Shown: piece by piece, positions 1-64,000 of the stretch | Position numbering within the stretch: position 1 is the first letter of the stretch | How the letters are laid out: each line of letters starts with the position of its first letter | From: Acorus gramineus | Lineage: Eukaryota; Streptophyta; Magnoliopsida; Acorales; Acoraceae | Assembly (NCBI GenBank): GCA_030737835.1 | Contig: JAUJYN010000026.1 | Coordinates: 1,534,507-1,598,506 of the forward strand | DNA length: 64,000 nucleotides | Reading direction: 5' to 3' | Position numbers and translations under genes: made by a program | The notes under the pieces: generated by a model | The model's database searches: none | The model's input: only the letters and a program-made list of their open reading frames with translations | Told to the model about the DNA's origin: nothing

Positions 1-274
1 GCGCTCGACCCGCATAGACGCGCGTCGCGCATCGATGGGGCTCCCTAGCTATAATATGTAGATACCATGTTAATGCATGTTTTAATATGATGTAACCATG
101 CCACATTAGACCTTGTATGCTAGGGATATGCATCCATATATCATGTATAGAGGCCCATACATGCCTAGACACCATGTCCCTTGATTGGAAAGCCCCTATC
201 TATGCATGTTTCAAATTTAGTTTAATTTAATCAAATCAAAATGAGAGCGTATTGTTGTAAGCATGCCTTAGAGA

Positions 275-300
275 ATATTATAACCTTGTTGTTATAATAT
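275..300. repeat. Perfect 10-bp inverted repeat conserved in many LTRs
   Basis: ATATTATAAC, six bases, GTTATAATAT. It recurs at 29525-29550 and, with small changes, near 34090, 56840, 59205 and 62435, always shortly before the GCGCCCTGGAGGAATTC word. Confidence 0.8.
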
Positions 301-1390
301 ATGTTTCCCCGCATCTTAGTTATGCGCCCTGGAGGAATTCTTGAGAATTCATGACATTAGTAGTGTTACAAATCGTTGTCGACGGATCCAAGAGGATCGT
401 ATACGCGCGTGAGTAGGCTGTCTTCTCCTTTTGGTTGGATCCGATGTAGGGACTCCCCGGCGTTGGAAAGCTGACTTGACAGGGGGCTCCCATCTGTAGG
501 TACCTCCGATGCGTCAGACAGTGCTGATCGTGGGAGTATACCAGGTAGAGGCTACGGAGTGTGGGAGAGGCTACCGGGTGGACCAGGGGTGGAGAGCGGT
601 CTAGTCTGTCCCAAAAGACCCATGACACCCCTAAAGGGTGAGCGTGGGGTGGGTCGGCGATGTTACGACCCACTAACTTCTGTAGTTACTCCTGTATAGG
701 GACTATGACTATTTTAAGGTTAATATGAGCGTGTTGATTGTTGTTATGCATGTGTTTTGATATCTCGATAAGTGAGTATCGAGAGTAGTTGTTTTCCATT
801 GGGTTCTGCTTTGCGAACATGGGATTGTTCTCCCCTTCGTTGGATCCGATTTAGGAACTTCTCGGGTTTAGCTGTCCTGACAGAGGGCTCCCATCCGTAG
901 GTACCACCGATGCATTCAAAAGAGTACTGATCGTGGGAGTATACCAGGTAGAGGCTACCCGGGGAAAGGGCTACCAGCGAACCAAAGGTGTAGAGCGGTG
1001 AGTTGAGGAGATCGGGTTGTAGGTACTACCCGGGAGAGGGTTAACGAATGATGTTGCGGACGTGGGAATCGTTCTCCCTTTTGGTGGAGAGCGGTCTAAA
1101 TCTCTTCCAAAAGTCCCAAAAGTCTCCCTCCATGAGTGAGGGTAAGGATGAGGTGAAGAATATCGCCGCGTGACCCATTCGTTGTTCGACCGTTCCCATA
1201 GTTGTTGGGTCCGGTCCTGTATTGATGTTTAAAGGCATCGTTTGAGCAGTTATCCAGTAGTGTTGTGTAGACCAGTAAATTCGGGTCTCTTCGACCGACG
1301 GTATGGTCTCTCCCCAAAAGTCCCAAAAGACTCCCTCCGGGAGTGAGGGTGGGGGTGAGGTTGGTCGCGCCGTCGCGTGACCCAGTTATC

Positions 1391-1425
1391 CATGGGTTTC
1401 CACCCATGTTTTCCTTGAAAGGAAA
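1391..1425. repeat. Pair of adjacent hairpins in c-type LTRs
   Basis: CATGGGT-TTCC-ACCCATG (1391-1408) is followed by TTTCCTT-GA-AAGGAAA (1410-1425). The same pair, with minor changes in the first stem, occurs near 15010-15050, 20405-20440 (reverse), 30785-30822, 37243-37278, 43605-43642, 58168-58205 and 63577-63616. Confidence 0.8.
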
Positions 1426-1891
1426 TTGATTATGTATTGAACTGTAGTATGGTGATTGGTTTCCAGCCACTCACTGAGCTTGTAGCTCACCCCTCGCATA
1501 CTGTTTCTTTTCAGGGGCAGTGTTGGGCGTGGAGTTGGAGCTTTCCTGTGGCGTGGTCTTATGGGCGTGGAGCGTTCTGCCGGCGGGTGGCGAGTGCGAG
1601 GCTGTCAGCATTCCTAGAGTCATTTTATGCATTGTAAATCGTGCATGTGGCACATGTTGTATTTTCTTTGGTCTAGACTTGGCTCTCACAGGACATTGAT
1701 TGTGTATTCGGGTCTGTAATAATATTTTTGATATACAGACATTGTTTATATATTATGCTTCCGCTTTTCAGTCAGTTATCATTATCTTGCTTTGCCGCCT
1801 TGTGTATTGTTGTTGGAGTCTTTATTGACCTCAGGTATTGATAGCTGATATTTTATTATTGCCACGTCTCGGGGACGCCTGGGGCGTGACA

Positions 1892-2561
1892 CAGTCAATT
1901 CTGCGCTGTTGAGGGACGTTGACCGGGGGACAACGAGCAATCTACTATGCCAGTAAAGCGTTAAATGGGGCAGAAACCAGGTATTCCCGCATCGAGAAAC
2001 TTGGGTTTGCCTTACTCATTTCTGCCAGCGTTAAATGGGGCAGAAACCAGGTATTCCCGCATCGAGAAACTTGAGTTTGCCTCACTCATTTCTGCCCGAA
2101 AATTACGCCATTATTTTCAAGCCCATTCGATCCATGTCGTCACCAACTCGCCTCTCAAGGCCTTACTACGAAAGACAAATGTTGAAGGGCGATTGCTGAA
2201 GTGGGCAGTGGAGTTATCTGCTTTTGATATCCACATCATCCCATGAATATGATCAAAGGGCAGGTGGTTGCAGACATCATCGCCGACCTCATGCCTGTCG
2301 AGCAACAGGTCTTCACCATCTTCGACTTCAGGCCAGTTCCTTGGACATTCCATGTCGATTGGGCGTCCAATCGAAGAGGGGCAGGAGCAGGGTTGATCCT
2401 ATGAAGTGAGGACGGATTTATGTTCGAACATGCGATCAAGCTTGGCTTCCACCAATGAAGCTGAATATGAGACCCTGATCGCACGTTTGGAGTTTGCTGT
2501 AGATCTCTCCGTGTGTAAATTAGTGATCTACAGTGATTCTCATCTTGTGGTTTGCTAGAGT
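1892..2561 (+). pseudogene. Tat-lineage Ty3/gypsy pol fragment: RNase H and archaeal-type RNase H (left half)
   Basis: Broken reading frames encode a retroelement RNase H with KALNGAETRYSRIEKL and RLLKWAVELSAFDIHI, which are typical of the plant Tat lineage. From about 2240 a second, archaeal-type RNase H follows, with WTFHVDWASN and NEAEYETLIARLEFA. Two RNase H domains in series are characteristic of Tat elements. The frame is destroyed by a 70-bp tandem duplication (1957-2096) and by in-frame stops. The domain is cut at 2561 by the solo LTR at 2562-15524 and resumes at 15525 in the same orientation. No functional product is expected. Confidence 0.85.
1957..2096 (+). repeat. 70-bp tandem duplication inside the Tat RNase H
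   Basis: Two copies of a unit beginning AGCGTTAAATGGGGCAGAAA start at 1957 and 2027. They differ at only a few bases. The 70-bp period is not a multiple of three, so the duplication shifts the RNase H frame. Confidence 0.9.
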
Positions 2562-3108
2562 TGTTATACCTGTGTCATTTGGAGCTTTATATTTTTCGAT
2601 CGGAGTTGCTAAAATTTTGGTTTTTAGCTACATGCGGGAGTTGGAGTACTCTGATTGAAAATCTAACTGCATATTATGGGTCCTGGTACCATTTTGTACT
2701 ATCCATAAAAATTTCATCGAATTCTGGTAACGTTTTAAAAAATATACAGTTCCGAACTGTATCCGGGTTTTGAGTGTTCTTGGTTTGGTTGGTCGAATAG
2801 TGTTAGATATTTTGGTGAATATGGTGACCTTTGGTAACCTCACCCTGCTTGCTTAAGGGTTAAGCAACCTTTGGTTATTTTTGAGTGTTAGAGGGTGAGA
2901 AAAGGCTTAAGTTCACCCCCCTTTTCTTTCCTTCTCATCACCCCCTCAAGTGAGAAAAATCCCTCACTCTCTTACTCTCTCTCACTCTCGTCTCCCTCTC
3001 CCTCTCCCTCTCTGTTTTTTGTGTGTGTGTGTGTGTGTTTTTAAAGGAGGAAAAGAAGAAAAAGAAGCAGTAGAGAGAGTGAAAAAGGGTGAGTGTGTGT
3101 GTTGTTGT

Positions 3109-5003
3109 TGTCACGCCCCAGGGCGACCGTCCCCGAAACGCGGCAAGTGTATATATGATATCAGCAGTCTATACAGGAGGTCAATAATATACCCTAAACA
3201 ACATCAATAATAACAACACTGAAAACAATGAGGCTGACATGATATATACACAAATAGCGGAAGCTAAAAGACTGAATCTGTAAATCAAAGACATATTACA
3301 GACTCGATACATAATCAACTGTCATGTGAGAGCCAATATATACAACGACATCCAAATATAATACAAACACGTGCCCAAGCGCGGAATATAATACATACAA
3401 TCAAAAGGGATGCTAATAGCCTCTAAAACTCGCGGGACGTGGCGCTGCTCCGCTACTGATGAAGTCACCGGGGAGCTCCTCCTCTAGATCCGACTCAGAT
3501 AACACTGGAGAATAATAATTATGCGAGGGGTGAGCCACACGCTCAGTGAATAGCACAACCCATGCATCACAGTTTATATTAACCACAATAATCATTCAAG
3601 CCTCAAAGTGCCAAGAACTAAACAATCCAGTGGGTCGCTATCTCGCCGACCCACTACACCCTCACCCTCACCCCTCAATATGGTGACATAAGATATTGGG
3701 ACTGACTACACAAATCTAGCGGGTCGCTACATCGCCAACCCACTACACCCTCACCCTCACCCCTCAATATGGTGACATAGGATATTGGGACTGACTAGGC
3801 TGTTGGTCACCCTTGGTCCACCGATAGTCTCTCCTCCACTCCGTAGCCGCTTGGACACTCCCACATTCAGTACAGTCCGTCCCAAATCAGGAGGTGCCTA
3901 CTGATGGGAGCCCTCTCACGGGACGGCCTATCTAACGCTGGGGCAGTCTCTACACGGATCCAACGAAGGAAACAGAACAGCCTATCCATACGCATATGAT
4001 CCACTCGGATCCGCCGACAACACATCTCAACAACTCTAATGTCATGAATTCTTCAGAATTCCTCCAGGGCGCATAACCAAGATGCGGGGAACATATAATA
4101 CAATTACAAGGATATAATATTATTGGGAAAAGAAACCTTGAGAGGGCAGCATGAGGTCCCGATATAGGACATCCCGACAACCAAACAAGGAACACGGAGT
4201 ACCCTAGCCCGGGTCTCAATGTTGACCTCGCAAGGCCCCTCCCTATAATATTATCTAAGACATGCTAATAATCATATGCTAGCATTTAATTTAATAAATT
4301 AAACTAGTTGGACATATGCATGGTCGAGGCTTCCTAGCATGAGAACAGGGTAACAGGATGCATGGCTCTTACACATATCCTAAGGGTGCAAGTCCCTAAC
4401 ATACACGGTCTAGGGTAGCATGCATACTACATTTTAATCATGCTTGCATGGATTACACATTACACAAGTTAATATTAACCATGGTGCCCCAGGGGAGGAC
4501 GGTATACGCCCAAGTGCATATAGCGCCTCCCTACTGGGTTGGATTGTCCCACTCACCGATAGCCGGGTCGTCTCGCGACCGTCTGTCAGAATCTGCAAAA
4601 TAGGGTAATCAATTCGGTGAGTAAAATACACAAATACACCAAAAATACTCTAAAAATACACAACACTCGGGCAAACGTACATACGGCCTGTACGCACGCG
4701 AGCCCGAGCACCCCGGCTCACTCGACCCCCCGGGCAGCCGTACGCACGCCCCCGGGCAGCCGTACGCAGGGCCATACCAAAAATTCTGAAACGTTACTAG
4801 AATCCGATGAAATTTTCGTGAGTGGCTTGGAATGGCACCAGGACACATAATATGCAGTTAGATTTTCAATCGGAGCCCTCAAACTCAGGGTGATAGCTAA
4901 AAGCCCAAAATTTTAGCGGTTCCGATTGAAAAATGAAAAAACCCGAAAACTGCCAGAATGTCCCAACGGTTACTAGAAGGTTAAAAGTGACACATATATA
5001 ACA
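3109..5003 (-). mobile_element. Reverse-oriented solo LTR, type I-a, with internal deletion; target duplication GTTGT
   Basis: The segment starts TGTCACGCCCCAGGGCG (reverse complement of an a-type tail) and ends CACATATATAACA (reverse complement of a type I head). GTTGT flanks it at 3104-3108 and 5004-5008. The LTR at 45875-49220 is the same type but about 1.45 kb longer. The present copy lacks most of the GC-rich block, and its remnant is at about 4690-4770. It carries two copies of the hairpin-bearing minisatellite (about 3630-3790). Confidence 0.93.
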
Positions 5004-6440
5004 GTTGTTGTTGTAGTTGTTGTTGTTTCTCTTCTCTCTATGTCCCTCTCATTCCCCCTTCACACCCCTGTTTTCAGCGATGAAGGGCTTGAGGAGATGC
5101 TGATGAGGTGGTGGTAGTGGTGGTTGAGGTGGTCGTGGGTGTGTCGAGAACCCCGCATCTCCCCATTTCCCTCCCCCTCTTTTGGTAAGGCAGATCTCTG
5201 TCTTGTAAAGATATCTGTGTAACTAGTAAGTAGAGGCATATTTTTGGGTTTGTGTCTTCATGTGATATGATCATCTATGTGTCTAGTTGTTATATATGAA
5301 ATTTAGGGTCATTATGATATCTGTGTTGTATGTTAGAACCTGTTTTACATGGCCTGTCCAGATTCGCGTGGGAATTGACCTGCTTCTGGAAATAATTTAT
5401 TTTGGGCTTGTAGAAGCAAGATTAAGTTATAATGTTATCATGGATTATGATCCCAACAAGTTAGAGAATGTGTATGATTTATTTCATAATTTTTGGATGT
5501 GTATTTGACGCCGTGGAGATCAATTAGTAGGGCTGGTTGCAGCAAGTTTAGCAGTTTTGCTCGATTGTGTGTCAAGGAGTTGTTATGCATGTTGTGGAAA
5601 GTTTCAGGAGTTAGGGTCTTCATGAAGTAGGCTTATATGTGTGTCACGAGGTTCCATATTTTTATTGTGGATCATTGGTTGTGTTTTGCAGCTCTCGTAG
5701 ACCGGACGTGTGGCAATCCAGGTATCGGTGAGTAGTTTGATCCAACCCTTCTGGAAGCATTGGATGCACATAGACATGCATCGCGCATCCGTTGGGCACC
5801 CTGACTATACTACTTATTTAGATAAGTAGAATGGTCATGTCTAACCCATAATATGCTAGATATTTGCATGCTACGTTAGTTAGCTCGTATATTGTGTAGA
5901 ACCTCCTATTCTATCATATACTTGCCTATGTATCATATTCATGTCAGAATTATTATGTTGCATGCGCCCTTCGTGCATGGGCATGCGTGATGTGTGTTAA
6001 TATGAATGTATAGAATATGCATGCCTTAGGTAGTCTCTTTTTATAGTATTACCTCCCTATGTTAGTAATATCTAGCCTGATTAAATGTGTGTTAATAACC
6101 GGGTGCATACTTAATATTCCCTGATTATAAGACTAGAGGACGTGGTATGGTTGTTGCACTCATCTTGTTGGGAAAAAGCTATGACCAACTTCCGAAGAGG
6201 ATGAGACTTTCTCTTTCTCTCGCCCTCTCTTTTTGCGTAAACTGAGTAAGTAGATGTGGCTCCTACTTGACTCAGGTCCGCTTGGGATTATCGGCATGCA
6301 CCGGTTGGTGCGCGAGATTGCGCTTAACCCTTCCCTCTTAAGTTGGTGATACCCAACGCATATTAGGGTAATGCTTGTATGCGTGCATGCATATTATTTT
6401 AGGCCATGCCTAGTATGTATGTTATATATATATATATATA

Positions 6441-6999
6441 GAGTAACGATATGCTGCGGACGTGCGGACGAGGTCGCCGTGCGGATCTAATCTCGACCGT
6501 CCGATCGAGCACGATCGGACGGTCCAAAAAAAAAAAAAAAAAAATTCACTCGACGACTCTCTCTCTCGCGACTCTCTCTCTCTCTCTGACTCTGTCTCCC
6601 CTCTCTCGAAAAAAAAAAACACGGACGACCTCTCTCTCGCGACTCTCTCTCTCTCTCTCTAACTCTCTCTCCCTCTCTCGACTCTCTCTCGACTCTGTCT
6701 CCCTCTCTCGACTCTCTTTGCCGGCGACCATCGGCGAGCACCCGCGACCACCCGCGACACCCGCGAGCATCGGCGACCACCCGCGAGCATCGGCGACCAC
6801 CCGCGACCATCGGCGAGGTTGAGCTCTCTGTCTCTCTCTCTCTCTCTCTCTCTATGATTAGGGTTTTTATCTAGGGTTTGTGATGTTTAGGGTTTCATCC
6901 TTTAGGGTTTGTGATGATTGGGTGTTTTTTTATCTAGGGTTTTTGGTGATTGGGGTTTTTCATCTAGGGTTTGTGATGATTGGGGATTTTTTATGTCTT
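6441..6999 (+). repeat. Left terminal inverted repeat of the MULE
   Basis: From the outer end inwards it holds a unique ~80-bp segment, a poly-A run, CTCTCTCGCGACTCTC-type microsatellite, a second poly-A run, repeats of CACCCGCGA and CATCGGCGA (about 6725-6815), a CT run, and a block with many AGGGTTT motifs (about 6858-6985). The order matches the complement of 13301-13839 with small length changes in the simple repeats. Confidence 0.92.
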
Positions 7000-7746
7000 G
7001 AAAAAATATTTTTATCTTGATTGGGGATAATGGTAATAGATTATTTTTTTCTATCTTGATCTGTACTTGAATAATCATTTGGATATTGTTATTTTTGATA
7101 GGCTTGTTGTATTTGACGATAATCCATTCATGTTTCAAAACATTAAGAATTTACTAGTGATAATATTACTTTTCTTGAAAGTGTTTTAAATTTGATCTAA
7201 ATATGACATTGTTCTTCCTATCTATTATGAAGGGCCTACCACTTTGCATTAAAAAAAAATAGCTTGTTACATTTTCTAATTGGACTCATCACTATTTTTA
7301 CTTTGCATTAAATAGCTTCTTGTTTCATTTTCTAATTAGACTCATCACTAATTTTTTTCATGCTCGGGGCATCTTAATTATTTTTTTTCTTGTGAATTTA
7401 ATTTTTGGATATTAGTTGACATTTTGAAAATTCTGGCATAGTTTTATTGGGATTTTTTCCAATCGATAAGAAATGTTCTGGATATTAGATCATTACTGCC
7501 CTGTTTTGTTGGTGGTATTCTATGCTAGATTTTGATTTCTTTCTGGATTAGATTTTGATTTTGATTTTAGAATTTGATTTCTTATCAGCAACACTTATGG
7601 CTCAAGGTAGACATACTTTATGTGTGGGGGCACTAAAAGCTTTTAATTCAGATAATGTGCTTATATTTCTTTATTATGTTATTATGCTTATACATAAAGT
7701 CGTTTTTTTCAGTTCCTACTGTGCAATTCGTTACCTATCATAGAAC

Positions 7747-8190
7747 ATGTCTGAAATGGCATCATCAAGCAACAAATATTCCTCCACAAACAAGGCTTGT
7801 GAACTGAGTTTCAAAAATAGAGTTTGCTATTGTCGGTGTAAAGCAGCCATAAAATGTTCTGAGTCTGATAAGAATCCAGATAAATTATACTACACTTGTA
7901 TGGGATTAAATGAGAGAAAATGTAAATTTTTTGAATGGGTGTATCCGTATAATGGTGTGGAATATGCAAACAAGCATGGTGAAGCTCTATCAATTCAAGA
8001 AGAATCATCAAGACAAGAGGTGGGAATTTCTTCTAATCAGTTTTCAAAACTGCAAAGCGAACTTGTGGAGCTCAAGACTGCCCAAGTTTTAATGAAGTCG
8101 GCTATAGAGGATATAAGGAGCATAATAAAACTTGTGTTTTTATTCTTACTTGTTGTAATTTGTGCAATTTTATTTAGAACAAATGTGTAA
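7747..8190 (+). CDS. GRF-type zinc-finger protein with coiled coil and C-terminal membrane segment (MULE accessory gene)
   Basis: An uninterrupted 147-residue frame. A GRF-type zinc finger spans residues 27-65: the cysteines are C29, C31, C51 and C59, with the family's KFFEW motif after the last one (59-64). A helical, coiled-coil-like stretch follows (about 95-122), then a hydrophobic segment FLFLLVVICAILF (131-143) with only four residues after it, consistent with a tail anchor. Known: GRF fingers bind nucleic acid and many plant GRF proteins share this small finger/coil/anchor plan. Inferred: it is a passenger or accessory gene of the MULE, since it lies between the TIRs and converges on the transposase gene about 2 kb away. 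The start is the first ATG after in-frame stops, and a second ATG lies three codons on. Upstream introns are possible but not shown. Confidence 0.8.
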   Translation: MSEMASSSNKYSSTNKACELSFKNRVCYCRCKAAIKCSESDKNPDKLYYTCMGLNERKCKFFEWVYPYNGVEYANKHGEALSIQEESSRQEVGISSNQFSKLQSELVELKTAQVLMKSAIEDIRSIIKLVFLFLLVVICAILFRTNV

Positions 8191-10209
8191 CTTTTATTCA
8201 TATTGTAATCATTTTGAATATTAGTTTAGATTATGCAATGTTGTGGGTTCTGATCTTGTACTGAAACTTGATGGTTCAAATTATGTAATTAATAGAAGGT
8301 GTTAAGTAGATTATGTAATGAATGGATGGTGTTGTGTTGGTTTTGATTTTGTCATTCAAGTAAGCTTTGTTATTCATTGATACCTTAGCCATGCTTTCAT
8401 TTTCAGTGTTTTGGTTCTTTATATTATATTATATTGTTTCCACATATTTGCTCTGAGAGCTGAAACAATGGTGGGGGATTGGAAAATGTATGTTCAAAGA
8501 CTAAATGGAATGAGTTCAAAGCATGTTTTGATACTGCCAAGGACTGCGCAGATAAACCCAGAATTAAATTGGGATGAAAAATAAATAAATGAGTTCAAAA
8601 CATTGTCATTCTTGCTAATCACTACCATTACATGAGTTCAAAGCAGAAAGAACAATGGCAGCAGCAGAAGCAATAGCAGCAACAATAGCAGCAGGAGCAA
8701 GGGCAGCAGGTGCAGCAGCTCCAGTTGCAGCACCACAAGAAGCAGGAGCTGATCACGTCTTTTGATAGTAACATGATGTTTTCTTTCATCAGGGACAACA
8801 GGTTACTTGTTGTGCCAGATCCCATAGTTGTGGATCTTAGTCGGGTTCTTCTCAAATATCTAAACAAACAGAATGGGAGGAGAAAATGGAAAAGCATGCA
8901 ATCAATTTTCACAATGTGTCAATGTGTAAAGGACCTAAACTGATTGTAAAAATAAACTCAAGTAAACATGAATCGACAGGACCTTTCTCCCAAAAATAAA
9001 CGACAAGACAATTTGGAAATATTTACCAGTACCATTAAATTCAGACCAGCAGATGATGATCACTTTTGAAATACACAGATAAAAATACATATTCATAATT
9101 TCATATCACTTTTATGTATTCATCAGCCTCCCAAATACCTCATGAACATGTCAGGTTATCATATATTGGGACCACCTTACATATGAAGCCTACGTCCTAG
9201 AGGTGAACCACCTGTGAGAATAAATGACTGGCTCCAAGAATTGCTGCCTAGTTTTTCATTCATTGAAGAAAACAAAACAATGCTGCAAACAGTAAGCACA
9301 AAATCCTGTGTCTTAAGGGCTAACAGAACAATCCAAAAAGTCATAACTTCAACCTAGTGAAGCACATCAATTAAACCATGCCTGGTTCCCAAATTCAAGG
9401 ACATAAAGTAAGTACCCCTAAGGGGCCGTTAATGCACACGAATGACTGACTTGTACAATGCTCATCATCTTAAAGGGTGTCAATGCCAGAACAATTAAAG
9501 AAATGGCTACTCTCCATGCCCCAACAAACCAAAACTCAAAAAGTCAATTAGATTTCAAGCACAAAGGTGAAACCAACTGACACTACATAGATTCTAGAGT
9601 CCAAGGTTCTTTTTCCCTGACATTCAAACCAGCGAGAGCAGGAGGAGCAGGAGCATCAGCAGCAGGAGCAGCAGCAGCAGCAGGAGGAGCAGCAGGAGGA
9701 GCACTATGAGGAGGAGCTGCAGCAGCAGCAGCAGCAGGAGCACTAGGAGCAGGAGCAACATGAAAATGAAAATTTGTACAAGCATCAATGCAGGGAGTCA
9801 TGTTTTGTTCAAGTTTGTAACGAATACAAGAAATTCACTTAAGCCAACGGAGAGAATACATTGTTGATCAGGTAACAAATTATACCTTGTGCTTTGCCAC
9901 CTTAAGATCCATCTCCACAATCGATGGATACCCAACGAGTACCTCGAACGATCAGACTCAGACCTTGTTACTCTAGACCATAAGAAGCAAGTTACAATTC
10001 AAATAAAAAAAACATACACAATATTTTCAAATAGCAAAAATGATTGAAATCAATAGTTTGTAGGTACCTCACAAAATGGCGGAATTTTGGGTGTCTCTAT
10101 ATACCGAGGATTCTTATTGTGTGTTTCGTGCTAACCTGAAAAATATCAATTGTATCAACAAATTTAAAAAAACATATATCAATCTTAATAGAGAGTGTTT
10201 AATTTAATC
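8191..10209. other. Intergenic interval of the MULE between the convergent genes
   Basis: No intact gene is seen. Two GCA/CAG-rich trinucleotide tracts lie at about 8643-8760 and 9630-9770. They open short alanine- or glutamine-rich frames in several phases and look like microsatellites. On the minus strand, segments about 10068-10133 and 9904-9970 are bounded by acceptor-like TTTTTCAG and donor-like GAG|GTACC signals, so they could be 3' untranslated exons of the transposase gene. That is only inference. Confidence 0.5.
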
Positions 10210-12375
10210 TTACATTTCTTTCAACATCGGACAACTCCTTTTGTTATGCTTCTCTTTCTTGCCACACATGCTACACGTTCTCCTTTGCTTTTCCTTCTCC
10301 TCCATTGCTAATTCCATTCCCCCCTTCAACCTTTTTCCACTTCCTTTGGTCTTCGAAATGTTTGGAGGTCGGACATCTATGGAGGAAGGGATTGACATCG
10401 TGTTCCATGTTGTTGGATCATTGCTACCACACGCACTAAGTGATTCTTTCTCTTTTTGAAGAGAATACACGAACTCCTTTGCTTTGTTGTATACTTCAGA
10501 AGGGGCATTGTTCAAACAATTAGCAAATGCACGTACAAGCTCAATGTTTCTTCCCCCTAAATGTGTGCTTTGGCTTTCTCGAAGCTCCACGCCATCAAAA
10601 TCAAACACACACTTATCTTTGGCTATCATTGTCCAACGCTGGAGAATAAGATATTCAGGCAACTCATCAATGAAATCATTTCTCAACACAACAAGCATAT
10701 GTGCACATGGAATTCCTTCGCTCTCAAATTTTTTACACGTGCAAAGAAGTGTATCATTTGATGGATCATGTATAACTTCATGCGTTCTACTGATTTCCCC
10801 CAATCTTTTGACAACATGCACCTCTGGAGGGCCAAAAGATTTTGACCCATACTTCAAAGAGGCTTGAACCTCTTCTTGAAAAATATGGAAGACTTCTTTG
10901 GTGTACCTTTTCGACATTTGCATTTCAATGGAAAGGGGAGTAACGAGATCGGGAGTTTTATAAAGTGACTCATGATCTGCAACTAATTCATTATACCTCT
11001 GACGTTCAAGTGCCCTTTGTAGATGATGAGCAAACTCGACCAAACTGTCTTTCTTATTCAAGAACCTATCGAAAAATGCATTCTGACTCTCACCACGCTG
11101 AGTACTTCTCATCCCTGCCATGAAAATGTGATTAAGAAATGCTGGGATCCACTTCTCACGATTCCTGTACTGTTTAGATAACCATTCATTAGAATTCAAG
11201 GAAAATTGTGTTATTATTTGCTTCCATGCCTCCTCAAATTCCTCAGGAGTCTCTGACCCAAAAATACATTTCTTGAAAGACATCAGAAAATCGGATCTGC
11301 AAGACAATGCACCCACTTTTTCTGGTAACTTCTTCATTATGTGCCAAATGCAAAACCGATGACAGGTATCTGGTAGCATTCTCGCAATTGCAGCAGCCAT
11401 AGCAGGGTCTTCATCTGTAATAATAGCCTTCGGTGCACATCTTCCCATTGCATCTTGCCATTTTGTAAACAACCACACAAATGACTCAGTTCTTTCATCT
11501 TTCAAGATTCCACAACCAAGAGAAATGGACTGAAAATGATGATTAACTCCGGTGAATGGTGCAAAAATTAAGGAATATTGGTTGGTTTCATAAGTTGTGT
11601 CAAACACAACTACATCACCAAAGTGACCATAAGCCTTCCTTGCACCACCATCTGCCCAAAAACAGTGTGTGAGCCGATTATCTTCGTCCACCTCATATGC
11701 AAAATAAAAAGAATGATTCATTTCAGCTTTTTCTTTAAAAGAATTAATAAACATCTGAGCATCATATTCTCTTATTTCATTCTGAATTCTTCCTTGGTAG
11801 TTTCGGATATCTCTTTCCGTACAACCAACTCTGTCATATCCTCCTGAATCCATCCCCAATATGGTCATCGTCTGTGAAGGGCCAACATTTGCTTCTCGAA
11901 AGGAATGAATCAAGGATTTTTGAGTACCGGTAACCTCTCTATGGGACCTCAGAAGATGTGTTTTACGAGGCGTTGATAATACATGAACATGACCCTCAAA
12001 AAAATCATGTACTATCCATTTCCCATCTTCAGTTTTCCAAAATTGTATTCTGGCCTTACACCCCACTCTTATATGTCCTCTATTTCTTATTCTGATTTGT
12101 TTATCAACATCTGTGTTTTTGAATCCTTCTTTTGCACAAACCATATCTCTTTTAATCAACTCTTCTGTGCCCTTACGATACTTAGTAGTGGATTTCCGAA
12201 CTCCAAATCCTGCTACTCTAGCATAAGAGGTATAAAATTTCTCTCCATCCTCAACTGTGTCAAAACACATTCCAATAACTGGTTTTACGTTATCATCAGT
12301 ATCTGGAATCCAAACCCCCTGTTCCTCAAATATCTGCTCAAAACTTTCAACTTCCTCTCCCACATTAATGCTCAT
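10210..12375 (-). CDS. FAR1/FRS-type MULE transposase
   Basis: An uninterrupted 721-residue frame that begins MSINVGEEVE and ends MLKEM before TAA. Domains in order: a FAR1-type DNA-binding zinc finger (about 36-135; C80, C106, H129, H131); a MULE transposase core (about 225-440) with FDTTYETN (D259), TDEDPAMA (D321) and RGESQNAFF (candidate catalytic E429); a SWIM zinc finger (C545, C547, C557, H559); and a C-terminal zinc knuckle (C701, C704, H710, C715). Known: FAR1/FHY3 light-signalling factors descend from such transposases. Here the gene sits between long TIRs, so I read it as an active-type transposase rather than a domesticated regulator. It lies convergent to the GRF gene. Length and domain order are normal for the family and no break is visible. 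Upstream non-coding exons may exist between 12376 and the right TIR. Confidence 0.92.
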   Translation of the reverse strand: MSINVGEEVESFEQIFEEQGVWIPDTDDNVKPVIGMCFDTVEDGEKFYTSYARVAGFGVRKSTTKYRKGTEELIKRDMVCAKEGFKNTDVDKQIRIRNRGHIRVGCKARIQFWKTEDGKWIVHDFFEGHVHVLSTPRKTHLLRSHREVTGTQKSLIHSFREANVGPSQTMTILGMDSGGYDRVGCTERDIRNYQGRIQNEIREYDAQMFINSFKEKAEMNHSFYFAYEVDEDNRLTHCFWADGGARKAYGHFGDVVVFDTTYETNQYSLIFAPFTGVNHHFQSISLGCGILKDERTESFVWLFTKWQDAMGRCAPKAIITDEDPAMAAAIARMLPDTCHRFCIWHIMKKLPEKVGALSCRSDFLMSFKKCIFGSETPEEFEEAWKQIITQFSLNSNEWLSKQYRNREKWIPAFLNHIFMAGMRSTQRGESQNAFFDRFLNKKDSLVEFAHHLQRALERQRYNELVADHESLYKTPDLVTPLSIEMQMSKRYTKEVFHIFQEEVQASLKYGSKSFGPPEVHVVKRLGEISRTHEVIHDPSNDTLLCTCKKFESEGIPCAHMLVVLRNDFIDELPEYLILQRWTMIAKDKCVFDFDGVELRESQSTHLGGRNIELVRAFANCLNNAPSEVYNKAKEFVYSLQKEKESLSACGSNDPTTWNTMSIPSSIDVRPPNISKTKGSGKRLKGGMELAMEEKEKQRRTCSMCGKKEKHNKRSCPMLKEM

Positions 12376-13300
12376 CTATATGAAATCAGACAACAAAAAA
12401 TTAGCAATTAAATCAATCATGTACTATCACATTCATGCACTGTCCATAGAGTTTACAAATTGAAAAGCAAGCAATTTTTTTTTTTTTAATTCAGTAAAAA
12501 CAGTTTTGGGTTTTTTTTTTAATGTGTGGATCTGACATAGCATGGTGAGTCTATATTTCTTAATTAACCCTTCCTCCTCCTAGTGATTTGAAATAAGCTC
12601 AACATGTTGTATGTGTAACTTTTCATATATTGTAGAATTAGAATACAGTGATTAGCTCAATTTTGAGAATTATGATTAGTCATTATAGATAATTGCATTT
12701 AAATAGTATGTAATACAAACATATTATAAGGTCTATGCTTGTTCGACGGTTTGGTCATTGAGAAATCTGTCAAGCTAGGACAGCAGAAACACAAAAATTT
12801 TATATTATCAACTATGACCGTAAAGTCAACTTGCAATTGATTCCCTGTAACTGGATATTAGGATGGCATGTGGTATTGCTGCTATATATTTATTATGTTT
12901 TTTTTTGCATAGTTCATTTTTGATGTACATACATTTCAATGGTTGCATCTGTTCTATCATTTTATCCATAAGAAAGGCTAATATTGATTTTCTACCTTGA
13001 ATTTGTGGCGCTCGGTTCTGCTGCTCCTCACTTCTATCTGCTAAAGGGGGTAAGTCTAAATTGTGTCCATCACTTACTGTGTGATCATATTTTTGTAAAT
13101 TTGTAGGGATACAACTGACATTGTGTTATTGAAAATCACTAAAAACTCCTCCAGCCGATATTTCATGATGGAACAAAAGAGTGGAGCTGTTGCAAGCAGT
13201 TAGGGTGCTCATAACACAGATTTTAGCATTTTTTCAAGACATACATTTTTTCCAAAGACAGATTTGAACATGAGGTTTATTCTTTTTTGTTTTTTTTTTG
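12376..13300. other. MULE interval upstream of the transposase gene
   Basis: AT-rich sequence between the transposase start and the right TIR, with T/A runs near 12474-12520. It should hold the promoter and 5' leader of the transposase gene, but I cannot place a TATA box or splice sites with confidence. Confidence 0.4.
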
Positions 13301-13839
13301 AAGACATAAAAAATCTCCAATCACCAAAAACCCTAGATAAAAAATCCCCAATAATCACAACCCTAGATGAAAAACCCCAATCATCACAAACCCTAAAGGA
13401 TGAAACCCTAAACATCACAAACCCTAAAGGATGAAACCCTAAACATCACAAACCCTAGATAAAAACCCTAATCATAGAGAGAGAGAGAGAGAGAGACAGA
13501 GAGCTCAACCTCGCCGATGGTCGCGGGTGGTCGCCGATGCTCGCGGGTGTCGCGGGTGGTCGCGGGTGCTCGCCGATGGTCGCCGGCAAAGAGAGTCGAG
13601 AGAGGGAGACAGAGTCGAGAGAGAGTCGAGAGAGGGAGAGAGAGTTAGAGAGAGAGAGAGAGAGTCGCGAGAGAGAGGTCGTCCGTGTTTTTTTTTTTCG
13701 AGAGAGGGGAGACAGAGTCAGAGAGAGAGAGAGAGTCGCGAGTGAATTTTTTTTTTTTTTTTTTTTTTTGGGACCGTCCGATCGAGAGATTAGATCCGCA
13801 CGGCGACCTCGTCCGCACGTCCGCAGCGTATCGTTACTG
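13301..13839 (-). repeat. Right terminal inverted repeat of the MULE
   Basis: This is the inverted counterpart of 6441-6999. The outer ~75 bp match the left end with few changes. The inner part (about 13330-13475) carries repeated AAACCCTA motifs and holds an extra copy of a GGATGAAACCCTAAACATCA unit compared with the left repeat. Confidence 0.92.
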
Positions 13840-15524
13840 TATATATATATATATATATATATATACTGTTTATGTTTTATCCATGTTAGGAAGTATCCCT
13901 ATAATTAATTGTTATGTTATCGTGCATGTAAGTTCATGTACATAACTATGATATAATTCTACTGTAATGTATATGCGCATGTTAAAACTGATTAGGCCTA
14001 TCTGAAATAGGTGTGGGTATGACCTGCCTGTCGGGTTGTACCTTATTAGTTAGAGCGCTAGCGATGTAATCGCTCCTGTGCATTCGAGCGATGCACTCGA
14101 TTGGAATTCAGGAGAATTTGTTATCTTATCGATTTTGTTAAGCTGGTAGTTATGGAATTAAGCTAGGCCTACCCATGTTAGGCGAGTGTATGAACCGTCT
14201 GTGGGGTTGTGCCTTAGGGCTTATGTCTGCGCGAGAGCAGAGGTAACTCCTTGCGTCCGAGCGACGCATCTGTGTGGGAGTTCAAGAGTATTTGATATCA
14301 TTGGTATGTGATTATCGAGAGTAGTTGACTTTCCATTGGGTTCACTTTACGAACGTGGAGTATTTTCCTCCCAATATCGTCCATGTTGAAGCAGCCCGGG
14401 TTGTAGCTGTCCTGACAGAGGGCCCCCATCTGTAGGTACTATCGATGCATGCGGCAAGATGTACTGATCATGGGAGTATACCAGGTAGAGGCTACCTGGG
14501 AGAGGGCTAACGAATGATATTGCGAGCATGGAATCGTTCTCCTCTTCGTCGGATTCTTGTCGATGCTGTCTGGTGTTGTAGCTGTCCTGACAGAGGGCCC
14601 CCACCTGTAGGTACTATCGATGCATGCGGCAAGATGTATCAAACATGGGAGTATACCAGGTAGAGGCTACCCGAGAGAGGGTTACCGGATGACGAAGGGT
14701 GTAGAGCAATCGGATTTATCACAAAAGTCCCTAGGGCCACCCCTCCGAGGGCTAGGGTGAGGAAGAGTTGAAGTCACGTTGTCACGTGACTCTTATACCC
14801 ATCGAGTATACTTTGGGTATGTTCCTCCTAATGCTTGAGGTATCAAAGTATATCTCTACCTCGTAGCGGATGGACTCGTTGTAACTGTTATCCAGTAATA
14901 CCAAGTGTTATGGTTAACAGTTATTTCCTCCCCGAGTGTCCCAAAAGCCTCCCTCTGGGGAGTGAGGGCGAGCGCGAGGTTCGGTCGCGCCGTTGCGTGA
15001 CCTTGTTATCCATTGGGTTTCTACCTATGTTTTTTTTTCTTGAAAGGAAATTGCCTTAGTATTGAATTGTTATAATAGTGTTTAGTTTCCAGCCACTCAC
15101 TGAGCTTGTAGCTCACCCCTCGCATACTGTTTCTTTTTCAGGGGCAGTGTTGGGCATGGAGCTGAAGCTTCTTTGTGGCGGGGTTCGAGTGCGTGGAGTG
15201 TCCCGTCCGGTGATTGGCGAGTGCGAGGATGTCAGCAGTCCTAGAGTCATTTATGTATTTGAAATCGTGCGTGTTGCACTGGTTGTACTTTATTTGGACC
15301 AGACTTGGCTCTCACAGGACAGTGATTGTGTATTCGAGTCTGTAATAATATTTTTGGTTTATAAACTTATTGATATTTAATAATGTTTTTAGTTGAACTA
15401 TCAGTTATCATTGTTTTGCCAGCTTTGTGTGTTATTTATTGGAGTCGTTGTTAACCTCTTGTACTTGATAGCTGATACTTTATATATTACCACGTCTCGA
15501 GGAAGGCCGCCCTGGGGCGTGACA

Positions 15525-15692
15525 AGAGTACTGGAGAGTGTCAGATGAAAGATGAGCGCATGGCTTCCTATTAGAGTTATGTGCAAACCCTGCTCTCACG
15601 AATCGGTGATTGGGAAATCCACTCGGTCGATCGTGAGCATAACACTCAAGTTGATGCCCTAGCAAATTTGGGGCTAGTGCTCTAGAAGGAGA
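15525..15692 (+). pseudogene. Tat archaeal-type RNase H, C-terminal end (right half of the split domain)
   Basis: Continues the domain cut at 2561. One frame reads LLSRIGDWEIHSVDREHN and then QVDALANLGL, the usual C-terminal motif of the plant Tat archaeal-type RNase H. An in-frame stop precedes it near 15573. The first five bases (AGAGT) are the target duplication of the solo LTR. Confidence 0.8.
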
Positions 15693-16505
15693 ACATCTCG
15701 TGGGATTCAGGTCGTGTTTCTGGGAGAACCAAGCATCGCTCGATTCGAATCCGTCATGGCGACAGATTCGGAACCTCGAAAAAAGACTTGGATGGATCCC
15801 ATCCTGTCATACCTAAAGGACGACATCCTCCTGCCAGACAAGGAGGAAGCCAGAAAAATTAAGAATCGATCCGCTCGGTTCTTGATTTCTGATCAAGGCG
15901 TTCTATACAAGTAGAGCTTTGGCAACCCGCTCTTACGATGCGTTACCCTCGACGAAGCCAAGGAAGTGCTCGAGGAGATGCATTCAGGGATATGTGGGAG
16001 CCATACTGCCTCAAGTTCCTTGGCTCGTAAGAGCACTAGTTACTTCTGGCCAACCCTTGCAAAAGATTCACTTGATTTTCGTGAGGAGATGCGACAAATG
16101 TCAGCGATTTGGTCTGTTGATCCACCGACCTACCGGGGATTTGAATACTCTTCATAGTCCTTGGCCGTTTGCTCAATGGGGGTTCGATATAGCTGGACTG
16201 ATGCCCATGGCACCATCTCAGAAACGGTTCCTACTGGTCGCCACTTACTACTTCACCAAATGGGAGGAAGCTGTGGCTCTAGCCAGAATTCACAATGTTG
16301 AAATGAGAAGCTTCCTATGGAAGGAGATTGTATGCAGATTTGGAGTGCCGAACACTATAATCCTCGACAACGGGACGCAGTTCGATAACGCTGCCATAAG
16401 GGAGTTTTGCGAGTAATTGAGAATAAAACATCTGTTCTCTTCTCCTCGCTACCCCCAAAGTAATGGCCAGGTGGTTATCACTAACCGAACCATTCTGGAT
16501 AGGGT
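15693..16505 (+). pseudogene. Tat-lineage integrase, decayed and truncated
   Basis: Three frames must be combined. The zinc-binding region shows EEMHSGICGSHT near 15975 and CDKCQRFG near 16092 (HHCC type). The catalytic core shows WGFDIAGLMPMAP (first Asp, near 16185), ILDNGTQFDNA (second Asp, near 16370) and PQSNGQVVITNR, where the usual third acidic residue is replaced by valine near 16471. Stops occur near 15913 and 16415. The frame ends abruptly at about 16503 and the rest of the integrase is missing. No activity is expected. Confidence 0.85.
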
Positions 16506-16660
16506 ATGTAGGCAGCCTATAAAAAGGTCGCGAGATAAGCACGCTAAGGGCCTAGTAAAAAACGGGAGGAACTACGTGTGACTTGATTCCCAAGGGGTAC
16601 GTAGGCAGCCTATAAAGAGGTCGCGAGATAAACACTCTAAGGGCCCAGTAAATAAAAAGA
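16506..16660 (+). repeat. Tat 3' non-coding segment with duplicated GTAGGCAGCCTATAAA motif
   Basis: Two copies of a ~55-bp unit (GTAGGCAGCCTATAAA, then GGTCGCGAGATAA) start near 16508 and 16599. The GGTACGTAGGCAGCC motif, here preceded by TTGATTCCCAAGG, is a recurrent feature of the 3' part of plant Tat elements, which supports assigning it to the element on its left. Confidence 0.65.
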
Positions 16661-18590
16661 GACAAGAACAATAATATCCAAGCTACCAAATTAATTTTCT
16701 TTTCCACAAAAAGTCCAATCCGAGTTTTAATCCCACTTCTACAAATTTAACTGTAGGGGAAATTATCCTCTTCAGGTTTGTACCCAATATTTCTATTACC
16801 CTTAACCCTAACATATATACACATTTAACAAAAAAATTATTGTAAAACCCTATATTGTGCAGTTAACAGACTTATGCTGCAGTTCAAAAGAAGTGGAGCG
16901 GACGGATCCTACCGATCCGAACCTGGATCGCTATTTTCTGCCCCTCCAGTAACTCATATCGAAAGAAAAATTTTAAGGGTCAGTTTGACATTCATTCTTA
17001 TTCTCATTTAGAATCTTTCATTCCTTTTTGATCAAATTTCTCATTTCACGTAATCAAAACTTAACTGGATTCTTGAGAATGAAAAATTCTCTTTTAAGTC
17101 AAAGTTACCAAACTTATCCTAAATTTATGAAAGGACTTTTCTGAAAAGAATAATAGTAATTTTAAATAATGTTTAAAATAATTCCGTGCATATACATAAA
17201 CTGATATAAGTAAAACAAAATGTATAATAGCATTGATGAAAAAAAAAAAAAAACTATAAAAAGTAATTCAAAAAAATGCGAACAATACGTAAATAGTAAT
17301 ACGAAATGCAACTAAAATGAGATATAACTAGACGGCTAACAATAACAATAAAATTCATGACATTTTATGAATGTTGTTAAAACACTTGCAAATCCCCCAA
17401 ACAGGCCAAATCAGAGTAAAGAAGAGTGGCGGTACCCACACCGGCCGCAAATCCAATCCGCCTGGAACTTTGCCGCAATAATCAAGCCATGGATATGATG
17501 AACGAAAAAAAAAAACGGTGGGCAGGCACGAGAGCCCCACCGCCCACCCGAATAGACTTTAGTTTTTTTTATTCATTTCCGTTTCGTTTTATCTTGGCCT
17601 TTTTCGAGAAGGTTCGAAGAGGGATTTTTTGGTTGGAAGGCTCGAGAAGCTACACATAATTCATTTTTGATTCTTTTGGCTTTTGTTTTTTTTCGTTTTT
17701 TTCGTGAAGATTCGATGAGGATTTTCTGGTAGGAAGTCGCGAGAAGCTACTCGCAATCTTTTCGTTATTTGTTTTTTTTTTCTTTGTTCGGTTTTGTTTT
17801 TGAAGAAATATAAAAGAAAATCTTAAAAAATTTAAAAATATCCAAATCAACTATTTTTTTTAAAATTATGTAAGAAAATATCTTATGTTACAATTTTGAA
17901 ACTAAAAAATATTAAAATACCTTTTTATAATTTTTAAACCCTCTCTAATCATATTTAAAACTTTTTATAACCACAATCTAATTGAAAATTAATATTAATA
18001 TAAGAAATGATTTTTATTTGAGAGTGATTTTACATGTTATTAATTTTTTTAAGTAGACTATAAAAAAGTTAAAATTTTCATTCATAAATTTACATATTTT
18101 TTGGATTTTTTTTCCAAATTTTTAAAGTATTTCTCAATTTTTTGTTCTTTATATATTAACAAAATTAAGAGGTGTGAAAAATATTTTAACAAAATTAAGA
18201 GGTGTGGTTAGAAACACATCAAAGATTTAATTATACAAGAGTAAATCGTTCTTTTGAGTTTTCAAAATTGTCTTCATTTTTTTTAGTATAAATTTAAAAA
18301 GTAGCTGATTTGGATAATTTTAACTCTTAAAAGATTTTTTGTTTTTTATATTAATAAAATTTCCCTTTGTTTTTTATACCTTCCTGCGAGAGGTCGAGAA
18401 ATTTTACATTTCATGGATAAAATATGTTGTGAAGTACTGATACACTCAACTCGCATATGTGCCTATGGCACTATATGGCTTCTGTCAGAATATATAAGAT
18501 TAGATTTTTTTATTTTTTTTTATAAAAAATAAAACTATCAATGTCCTAATATATAATTCAATTAGTATAATATGTGCGGAGGAAAAAATC
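16661..18590. other. AT-rich non-coding stretch
   Basis: Strongly AT-rich sequence with many A and T runs and no recognisable coding domain. A short GC-richer patch with GGATCC and CCGGCC words lies at about 16890-16960 and 17420-17560. A 24-bp near-repeat, AACAAAATTAAGAGGTGTG, occurs at about 18159 and 18187. It could be the remaining 3' region or LTR of the Tat element, or older host sequence. Confidence 0.5.
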
Positions 18591-19249
18591 TGCACCATAT
18601 TAAAAGACAACACGTGTCAGAGCGTAGACGGGAATGGGCCGTCATATCTAACATCTAAGAACTTGAACATAATAGCGGGATACCGAGCAGACACTTTCGA
18701 GTAAGTGAAACACGATCAGATTGAACTAGGACTGATCGGACGGTCTTACACCTTGCGAACGAATGCCATCCCGAGCAGGTGAGACACGACCAGATTGTCA
18801 GATTTGGTCGGATGGTCTTACACCTCGCGAACGAATAACCAAGTACACGCCAAGCAGGACTCCGTGTACCGACCTGACCAAGACCACGAGCAGGACCTCA
18901 GAAACGGTCAGACACTCATAACACCTGTAACTGTCAGGTGAATGATCAAGACCCATAACTCATAAAATGTGGGTTATTAAGGGCACATTCAACTACAATA
19001 AAAGCAAGGCAGTTACCACAAAACCCGCCTACTAAGCAGCCATTAAGGGAGAGTTGTTACAATGGATATGAGGCTAGTAACAACGGCTATGAGGCTAGTA
19101 ACAATAGTTATCTAGCCCATAAGACCTATAAAAGGGAATGTTAACAACAAATTGAGGTATGAGTTCACTTTGCTAACAAGCCACCTTAAGAGTGAGATTA
19201 TCCCCTTTTTGAATTCCCATTTTGATACATCCCCTCTGAGTTCTTTTGG
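18590..19249 (+). mobile_element. Probable 5' LTR of a second Tat-like element (limits approximate)
   Basis: The segment has a direct repeat of ~80 bp (about 18686-18760 and 18767-18836, sharing CGGTCTTACACCT-like words) and a clear plant TATA box at 19127. It leads into TTGGCACCACAC at 19250, a possible primer-binding site. Exact LTR ends were not found, so this is a context-based assignment. Confidence 0.5.
19127..19135 (+). promoter_or_regulatory. TATA box
   Basis: TATAAAAGG within CCTATAAAAGGG, about 120 bp before the candidate primer-binding site. It is the best core-promoter match in the window. Confidence 0.6.
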
Positions 19250-19924
19250 TTGGCACCACACTAGTGTCCTCCTGATTCTCTTTTCAGTGCAAGATCCACG
19301 TTCGATCGAGTCTGGATTCGAGAAGGAGGCTTCGACTGATAAAGTTGGTAGAGGGAAAAAAAATACCTCTTCAGTTTGGTGCTTTTTGTAAGACCCACGA
19401 ACAAAAAGTCGGGACCCCATGTCTCAATAGAATTCCAACAACTGCTTAACAAGGGATGGCCTATGTCCCCAACCAGGGAACGAGGTCAACCTGCCTATAG
19501 GTGCTCATGATGATTTACCTGCAATATTAGCAAGTCATGCTCAGGATTTCAGGCGAATGGTTTAAATGACTGGGAAGATTTTCTTTACATGGCTGGAAGG
19601 ATCAATGCAACAACTCCCCGAGGGATTGATGCAACAATTCTTCACAGCCATTCAACAACATCAATGTTAGCAAAATGGTGGAGATGTCCAGGGCCAAGCT
19701 GCCGTATGGCTTGATCCACCTGTTGCACGGGCTACAACGCCTGGCTCACAAGGAAGTGCATCCTCCTCTAATAGAAGAGGACACTGCTCACGCAGGTGGT
19801 CCAGATGACGAGAACCGGTTGAACTGCAGGCACTCACCTCACCAGGAACGATCCATCTGGCATGAAGCATTGCACATATGTCAGGATGATCCACAACTTC
19901 ACCGACAACACACTTAGGAGGTTG
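19250..19924 (+). pseudogene. 5' leader and decayed gag-like start of a Tat-like element
   Basis: Downstream of the presumed LTR, degenerate frames from about 19430 encode short Q- and H-rich pieces with many stops. The position is right for gag, but I recognise no intact domain. The region is cut at 19925 by a reverse LTR fragment. The reading as gag rests mainly on position. Confidence 0.4.
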
Positions 19925-21216
19925 TGTCACGCCCTAGGGCGGCCGTCCCCGAGACGTGGCAATATATAAAGTATCAGCTATCAAGTACAAGAGGTCAACA
20001 ATGACTCCAATAAATAACACACAAGCTGGCAAAGCAATGATAACTGATAACTCAACTGAAAAGCGGAAGCATAAAAATATCAATAAGTCTGTAAACCAAA
20101 AATATCATTACAAACTCGAATACACAATCAATGTCCTGTGAGAGCCAAGTCTAGTCCAAATAAAATACAACTTGTGCCACATGCACGATTTACAATACAT
20201 AAAATGACTCTAGGACTGCTGACAGCCTCGCACTCGCCACCCGCCGGACAGAACGTTCCACGCACATAAGACCATGCCACAGGGAAGCTCCAGCTCCACG
20301 CCCAACACTGCCCCTGAAAAAGAAACAGTATGCGAGGGGTGAGCTACAAGCTCAGTGAGTGGCTGGAAACCAAACACCATTACAACAATTCAATACTAAG
20401 GCAATTTCCTTTCAAGGAAAACATGGGTGGAAACCCAATGGATAACAAGGTCACGCGGCGGCGCGACCAACCTCACCCTCACCCTCACTCCCGGAGGGAG
20501 ACTCTTGGGACTCTTGGGGAGAGACCATACCGTTGGTCGAAGAGACGCGAAATTACTGATCCACACAACACTACTGGATCATCTACATCGAGATAACTGC
20601 CCAACGATGTCTTCGAACATCGATGCGTAACCGGACCCAACAACTATGGGAGCGGACGAAAACGAATGGGTCACGCGGCAACGGGACTTCATCTAATCCT
20701 CACCTTCACCCCCAAAAGGGTGACACAGGACTGTTGGAAGAAATTTTTTTTTGTTCTACACCCTTCGTCATCTGGTAGCCCTCTCCCGAGTAGCCTCTAC
20801 CTGGTATACTCCCATGATCAGTACATCTGTCGAACGCATCAGTAGTACCTACAGGTGTGAGCCCTCTGTCAGGACGGCTTTAACGTCGGGTAGCTTCAAC
20901 GCGCATCCGAAGAAGGGGAGAACGATTCCATGCTCGTAATATCATCCGGTAGCCCTCTCCCGCGTAGCCTCTACCTGTCGGCCTTCCACGATCGGTACTT
21001 CAGCCAGATGTGTACCGCGATACGCATCGATAGCACCTACAAGTGGTGGCACCCAAACAGGACAGCTTCGAGACTAGGGTGCTTCGATGCACGATGATGT
21101 CGGAAGGAAGCACCCTACGTTCGCAAGGTGAACTTTATGGGAAAGTCAACTACGCTCGATAATCACATATCGATGATATCGAATACTCTTGTACTCCCAC
21201 ACGGGTGCGTCGCTCG
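19925..21216 (-). mobile_element. Reverse-oriented LTR fragment, tail type c
   Basis: Starts TGTCACGCCCTAGGGCGGCC, the complement of a c-type tail, and runs back ~1.3 kb through the LTR: acceptor-like block near 20310, hairpin pair near 20405-20440, and GTAGGTAC repeat modules. It stops at 21216 against the start of the type II element, with the LTR head missing. It is closely similar to the forward fragment at 30449-31298. Confidence 0.85.
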
Positions 21217-21708
21217 TGTTGTGTCTGTGTCATTTGGAGCGCTCTGTTTGAAGATTTGGGTACATAATTTTTTTTTTCCTGAGTTATGTATTCCTGATTT
21301 GGTATTTGGATTTGATTTTGTTAAAATCCAAGATGAAAAGGTTTAATTATGATTTTATTATGAGATGTCCAGTTTTGAGTTAGCTTTCGTACAGAAGTGG
21401 AATTAGATCAACTGGATTCTTGTAGTAAAAGTTATGGATATTTTTCCAAGTATACCCCGGGGATGGAAATTCTGGCAGCAGCCCTGCTCGATGTTTAGCT
21501 CTAATTTTGGATTAGCTAGAGGGATTATCTGATCATGGCATAAACATGAAAGTTGTAGATAATCTTCTTAGCTTTCCATCGGTCTTAGAATCAAGCAATT
21601 CGGAGCTGTATTGAGGAACTTATGGCTGTTCCAGTGAAGCTTGTGCAGAATTTCTAGTCGAAGGGCGACTAGGTCTTTTCCCCTTTAGATATTTGTGTGC
21701 TAAAAAGG

Positions 21709-21739
<31 letters not shown>

Positions 21740-22644
21740 TCACTTCCACGACCAGCCTCTTCTGGTCTCTCCTCTCTTTTCAAACCCCTCCCCCTAGGTG
21801 TTTGATAAAATGATTCAATGAGAGGAGAAGGTGGAGGTGCTAGTGGTGGTGGATCTTTGTGTTTGTGTGTTGTTTGTTGTTCTCCCCTCTATATCAAGCT
21901 CCCTTTTTGCATGTTCTCCCCCCCTGTTTTGCTGCCATGAAGAGGCTGAGGAGGCTGAGTGGAGGTGGTGGTGGTTCCTGTGGCGGCGGTTTCGGTGCGC
22001 GAAGGGCCCCCGAACCTCTCCCTTTCTTTTCCCTCCCAAGGTGAGCTCTTCCTCTCCTTTTTCTTGGTTTTCTTGGCTTAGGGGGCGTTGTGGGAAAGTC
22101 ATGCATGCTAGGTAGAGGTCTTTGGGGGTGTGTGAGAGGTTGGGAGGGGTTAAAATGAGGTTAGGAGGGCTTGGGTGCGCGCTGGGCGCGGTCTGCGCGC
22201 GTGCGCGTGCAGGCGGGCGCGCAGTCGCGCGCAGGTGCGTGCGCGCGGGTGCGTGTGGGTGCAGGCGCGCGCGCGCGGGTAGGGCGCCTGGGCACTGCGC
22301 CTGGGTGCGGGGCAGGGCGCTTGGGCATGCGCCTGGGCGCGGAGCTGAGGACCAGTGCGCGCGCGTGCGCGCGTGCGCGGGGTGCTGGGCGTGGGGCGCG
22401 GGCTGGACGCGTGGTGCGCGCGGCAGTGCGCCGATGGTGCCAGGGTGCGTGCGTGCGTGCGCATTCGTGCGTGTGCGTGCGGGTGGCTATGCGCATGGCT
22501 GCCCGGGGGTTCGGGAGTGTGTCGGTGTGCTCGGACTTGCGTACGTACGGGCCGTATGTACGTTTGTCTGAGTGTTGGGTATTTTAGTGTATTTTTGTAT
22601 GTATTTGTGTATTTTACTCACCGTGTTAAATACCTGTCTTGCAG

Positions 22645-22680
22645 ATCTTGACGGACGGTCACGCGACGACCCAGGTATTG
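22645..22680 (+). other. Exon-like 36-nt block in a type II-a LTR
   Basis: Preceded by TGTCTTGCAG and followed by GTGAGTGG. The same length and the same flanking signals occur in LTR types I and III (33738-33773 and 35460-35495), despite divergence of the surrounding sequence. Confidence 0.5.
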
Positions 22681-23445
22681 GTGAGTGGTACAACCCAACC
22701 CAGTAGGGAGGCGCTATATGCACTTGGGCGTATACCGTCCTCCCCTGGGGCACCATAGGCTATATTAACTTGTGTAATGTGTAATCCATGCAAGCATGAT
22801 TAATATGTAGTATGCATGCTACCCTAGACCGTGTATGTTAGGGACTTGCACCCTTAGGATATGTGTAAGAGCCATGCATCCTGTCACCCTGTTCTCATGC
22901 TAGGAAGCCTCGACCTATGCATGTGTCCTACTAGTTTAATTTATTAAATTAAATGCTAGCATATGATTATTAGCATGCCTTAGATAATATTATAGGGAGG
23001 GGCCTTGCGAGGTCAACATTGAGACTCGAGCTAGGGTACTCCGTGTTCCTTGTTTGGTTGTCAGGATGTCCTATATCGGGACCTCATGCTGCCCTCCCAA
23101 GGTTTCTTTTTCCAATAATATTATAACCTTGTTATTATCTTATATGTTTCCCGCATCTTGGTTATGCGCCCTGGAGGAATTCTGAAGAATTCATGACATT
23201 AGAGTTGTTGAGATGTGTTGTCGGCGGATCCGAGTGGATCATATGCGTATGGATAGGCTGTTCTGTTCCCTTCGTTGGATCCGTGTAGAGACTGTCTCAG
23301 CGTTAGAAAGGTCGTCCTGTGAGAGGGCTCCCATCAGTAGGCACCTCCTGATTTGGGATGGACTGTGCTGAATGTGGGAGTGGCCAAGCGGCCTACGGAG
23401 TGGAGGAGAGACTATCGGTGGACCAAGGGTGACCAACAGCCTAGT

Positions 23446-23825
23446 CAGTCCCAATATCCTATGTCACCTATTGAGGGGTGAGGGTGAGGGTGTGGTGGGT
23501 CGGCGATGTAGCGACCCACTGGATTTGTGTAGTGATGATTATCAGCCTAATCAGTCCCAATATCCTATGTCACCTATTGAGGGGTGAGGGTGAGGGTGTG
23601 GTGGGTCGGCGATGTAGCGACCCACTGGTTTGTAAGTCCCAATATCCTATGTCACCTATTGAGGGGTGAGGGTGAGGGTGTGGTGGGTCGGCGATGTAGC
23701 GACCCACTGGTTTGTGTAGTTGTGGACCATGGATGATTAACAGCTTAGTAAGTCCCAATATCCTATGTCACCTATTGAGGGGTGAGGGTGAGGGTGTGGT
23801 GGGTCGGCGATGTAGCGACCCACTG
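23446..23825 (+). repeat. Hairpin-bearing minisatellite, four units
   Basis: Four copies of a ~77-bp core (AGTCCCAATATCCTATGTCA to GCGACCCACTGG) start near 23446, 23552, 23635 and 23749, with spacers of unequal length. Each ends with GTGGGTCG, 9 bases, CGACCCAC. Related reverse LTRs carry about three units (46400-46625) and two units (3630-3790). Confidence 0.85.
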
Positions 23826-24348
23826 GATTTGTGCAGTTCCTGCCACTTTGAGGCGTGAATAATAAAATTGTGGTTAATATAAATTGTGATGCATGGGTTG
23901 TGCTATTCACTGAGCGTGTGGCTCACCCCTCGCATATATTATTCTCCAGTGTTGTCTGAGTCGGATCTGAAGGAGGAGCTCCCCGAGGGACTTCATCAGT
24001 AGCGGAGTAGCGCCACGTCCCGCGAGTATCAGAGGCTATCAGCATCCCTTTTTGATTGTATGTATTATATTCCGTGCTTGGGCACGCGGTTGTATTATAT
24101 TTGGATGTCGTTGTATATATATTGGCTCTCACAGGACAGTTGATTATGTATCGAGTCTGTAATATGTTTTTGAATTACAGACTCAGTCTTTTAGCTTCTG
24201 CTATTTGTGTATATATCCTGTCAGCTTCATGTTGTCTGTGTTGTCATATTGATGTTGTTTAGGGTATGTTATTGACCTCCTGTTTAGACTGCTGATATCA
24301 TATATACACTTGCCGCGTCCCGGGGACGCCCGGGGCGTGACAAAAAGT

Positions 24349-24360
24349 TGGTATCAGAGC
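24349..24360 (+). other. Primer-binding site, initiator tRNA-Met
   Basis: TGGTATCAGAGC, complementary to the 3' end of plant initiator tRNA-Met, six bases after the 5' LTR. Confidence 0.9.
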
Positions 24361-24462
24361 CTGGTCCTGTCAGAGCCAATGGTCTTCTTTTCGTAGAGAT
24401 GAGTCCTAGGATTTCTATATGAGTATTCTGATCCTAGTGTCTGGTTTTCTTGGGTTGCTGAT

Positions 24463-24861
24463 ATGCCTCCTCGCAGAGGACGGCGCGGACATGGTCCCTC
24501 TCGACCTTTGGAGGTTTCCGGACCTATCAGAGGCGAGGATGCTACTGGAGAGTCCACGGCTGTGAGGCCAGGATCGGCGCAGGAGCCTCCCGCATGGAAA
24601 CGTGCGTTCGCTCGGATAGCGGATTTGGTGGAGACTCAGACGAGGGCACTGGAGGCCCAGGCTAGAGTGTTGGCTGAGAAGGCTAGAGAGATTCAGGAGC
24701 TGAGAGCGGCCCGTGATGCAGTTCCACAGGTCCCCTTGATGGCAGATCCGCCTGTGGTACCAGATGTACCCCCAGTCCCCGTGGTGATTCCAGCGGAGAG
24801 AGCTCAGGATCCCCTGGTGTGGGAGGTGGAGCTAGAGGCTACCCGGGAGAGGGTTATTGAA
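24463..24861 (+). pseudogene. gag N-terminal remnant of the type II element
   Basis: A 133-residue frame starting MPPRRGRRGHG, basic at the start, then a helical stretch (ARIADLVETQTRALEAQ) and a proline-rich stretch. The same plan opens the gag of the I-b element at 45230. The capsid and zinc-knuckle parts are absent: at about 24835 the frame runs into LTR-like sequence and stops at 24862. A functional Gag is not possible. Confidence 0.8.
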
Positions 24862-25190
24862 TGATGTCGCGAGCGTGGAATCGTTCTCCCCTTCGTCAGA
24901 TCCGTGTAGTACAGCCCCGGCGTTAGACAGGCTATCCTGTACCAGGTAAGCTACGGAGCGGGGAGAGGCTACCGGTGGACCAGGGGTGTAGAGCAGTCTA
25001 AGTCTCTCCCAAAGTCCCAAGTTTCCTCCTTTCGGGAGTGAGGGTGTGGATGAGGCGAAGACGCGACGTCTCGTGACCCAATTGTTGTTCGACCGTTCCC
25101 AAAGATGTTGGGTCCGGTCTTGTGATGGATGTTGAAGGATATCGATGGGTGATTATCTAGATGTAGATGATCCAGTGGGGTTAGTAGTGT
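24835..25190 (+). repeat. LTR-derived fragment inside the type II internal region
   Basis: GAGGCTACCCGGGAGAGGGT and the following ~350 bp match the c-type LTR modules at about 57590-57990, in the same orientation. It replaces most of gag. Confidence 0.8.
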
Positions 25191-25229
25191 TCTTTAAGGG
25201 TGATGTCTTCTTCTAGTGTTCCTTTTCTG

Positions 25230-25345
25230 GTTTAAGGGGCCGTGTGAGGTCAGCGTTGAGACCCGGGCTAGGGTACTCCGTGTTCCTTGTTTGGTTGTCG
25301 GGGTATCCTATATCGGGACCTCATGGTGCTCTCCTGAGGTTTCTT
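25230..25345 (+). repeat. Second LTR-derived fragment (a-type) inside the internal region
   Basis: CCCGGGCTAGGGTACTCCGT and its flanks match the a-type LTR segment near 23020-23100. The same fragment sits at the corresponding place (about 38190-38300) in the type III element, so it was acquired before the two lineages separated. Confidence 0.75.
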
Positions 25346-25391
25346 TTCCCAGTCAAGGAATACCTTAGAAGCATCAAATTGATGGTGGATT

Positions 25392-25826
25392 AAGTGCGAG
25401 TTTTGGTTGGAGCGTATGGCCTTTCTGGGCCACGTGATTTCCGGCGAGGGCATATCTGTGGACCCGGACAAGATGCTCGCCGTGTCAAATTGGCGTCGAC
25501 CGTCGAACCCCACTGAGATTCAGAGCTTCCTGGGCTTGGCGGGTCATTGCAGGAGGTTTGTCGAGGGTTTCTCGAAGATAGCTGTACCTCCTAACCGCCT
25601 CGCTCGGAAGGATGTCCGGTTCGAATGGTCCCCGTCTTGCGAGGAGAGCTTCCTGGAGTTTAAGCGAAGGCTCACCTCAGCGCCAGTTCTTACCCTTCCG
25701 TCTGGGAGGGGTGGGTTCGCAGTTTGCTCCGATGCATCGCGGTTGGGTGTGGTGATGCGTACGATCGGGATTGGGTGCGTCCTATTGCAGCTCACAGGGC
25801 GATCGCTAGTGGACAGGGTTCCATAG
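25392..25826 (+). pseudogene. RT C-terminal / RNase H N-terminal fragment
   Basis: A frame with [25 protein letters not shown] and [14 protein letters not shown], the connection between reverse transcriptase and RNase H of Tekay/Del elements, matching the I-b element near 51110-51450. The catalytic part of the reverse transcriptase is missing here and appears further downstream in decayed form (from about 26390), so the order is scrambled. Type III lacks this fragment. Confidence 0.8.
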
Positions 25827-27838
25827 TGGCATCTGGAGTCGCTTCGATAAATCATTGTGTGTTGTAGCTGCCCGGTTGAGGCCAGAGCCCTGTGAGGTGC
25901 TCCCAGATCCTATGCTTGTGGTGCGCCCATATGGCAGAGATAGCGGGCTTGGGAGGCTACCAGGTAGAGGCCACACCGGGAGGGTGCTGCTAAATGATGA
26001 GGAGAGCGTGGACTCCCCGTGATGAATCTGCCCATGGAGTGCAGGATGCCGGAGTTCCAATGGTTGTGATGAGCGGCCTATCTCTGGCGGCATGTAAGCA
26101 CAGTTGTGGATACTGTCGCGTTTGCCCCACATTGGTCGAGAATAAAGACGCGATGCTAGCGTTCGTGATGGGACTCAACCGCCCTATCGGATAGATGACG
26201 TCGCATAGGCATTGTCGAGGTTCGACGACCCCCTTATTGCGTGTCTTGTGGATTAAGTGCGGTTGAGCGGCTTACCTAGCGTGTAAGTGTTATCATGAGC
26301 GCCAGCCATGCTCGAGGAGCAGAATCCGAACTTAATTGTTTGTGGTGTTGTTTTGATCTCCCCGTGGAGGTAGAAGATCAATTACCTTTGCCGCGAATCG
26401 ATGATCTATTTGACCAGCTCTGAGAGCGAGTGTCTGCTGTTAGATCGATCTTCGCACAAGGGTACCACAAGTTGGAGATCCGAGAGTTGGACATCCCGTA
26501 GATGGCCTTTCGTGACCGTTCAGGCACTACGAGTTTTAAGTACTGCCGTCGGGGTTGACGAATGCGCCGGATGCCTTCGTGGATCTCAAAAGTTTTATTG
26601 GGTTTCCGAGGACTACTTTGGGGTAGTCTTTGTTGAGTTTGCTGTGGTGTGATGATAAGGTGATGTGGGTGACCTTGTTTCCCCAGGTTGGCATGCCCTC
26701 AGGCAAAGTTCGAGAATCATCATCGCGTGGAAAGCGTCAGTCCATCGAGATTCCTTAGTGGACGTGGGAGTGGGTTATCAGGGATTGTTGCAGACTCGTT
26801 AATGTCATGTTCGGGTCACGACGCCGTCTAGGTGATCATTGACCGACTGACTAAGTCCGCGTTTCCCTCCCTATCAGACTGATTGAGTCTTTGGACGCCT
26901 TGACGTGGGTTTTCACCTTTGCGATTGTTCGTCTTCATGGCGCTCCAGTCGGCGCTATTTTCGGTTGAGACGCGAGGGTTACTTTGAGGTTGTGGCGCAG
27001 CCTTTGGCGCGAGCCTCCATTTAAGTATAGCGTTTCATCGCCGATGGACAGCCAGTCAATGAGGACGATTCGGACCTTGGAGGACATGCTATGTGCCTGC
27101 GTGCTCGATGATGAGGGTAGTTGGGTGAGGCACTACCCATTTGTTGGGGTATGCCTGCAAGCGACTGCCATTCGAGCACCCAGATGGATCTGTGAAGGGC
27201 ACTCTACAGGCGCAGTTTCATACCTCCCTTGTGTTGGGACGGTTGTGGAGCGCCAGTTGGAGGGGCCATAAGTTAGTTGTTTGACCTTGCGGTGGCCGGG
27301 TTGGTTCGTGTGTATATCTGCACCTCCCAGAACCGACAGAGGGCTACCCAGGTCATCATCGCCAGGGGCTTACCTTTGGGTTTTGGTGACCATATTTTCA
27401 GAAGGTTTCCTGGTTTAGGGGCACCCTCTGTTTCGACGTTCGGGGCAAGCTGAGTTTGCTCTTTAGTGGGACCTTTTCTCTTCATTGAGTGGATTGGGGA
27501 GCTGGCTTATCATGTAGCCTTTCCCCCACAGCTGGTTCATGCCCACGACGTCGTCCTTGTCCCATGGCCGAGGCGTTATGTCCACGATCCTGCTCAGTCT
27601 TTCTGTTCGACCGCCTCATCCTCGAGGTGGATTTGTCGTTCGTGGAGCAGTGGATCGAGGCCAAGGACAAGCATGAGAAGAGGCTCCACGCTAAGACCGT
27701 TCCTTTGATTATAGTGTGTTAGTAGCGCCAGTCCGGTGCGAAGACCACTTGGGAGCAAAGGTCTAAGCATGATACTTTCGGTCTTCCCTTTTGGGTTTCC
27801 TTAAATTTCGAGGACTAAATTTCCTAAGGGGGGAAGAA
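25827..27838 (+). pseudogene. Scrambled, decayed pol (RT, integrase, chromodomain remnants)
   Basis: No long frame survives. Recognisable pieces in order: LTR-like ACCAGGTAGAGGCCACACC modules (about 25960); an RT piece from about 26390; integrase pieces with RLIESLDALTW and ATGCTATG-adjacent EDMLCACVLDDEGSWVRH (about 26870-27140); a GPY/F-like piece near 27460-27530; and chromodomain remnants near 27640-27780. The segment is collinear and closely similar to 38460-40496 of the type III element. It ends in a polypurine tract at about 27826-27837. Confidence 0.8.
27826..27837 (+). other. Polypurine tract of the type II element
   Basis: AAGGGGGGAAGAA immediately before the 3' LTR start. It primes plus-strand DNA synthesis in this class of element. 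The other two elements have the same sequence at the same place. Confidence 0.85.
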
Positions 27839-30448
27839 TGTTGTGTCTGTGTCATTTGGAGCGCTCTGTTTGAAGATTTGGGTACATAATTTTTTTTTCC
27901 TAAGTTATGTATTCCTGATTTGGTATTTGGATTTGATTTTGTTAAAATACAACATGAAAAGGTTTAATTATGATTTTATTATGAGATGTCCAGTTTTGAG
28001 TTAGCGTTCGCACAGAAGTGGAATAAGATCAACTGGATTCTTGTAGTAAAAGTTATGGGTATTTTTCCAAGTATACCCCGGGGATGGAAATTCTGGCAGC
28101 AGCCCTGCTCGATGTTTAGATCTAATTTCGGATTTGCTAGAGGGATTATCTTATCACGCATAAGCATAAAAGTTGTAGATAAGCTTCTTAGCTTTCCATC
28201 GGTCTTGGAATCAAGCAATTCGGAGCTGTATCCAGGAAGTTATGGCTGTTTCAGTGAAGCTTGCGCAGAATTTTAAGTCAAAGGGCGACTAGGTCTTTTC
28301 CCCTTTAGATATTTGTGTGCTAAAAAGGCTCTCTCTCTCTCTCTCCCTCCCTCTCACTTCCACGACCAGCCTCTTCTGGTCTCTCCTCTCTTTTCAAACC
28401 CCTCCCCCTAGGTGTTTGATAAAATGATTCAATGAGAAGAGAAGGTGGAGGTGCCAGTGGTGGTGGATCTTTGTGTTTGTGTGTTGTTTGTTGTTCTCCC
28501 CTCTATATCAAGCTCCCTTTTTGCATGTTCTCCCCCCCCCCCTGTTTTGCTGCCATGAGGAGGCTGAGGAGGCTGAGTGGAGGTGGTGGTTCCGGTGGCG
28601 GCGTTTCGGTGCGCGAAGGGCCCCCGAACCTCTCCCTTTCTTTTCCCTCCCAAGGTGAGCTCCTCCCCTCCTTTTTCTTGGTTTTCTTGGCTTAAGGGGG
28701 GTTGTGGGAAAGTCATGCATGCTAGGTAGAGGTGTTTGGGGGTGTGTGAGAGGTTGGGAGGGGTTAAAATGAGGTTAGGAGGGCTTTGGCGCGCGCTGAC
28801 GGGCGTAGTCGGGCGCGTTGGCGGGCGCGCGAGCGTACGCGCAGGTGCACGGGCGTGCGCGCAGGGTTCTGCACGGGCGCGCGGTGCGCGGGAGGGCGCG
28901 CGGGGTGGACACGCGGGCAGGCGCGCGGCAGTGCGCCAAGGGTGCAGGGGCGCATGCGTGCGTGCACATGCGTGCGTGCGCGTGTGGGGGGCCATGCGTG
29001 TGGCTGCCCGAGGGTTCGGGTGGGTGTCGGGGCACTCGGACTCGCGTGCGTACGTGCGTGCTCGCATGCGTGCGTGTCCGTATGCATGCTTGTCCGAGTA
29101 TTTGGTATTTCTAGTAAATTTCATGTATATTTGTGTAGTTTACTCACCATATTGAATGCCCATGTCTTGCAGATCTTGGCGAACGGTCACGCAACGACCC
29201 GGGTTTCGGTGAGTGGGTCAATCCAACCCAGTAGGGAGGCGTTCGATGCACGTAGGCGTGCATTGCCCTCCCCTGGGGCACCATAATTGCATATTAACTT
29301 GTGTCAAATGAAAAACTATGTTAATGCATGTTCTACTATGATGTAACCATGCCATATTAGACATTGTATGCTAGGGATATACATCCATGTATCATGTATA
29401 GAGGCACATACATGCCTAGACACCATGTCCCATTTTTGAAAAGCCTTGATCTACTCATGTTTCCCGTTTAGTTTAATTTATTTAAATCAAATGAGATTAT
29501 ATTGGTATAAGCATGCCTTAGAGAATATTATAACCTTGTTGTTATAATATATGTTTCCCCGCATCTTAGTTATGCGCCCTGGAGGAATTCTTGAGATTTC
29601 ATGACATTAGTAGTGTTAGAAATCGTTGTCGACGGATCCAAGAGGATCGTATCCGTGTGAGTAGGCTGTTTTCTCCCCTTCGTTGGAGCCGAGTAGGGAC
29701 TCCCCGGCGTTGGGAAAGCTGTCCTGACAGAGGGCTCCCATCTGTAGGTACCACCGATGCGTCGGAGGGTACTGATCGTGGGAGTATACCAGGTAGAGGC
29801 TACGCGAGGGAGAGGCTACTGGTGGACAAGGGTGGAGAGCAGTCTAGTCTGTCCCAAAAGGCCCATGTCACCCCTAAAGGGTGAGGGTGAGGGTGGGGTG
29901 GGTCGGCGATGTTACGACCCACTAGCTTGTGCAGTTACTCCCGTTTAGGGACTTTAACTATTATAAGGTTAATATGAGTTGTGTTGCATAGATTGTGCCA
30001 TTCACTAAGCGTGTGGCTCACCCCTCGCATATTCTTTTCCTCCAGTTGTTACTGAGTCGGATCTGAAGGAGGAGCTCCCCGAGGCATCACAGCAGTAGCG
30101 GAGCAGCGTTCACGTTTTGGGATCTTGTGAGTGAGAGGCCATCAGCATCCCCTTCTTTGCTTGTATGTATTGTTATCCGTGCTCGGGCACAACACTTGTA
30201 TTTGGATGTCTTTATTTATATTGGCTCTCACAGGACAGTTGATTATGTATTCTGGTCTGTAATATGTCTTTGAATTACAGACTCAGTCGTTTAAGCTTCC
30301 GCTATATGTATATATATTATGTCAGCTACATTATTGATTGTGTTGTCATTTTCGATGTTGTTTAGAGTATTTTATTGATCTCCTATATAGACTGCTGATA
30401 TTATATATATTTGCCACGTATCGGGGACGGCCGCCCTGGGGCGTGATA
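27839..30448 (+). repeat. 3' LTR of the type II element (II-b)
   Basis: 2610 bp. The first ~900 bp are nearly the same as the 5' LTR start. From the GC-rich block (about 28780-29090) on, it follows b-type LTRs such as 44120-45120. The end is TGATA instead of TGACA. Confidence 0.88.
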
Positions 30449-31298
30449 GGGCTACCGGTTGACCAAGGGTGTAGAGCAGTCTAATTGCTCTCAAAAGTCC
30501 TATGTCACCTCTAAAGGGTGAGGGTGAGGATGTGGTGAAGTTACGTCGCCGCGTGACCCATTCGTTGTTCGTCCGTTCCCATAGTTGTTGGGTCCGGTTG
30601 CGTATCGATGTTCAAAGACATCGTTGGGTAGTTATCTCGATGTAGATGATCCAGTAGTGTTGTGTAGACCAGTAATTTCGCGTCTCTTCGACCAACGGTA
30701 TGGTCTCTCCCCAAGAGTCCTAAGAGCCTCCCACCGGGAGTGAGGGTGAGGGTGAGGTTGGTCGCGCCGCCGCGTGACCTTGTTATCCATTGGGTTTCCA
30801 CCCATGTATTCCTTGAAAGGAAATTGCCTTAACATTGAACTGTTGTAATGGTGATTGGTTTCCAGCCACTCACTGAGCTTGTAGCTCACCCCTCGCATAC
30901 TGTTTCTTTTCAGGGGTAGTGTTGGGCGTGGAGCTGGAGCTTCCCTGTGGCGTGGTCTTATGTGCGTGGAGCGTTCTGTCCGGCGGGTGGTGAGTGCGAG
31001 GCTGTCAGCAGTCCTAGAGTCATTTTATGTATTGTAAATCATGCATGTGGCACAGGTTGTATTTTTTTTACTAGACTTGGCTCTCAAAGGACATTGATTG
31101 TGTTTCGAGTCTGTAATGATATTTTTGGTTTACAGACTTATTGATATTTTATGCTTCCGCCTTTTCAGTTGAGTTATCAGTTATCATTGCTTTGCCAGCT
31201 TGTGTGTTATTTATTGGAGTCATTATTGATCTCTTGTACTTGATAGCTGATACTTCATTATTGCCACGTCTTGGGGACGGTCGCCCTGGGGGGTGACA
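30449..31298 (+). mobile_element. Forward LTR fragment, tail type c (5' truncated)
   Basis: Starts in the middle of a c-type LTR (GGCTACCGGTTGACCAAGGG) and ends GGGGGGTGACA. It shares diagnostic words such as GTAATTTCGCGTCTCTTCG with the complement of 19925-20775, so the two fragments form an inverted pair around the type II element. Confidence 0.85.
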
Positions 31299-31749
31299 CC
31301 AGTAGCAATCTCAACGAAGACTATCTCAAAGTAGTCCACGGAGGCCCAATAAAACTTTTGAGATCCACAAAGGCATCCGGCGCATTCGTCAACCCCGACA
31401 GCAGTACTTAAAACTCGTAGTGCCCGAAACGGTCACGAAGGCCATCAACGGAATGCCCGACTCTTGGATCTCCAATTTGGGGTACCCTGCGCGAAGATCG
31501 ATCTAAGAAAAGACACTGCCTACCAGAGCTGGTCAAACAGATCATCAATTCGCGGCAAAGGGGTACCTGATCTTCAACCCCTATGGGAAGATCAAAACAA
31601 CTCCTCGAACGATTAAGTCCGAATTCCGCTCCTCGAGCATCTCGATGCTCCTCGGCCTGGCGCTCATGATGACCTTGACACGCTAGGTAAGCCGCTCAAC
31701 CGCACTTAATCCGCAAGACGCGCAACAGGAGGTCGTCAAACCCCGACAA
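31299..31749 (-). pseudogene. Reverse fragment of the same scrambled pol
   Basis: The complement matches about 26240-26650 and 38850-39290: RT remnants including the complement of GGGTTGACGAATGCGCCGGA. It is a third copy of the decayed internal region. It borders the type IV LTR at 31750, in the order LTR then internal on the minus strand. Confidence 0.85.
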
Positions 31750-32408
31750 TGTTACGCCTCGGAGCGGCCATCCTCAGAATATCATACAGGAGGCTAACAA
31801 GATAACCACATATAAGGATTGGTAGAGCAAGACTAGACTGGGAAGCAGAAGCATAATATAAACAAGTCTGTAACCAAAAATATCATTACAAACAGAGGGT
31901 ATACAATTACTGTCTTGTGTGAGCCAAGTCTGATCAACAAAGAGAATACATACATCATGTGCCCATGCACCAAAAAGAACCACATACAAAAACAACAAGA
32001 CTGCTGACGACCTCGCTCGCTAATCTCAAAAGACGGACGTAACACAGGCAGCCAAGAAACACCTCATGGGAGCTCCGCCTTCGTGACCTGTTCTGCCTCC
32101 ACTGGAGAGAAACAAAGGAAAACGAGGGATGAGCTAAAAGCTTAGTGAATAGTCAACCACCACACAATGAAGATAATACATAGTCAACACTTAAACGAAT
32201 ACACAACAAGTTGTCAACAAATACTCCACAATCACTCCACGTCATCCGGTAGCCCTCTCCCTGGCAGCCTGCCCACGACGGTACCAGTCACGGGGAGGCA
32301 CCTCACAGGGTAGCTCCGACGCTGGGTAGCTTCAACGCACGATGATGTCGGGGTGATACACTCCACACTCGCGGGGATCACATTAATCAACGTATACCAT
32401 ACTCGATA
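31750..32408 (-). mobile_element. Divergent reverse LTR (type IV), tail-side part
   Basis: Starts TGTTACGCCTCGGAGCGGCC (complement GGCCGCTCCGAGGCGTAACA). It keeps the general LTR plan: sequence like CTGTAACCAAAAATATCATT, and an acceptor-side block with the complement of the CTCACT(A/G)AGC word. It is cut at 32409 by the I-b element and continues at 60281. The last five bases, CGATA (32404-32408), are that element's target duplication. Confidence 0.7.
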
Positions 32409-33082
32409 TGTTATATATGTGTCACTTTTTAGCCTATTGGTCACATTTGGGTCGTTTTTGGCCATTTTCCAATTTTTTTTTTTCGATCGGAGCCGCTAAA
32501 ATTTTAGACTTTTAGCTATCCGCTTGAGTTCGAGTACTCCGATTGGAAATCTAACTGTGTATTATGAGTCCTGGTACCATTTTGTACTACTCATAAAAAT
32601 TTCATCGAATTCCGGTAACGTTTTAAAAATTTTGCAGTTTCATCGAATTGTATCCGGGTTTCGGTCGTTTCTGGTTTGTTAGGAGGAATAGTGTTGGGAT
32701 ATTTTGGTGGTTATGGTAACCTTGGGTAACCTCACCCCCCTCTTGCTTAAAGGGTAAGAAATCTTTGGTTATTTTTGATGTGTGTGGGTGAGTTTAGCTT
32801 AGGTTCACCCCTTTTTCCCTTCTCATCACCCCCCCAATTTGAGAAAAATGAGATCTCTCTCTCTCACCACTTCCCACGCCTCCCTCTCCCTTTGATTGTG
32901 TGTGTGTGTGTGTGTGTGTTTTTTTTAAGGAAAAGAAGGAGAAGAAGAAGCAAAAGAAGAGGAGAAGTGAAAGAGAAAGAGCACTCAAAGGTGTGTTTGT
33001 GTTGTTGTTGTTGTCCCTTTCTCTCTTTCTTTCTCTCTAGCTTTCACCACTCTCATGCTCCCCTTTTGCCCCTGATTTTCAG

Positions 33083-33183
33083 CCAAGTAAGGCTGAGGAG
33101 GTGGTGGTGTTGGTGGTGGCGGTTGCGGTGGTTTTGGTGCGCCAAGGGCACCCGAATACCTCCCCTTTCTTTCCCCTCCTTTG
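33083..33183 (+). other. Exon-like block 2 of a type I LTR
   Basis: 101 nt bounded by CCTGATTTTCAG and GTAAGCTCTC. A donor-like AAG|GTGTGT lies upstream at 32991. Blocks of the same origin occur in all LTR types (for example 34829-34940) with the boundaries kept. Confidence 0.5.
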
Positions 33184-33299
33184 GTAAGCTCTCCTCCTCC
33201 CTTATCTTTGTTTTAAATGGTTGTTAGGGCTGTTAGGGTGTTCATGCATGCCATGCATGGGTGGTAGGGTGAGTGTGAGGGCTGTGGAGGGGGTGGGAG

Positions 33300-33665
33300 A
33301 GATTTGGGCGCGCGCGTCTGCACGCGTAGAGGGGTGATGGTGCGCGTAGTCGGGCGCGCTGGCGGGCGCACGCGCGTACGCGCAGGCGCGCAAACGTGCG
33401 CGTGAGGGGCTGGGCGGGCGCGCAGTGCGCGCGAGTGCGCGCGGGCACGCGCGAGCATGCGCGAGCGCGGGGCAGCGCGTCTGGGCGCGCGGCAGTGCGC
33501 CAGGGGGTGCGGGGGCGCGTGCGTGCATGCTTATGCGTGCGTACGCGTGCGGGGGCCATGCGTGTGGCTGCCCGAGGGTTCGGGTAGGTGTCGGGGCACT
33601 CGGACTTGCGTGCGTACGTGCGTACTCGCATGCGTGCGAGCCCGTATGCGTGCTTGTCCGAGTCT
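33300..33665. repeat. GC-rich alternating purine-pyrimidine block
   Basis: Dominated by GCGCGTGCGT-type words on this strand. It lies between exon-like blocks 2 and 3 of the LTR. Equivalent blocks are near 22170-22510, 28780-29090, 47590-48260 (reverse), 54600-54925, 55880-56340 and 61655-62000. Confidence 0.85.
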
Positions 33666-33737
33666 TTGGCATTTCTAGTAAATTCCATGTATATTTATGT
33701 AGTTATACTCACCATATTGAATGCCCTTGTCTTGCAG

Positions 33738-33773
33738 ATCTTGGCGAACGGTCACGCAACGACCCGGGTTGCG
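33738..33773 (+). other. Exon-like 36-nt block 3 of a type I LTR
   Basis: Preceded by TTGTCTTGCAG and followed by GTGAGTGGG. It has the same length as in LTR types II-a and III. Confidence 0.5.
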
Positions 33774-34828
33774 GTGAGTGGGTCGATCCAACCCAGTGGG
33801 GAGGCATTGATGCACGTTGGCGTGCATTGCCCTCCCCTGGGGCACCATAACTGCATATTAACTTGTGTGAATAAAAACTTATGATAATGCATGTTATGCT
33901 ATGATGTACCCATGCCATGTTAGACATTGTATGCTAGGGATATACATCCATGTATCATGTATAGGAGCCCATACATGCCTAGATACCATGTCCCATGTTT
34001 GAAAAGCCTTGATCCATGCATGTTCCCATCTAGTTTAATTTAATTAAACCAAAATGAGAATATATAAGTGTAAGCATGCCTTAGAAAATATTATAACCTT
34101 GTTATTATAATATTTAAATGCTTCCATGATGAATTCCTTGTATATTTATTATCCATGTTATATGTTATGCCTGTGTCATTTGGAGCCATTTCGGTTAAGC
34201 CTTGGTCACTTCTGGGTCATTCAGGGCCTTTTTGTTTTTTCGATCGGAGCCGCTAAAATTTTGGCTTTTAGTCACCTGCGGGAGTTAGAGTACTCTGATT
34301 GGAAATCTGACTGCATATTATGGGTCCTGGTACCGTTTAGTACTACCCATAAAAATTTCATCGAATTCCGGTAACGTTTTGAAAAATATGCAGTTCCAAA
34401 CCGTATCCGGGTTTTAAAAGTTCCTAGTTAGTCGAATAGTGTGAGATATTTTGGGGATGTGGTGACCTTTAATAACTTTACCCCCACCTTGCTTAGGGAT
34501 GAAACCTTTGGTTATTGGTTATGTGAGTGGGTGAGCCTAACCCTAACCTCACCCCCCCCTTAAGGTCACCCCTAGGCACTATTTGGGCATGAAAATGACA
34601 TTTTTGCCCTCTCTCTCTCCCCCTCTCTCCCATTTCGTGGAACTCTCTCAAGCTCCCTCTCTTGGTCTTTTTTTTTCCCTCTCTTTGTGTGTGGAGAAGG
34701 AGGAGGAAGAATCCATTGAAGGTGAAGGTGAAGAAGGAAGCAAGAGGTGAGTTTTGTGTATGTGTTCTTGTGGTTGTGGTTTCTCCTCTCTCAAGCTCCC
34801 TCTCATGTCTCCCCCCCCTGTTTTTCAG

Positions 34829-34940
34829 CCAAAGAAGGCTGAGGAGATGCTGAAGAGATGGTGGTAGTGGTGGTGGTGGTTGAGGTGGTCATGGGTGTGT
34901 CGATAACCCCGCATCTCCCCATTTCCCTCCCCCTGTTTCG
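34829..34940 (+). other. Exon-like block 2 of a type III LTR
   Basis: 112 nt between CTGTTTTTCAG and GTAAGGCAG. An 82-nt interval separates it from donor-like GAG|GTGAGT at 34747, a plausible length for a plant intron. Confidence 0.5.
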
Positions 34941-35459
34941 GTAAGGCAGCTCACTATCTTTTAAAGATCTCAGTGAATCTAGTATTTAGAGGCATATTGT
35001 TAGGATTATGTCTTCTTATGGTTTGATCATCTATGTGTCTAGATGTTATATATGAAAGTTAGGGTTATTATGATATCTGTGTTGTAAGTTAGAACCTGTT
35101 TTGCATGGTCTGTCCAGATACGCATAGGAATTGATCTGCTTCGGGAAATGATTTGTTTCGGGCTTGTAGAGGCAAAGTTAGGTTCTAATGTTTTCATGGA
35201 TTATAATCCCAGAATATCATAGAATGGGCATAATTTATTTCATAATTTTTGGAGGTGTATTGCCTGCTGTGGAGACCAATTAGTAGGGCTGGTTGCAGCA
35301 GGTTTGGCAGTTTTGCTTTGTTGAGTGTCAAGGAGTTGTTTGCATGTGCCTTGGGTGATAATATGGAAGTATCAGGAGTTAGGGGCTTCATGAAGTAGGC
35401 TTATATGTGTGATAGGAGGTTCCATATTTTAATTGTGGATCATTGGTTGTGTTTTACAG

Positions 35460-35495
35460 ATCTCGTAGACCGGACGCGCGACGATCCGGGTATCT
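35460..35495 (+). other. Exon-like 36-nt block 3 of a type III LTR
   Basis: Preceded by TGTTTTACAG and followed by GTGAGTGG. The 40497-44114 LTR has the same block with TTTTGCAG. Confidence 0.5.
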
Positions 35496-37749
35496 GTGAG
35501 TGGTTTGATCCAATCCCCCCCATCGAGATGCACTCGACGCGCGTAGTCGTACGTCGCGCATCGATGGGGCATCCTAGGTATGCTACTTGTGTAGATAAGT
35601 AGTATGGCCATGCTTAAGCTATAATATGTTAGATATATATGCATGTATTGTATCCATGTATGAATGATTGTATTGCATGCGCCCCTCTAGTATGGGCATG
35701 TATTTTATAAATGTGTATGGATGTATAGAATATGGCATATCTTAGGTAGTATTGTAATACAACTCCCACCATATTAATTGGAATATCCAACATGATTAAG
35801 TCTGGGTTAATAACAAGCACATGCCTAATATTCCCTTGCGATAAGACTCGAGGGCGTGGTGTAGTTGTTGCGCCCATGCTAATTGGGCAAAGCTATGACC
35901 AGCTTCATGAGATGATGATCGCTCTCGCCCTCTCCCTCTGAACGAACTGAGTAAGTAGATGCGATTTTCTACTCGACTCAAGTTCGTTTGGAATATTGGC
36001 ATGCAACTATTAGCGCGCGAGATCGCGCTTGACCCTTTCTTTTAAGTTGGCGATATCCAACGCATGCTTAAGTTAGGCCTTGTGTGCTTATGTGATTAAT
36101 GACAATGTATGCATGTTGTATGATTTATTATGATGTAAATCCATGTTAGGGAATGTCCTTATAATTATTAGATGATTGTGCATATGGTTCATGCACATAG
36201 CTGGATATATTTATATGCGCATGTTAAAAACTGATAGGCCTATCTGAAATAGGCGTGGGTGTGACCCGCTGTCGGGTTGTACCTTATTAGTTAGAGCGCT
36301 AGCGATGTAATCGCCCCGTGCATCCGAGCGATACACTCGTTTGGAATTCAGGAGAATTCATTATCTTATTGGTTTTGTTAAGCCGGTAGTGGGACATTAA
36401 GTTAGGCCTACCCGTGCTAGGCGTGTTATGTGCCTTGGGATTATTTCTGCATGAGAACAGAGGCAACCCCCCCCCTTTTGTGTCTGAGCGACGCAACGGT
36501 GTGGGAGTACAATAGTGTTCTCTATCTCGATATGTGATTACCGAGAGTAGTTCTTTTTCCATTGGGTTCGCTTTGCGAACATGGAATGTTTACTCCCAAT
36601 GTCGTCCGTGTTGAAGAGACCCGAGTTGTAGCTGTCCTGACAGAGGGCTCCCATCCGTAGGTACCACCGATGCGTTCGGGAGCGTACTGATCGTGGGAGT
36701 GTACCAGGTAGATGCTACCCGGGAGAGTGTTAACGAATGATATTGCGAGTGTGGAATCGTTCTCCCCTTCGTTGGATCCGATGTAGAAACTTTTCGGCGT
36801 TGGAAAAGCTGTCCTGACAGAGGGCTCCCATCCGTAGGTACCACCGAGGCGTTCGAAAGCGTACTGATCGTGGGAGTATACCAGGTAGTGACTACCCGGG
36901 GAAAGGGCTACCGGTGGACCAAGGGTGTAGAGCAGTCTAAGTCTCTTCCAAAAGTCCCAAGAGTCTCCCTCCGGGAGTGAGGGTGAGGATGAGGTGAAGA
37001 CACGTCGCCTCGTGACCCATTCGTTGTTCGTCCGTTCCCATAGTTGTTGGGTCCGGTCTCGTATCGATGTTCAAAGACATCGTTGGGCAGTTATCTTGAG
37101 GTTGATGATCCAGTAGTGTTGCGTAGACTAGTAATCCCGGGTCTCCTCGACCAACGGTATGGTCTCTCCCCAAAAGTCCCAAGAGTCTCCCTCCGGGAGT
37201 GAGGGTGAGGTTGGTCGCGCCGCCGCGTGACCTTGTTATCCATTGGGTTTCTACCCATGTTTTCCTTGAAAGGAAATTGCTTTAGTATTGAACTGTTGTA
37301 TGGTGATTGGTTTCCAGCCACTCACTGAGCTTGTAGCTCACCCCTCGCATATTGTTTCTTTTCAGGAGCAGTGTTGGGCGTGGAGCTGGAGCTTTCTTAT
37401 GGCGTGGTCTTATGGGCGTGGAGCGTTCTTCCGGCGGGTGGCGAGTGCGAGGCTGTCAGCAGTCCTAGAGTCATTGTATGTATTGTAAATCATGCATGTG
37501 GCACAGGTTGTATTTTCTTTGGTCTAGACTTGGCTCTCACAGGACAGTGATTGTGTATTCGAGTCTATAATAATGTTTTTGGTTTACAGACATTGTTTAT
37601 ATATTATGCTTCCGCTTTTCAGTCAGTTATCATTATCCTTGCTTTGCCACCTTGTGTGTTGTTGTTGGAGTCTTTATTGACCTCTGGTATTGATAGCTGA
37701 TATTTTATTATTGCCATGTCTCGGGGACGGCCGCCCTTGGGGCGTGACA

Positions 37750-40496
37750 AAAGTTGGTATCAGGGCCTGGTCCTGTCCGAGCCTCAGTCTAGTCGTATAG
37801 ATGATAAGTCGTAGGATTGTCGTCTGAGTACTCTTGTTTCAGAAGTTATCTTAGGTTGCTGACATGCCTCCTTGCATCCGTTGACGTGGACGTGACCCCC
37901 CCTAGACCCACCCTTAAGTTGTTGACTGGGTCGACTGAATAGGGTCAGTTGTTGGATCCCTTGTTGCGGGATTAAGGCTTGGGTAGGAGATTCCAGCCCA
38001 GTAGTATGATAGTGATGAATTGGTTGCAATTTCTAAGGTATGGATTGCGTCTTGATAATGGAGCTCTTTCCCGTGCATCGGTATTGCTGGTAACCATTGA
38101 GTTCGCGTGCGGCGCCAGTTTCAAGTGTTGAGGATGTGGCGTATTGCTCATTAAGGGATGATGTCTTCTTCCAGCCTTCCTACTCAGGATTAAGGGGCCT
38201 TGCGGGGTCATCGTTGAGACCCGGGCTAGGGTACTCCGTGTTCCTTGTTTGGTTGTTGGGATATCCTATATCGGGCCCTCATAGTGCCCTGCCAAGGTTC
38301 TTTTCCCAGTCAAGGAATACCTTAGAAGCATCAAATTGATGATGGATTTTTCCTCTCACTTGGAAGGTGCTGTAGCGAGTGGTGATGCATATGATCGGGA
38401 TTGGGTGCATCCTATTGCAGCTTGGTGGGCGATTGCTTGTGGACTGGGTTCCATAGTGGCATCTGGAGTCGCTTCGATATATCATTGTGCGTTGTAGCTG
38501 CCCGGTTGAGGCCAGAGCCCTGTGAGGTGCTCCCAGATACTATGCTTGTTGGTGCGCCCATATGGCAGAGATAGTGGGCTTGGGAGGCTACCAGGTAGAG
38601 GCCACACCAGGAGAGTGCTACTGGATGATGTCGAGAGCGTGGACTCCCTGTGATGAATCTGCCCATGGAGTGCAGGATGCTGGAGTTCCAATGGTTATAG
38701 ATGAGCGACCTATCTCTGGCGGCATGTGAAGCATAGTTGTGGATACTGTCGCGTTTTGCCCCACATTGGTCACAAATGAGGAGACGCGATGCTAACGTTC
38801 GTGATGGGACTCAACCGCCTTATCAGATAGATGACGTTGCATAGGCATTGTCGAGGTTCGACGACCCCTTATTGCGTGTCTTGTGGATTAAGTGCGGTTG
38901 AGCGGTTTACCAAGCGTGTAAGTGTCATCATGAGCGCCAGCCATGCTCGAGGAGCAGAATCTGGACTTAATTGTTCGTGGTGTTGTTTTGATCTTCCCGT
39001 AAGGGTTGAAGATCAGGTACCCCCTTGCCGTGAATTGATGATCTATTTGACCAGCTCTGGGAGCGAGTGTCTGCTATTAGATCGATCTTCGTACAAAGGT
39101 ACCACAAATCGGAGATCCGGGAGTTGGACATCCTGTAGATGGCCTTTCGTGACCGTTCAGGCACTACGAGTTTTAAGTACTGCCGTCGGGGTTGACGAAT
39201 GCGCCGGATGCCTTCGTGGATCTCAAAAGTTTTATTGGGCCTCCGTGGACTACTTTGAGGTAGTCTTCATTGAGATTGCTAGTGGTGCGATGAAAAGGCG
39301 ATATGGGTGACCTTGTTTCCCCAGGTTGGCATGCCCTCAGGCAAAGTTTGAGAATCATCATCGCATTGGAAAGCGTCAGTCCATGGAGATTCCTCAGTGG
39401 ACGTGGGAGTGGGTTATCAGGGATTGTTGTGGACTCGCTAATGTCACATTCGGGTCACGACACCGTCTAGGTGATCATTGACCGACTGACTAAGTCCACG
39501 CTTCCCTCCCTAATCTGACTGATTGAGTCTCTGGACGCCTTGACGTGGGTTTTCACCTTCGCGATTGTTCGTCTTCATGGCACTCTGGTCGGCACTATTT
39601 TCGGTTGAGACACGAGGGTTACTTTAAGGTTGTGGCGCAACCTTGGCAGGCTTTGGCGCGAGCCTCCATTTAAGTATAGCGTTTCATCGCCGATGGAAAG
39701 CCAGACAAAGAGGACGATTCAGACCTTGGAGGACATGCTAAGTGCCTGCGTGCTCGATGATGAGGGCAGTTGGGTGAGGCACCACCCATTTGTTGGGGTA
39801 TGCCTGCAAAACGACTGCCATTCGAGCATCCAGATGGATCTGTGAAAGGCACTCTACATGCGCAATTTTATACCTCCCTTGTGTTGGGACGGTTGAGGAG
39901 CGCCAGTTGGAGGGGCCATAAGTTAGTTGTTTGATCTTGTGGTGGCCAGGTTGGTTCGTGTGTGCATCTGCACCTCTCAGAAGCGATAGAGGGGCTACGC
40001 AGGTCATCGTCACCAGGAGTTTACCTTCGGGTTTGGCGACCATGTTTTTCTGAAGGTGTCCCAGTTTAAGGGCATTCTATGTTTTGACGTTCGGGGCAAG
40101 ATGAGTTGGCCCTTCATCGGACCATTTCTCGTCATTGAGTGGGTTGGGGAGGTGGCTTGTCATGTAGCCTTTCCCCCACAGCTGGCTCATGCCCACAACG
40201 TCGTCCTTGTCTCATGGCCGAGGCGTTATGTCCACGATCCTGCTCATGTCATTCTGTTTGACCGTCTCATCCTTGAGTTGGATTTGTCGTTCGTGGAGCA
40301 GTGGATCGAGGTCAAGGACCAGCATGAGAAGAGGCTCCACGCTAAGACCGTTCCTTTGATTACAGTGTGTCGGTAGCGCCAGTCTGGTGCATGGACCACT
40401 AGGGAGCAAAAGGTCTATGCGAGATACTTGCTATATTCGGTCTTCCCTTTGGGTTTCCTTAAATTTCGAGGACTAAATTTCCTAAGGGGGGGAGAA
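37750..40496 (+). pseudogene. Internal region of the III-c element: decayed, scrambled pol
   Basis: A short gag-like start (ATGCCTCCTTGCAT near 37864) leads into non-coding sequence. An a-type LTR fragment lies at about 38190-38300. From about 38380 the sequence is collinear with 25740-27838 of the type II element: LTR-like modules (38580-38640), an RT remnant from about 39040, integrase remnants with EDMLSACVLDDEGSWVRH near 39736, and a chromodomain remnant with LDLSFVEQWIE near 40275. Stops and frameshifts occur throughout. A polypurine tract, AAGGGGGGGAGAA, precedes the 3' LTR. Confidence 0.85.
37755..37766 (+). other. Primer-binding site, initiator tRNA-Met (one mismatch)
   Basis: TGGTATCAGGGC, one base different from the perfect site, five bases after the 5' LTR. 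Confidence 0.85.
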
Positions 40497-43400
40497 TGTT
40501 ATGCCTGTGTCATTTGGAGCCATTTCGGTTAAGCCTTGGTCACTTCTGGGTCATTCGGGGCCTTTTGTTTTTTCGATCAGAGCCGCTAAAATTTTGGCTT
40601 TTAGCCACCTGCGGGAGTTAGAGTACTCTGATTAGAAATCTGACTGCATATTATGGGTCCTGGTACCGTTTAGTACTACCCATAAAAATTTCATCGAATT
40701 CCGGTAACGTTTTGAAAAATATGCAGTTCCAAACCGTATTCGGGTTTTAAGAGTTCCTGGTTGGTCGAATAGTGTGAGATATTTTGGGGATGTGGTGACC
40801 TTTGGAAACTTTACCCCCACCTTGCTTAGGGATGAAGAAACCTTTGGTTATTGGTTATGTGAGTGGGTGAGCCTAACCCTAACCTCACCCCCCCTTAAGG
40901 TCACCCTAGGCACTATTTGGGCATGAAAATGACATTTTTGCCCTCTCTCTCTCTCCCCCTCTCTCCCATTTCGTGGAACTCTCTCAAGCTCCCTCTCTTG
41001 GTCTTTTTTTTTCCTCTCTTTGTGTGTGGATAAGGAGGAGGAAGAATCCATTGAAGGTGACGGTGAAGAAGGAACCAAGAGGTGAGTTTTGTGTATGTGT
41101 TGTTGTGGTTGTGGTTTCTCCTCTCTCAAGCTCCCTCTCATGTCTCCCCCCCCCTGTTTTTCAGCCAAAGAAGGCTGAGGAGATGCTGAAGAGATGGTGG
41201 TAGTGGTGGTGGTGGTTGAGGTGGTCGTGGGTGTGTCGATAACCCTGCATCTCCCATTTCCCTCCCCCTATTTCGGTAAGGCAGCTCACTGTCTTTTAAA
41301 GATCTCAGTGAATCTAGTATTTAGAGGCATATTTTTAGGATTATGTCTGTTAAGATTTGATCATCGATGTGTCTACATGTTATATAAGAAATTTTGGGTC
41401 ATTATGATATTTGTGTTGTAAGTTAGAACCAGTTTTGTATGGTCTGTCCAGATTCGCGTAGGAATTGACCTGCTTCTGGAAATTATATGTTTCGGGCTTG
41501 TAGAGGAAAAATTAGGATTAATGTCTTCATGGATTATGATCCCAGCATATAATAGAATGGGCATGATTTATTTCATAATTGTTGGAAGTGTATTGGGTGC
41601 TGTGGAGACCAATTAGTAGGGCTGGTTGCAGCAGGTTTGGCAGTTTTGCTTTGTTGAGTGTGAAGGAGTTGTTTGCATGTGTCTCGGGTGATAATATGGA
41701 AGTATCAGGGGTTATGGCCTTCATGAAGTAGGCTTACATGTGTGATAGGAGGTTCCATATTTTAATTGTGGATCATTGGTTGTGTTTTGCAGATCTCGTA
41801 GACCGGACGCGCGACGATCCGGGTATCTGTGAGTGGTTTGATCCAATCCCCCCCCTCGGGATGCGCTCGACGCGCATAGTCGCGCGTCGCGCATCGATGG
41901 GGCATCTTAGCTATACTATTTGTGTAGATAAGTAGTATGGCCATGCTTAAGCTATAATATGTTAGATATATTGCATGCTAGGCTTATATGCATGTATTGT
42001 ATCCATGTATCAATGATTGTATTGCATGCGCCCCTCTAGTATGGGCTTGTATTTTGTAAATGTGTATGGCTGTACAGAATATGGCATGTCTTAGGTAGTA
42101 TTGTAATACTACTCCCACCATATTAATTGGAATATCCAACATGATTAAGTCTGGGTTAATAACAGGCACCTGCCTAATATTCCCTTGTGATAAGACGCAA
42201 GGGCGTGGTGTAGTTGTTGCGCCCATGCTAATGGGGCAAAGCTATGACCAGCTTCATGAGATGATGATCGCTCTCGCCCTCTCCCTCTGAACGAACTGAG
42301 TAAGTAGATGCGATTTTCTACTCGACTCAGGTTCATTTGGAATATTGGCATGCAACTATTAGCGCGCGAGATCGCGTTTGACCCTTTCTTTTAAGTTGGC
42401 GATATCCAACGCATGCTTAAGTTATGCCTTGTGTGCTTATGTGATTAATGGCCATGTATGCATGTTGTATGATTTATTATGATGTAAATCCCTGTTAGGG
42501 AATGTCCTTATAATTATTAGATGATTGTGCATATGGTTCATGCACATAGCTGGATATATTTATATGTGCATGTTAAAAACTGATAGGCCTATCTGAAATA
42601 GGCGTGGGTATGACCCGCTGTCAGGTTGTACCTTATTAGTTAGAGCGCTAGCGATGTAATCGCCCCGTGCATCCGAGCGATGCACTCGTTTGGAATTCAG
42701 GAGAATTCATTATCTTATTGGTTTTGTTAAGTCGGTAGTTGGGACATTAAGCTAGGCCTACCCGTGCTAGGCTTGTATATGAACCGCCTGTTGGGTTATG
42801 TGCCTTGGGATTATTTCTGCGTGAGAGCAGAGGCAACCCCCTTGTGTCCGAGAGACGCAACCGTGTGGGAGTACAATAGTGTTCGCTCTCTCGATATGTG
42901 ATTATCGAGAGTAGTTATTTTTCCATTGGGTTCGCTTTGCGAACATGGAATGTTTACTCCCAATGTCGTCCGTGTTGAAGAGGCCCGGGTTGTAGCTGTC
43001 CTGACAGAGGGCTCCCATCCGTAGGTACCACCGATGCGTTCGGGAGCGTACTGATCATGGGAGTGTACCAGGTAGAGGCTACCCGGGAGAGGGCTAACGA
43101 ATGATATTGCGAGCGTGGAATCGTTCTCCCCTTCGTTGGATCCGATGTAGGAACTTCTCGGCGTTGGAAAAGCTGTCCTGACAGAGGGCTCCCATCCGTA
43201 GGTACCACCGATGCGTTCAGAAGCGTTTTGATCGTGGGAGTATACCAGGTAGTGACTACCCGGGGAAAGGGCTATCGGTGGACCAAGGGTGTAGAGCAGT
43301 CTAAGTCTCTTCCAAAGTCCCAAGAGTCTCCCTTCGGGAGTGAGGGTAAGGATGAGGTGAAGACACATCGCCTCGTGACCCATTCGTTGTTCGTCCGTTC

Positions 43401-44114
43401 CCATAGTTGTTGGGTCCGGTCTCGTATCGATGTTCAAAGACATTGTTGGGCAGTTATCTTCAGGTTGATGATCCAATAGTGTTGCGTAGACTAGTAATCC
43501 CGAATCTCCTAGACCAACGGTATGGTCTCTCCCCAAAATTCCCAAGAGTCTCCCCCCGGGAGTGAGGGTGAGGGTGAGGTTGGTCGCGCCGCCGCGTGAC
43601 CTTGTTATCCATTAGGTTTCTACCCATGTTTTCCTTCAAAGGAAATTGCTTTAGTATTGAACTGTTGTATGGTGATTGGTTTCCAGCCACTCACTGAGCT
43701 TGTAGCTCACCCTCGCATACTGTTTCTTTTCAGGAGCAGTTTGGGCATGGAGCTGGAGCTTTCCTGTGGCGTGGTCTTATAGGCGTGGAGCGTTCTTCCG
43801 GCGGGTGGCGAGTGCGAGGCTGTCAGCAGTCATAGAGTCATTGTATGTATTGTAAATCGTGCATGTGGCACAGGTTGTATTTTCTTTGGTCTAGACTTGG
43901 CTCTCACAGGACAGTGATTGTGTATTCGAGTCTGTAATAATGTTTTAGGTTTACATACATTGTTTATATATTATGCTTTCTCTTTTCAGTCAGTTATCAT
44001 TATCCTTGCTTTGCCACCTTGTGTGTTGTTGTTGGAGTCTTTATTGACCTAAGGTATTGATAGCTGATATTTTATTATTGCCACGTCTCGGGACGGCCGC
44101 CCTGGGGTGTGACA
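40497..44114 (+). repeat. 3' LTR of the III-c element
   Basis: 3618 bp, collinear with 34163-37749 and showing only scattered substitutions and small indels. Confidence 0.93.
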
Positions 44115-45125
44115 TTATATGCTGAAGTTGAGTCTCAAATCTTGCCTAATGAGTTTAGGAAAGTGTATGACCGCTTATGGGGATCATACTTGGCATTTGT
44201 CACTATGAATAATATGTTTTTCCCCGCATCTTAGTTATGCGCCCTGGAGGAATTCTTGAGAATTCGTTACCTCATCAGTGTTTAGTAACCGGTATCGACG
44301 GATCCAAGAGGATCGTATACGTGAGTGTAGATTGTTTTCTCCCCTTTGTTGGATCCGTGTAGGAACTAACCGAGTTGGGAAAAGCTGTCCTGACAGAGGG
44401 CTCCCATCCGTAGGTACTACCGATGCATTCGGGAACGTACTGATCATGGGAGTATACCAGGTAGAGGCTACTCGGGCAAAGGGCTACCGGTGGACCAATG
44501 GTGTAGAGTAGTCTAATCTCTCCCAAAAGTCCTATGTCACCTCTAAAGGGTGAGGGTGAGGGTGTGGTGGGCCGGCGTCGGTACGACCCACCAATTTGTG
44601 CAGTTACTCCCATCTTAGGGACTTTAATGATTTTAAAGGTTAAATATGAGTTGTGTTGCATGGATTGTACCATTCACTGAGCGTGTGGCTCACCCCTCGC
44701 ATATCTTTTTCCTCCAGTTGTCGCTGAGTCGGATCTGAAGGAGGAGCTCCCCGAGGCATCGCACCAGTAGCGGAGCAGCGTTTGCATTTTGGGTCTTGCG
44801 AGTGAGAGGCCATCATTATTCCCCTTTTTTTTCTCTATGTATTGTTACTCATGCTTGGGCACAGTACTTGTATGTTGATGTCTTTATTTTATATTGGCTC
44901 TCACAGGACAGTTGATTATGTATTCTAGTCTGTAATATGTCTTTGAATTACAGACTCAGTCGTTTAAGCTTCCGCTATATGTATATATATTATGTCAGCT
45001 ACATTGTTAATTGTGTTATTACCTTCGATGTTGTTAGAGTCTTTTATTGATCTCGTGTATGGACTGCTGATATTATATATATTTGCCACGTATCGGGGAC
45101 GGCCGCCCTGGGGCATGACAAAAGT

Positions 45126-45137
45126 TGGTATCAGAGC
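45126..45137 (+). other. Primer-binding site, initiator tRNA-Met
   Basis: TGGTATCAGAGC, perfect match, five bases after the 5' LTR of the I-b element. Confidence 0.92.
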
Positions 45138-45229
45138 CTGGTCCTGACAGAGATTGTTTTCTTAGAGATGAGTCCTAGGATTTCTATATGAGTATTCTGA
45201 TCCTAGTGTCTGTTTCTTAGGTTACTGAT

Positions 45230-45874
45230 ATGCCTCCTCACAGACGGATGCGTGGACGTGGTCCCCCTCAGGCCTCAGAGGTTTCTGAACCTACCAGAGG
45301 CGAGGAGTCTACTGAAGGGTCCTCGGCTATTGGGCCAGGACTAGCGCAGGAGCCTTTTGCATGGGAGTGTGCTTATGCTCGTATAGCAGATCTATTGGAG
45401 ACTCAGACTAGGGCATTGGAGGCCCAGACTAGGGCGTTGGCTGATCAGGTGCAAGAGATCCAGGAACTGCGGCAGCCCGCGTGGCAATCCCGCAGGTCCC
45501 CTTGGTAGCAGATCCACCGGTGGTGCCTGAGGTAACCCCTGTCCCAGTGGAGATTCCAGTAGAGGAAATTCAGGATCCCCTGGGGAGGGAGGGGGACTTA
45601 GAGGCCGCGGCACGTGTGCATCAGACCGGCCTCACCGCCTTTCTGAAGCTTCAACCTCCCGAGTTTCATGGCTTGTCGACGGACCCCCTTGCCCCCGAGC
45701 GTTGGTTGATGGAGATAGACAAGATCTTCTCGACCATGCACTGCACCGACCGCCAGCGTGTCTCACTGGCCACGTTCATGTTGAAGGGTAGCGTCGCCGA
45801 CTGGTGGGCTACCCAAACGGTGGAAATCCCCGAGGGTGTGCGGCGACTTCTATGGGCTGGATTTCAGAGTCACT
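45230..45874 (+). pseudogene. gag of the I-b element, N-terminal part
   Basis: Begins MPPHRRMRGRG, with a helical stretch (ARIADLLETQTRALEAQ) and then a frameshift near 45470. It continues in the next frame with a proline-rich spacer and the capsid-like retrotransposon Gag region: FLKLQPPEFHG, WLMEIDKIF, ATFMLKGSVADWW. The frame is cut at 45874 by a reverse LTR and continues at 49221. Gag would form the particle for reverse transcription, but here it is inactivated by the frameshift and the insertion. Confidence 0.9.
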
Positions 45875-48800
45875 TGTCACACCCTGGGCGTCCCCGGGAC
45901 GCGGCAAGTGTATATATGATATCAGCAAACAGGAGTTCAATAACATACTCACACAACAGCTAAAATGACAACACAGATAAAAGCAGGGCTGACATAATAT
46001 ATACACAAATAGCGGAAGCTAAAAGATTGAGTCTGTAATCCAAAAACATACTACAGACTCGATACATAATCAAATGTCCTGTGAGAGGCAATATATACAA
46101 AGACATCAAAACAATATACAAACGCGTGCACAAGCACGGAATATAAATAATACAATCAAAAGGGATGCTGATAGCCTCTGATACTCGCGGGACGTGGCGC
46201 TACTCCGCTACTGATGAAGTCCCTCAGGGAGCACCTCCTCTAGATCCGACTCAGATAGCACTGGAGAAAATAATTATGCGAGGGGTGAGCCACACGCTCA
46301 GTGAACAGCACAACCCATGCATCACAGCTTATATTAGCCACAACAAGATATTATTAGCCACAATTTATTAATCAAGCCACAAATGGCAGGAACTACATAA
46401 GTCCAGTGGGTCGCTATCGCCAACCCACTACACCCTCACGATCACCTCTCAATAGGTGACAAAGGATATTGGGACTAAACAAACCAGTGGGTTGCTATCG
46501 CCAACCCACTACACCCTCACCCTCACCCCTCAATAGGTGACATAGGATATTGGGACTTACAATCCAGTGGGTCGCTACATCGCCGACCCACCACATCCCT
46601 CACCCTCACCCCTCAATATGGTGACATAGGATATTGGGATTGACTAGGCTGATGGTCGCCCTTGGTCCACCGATAGTCTCTCCCCACTCCGTAGGCCGTT
46701 TGGCCACCCCCACATTCAGCACAGTCCGTCCCAAATCAGGAGGTGCCTATTGATGGGAGCCCCTGCACGGGACAGCCTTTCCAACGCCGGGGTAGTCTCT
46801 ACACAGATCCAACGAAGGGAACAGAACAGCCTATCCATCGCATATGATCCACTCGGATCCGCAGACAACACATCATAACAACTCTAATGTCATGAATTCT
46901 TCAGAATTCCTCCAGGGCGCATAACCAAGATGCGGGGAACATATATAATAATAATCATTAACAAGAGTTATAATTATAATTATTAACAAGGGTTATAATA
47001 TTATTGGGACAAGAAACCTTGGGAGGGCAGCATGAGGCCCCGATACAGAACATCCCGACAACCAAACAAGGAACACGGAGTACCCTAGCCCGGGTCTCAT
47101 TGTTGACCTCGCAAGGCCCCTCCCTATAATATTATCTAAGACATGCTAGCAATCAATTATATAATTTAAACTAGTAGGACGCATGCATAGGCTGAGGCTT
47201 CCTAGCATGAGAAGAGGGTGACATGATGCATGGCTCTTACACATATCCTAAGGGTGCAAGTCCCTGACATACAAAGTCTAAGGTAGCATGCATGCTACAT
47301 TTTTATCATGCTTGCATGGATTACACATTACAACAAGTTAATATAAATCCATGGTGCCCCAGGGGAGGACGGTACGCGCCCAAGTGCGTATAGCGCCTCC
47401 CTACTGAGTTGGATTGTCCCACTCACCGAAGACCGGGTCGTCGCGCGACCGTCCGTCAAGATCTGCAAAATAGGGTAATCAATTCGGTGAGTAAAATACA
47501 CAAATAAATCCAAAAATACATTAAATACACAATACTCGGACAAGCGTACATACGGCCTGTACGCACGCGAGCCCGAGCACCCCGACTCACTCCCGAACCC
47601 CCGGGCAGCCGCACGCACAGCCACCCGCCACGGGCGCACAGCCGAGCCCCGGCCCGCGCCCCCAGACGCCTTGTCGAGCCCAGCCCGCACGCCCGGACAC
47701 CCTGCCGAGACCTCCCGGGTGCACCGCGCGCTCCCTGCGCCCCAGCGCAGCAACCCGCGCGCACACCCGCACGCCCTGCGCCCCAGCGCCTCACCCCGCG
47801 CGCACCCCGCGCGCGCCACCCGCTCGCACCACTCGCTCGACCAGCCCTGGGTGCACCCGCACGCACAACGCCCCAGCGCAGCGTCCCGCACGCGCACCCG
47901 CCCGCACTGCGCCCCAGCGCAGCGCTCGCACACCTGCCCGCTCACACTCCCCGCTCGCACCGACTCCTCGCCCTGCGCGCACTACGCCCCCCCTGCGCAG
48001 CACCCGCACACCACCCGCTTGTCCACGCGCCCCTGCGTAGCGCTCCGTGAGCACACCGCGCACTGCGCCCAGCGCGCCCGACCGCACGCGCCCAGCGAGC
48101 CCGTCAGCACGCCCGCTTGTGCCTGCCTGCCTGCGCCTGACCGCCTGCGCCTGCCTGCCTGCGCGCGCCGCTGCCCGCATGCTTCCGAACCGAGCTCTAC
48201 CCGCGCGCACGCCCACAAGCACGCCCACGCTGCCCTGCCTGCGTCCGACAGCGCCCAGCCCTGACTGCCTGCCAGCCTACCCGGGACAGCCCACCACCCT
48301 GCCCAAGCCACCCTACCACCCCTCACCGTCCACCAATGGCCTCTAACCGCCTCCGACCACCACCAACGGCCACCCACAGCTACCCACAGCCACCCCAACT
48401 CAAAAACCTCCTCCTAACAAGCATCTAAGCAAGAAAGGAAGGAAAGAAGGCTTACCCAAGGAAAGAAAGGAAGAGAAGGGGAAGATCGGTTGCTCTCCGC
48501 GCACCGAAACACTTCCCCAAAGGCCACCAACACCAAGACCTCCCTCAGCCCCAAAACCAGCTGAAATCTGAGGAGAAAAGAGGGTGAGAGAGGGGGCAAT
48601 ACACACCGGAACTCGAATCCGAGACCACCGGTGGATAGATCGGGATGAGATCTAACCTTTCTCTTCTTTGTGCTTTTGATTTTAACCCCTCTAGCTAGGT
48701 CAAAATCAAGAAAAAGAGAGAGGGGGAGAGAGAAAATCAAGTGGGGAAGATGATGAATAGTGGGGGAGAAAAGATCTTGCTCACTTAAATAAGTTAATCC

Positions 48801-49220
48801 CCACTTAGATTAGGATAAGCTAGGTTAATTAGGGTTTAAGCTAGCATTAGAGAGGATTAAGTGGGTTTTGACTTGGGTAACCCCAACCACACAAAAAAAC
48901 AAAAGGGGTTGACCAAGTCATGGGCCCACTTTGACCAAGTCAACTCTCTCAATGACTTCTCGCTCGGTCAGAACCCGGATACGCCCCGGAACTGTGAAAT
49001 TCTGAGCGTTACCGGAATTCGATGAAACTTTCGCGAGTGGCTTGGAATGTCACCAGGACACATAATATGCAGTTAGATTTTCAATCGGAGTCCTCAAACT
49101 CAGGACGATAGCTAACAGTCCAAGATTTTAGCGGTTCCGATCGAAAAACGAAAAAAAACCGAAAAACTGCCAGAATGTCCCAACGGTGACCAGAAGGTTA
49201 AAAGTGACACATATATAACA
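45875..49220 (-). mobile_element. Reverse-oriented solo LTR, type I-a, in gag; target duplication TCACT/TTACT
   Basis: 3346 bp from TGTCACACCCTGGGCGTCC to CACATATATAACA. The flanks are TCACT (45870-45874) and TTACT (49221-49225), a 5-bp duplication with one C-to-T change. The Gag reading frame resumes across it. The copy contains about three minisatellite units (46400-46625) and the largest GC-rich block of the window (47590-48260). Confidence 0.92.
47590..48260. repeat. Large GC-rich block in a reverse I-a LTR
   Basis: About 670 bp of CGCACGCCC- and GCGCGC-type sequence with very many CpG. It opens long frames on both strands in several phases, a composition effect and not a sign of genes. 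Confidence 0.85.
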
Positions 49221-49845
49221 TTACTTCCTGGAGGAGTACTTCCCGTTTTCAACAAGTCAGATCGTGCTGAGAGAGTTCAAGCAGCTGACGTAGGGCTCCA
49301 TGTCAGTCGCTGATTACTCTACACGTTTCACGAGGCTTTCTCGGTTTGCCCCCGCCTTAGTGATGGATGAGGAGACGCGATGTCGTCGGTTCGAGATGGG
49401 TCTCATTAGCACCATCACGGTGCACGTCACCTCTCAGGCGTTCTCGAGGTACTTAGACTTGGTGTCTCGTGCGAGGACAGTTGAGCGAGACCTTGGGGTT
49501 CCTTCGGGGGTTCAAACCGCTTCTGCGGACCAGAGGCCCCCCAGGAGCCAGGACCAGGGACGTCGCAAGAACAAGTGGCCCCGCTTTGATCGGCCAGCGA
49601 CCGCCGCTACTCCAATTGATGTGGTGCCAGTGTGGGGTCCAGCACCCATTGCTGCAGTACCATTCCAGGCTAGGCAACCGAAGACGCGACGTTGTTACCA
49701 TTGTCAGCGGGTCGGACATACTTCCTATGATTGCCCTGATGCTGGCCAACCTCCTGTGCCTCGACAGCAGCCGCAGCAGCAGCCACGCCAGCAGCAGCAG
49801 CCGCAGCGTCAGCAACAGCAGCCACAGGGTGGCCGGGTTGACTAG
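49221..49845 (+). pseudogene. gag of the I-b element, C-terminal part with zinc knuckle
   Basis: Continues Gag after the LTR insertion. It shows the matrix/capsid end (MSVADYSTRFTRLSRFAP, RFEMGL) and a CCHC zinc knuckle, CYHCQRVGHTSYDC (near 49693-49734), followed by a glutamine-rich tail (about 49765-49830). A TAG ends the frame at 49843. In related Tekay elements gag and pol form one frame, so this stop is probably a lesion. Confidence 0.88.
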
Positions 49846-49899
49846 AGGAGGCAGCCAGTGCAGCTTGCGAGGCGTGCCCCTACTCCTCAGCCGCAGCTT

Positions 49900-52800
49900 G
49901 TTCAGGGTAATGTTGCAGCACTTACGGCAGGCTTCGGGTAGCATTGTCTGAGGTATTGTTCTAGTCTCCCAGCTTCCTGCATATGTGCTATTTGATTCTG
50001 GGGCCACGCACTCGTTCGTGTCTCCCATTTTTGCGAGACGGATGGGCGTGGTGTCGGCCCCTCTTGATGCTATGCTGGAGATATCATTGCCCACCGGAGA
50101 CCGTATTCTCCTCCGTTCTGTTTATCGGGGGTGTACCATGGCGATTGAGGAGCATGAGTTTCCATTAGAGTTGGTCGAGCTCGCCATGACGGACTTTGAT
50201 GCCATCCTGGGAATGGATTGGCTCTCAGCTAGCCATGCCAGTATCGACTATTTTGCAAAGTCGGTGTCCTTCCACATCCCTGGACAGAGATCTTTCCAGT
50301 TCGTGGGCGATCGGGACATAGCCCCTTTGGGGTTCGTGTCGTCCATCCAGGCATGGAGACTCCTTCAGGGAGGATGTGAGGGTTTTCTGGCGTACATTGC
50401 TGAGGAGGATGCACCACTACGGGCAGATATCAGTCAGACTCCGGTCGTGGCAGAATATCCAGAGGTTTTTCCTGATGATCTTCTAGGACTACCACCGGAT
50501 CGCGCGATCGAGTTTGAGATTAATCTAATTCCGGGGACCGAGCCGATTTTGAGAGCTCTGTACCGGATGGCCCCAGCAGAGCTGAAGGTGCTCAAGGAGC
50601 AGCTGGAAGAGTTGCTCGAGAAGGGCTTCGCACGTCCGAGTGTCTCTCCGTGGGGAGCCCCTGTTCTATTCATTCAGAAGAAGGATGGTTCGCTGCGTCT
50701 TTGTATTGATTACAGGCAGCTGAATAACCGGACCGTGAAGAACAAGTACCCCTTGCCGCGAATCGATGATCTGTTTGACTAGCTCCAGGGAGCACATGTC
50801 TTTTCAAAGATCAATCTCCGTTCGGGCTACTATCAGCTGATGGTCCGGGAGTCGGATATTCTGAAGACGGCCTTTCGTACCGGTTATGGGCACTACGAGT
50901 TCTGAGTACTGCCATTTAGGTTGACGAATGCGCTGGCGGCCTTCATGGATCTGATGAACCGAGTGTTTCGACCCTTCCTCGACTCCTTTGTGGTAGTCTT
51001 CATCGATGATATTCTGGTGTACTCGAGGAGTCTTGAGGAGCACGCTGACCATCTCCGCACTGTCTTGGAGACTTTGGCCCGACATCAGTTGTTCACCAAG
51101 TTCAGTAAGTGCGAGTTCTGGTTGGAGCGTGTGGCCTTTCTGGGCCACGTGATTTCCGGTGAGGGTATATCTGTGGACCCGGACAAGACGCTCGCTGTGT
51201 CGAATTGGCGGTGACCGTCGAACCCCACCGAGATTCGGAGCTTCTTGGGTTTGGTGGGTTATTATCGGATGTTTGTCGAGGGTTTCTCGAAGTTAGCCGT
51301 GCCTCTTACCCGCCTCACACGGAAGGATGTCCGGTTCGAGTGGTCCCCATCTTGCGAGGAGAGCTTCCTGGAGTTGAAGCGAAGACTCACCTCAGCGCCA
51401 GTTCTTACCATTCTGTTTGGGAGTGGTGGATTCGCAGTCTAATCCGATGCATCGCGGCTGGGTTTGGCTTGCGTCCTGATGTAGAACGGTAAGGTTGTGG
51501 CTTACGCGTCGCGTCAGTTGAAGCCCCATGAGAAGAATTACCCCACCCACGATTTGGAGTTAGCAGCGATCATCTTTGCGCTGAAGATATGGAGACACTA
51601 CCTCTATGGCGAGGAGTTTGAGCTCTTCACGGATCACAAGAGCCTGACTTACTTGCAGTCCCAGCCGGAGCTCAACATGCGTCAGCGACGTTGGGTCGAG
51701 TTCCTGAAGGACTATGACTGTGACATTGCTTACCATCCGGGTAAGGCGAATGTCGTGGCTGATGCTCTCAGCAGGCAGCCCTTGGGCATGGCCGCCCACT
51801 TGGCTGTACGTCGTTGGAGGCTTCTGGAGGAGGCCGCTTGCTGGATCAGCGTTCGAGAGACGCCTGCGGGTGGCTTTTTGGCCAGGCTAGTGGTGCAGCC
51901 CGTTCTTCTCGACGAGATCCGCACGGCTCAGGGGCGGGATCCTCACTTTCTAGTCCTCTCTGAAGGCGTCGCCCGGGGCGAGCGTCTGGACTACCAGATT
52001 CGCGAGGACGGAATCCTGCGGTTCAGAGGTCGGGTATGCATTCCTGACGACGCAGAGCTGAAGCAAAAGATCTTAGACGAGGCCCATCGTTCGAGGTACA
52101 CAGTGCATCCTGGTGGCACGAAGATGTACAGGGGCCTTCGTCGTGGCTACTGGTGGCACGGGATGAAGGCGGATATTGGCCGTTTCGTTGCCCGTTGCTT
52201 GGTATGCCAGCAGGTGAAGTCAGAGCATCAGCGTCCTGCGGGGAAGCTGCAGTCCATTGAGATTCCTTAATGGAAGTGGGAGCAGATCACCATGGACTTT
52301 GTTTCGGGTCTGCCGAGGTCACGTTCGGGTCGTGATGCCATCTGGGTGATCATCGACCGACTGACTAAGTCCGCTCATTTCCTCCCCATTCGACTCACCG
52401 ATTCTCTGGACACCCTGGCGCAGTTGTTTGTCTCCGAGATTGTTCGTCTCCATGGCACTCCCGTCAGCATCATTTCTGATAGAGACGCGAGGTTTACTTC
52501 GAGGTTCTGGCGCAGCCTCCAGCACGCCCTTGGTACGAACCTCCACTTCAGTACAGCGTTTCATCCGCAGACGGACGGCCAGTAGGAGAAAACAACACAG
52601 ACCCTGGAGGACATGCTGCGAGCTTGCGTTCTTGACTTTGGGGGCAGTTGGGAGAGGCATCTCCCATTGGTGGAGTTCGCCTACAACAACAGCTACCACT
52701 CGAGTATTCGGATGGCACCATATGAAGCACTCTATGGCCGCAGCTGCAGGTCTCCCTTGTGTTGGGACGAGGTCGGAGAGCGCCAGTTGGAGGGACCAGA

Positions 52801-53290
52801 GATCGTCCGCCAGACCTCAGAGAAGGTCAAGACGATTCGTGAGCATATCCGAATCGCTCAGAGCTGTCAGAAGAGCTACGCCAATCGTCGTCACCGTGAG
52901 CTCGCCTTTGAGGTTGGTGACCATGTTTTCCTGAAGGTGTCCCCGTCGAAGGGCATCTTCCATTTCGGTGTGCGGGGCAAGCTGAGTCCGCGTTACATTG
53001 GCCCGTTTCTCATCCTTGAGCGGATTGGAGAGGTGGCCTATCGCATAGCCCTGCCCCCCACAGTTGCTGAGGCGTTATGTCCACGATCCTGCTCACGTTA
53101 TTCCGTTCGAGCCGCTCGTCTTCGAGCCAGACTTGTCATTCGTGGAGCAGCCGATCGAGATCCTGGACCGACGCGAGAAGAGGCTCCGCACCAAGACCGT
53201 CCAATTGGTTAAGGTCCGTTGGTAGCACCGTTCTGGTGCCAAGGCCACTTGGGAGCGCGAGGACGCCATGCGTGGCGTATATCCACATCT
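49900..53290 (+). pseudogene. pol of the I-b element: protease, RT, RNase H, integrase, chromodomain
   Basis: Domains in order. Protease with [12 protein letters not shown] (near 49988). Reverse transcriptase with [15 protein letters not shown] (50647), [10 protein letters not shown] (catalytic pair near 51005) and [12 protein letters not shown] (51138). RNase H with [20 protein letters not shown] (51503) and [10 protein letters not shown] (51627). Integrase with HHCC region ending CLVCQQVK (52198), [10 protein letters not shown] (52292), SDRDARFTS (52480) and FHPQTDGQ followed by a stop and Glu (52560-52587). GPY/F module YIGPFLILERIGEVAYRI (52993). Chromodomain remnants (about 53130-53290). 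Stops occur near 50780, 50904, 51212, 51440, 51484, 52268, 52582 and 53222, and there is a deletion/frameshift near 53065. The chromodomain places it in the Tekay/Del chromovirus clade. It is inactive as it stands. Confidence 0.93.
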
Positions 53291-53340
53291 TTTCCCTTCC
53301 TAGATGTTTTTGTATTAAATTTTGTGGACAAAATATCTTA

Positions 53341-53352
53341 AGGGGGGAAGAA
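53341..53352 (+). other. Polypurine tract of the I-b element
   Basis: AGGGGGGAAGAA directly before the 3' LTR head TGTTATATATG. Confidence 0.88.
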
Positions 53353-53949
53353 TGTTATATATGTGTCACTTTTTAGCCTATTGGTCACATTTGCGTCGTT
53401 TCTGGCCATTTTTCATTTTTCTTTTTTCGATCGAAGCCACTAAAATTTTGGACTTTTAGCTATCTGCGTGAGTTCGAGTACTCCGATTGGAAATCTAACT
53501 ACGTATTATGAGTCCTGGTACCATTTTGTACTACTCATAAAAATTTCATCGAATTCTGGTAACGTTTTAAAAATTATGCAGTTCCGAATCGTATCCGGGT
53601 TTCGGTCGTTTCTGGTTTGTTAGGAGGAATAGTGTTGGGATATTTTGGTGGTTATGGTAACCTTGGGTAACCTCACCCCCCTCTTGCTTAAAGGGTAAGA
53701 AATCTTTGGTTATTTTTGATGTGTGTGGGTGAGTTTAGCTTAGGTTCACCCCCCCTTTTTCCCTTCTCATCACCCCCCCAATTTGAGAAAAATGAGATCT
53801 CTCTCTCTCTCTCTCTCACCACTTCCCACGTCTCCCTCTCCCTTTGGTTGTGTGTGTGTGTGTGTGTTTTTTTAAGGAAAAGAAGGAGAAGAAGAAGCAA
53901 AAGAAGAGGAGAAGTGAAAGAGAAAGAGCACTCAAAGGTGTGTTTGTGT

Positions 53950-54701
53950 TGTTGTTGTTGTCCCTTTCTCTCTTTTACCCTCTCATGCTCCCCTTTTGCC
54001 CCTGATTTGCAGCCAAGTAAGGCTGAGGAGGTGGTGGTGTTGGTGGTGGCGGTTGCGGTGGTTTTGGTGCGCCAAGGGCACCCGAATACCTCCCCTTTCT
54101 TTCCCCTCCTTTGGTAAGCTCTCCTCCTCCCTTATCCTTGTTTTAAATGGTTGTTAGGGCTGTTAGGGTGTTCATGCATGCCATGCATAGGTGGTAGGGT
54201 GTGTGTGAGGGCTGTGGAGGGGGTGGGAGAGATCTGGGTTCGCGCGCGGAGACATCCGCACGCGTGCGCGGGCGTTTGCGCGCGCAGAGGGGTGCTGGCG
54301 TGCGCAGTCGGGCGTGCTGGCGGGCTGTTGTTGTTGTCCCTTTCTCTAGCTTTTACCCTCTCATGCTCCCCTTTTGCCCCTGATTTGCAGCCAAGTAAGG
54401 CTGAGGAGGTGCTGGTGTTGGTGGTGGCGGTTGCGGTGGTTTTCGTGCGCCAAGGGCACCCGAATACCTCCCCTTTCTTTCCCCTCCTTTGGTAAGCTGT
54501 CCTCCTCCCTAATCTTTCTTTTAAATGGTTGTTAGGGCTGTTAGGGTGTTCATGCATGCCATGCATAGGTGGTAGGGTGTGTGTGAGGACTGTGGAGGGG
54601 GTGGGAGAGATCTGGGCGTGCGCGCGGGGCCATCCGCGAGCGTGCGCGCCCGTCTGCCTGCGCAGAAGGGTGCTGGCGCGCGTAGTCGGGCACCCTGGCG
54701 G
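53950..54701 (+). repeat. 376-bp tandem duplication in the I-b 3' LTR
   Basis: The segment from GTTGTTGTCCCTTTCTCT through exon-like block 2 and the start of the GC-rich block is repeated with a 376-bp period (53961 and 54337 are equivalent). The 5' LTR has a single copy, so the duplication followed insertion or arose in one LTR. Confidence 0.9.
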
Positions 54702-54928
54702 GCGCACGCGAGTATGCGCAGGCGCGCGAACGTGGGCTCGAGGGGCTGGGCAGGCGCGCAGTGCGCGCGAGTGCGCGCAGGCAGGACGCGCAGTGTGCGC
54801 GGTCGCGCGCGAGCGTGCCCGCGCACGCGGTAGCACGTCTGGGTTCGCGGCAGTGCGCCAGGGGGTGCGGGGGCGCGTGCGTGCGTGCTTATGCGTGCGT
54901 ACGCGTGCGGGGGCCATGCGTGTGGCTG

Positions 54929-57900
54929 TGTTGTGCTTGTGTCATTTGGAGCGCTCTGTTTGAAAATTTGGGTACATAATTTTTTTTCCTAAGTTATGTA
55001 TTTCCAATTTGGTATTTGGATTTGATTTTGTTAAAATCCAAGATGAAGAGGTTTAAATATGAGTTTACTATGAGATGTCCAGTTTTGAGTTAGCTTTCGC
55101 ACAGAAGTGGAATTAGATCAACTGGATTCTTGTAGTAAAAGTTATGGGTATTTTTCCAAGTATACCCCGGGGATGGAAATTCTGGCAGCAGCCCTGTTCT
55201 ATGTTTAGCTCTAATTTCGGAATAGCTAGATGGATTATTTGATCTTGGCATGAACATGAAAGTTATAGATAATCCTCTTGGCTTTCCAATGGACTTGGAA
55301 TTGGGCAATTCGGAGCTATATTGAGGAAGTTATGGCTGTTCTAGTGAAGCATGCGCAGAATTTCTAGTCAAAGGGCGACTAGGTCTTTTCATCCCCTCTT
55401 TAGATATTTATGTGCAAATATCTTCTCTCTCTCTCTCCCTCTCACTTACACGCCATTTTCTTGCCCTCTCTTCCTCTCTCTCTCAAGCCCCCCCTAGGTG
55501 TTTGTTTAAATGCCCCAAAGAGAAGAAGAGAAGGAGGAGGTGAAGGAAGAAGAGAAGGTTGGTTCATGCATTGTTGTTGTTGATCCCCTCTCTCTCAAGC
55601 TCCCTTTTCATGGTTTCCCCCCCTGATTTGCAGCCATTGGAGGAGGCTGAGGAGGGCTGAGGGTGGTGGTGTTGGTGGTGGCGGTTGAGGTGGTCGCGGG
55701 TGCGTCGAGGGCCCCCGAACCTCCCCCTTTCTTTCCCCTCCCAAGGTGAGCCCTTCCTCTTCTTTTCTTGTTTTTCATGGTATAAGGGGCTGTTGGGGAA
55801 GTCATGCATGCTATGCATAGGGGTTAGGGTGTGTGTGAGGGGTTGGGGAGGGTTAAAAAGGGGTTAGGGCAAGGTGGGCGCGCGTTGGGGGCAGTCTGCG
55901 CGCGTGCGCGCGCAGGCGTTGGCTGGCGCGCAGACGCACGCAGGCGCGTGCGCGCGAGTGCGTGTGAGTGCGCGCTGGCGCGCAAGGGCTTGCGCGCGAG
56001 CGTGCGCGCGCGCGGAGCAGTGCGCCTGGGCATGCGCTTGGGCACGGGGCTGGGGATCAGTGAGTTCGCGCGCGTGCGTGCGCATGCGTGCGCGTGCTGG
56101 GGCGTGCGCGGGGTGCTGCCCGAGGGCGCGTGGGCTGGACACGCAGCATGCGGCAGCGCGTCTGGGCGCTCGGGCAGGCGCGCGGCAGTGCGTCGATGGT
56201 GCTGGGGTGCGTGCGTGCGTGCGCATTCGTGCGTGCGCGTGCGGGGGGCCATGCGTGTGGCTGCCCAAGTGTTCGGGTAGGTGTCGGGGCACTCGGACTC
56301 GCGTGCGTACGTGCATGCTCGCATGCGTGCGAGCCCGTATGCATGCTTGTCCGAGTATTGGGTATTTCTAATGTTTTCTATGTGTAAATTGTGTTGTTTC
56401 TCACCAGTTGGATGCCCCTACCTTGCAGATCTCATCGGATGGGATGCGCGAGGTCCCGGGTAGTAAGGTGAGTGGTTCGATTCCAATCTCCCCCCCCCCT
56501 CTCTAGGGATGTGCTCAACCCGCGTAGACGCGCGTCGCGCATCGATGCCCCCCCCCCCTAACTAATATGTAGATATTTTGCATGCTAGGGATATACATCC
56601 ATGTATCGTGTATAGAGGCCCGTACATGCCTGGACACCATGTCCTGTACTTAAAAGCCTTGATCTATGCATGATTAATATGATGTATCCATGCCACATTA
56701 GACCTTGTATGCTAGGGAAATGCATCCTGACACCATGTTTCATGCTAGGAAAGCCTCGACCTATGCATGTTCCCATTTAGTTTAATTTATTTAAATCAAG
56801 ATGGGATTATGTGATTATATTGTTATTAGCATGCCTTAGAGAATATTATAACCTTGTGGTTATAATATATGTTTCCCCGCATCTTAGTTATGCGCCCTGG
56901 AGGAATTCTTGAGAATTCATGACATTAGAAATGTTAGGAAGCGTTGTCGACGGATCCAAGAGGATCGCATGCGTGTGAGTAGGCTGTTCTCTCCCCTTCG
57001 TTGGATCCGATGTAGGAACTCCCCGGCGATGGCTGACCTGACAGAGGGCTTCCGTCCGGTACCTCCGATGTGTTCGGACAGTACTGGTAGTTGGAGTGGA
57101 CTAGGTCGAGGCTACGAGGGTGGGAAAGGGCTACCGGTGGACCAAGGGTGAATAGCAGTCTAGTCAGTCCCAAAAGGCCCATGTCACCCCCTAAAGGGTG
57201 AGGGTGAGGGTGGGGTGGGTCGGCGATGTTACGACCCACTAGCTTGTGTAGTTACTCCCGTTTAGGGACTATGACTACTTTAAGGTTAATATGAGTGTGT
57301 TGGTTGTTGTTATGCATGTGTGTGATATCTCGATAAGCGAGTATCGAGAGTGGTTGTTTTCCATTGGGTTTCGCTTTGCGAACATGGGATCATTCTCCCC
57401 TTCGTTGGATCCGATGTAGGAACTCCCCGGCGTTGGTTGTACCTGAAAGAGGGCTCCCGTCCGTAGGTACCTCCGATGTGTCGGACAGTACGGATGGTGG
57501 GAGTGGACTAGGTGGAGACCACGAGGGTGAGAAAGGGCTACTGACGGACCAAGGGTGTAGAGCGGTGAGTTGAGGAGATCGGGTTGTAGATACTACCCTG
57601 GAGAGGATTAACGAATGATGTTACGGGCGTGGGAATCGTTCTCCCCTTCGTTGGAGCCGTGTAGTGACATCCCCGGCGTTAGACAGGCTATCCTGACAGA
57701 GGGCTCCCATCTGTAGGTACCTCCGATGTGTCAGACAGTGCTGATCGTGGGAGTATACCAGGTAAGCTACGGAGCGTGGGAGAGGCTACCGGTGGACCAG
57801 GGGTGTAGAGCAGTCTAAGTCTTTTCCCAAAGTCCCAAGATGTCTCCTTTCAGGAGTGAGGGTGTGGATGAGGCGAAGACATGTCGCCTCGTGACCCATT

Positions 57901-58676
57901 CGTTGTTCGACCGTTCCCATAGTTGTTGGGTCCGGTCTCGTGATCGATGTTGAAGGACATCGTTGGGCGATTGTCTAGATGTAGATGATCCAGTAGTGTT
58001 GAGTAGACCAGTAAATCCGGGTCTCTTCGACCGACGGTATGGTCTCTAGACCAGTAAATCCGGGTCTCTTCGACCGACGGTATGGTCTCTCCCCATAAGT
58101 CCCAAAAGACTTCCTCTGGGAAGGGTGAGGGTGGGGGTGAGGTTGGTCGCGCCGTCGCGTGACCCAGTTATCCATGGGTTTCGACCCATGTTTTCCTTGA
58201 AAGGAAATTGATTATGTGTTGAACTGTAGAATGGTGATTGGTTTCTAGCCACTCACTGAGCTTGTAGCTCACCCCTCGCATACTGTTTCTTTTCAGGGGC
58301 AGTGTTGGGCGTGGAGCTGGAGCTTTCCTTTGGTGTGGTCTTATGGGCATGGAGCGTTCTGCCGGCAGGTGGCGAGCGCGAGGCTGTCAGCATTCCTAGA
58401 GTCAATCATGCTTTGTAAATCGTGCATGTGGCACAGGTTGTATTTTCTTTGGTCTAGACTTGGCTTTCACAGGACATTGATTGTGTATTCGGGTCTGTAA
58501 TAATGTTTTTGATTTACAGACATTGTATATATATTATGCTTCCGCTTTTCAGTCAGTTATCTTTATCTTGCTTTGCCGCCTTGTGTATTGTTGTTGGTGT
58601 CTTTATTGACCTCAGGTATTGATAGCTGATATTATATATTATTTTGCCACGTCTCGGGGATGCCTGGGGCGTGACA
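54929..58676 (+). mobile_element. Solo LTR, type II-c; target duplication GGCTG
   Basis: 3748 bp from TGTTGTGCTTGTGTCATTTG to TGGGGCGTGACA, flanked by GGCTG at 54924-54928 and 58677-58681. The host LTR resumes with GCCCGAGAGTTCGGG, as in the 5' LTR near 33570. It has exon-like block 3 at 56429-56467 (39 nt) and a direct repeat of ~45 bp at about 58006-58091. Confidence 0.94.
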
Positions 58677-60280
58677 GGCTGCCCGAGAGTTCGGGTAGGT
58701 GTCGGGCCACTCGGACTTGCGTGCGTACATGCGTACTCGCATGTGTGTGAGCCCGTATGCGTGATTGTCCAAGTCCTTAGCATTTCTAGTAAATTCCATG
58801 TATATTTATGTAGTTATACTCACCATATTGAATGCCCTTGTCTTGCAGATCTTGGCGAACGGTCACGCAATGACCCGGGTTGCGGTGAGTGGGTCGATCC
58901 AACCCAGTGGGGAGGCATTGATGCACGTTGGCGTGCATTGCCCTCCCTTGGGGCTCCATAACTGCATATTAACTTGTGTGAATAAAAACTTATGATAATG
59001 CATGTTTTGCTATGATGTACGCATGCCATGTTAGACATTGTATTCTAGGGATATACATCCATGTATCATGTATAGGACCCCATACATGGCTAGATACCAT
59101 GTCCCATGTTTGAAAAGCCTTGATCCATGCATGTTCCCATCTAGTTTAATTTAATTAAACCAAAATGAGAATATATAAGTGTAAGCATGCCTTAGAAAAT
59201 ATTATAACCTTGTTATTATAATATTTAAATGCTTCCTTGATGAATTCCTTGTATATTCATTATCCACGTTATATGCTCAGGTTTAGTCTCAAATCTTGCC
59301 TAATGAGTTTAGGCAAGTGTATGACTGCTTATGGGGATCATACTTGGCATTTGTCACTATGAATAATATGTTTTTCCCCGCATCTTAGTTATGCGCCCTG
59401 GAGGAATTCTTGAGAATTCGTTACTTCATCAGTGTTTAGTAACCTGTATTCGACGGATCCAAGAGGATCGTATACGTGAGTGTAGATTGTTTTCTCCCCT
59501 TAGTTGGATCGGTGTAGGAACTAACCGGGTTGGGAAAAGTTGTCCTGACAGAGGGCTCCCATCCGTAGGTACTACCGATGCATTCGGGAACGTACTGATC
59601 ATGGGAGTATACCAGGTAGAGGCTACCCAGGGAAAGGGCTACCGGTGGACCAAGGGTGTAGAGCAGTCTAATCTCTCCCAAAAGTCCTATGTCACCTCTA
59701 AAGGGTGAGGGTGAGGGTGTGGTGGGCCGGCGTCGGTACGACCCACCAATTTGTGCAGTTACTCCCATCTTAGGGACTTTAATGATTTTAAAGGTTAAAT
59801 ATGAGTTGTGTTGCATGGATTGTACCATTCACTGAGCGTGTGGCTCACCCCTCGCATATCTTTTTCCTCCAGTTGTCGCTGAGTCGGATCTGAAGGAGGA
59901 GCTCCCCGAGGCATCGCACCAGTAGCGGAGCAGCGTTCGCATTTTGGGTCTTGCGAGTGAGAGGCCATCAGCATTCCCCTTTTTTTTCTGTATGTATTGT
60001 TACTCGTGCTTGGGCACAGTACTTGTATGTTGATGTCTTTATTTTATATTGGCTCTCACAGGACAGTTGATTATGTATTCTGGTCTGTAATATGTCTTTG
60101 AATTACAGACTCAGTCTTTTAAGCTTCCGCTATATGTATATATATTATGTTAGCTACATTGTTAATTGTGTTATTACCTTCGATGTTGTTAGAGTCTTTT
60201 ATTGATCTCGTGTATGGACTGCTGATATTATATATATTTGCCACGTATCGGGGACGGCCGCCCTGGGGCGTGACACGATA

Positions 60281-61650
60281 ACTAGCTAGTTGAAATCCAT
60301 AAAATTCCCAACAGGTGCATCACAAGGGACGCGGGGGAAAGCTATTTCTTATCCACACTTACTAATGTTAATTATGAACTTATAAGCTAGTCATACACCC
60401 ATCTATCTTTAAAAAAACAGGGTATAAAGTTATTACTATGAGCATGAGGTAATTGAGCACCCACCAAACATGCAAACAGGGTGTAAGGACAAGTAGAGGT
60501 AAGAATTATAGCTAACTCGAAGGAGCATATCAATAAGTATGTGCAAATGATCCTAGAACATGGTATTTAATCCTACATAGCACATCCATCATCATATACA
60601 AGCAATACAACCCCAAAGTTCTCTATAATATCATCCCATTGCATAAAATACACTATAGTGCCTAACAAGCATGCTATTATTACTTCTATTGCATGGGTCG
60701 GACCACTCACCAATACCAAATCATCACTCGCTCAATCCACAAGGAGTTTATGTGGGATAGTGAGCAGGGTGGGAGTGGGAAGAACACGACGCACTCCCAC
60801 CACAGCACAAACTTGCTAGAAAATCGATAACTTCTAGATCCTACCACCAATGGTTCTAAAATTGAATATGATAACTCCTGACATATAAACAAGCATATAT
60901 CATCAAGGCACCAACTCCAGATATAGATCACAGCATGGATAATAGCATAAAAACTCACACATGCCAGAACTGGCTCGTCTACCCCCAAACATCCATGAAC
61001 TTTCTTCACTCCAGCTCCAAGTTCACGTCAAAAAATTCTGAAATAATTTACACACATTCATTCACATGTGAGGATAATAATCCATGAAGACATCGGAGTC
61101 TAATTAAGCTTCTAACTGCTAGAAATAAATTAGTTTCAGAAGCTGATCATTTCACACGCGAATCTGGGCAGTCCTTAGAGATTGACTCATAACTTCCAAC
61201 ATAGATAACATTTTAACCCCAAATTTCATGCATAGAATCTAGACATCAGTATGATCATGGAACATGGAGACCTGAACCTCAGAATATGACTCTAGGTACT
61301 AGTATTACAAGGATTTCAAGAAGACACAGATCTGCCATACCTCTTTAAGCATTAAACAAGTCTCCCATCACCATAATCACTTTCTCCACAACTAACCACA
61401 GCTGATCAACACAAAAACAGAGCAAACAGAGATGCTAAGGAAGGGTTAGGAAGGGAGAGTAACTTAATAGAAGCATACACAAGCTATTCAACATACCTGA
61501 ACAACCCACACATTTCTCCCAACAATGATCCACCAAAAAAAATGATTTCACAAAAACCCCTACCAAACCCTCTCAACAAGGATCAGCCGAGACAGCCACA
61601 AAAGAGAGACAAAGAGTAGTAGAAAATGAGGGTTTTAGTGAGATAAAGTC
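60281..61650 (-). mobile_element. Continuation of the divergent reverse LTR (type IV)
   Basis: On the minus strand this part keeps the general LTR plan: GGTATTG|GTGAGTGG (near 60705), then the 5' segment with CCCAGATTCGCGTG (near 61165) seen in type III LTRs. Apparent open frames here are not coding. It breaks off near 61650, where forward GC-rich LTR sequence begins, so its head is missing. Confidence 0.7.
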
Positions 61651-64000
61651 ACTCTGCGCGCATGGGCGCGCAGGCGTGCGCGCAGGCGGGTGCGCATGAG
61701 CGCGCGGGTGCGCGCGGGTGCTGGCGCGAGCGGGGGTGCGCGCCCGGGGCAGTGCGCCTGGGCGCGCGGCTGGGGGCCAGTGCGCGCGCGCGCGTGCGTG
61801 CGCGTGCTGGGGCATGCGCGGGGTTCTGCACGGGCGCGCAGTGCGCGCGGGCTGGACGCGCAGTGCGTGTGTGCGTATGCGTGCGTGCGCATGCGGGGGG
61901 GCCATGCGTGTGGCTGCCCGAGGGTTCGGGTAGGTGTCGGGGCACTCGGACTCGCGTGCGTACGTGCGTGCTCGCATGCGTGCGAGTCCGTATGCATGCT
62001 TGTCCGAGTATTTGGTATTTCTAATGATTTCTATGTGTAAATTGTGTTGTTACTCACCAAATTGGATGGCCCTACCTTACAGATCTCGTCGGATGGGATG
62101 CGCGAGGTGCCGGGTTGTAAGGTGAGTGGTTCGATTCCAATCCCCCCCTCCTCTCTAGGGATGCGCTCGACGCGCATAGACACGCGTCGCGCATCGATGG
62201 GTCCCCCTAGCCACAATATGGAGATACCATGTTAATGCATGTTTGCTATGATATAACCATGCCTTGTTAGACATTATATGCTAGGGATATACACCCATGA
62301 TTCATGCATAGAGGCCCATACATGCCTAGACACCATGTCCCATGCTTGAAAAGCCTTGATCTTTGCATGTTTCCCATTTAGTTTAATTTATTTAAATCAA
62401 AATGAGATTATATTGGTATAAGCATGTCTTAGAGAATATTATAACCTGGTTGTTATAATATTTGTTTCCCCGCATCTTAGTTATGCGCCCTGGAGGAATT
62501 CTTGAGAATTCATGACATTAGTAGTGTTAGAAATCGTTGTCGACGGATCCAAGAGGATCGTATCGTGTGAGTAGGTTGTTTTATCCCCTTCGTTGGATCC
62601 GAGTAGGGACTCCCCGGTGTTAGAAAGCTGTCCTGACAGAGGGCTCCCATCTGTAGGTACCTCCGATGCGTCGGAGGGTGCTGATCGTGGGAGTATACCA
62701 GGTAGAGGCTACGGAGTGTGGGAGAGGCTACCGGTGGACCAAGGGTGGAGAGCAGTCTAGTCTGTCCCAAAAGGCCCATGTCACCCCTTAAAGGGTGAGG
62801 GTGAGGGTGGGGTGGGTCGGCGATGTTACGACCCGCTAGCTTGTACAGTTACTCCCGTTTAGGGACTTTAATTATTTTAAGGTTAATATGAGTGTGTTGC
62901 ATAGATTGTTGTTATGCTTGTGTTGTGATATCTTGATAAGTGATTTTTGAGAGTAGTTGTTTTCCATTGGGTTCGCTTTGCGAACATGGGATCGTTCTCC
63001 CCTTTGTTGGATCCGAGTTGGGACTCCCCGACGTTGGAAAGCTGTCCTGACAGAGGGCTCCCACCTGTAGGTACCTCCGATGCGTCGGACAGTGCTGATC
63101 GTGGGAGTATACCAGGTAGAGGCTACGGAGTGAGGGAGAAGCTACTGGTTGACCAAGGGTGTAGAGCGGTGAGTTGAAGAGGTCGGGTTGTAGCTGTCCT
63201 GGCAGAGGGGCTCCCATCCGTAGGTACCACCGATGCATTCAGGAGAGTACTGATCGTGGGAGTATACCAGGTAGAGGCTACCCAGGAGAGGGTTAACAAA
63301 TGATATTGGTGAGGGTGAGGATGAGGCGAAGACACATTGCCGCGTGACCCATTCGTTGTTTGACCGTTCCCATAGTTGTTGGGTCCGGTCTCGTAATCGA
63401 TGATCAAGGACATCGTTGGGCAGTTATCTAGATGTAGATGATCCAGTAGTGTTGAGTAGACCAGTAAATCCGGGTCTCTTCGACCGACGGTATGGTCTCT
63501 CCCCAAAAAGTCCCAAGAGTCTCCCTCCGGGAGTGAGGGTAAGGGCGAGGTTGGTCGCGCTACCGCGTGACCCTGTTATCCATGGGTTTCCACCCATGTT
63601 TTCCTTGAAAGGAAAGTGTTTATGTATTGAACTATAGTATGGTGATTGGTTTCCAACCACTCACTGAGCTTGTAGCTCACCCCTCTCATACTGTTTCTTT
63701 TCAGGGGCAGTGTTGGGCGTGGAGCTGGAGCTTTCCTGTGGCGTGGTCTTGTGGGAGTGGAGCGTTCTTCCCGCGGGTGGCGAGTGCGAGGCTGTCAGCA
63801 GTCCTAGAGTCATTGTATGTATTGTAATTCGTGCATGTGGCCACGTATGTAGGATTAAGTGGGCCATACCTTGTATGCATGTTGTATGATTGCTGTTTAT
63901 GATGTAAATCCATGATTAGGGAGTATCCCTATGATTAATTAATATGTGATCGTGCATATGGTTCATGCACGTAGCTAAGATTTAATTCTCCTATAAAATA
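61651..64000 (+). mobile_element. Forward LTR, 5' truncated, continuing past the window end
   Basis: Starts in the GC-rich block. It then follows II-c LTRs: exon-like block 3 near 62083-62121 (ACAG before, GTGAGT after), the TAGTTATGCGCCCTGGAGGA word near 62477, GTAGGTACC modules, and the hairpin pair near 63576-63616. At about 63842 it jumps from c-tail sequence (GCATGTGGC) to sequence like 36100-36250 of type III. Confidence 0.85.

Follow-up and report, generated by a model that had tools for sequence, protein, structure and literature searches.

A FAR1-type element with two convergent genes

The genome sequence of Acorus gramineus, an early-branching monocot, contains repeated convergent pairings of a FAR1-type Mutator-like element (MULE) transposase gene with a second gene, whose predicted product joins a GRF zinc ribbon to a membrane segment at the C-terminus. 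The copy analysed here is, judging from its sequence, an apparently autonomous, young FAR1-type MULE, and we consider it highly likely that it is a FAR1-type Mutator-like transposon belonging to an old two-gene lineage. It occupies 7,399 bp (6441-13839) of the window, by which we mean the whole 64,000-nt stretch of DNA analysed (C64:1534507-1598506 of the 398.6-Mb A. gramineus assembly). The original prediction had placed an element with long terminal inverted repeats (TIRs) at 6441-13839, and we found the same boundaries, with termini GAGTAACGATA...TATCGTTACTG and (TA)n outside both ends. Because the copy sits in (TA)n, the target-site duplication of 8-11 bp typical of MULEs is unreadable in it. 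The TIRs are 88% complementary over 572 bp when length changes of their tandem repeats are counted, and their gap-free blocks of 235, 97, 74 and 72 nt reach 99%, 96%, 100% and 97%. The two frames between them, also predicted to be uninterrupted and convergent, are indeed open, one encoding FAR1, MULE and SWIM domains and the other the GRF protein. The features, in window coordinates, are:

6423..6440, no strand: (TA)n tract adjoining the left end
6441..7006, plus: left TIR, ~550 bp, rich in tandem repeats; presumed GRF promoter and leader
7703..7712, plus: 3' splice-site-like TTTTTTTCAG, 5' of the GRF ATG; putative 5'-leader intron
7747..8190, plus: GRF gene, 147 aa with stop (Pfam; genome matches)
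7822..7941, plus: GRF zinc ribbon, aa 26-65 (Pfam, alignments)
8119..8175, plus: C-terminal hydrophobic (membrane) segment, aa 125-143, inside the predicted helix of aa 96-146
8191..10209, no strand: spacer with CAG/GCA-rich low-complexity stretches
10210..12375, minus: FAR1-type MULE transposase gene, 721 aa with stop
10684..10749, minus: SWIM zinc finger, aa 543-564 (Pfam)
11329..11613, minus: MULE transposase domain, aa 255-349, holding D259 and D321; E429 lies beyond it
11977..12240, minus: FAR1 DNA-binding domain, aa 46-133 (Pfam)
12376..12400, minus: putative 3' splice-site-like stretch, its TAG end abutting the transposase ATG
13294..13839, minus: right TIR; presumed transposase promoter and leader
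13840..13865, no strand: (TA)13 tract adjoining the right end

Eight spacer and leader frames of the element were scanned and no Pfam family exceeded its cut-off, and we therefore rejected a third gene or a captured host gene in the spacer. The element is also not a Pack-MULE, which would hold host-gene fragments between its TIRs and no transposase, given that its transposase is intact. An Rfam scan over the window returned no match. Between the genes, a low-complexity stretch rich in CAG/GCA (9636-9757) recurs in the interiors of three related loci (L014, L018 and L019).

The surrounding retroelements had been described as all broken, which is consistent with the frames examined: no other frame in the window exceeds 265 aa, and when five of the seven other frames of at least 200 aa were scanned, two matched retroviral-type pol pieces and three matched nothing. 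An ~80-bp tandem unit recurs at 3617-3797, 23447-23832 and 46403-46639, within repeated segments of ~1.1 kb that are probably parts of nested retroelements.

The transposase

The window transposase matches the Pfam families FAR1 (E 1.4e-20), MULE (PF10551; E 6.3e-29, 100.8 bits against a cut-off of 27.6) and SWIM (E 1.1e-5), and aligns along its length with plant FAR1-RELATED SEQUENCE 5-like proteins. Across a 10-sequence transposase alignment D259, D321 and E429, which we take to be the catalytic DDE residues, are invariant, and a C-terminal CxxC...H...C zinc finger is visible. The protein thus carries the N-terminal FAR1 domain, SWIM finger and C-terminal zinc finger that characterise the Jittery/FAR1-type subgroup. 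Comparison with the PDB by sequence gave no match, and the transposase alignment found no relative when run against contigs of prokaryotic genomes and of viruses.

The GRF protein

The second gene had been predicted to encode a GRF zinc finger with a C-terminal membrane segment. The segment is present, with a mean hydropathy of 3.03 across 19 residues. The zinc ribbon scores 22.1 bits in Pfam (E 1.6e-4), under the cut-off of 25.9; the GRF call is secured by its relatives, since all five divergent Acorus homologues scanned exceed this cut-off (27.5-43.0 bits). A profile built from 84 plant GRF proteins, which were retrieved by an alignment query, assigns the window GRF 31.2 bits, whereas none of 1,000 shuffles exceeds 8.3. 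A search of a large protein set with the single GRF protein left none of 8 candidates at E <= 0.001. Against the PDB by sequence, the protein matches a NEIL3 GRF domain (E 0.0012). NEIL3 GRF domains are likewise the closest folds, weakly (E about 0.5, probability 0.90-0.97), to a fold model of mean pLDDT 75.9 that places three strands at 32-64 and a helix at 96-146.

Cysteines 27, 29 and 51 are kept in all of 14 aligned GRF sequences, and cysteine 59 in at least 90%. All six divergent GRF proteins possess a hydrophobic segment, which lies at the extreme C-terminus in five, and only 24 of the 84 plant GRF database matches pass the hydrophobic-tail rule, several of the 84 being short or partial. 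An ATG-started frame of at least 147 aa arose in one of 1,000 random sequences of equal composition; the codon usage of the GRF frame is not distinctive, with 62 of 452 spacer windows scoring as high.

Copies and derivatives of the family

A genome search with the left end (query 6423-6600, containing 18 bases of the TA tract) returned at least 108 matching pieces, with the best 40 of 233 candidates scored; we fetched 20 loci (L009-L028), then 5 more (L029-L033). The checks proposed with the original prediction were further two-gene copies between matching TIRs and deletion derivatives with the same TIRs, and both were found. Two loci, L021 and L028, are complete like the window copy, with open frames and both TIR ends, and their GRF (98% and 99%) and transposase (99%) are nearly identical to those of the window. 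The derivatives are many. L012 retains an intact GRF, a transposase cut to aa 1-188 and both ends; L027 an intact GRF and a transposase cut to aa 1-24, a short end probe finding its left end only; and L023 an intact GRF and the left end, the remainder being N. Transposase sequence without GRF occurs in L011, L013, L016, L020, L030 and L032. L020 itself lacks a GRF and carries two inverted transposases (2133-4639 and 4837-6990), of which one is open (718 aa) and the other broken. Eight loci have TIRs related to the window element and match neither protein, forming non-autonomous families with unrelated interiors (L009/L010/L015; L014/L017/L018/L019; L022). L022 is a 354-bp miniature.

Of the 20 loci L009-L028, 14 have two clean ends, and TIRs are shared across the family as is characteristic of MULEs. 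Among the window copy and L009-L028, with L029-L033 left out, 34 of 36 ends abut a TA run of at least 12, compared to none of 5,000 stretches of 30 bp drawn at random from the 64-kb window. A GRF frame confined to this one copy, which would have spoken against the prediction, is not what we observed: a genome search with the GRF protein gave 99 matches, the most divergent at ~31% identity, and all nine at 97% identity or above are free of stops.

Age and frequency of the pairing

Linkage of GRF genes to other FAR1-type MULEs, a further check on the prediction, was found in sister and divergent families. Six divergent GRF loci of 5.7 kb each were picked before the transposase positions were known, and five of them (L044, L045, L046, L048 and L049) contain a convergent downstream FAR1-type transposase; L047 has none inside its 5.7-kb piece. 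L045 is complete, with an open transposase of 722 aa that is 77% identical to that of the window and an open GRF frame of 143 aa that is ~50% identical, and it encodes the annotated 'Protein FAR-RED IMPAIRED RESPONSE 1 [Acorus gramineus]' (100% over 688 aa). The sister element that holds it (L050) has TIRs of ~1.1 kb, (TA)11 and (TA)13 at its ends and both genes open. A representative of a third family, L052, combines a GRF gene with a broken, ~35% identical transposase between 140-bp TIRs, and this one copy is flanked by a 9-bp duplication, CCTCGATTC, read by eye, and does not lie in (TA)n. Families whose transposases are ~35-42% identical retain the convergent plan, and because both these and the sister element keep it, the pairing is old.

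Scanning the genome with the window transposase placed a GRF gene within 10 kb at 13 of 62 loci (the best 62 of 1,554 candidates), where 0.31 would be expected by scatter. Within this list GRF was present at 11 of 23 loci with transposase identity of at least 70%, at 1 of 36 between 52 and 69%, and at 1 of 3 below. The corresponding scan with the third-family transposase of L049 gave 20 of 107 loci against 0.53 expected (the best 111 of 1,223 candidates), and the two lists appear to have no locus in common. All 33 pairs among the 169 loci listed from both scans are convergent. Same-family copies are not independent events; the pairs nevertheless span several transposase families.

No GRF was detectable within 10 kb at 136 of the 169 listed loci (49 of 62 plus 87 of 107), and the pairing is therefore not a rule for all FAR1-type MULEs. 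A check with matches to Pfam GRF (PF06839) revealed no further partners of the listed transposases. The GRF-less loci include lineages with many uninterrupted transposase frames, and some FAR1-type elements would seem to amplify without GRF, unless the protein is supplied in trans or is too diverged to be detected.

Among the matches listed, one large transposase group at ~58-64% identity includes many frames without interruption, and no GRF could be detected near its members. Six relatives of the third-family transposase at 85-86% identity (C3:27725299, C7:14408143, C11:9256073, C67:403327, C3:16948122 and C7:102335) all have an open frame of 591 aa and no GRF within 10 kb, and are perhaps a recently amplified single-gene form. 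PF06839 also picks out a separate GRF group with 112-aa frames (C9:18994375, C10:4796509 and C32:6074468), which are not near third-family transposases.

Selection on both genes

Between the window element and L045, the GRF gene has dN 0.365 and dS 1.68 (dN/dS 0.22), compared to ratios of 1.38 and 1.50 in the shifted frames, and the transposase has dN 0.136 and dS 0.894 (dN/dS 0.15). As a dS of 1.68 is near saturation, the GRF ratio is only rough and the shifted-frame contrast is the better evidence. Close GRF pairs exhibit no clear constraint (L044-L045, 0.64; L048-L049, 0.76), their shifted frames being no higher, and near-identical GRF copies differ by 5 non-synonymous and 2 synonymous changes. 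The comparison with L045 indicates that both genes are under purifying selection between sister families.

Comparison with known systems

Jittery-group FAR1-type MULEs, as described in the available excerpts of PMC6446971, share with the window element an N-terminal FAR1 domain, SWIM or CCHC fingers and TIRs. In the table given there these elements have one ORF, duplications of 8 bp and TIRs 39-292 bp long, whereas the window element adds the convergent GRF gene and has TIRs of ~550 bp (~1.1 kb in L050). The single ORF of that subgroup gives way to two genes in the three complete copies and in the sister families. The original prediction had likened the plan to that of maize MuDR (mudrA/mudrB) with a different second protein. 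Both have a transposase and an opposite-strand second gene between long TIRs; the apparent difference lies in the product of this second gene, which in the window element is a GRF zinc ribbon carrying a membrane tail.

Convergent extra ORFs are known from MuDR and Abermu in the excerpted texts of PMC6446971 and PMC9168764. Abermu, from barley and other plants, likewise carries a gene on the opposite strand, ORFR, whose function is unknown and which evolves faster than the transposase; its transposase is nearest MuDR, however, ORFR is not called a GRF in the portion available, and 'FAR1' is absent from the text (PMC9168764). MuTAnT, TAFT and SaTar are (TA)n-flanked MULEs with many short end-sharing derivatives (PMC4486113, PMC5907723, in part). 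The AutoMuTAnT transposase is Jittery-like, as is that of the window element, but in the accessible part of PMC4486113 AutoMuTAnT has a single ORF, and its TIR search mask, GGGGTTTGCTAGAACA, is unlike GAGTAACGATA.

At4g04775-like plant GRF proteins resemble the window GRF in their zinc ribbon, helical stretch and, in many, hydrophobic C-terminal tail, yet they are only 15-28% identical to it (36 aligned proteins), and linkage to an element is what is seen in the A. gramineus genome. A GRF partner of MULEs was not found in the published literature searched, with subscription papers and repeat databases outside its scope. Precedents exist for FAR1-type MULEs, for convergent second genes and for MULEs flanked by (TA)n; the GRF partner appears to be new.

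Role of the GRF protein

We propose that each TIR would act as promoter and leader of the gene facing inward. A leader exon in the TIR is suggested by the inward reading of both genes together with the 3' splice-like sites before their ATGs; such a site also precedes the GRF ATG in L045, L046/L051 and L052. The transposase would excise and insert the element by cut-and-paste. GRF domains of NEIL3-type proteins bind single-stranded DNA, and the zinc ribbon of the element's GRF protein may similarly hold nucleic acid, probably single-stranded DNA. The tail would fix the protein to the ER or the nuclear envelope, perhaps together with the transposition complex. From the domain, tail, pairing and selection taken together, we infer that GRF may aid transposition while membrane-tethered. 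An accessory factor of the element, playing a part like that of mudrB in MuDR, is the reading we favour and consider probable; the membrane-tethered DNA-binding mechanism itself is put forward tentatively.

Other accounts of the GRF gene were considered. VANC of Arabidopsis VANDAL elements is an anti-silencing factor, and MULE second genes of that role are known. By analogy, GRF could counter silencing and stand outside the transposition reaction; its faster evolution compared to the transposase (dN 0.37 vs 0.14) is as might be expected of a factor in conflict with its host, but a C-terminal membrane segment would be odd for a chromatin-acting factor, and we regard such a role as unlikely. Chance capture of a host gene or fragment, as a Pack-MULE-like passenger without a role, gains some credit from the annotation of small GRF proteins as ordinary genes across many plants, from the lack of GRF at the majority of listed FAR1-type transposase loci, and from the frequency of gene capture by MULEs reported in the excerpted PMC9168764. 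Position and convergence are nevertheless constant in 33 of 33 listed pairs, with transposases down to ~35-42% identity, and the genes are not fragments but entire ~140-aa frames that include both zinc ribbon and tail; with a GRF dN/dS of 0.22 between sister families also counting against it, capture by chance appears decidedly improbable.

GRF might instead direct insertions to (TA)n, for instance through binding of melted TA repeats. Such a function would suit the 34 of 36 window-family ends and both ends of the sister L050 that abut (TA)n, and an ancillary system for microsatellite targeting has been proposed (PMC5907723, available portion). However, the third-family L052 has a GRF gene and is inserted outside (TA)n, at the 9-bp duplication of that one copy, which disfavours a (TA)n-targeting role, and AutoMuTAnT, an element with one ORF, also targets (TA)n (PMC4486113, in part). 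We accordingly hold this function to be very improbable.

Implications

FAR1/FHY3 genes descend from MULE transposases, and the two-gene unit offers a plausible account of the multiplying GRF-type genes in the A. gramineus genome. MULE second genes such as mudrB and Abermu ORFR have long been puzzling, and the literature searched, so far as its texts were available, names no recognisable domain in them. The combination of a nucleic-acid-binding domain, a membrane tail, purifying selection and deep pairing now makes second-gene function testable. More speculatively, At4g04775-like GRF proteins with a tail might be, or descend from, FAR1-MULE accessory proteins that are membrane-tethered, nucleic-acid-binding and long co-travelling. 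If true, GRF helpers would have accompanied a single branch of DNA transposons while its transposases diverged to ~35% identity, and the life cycle of a cut-and-paste transposon would gain a membrane-anchored step. The pairing also suggests a possible origin for a widespread and unexplained plant GRF gene family.
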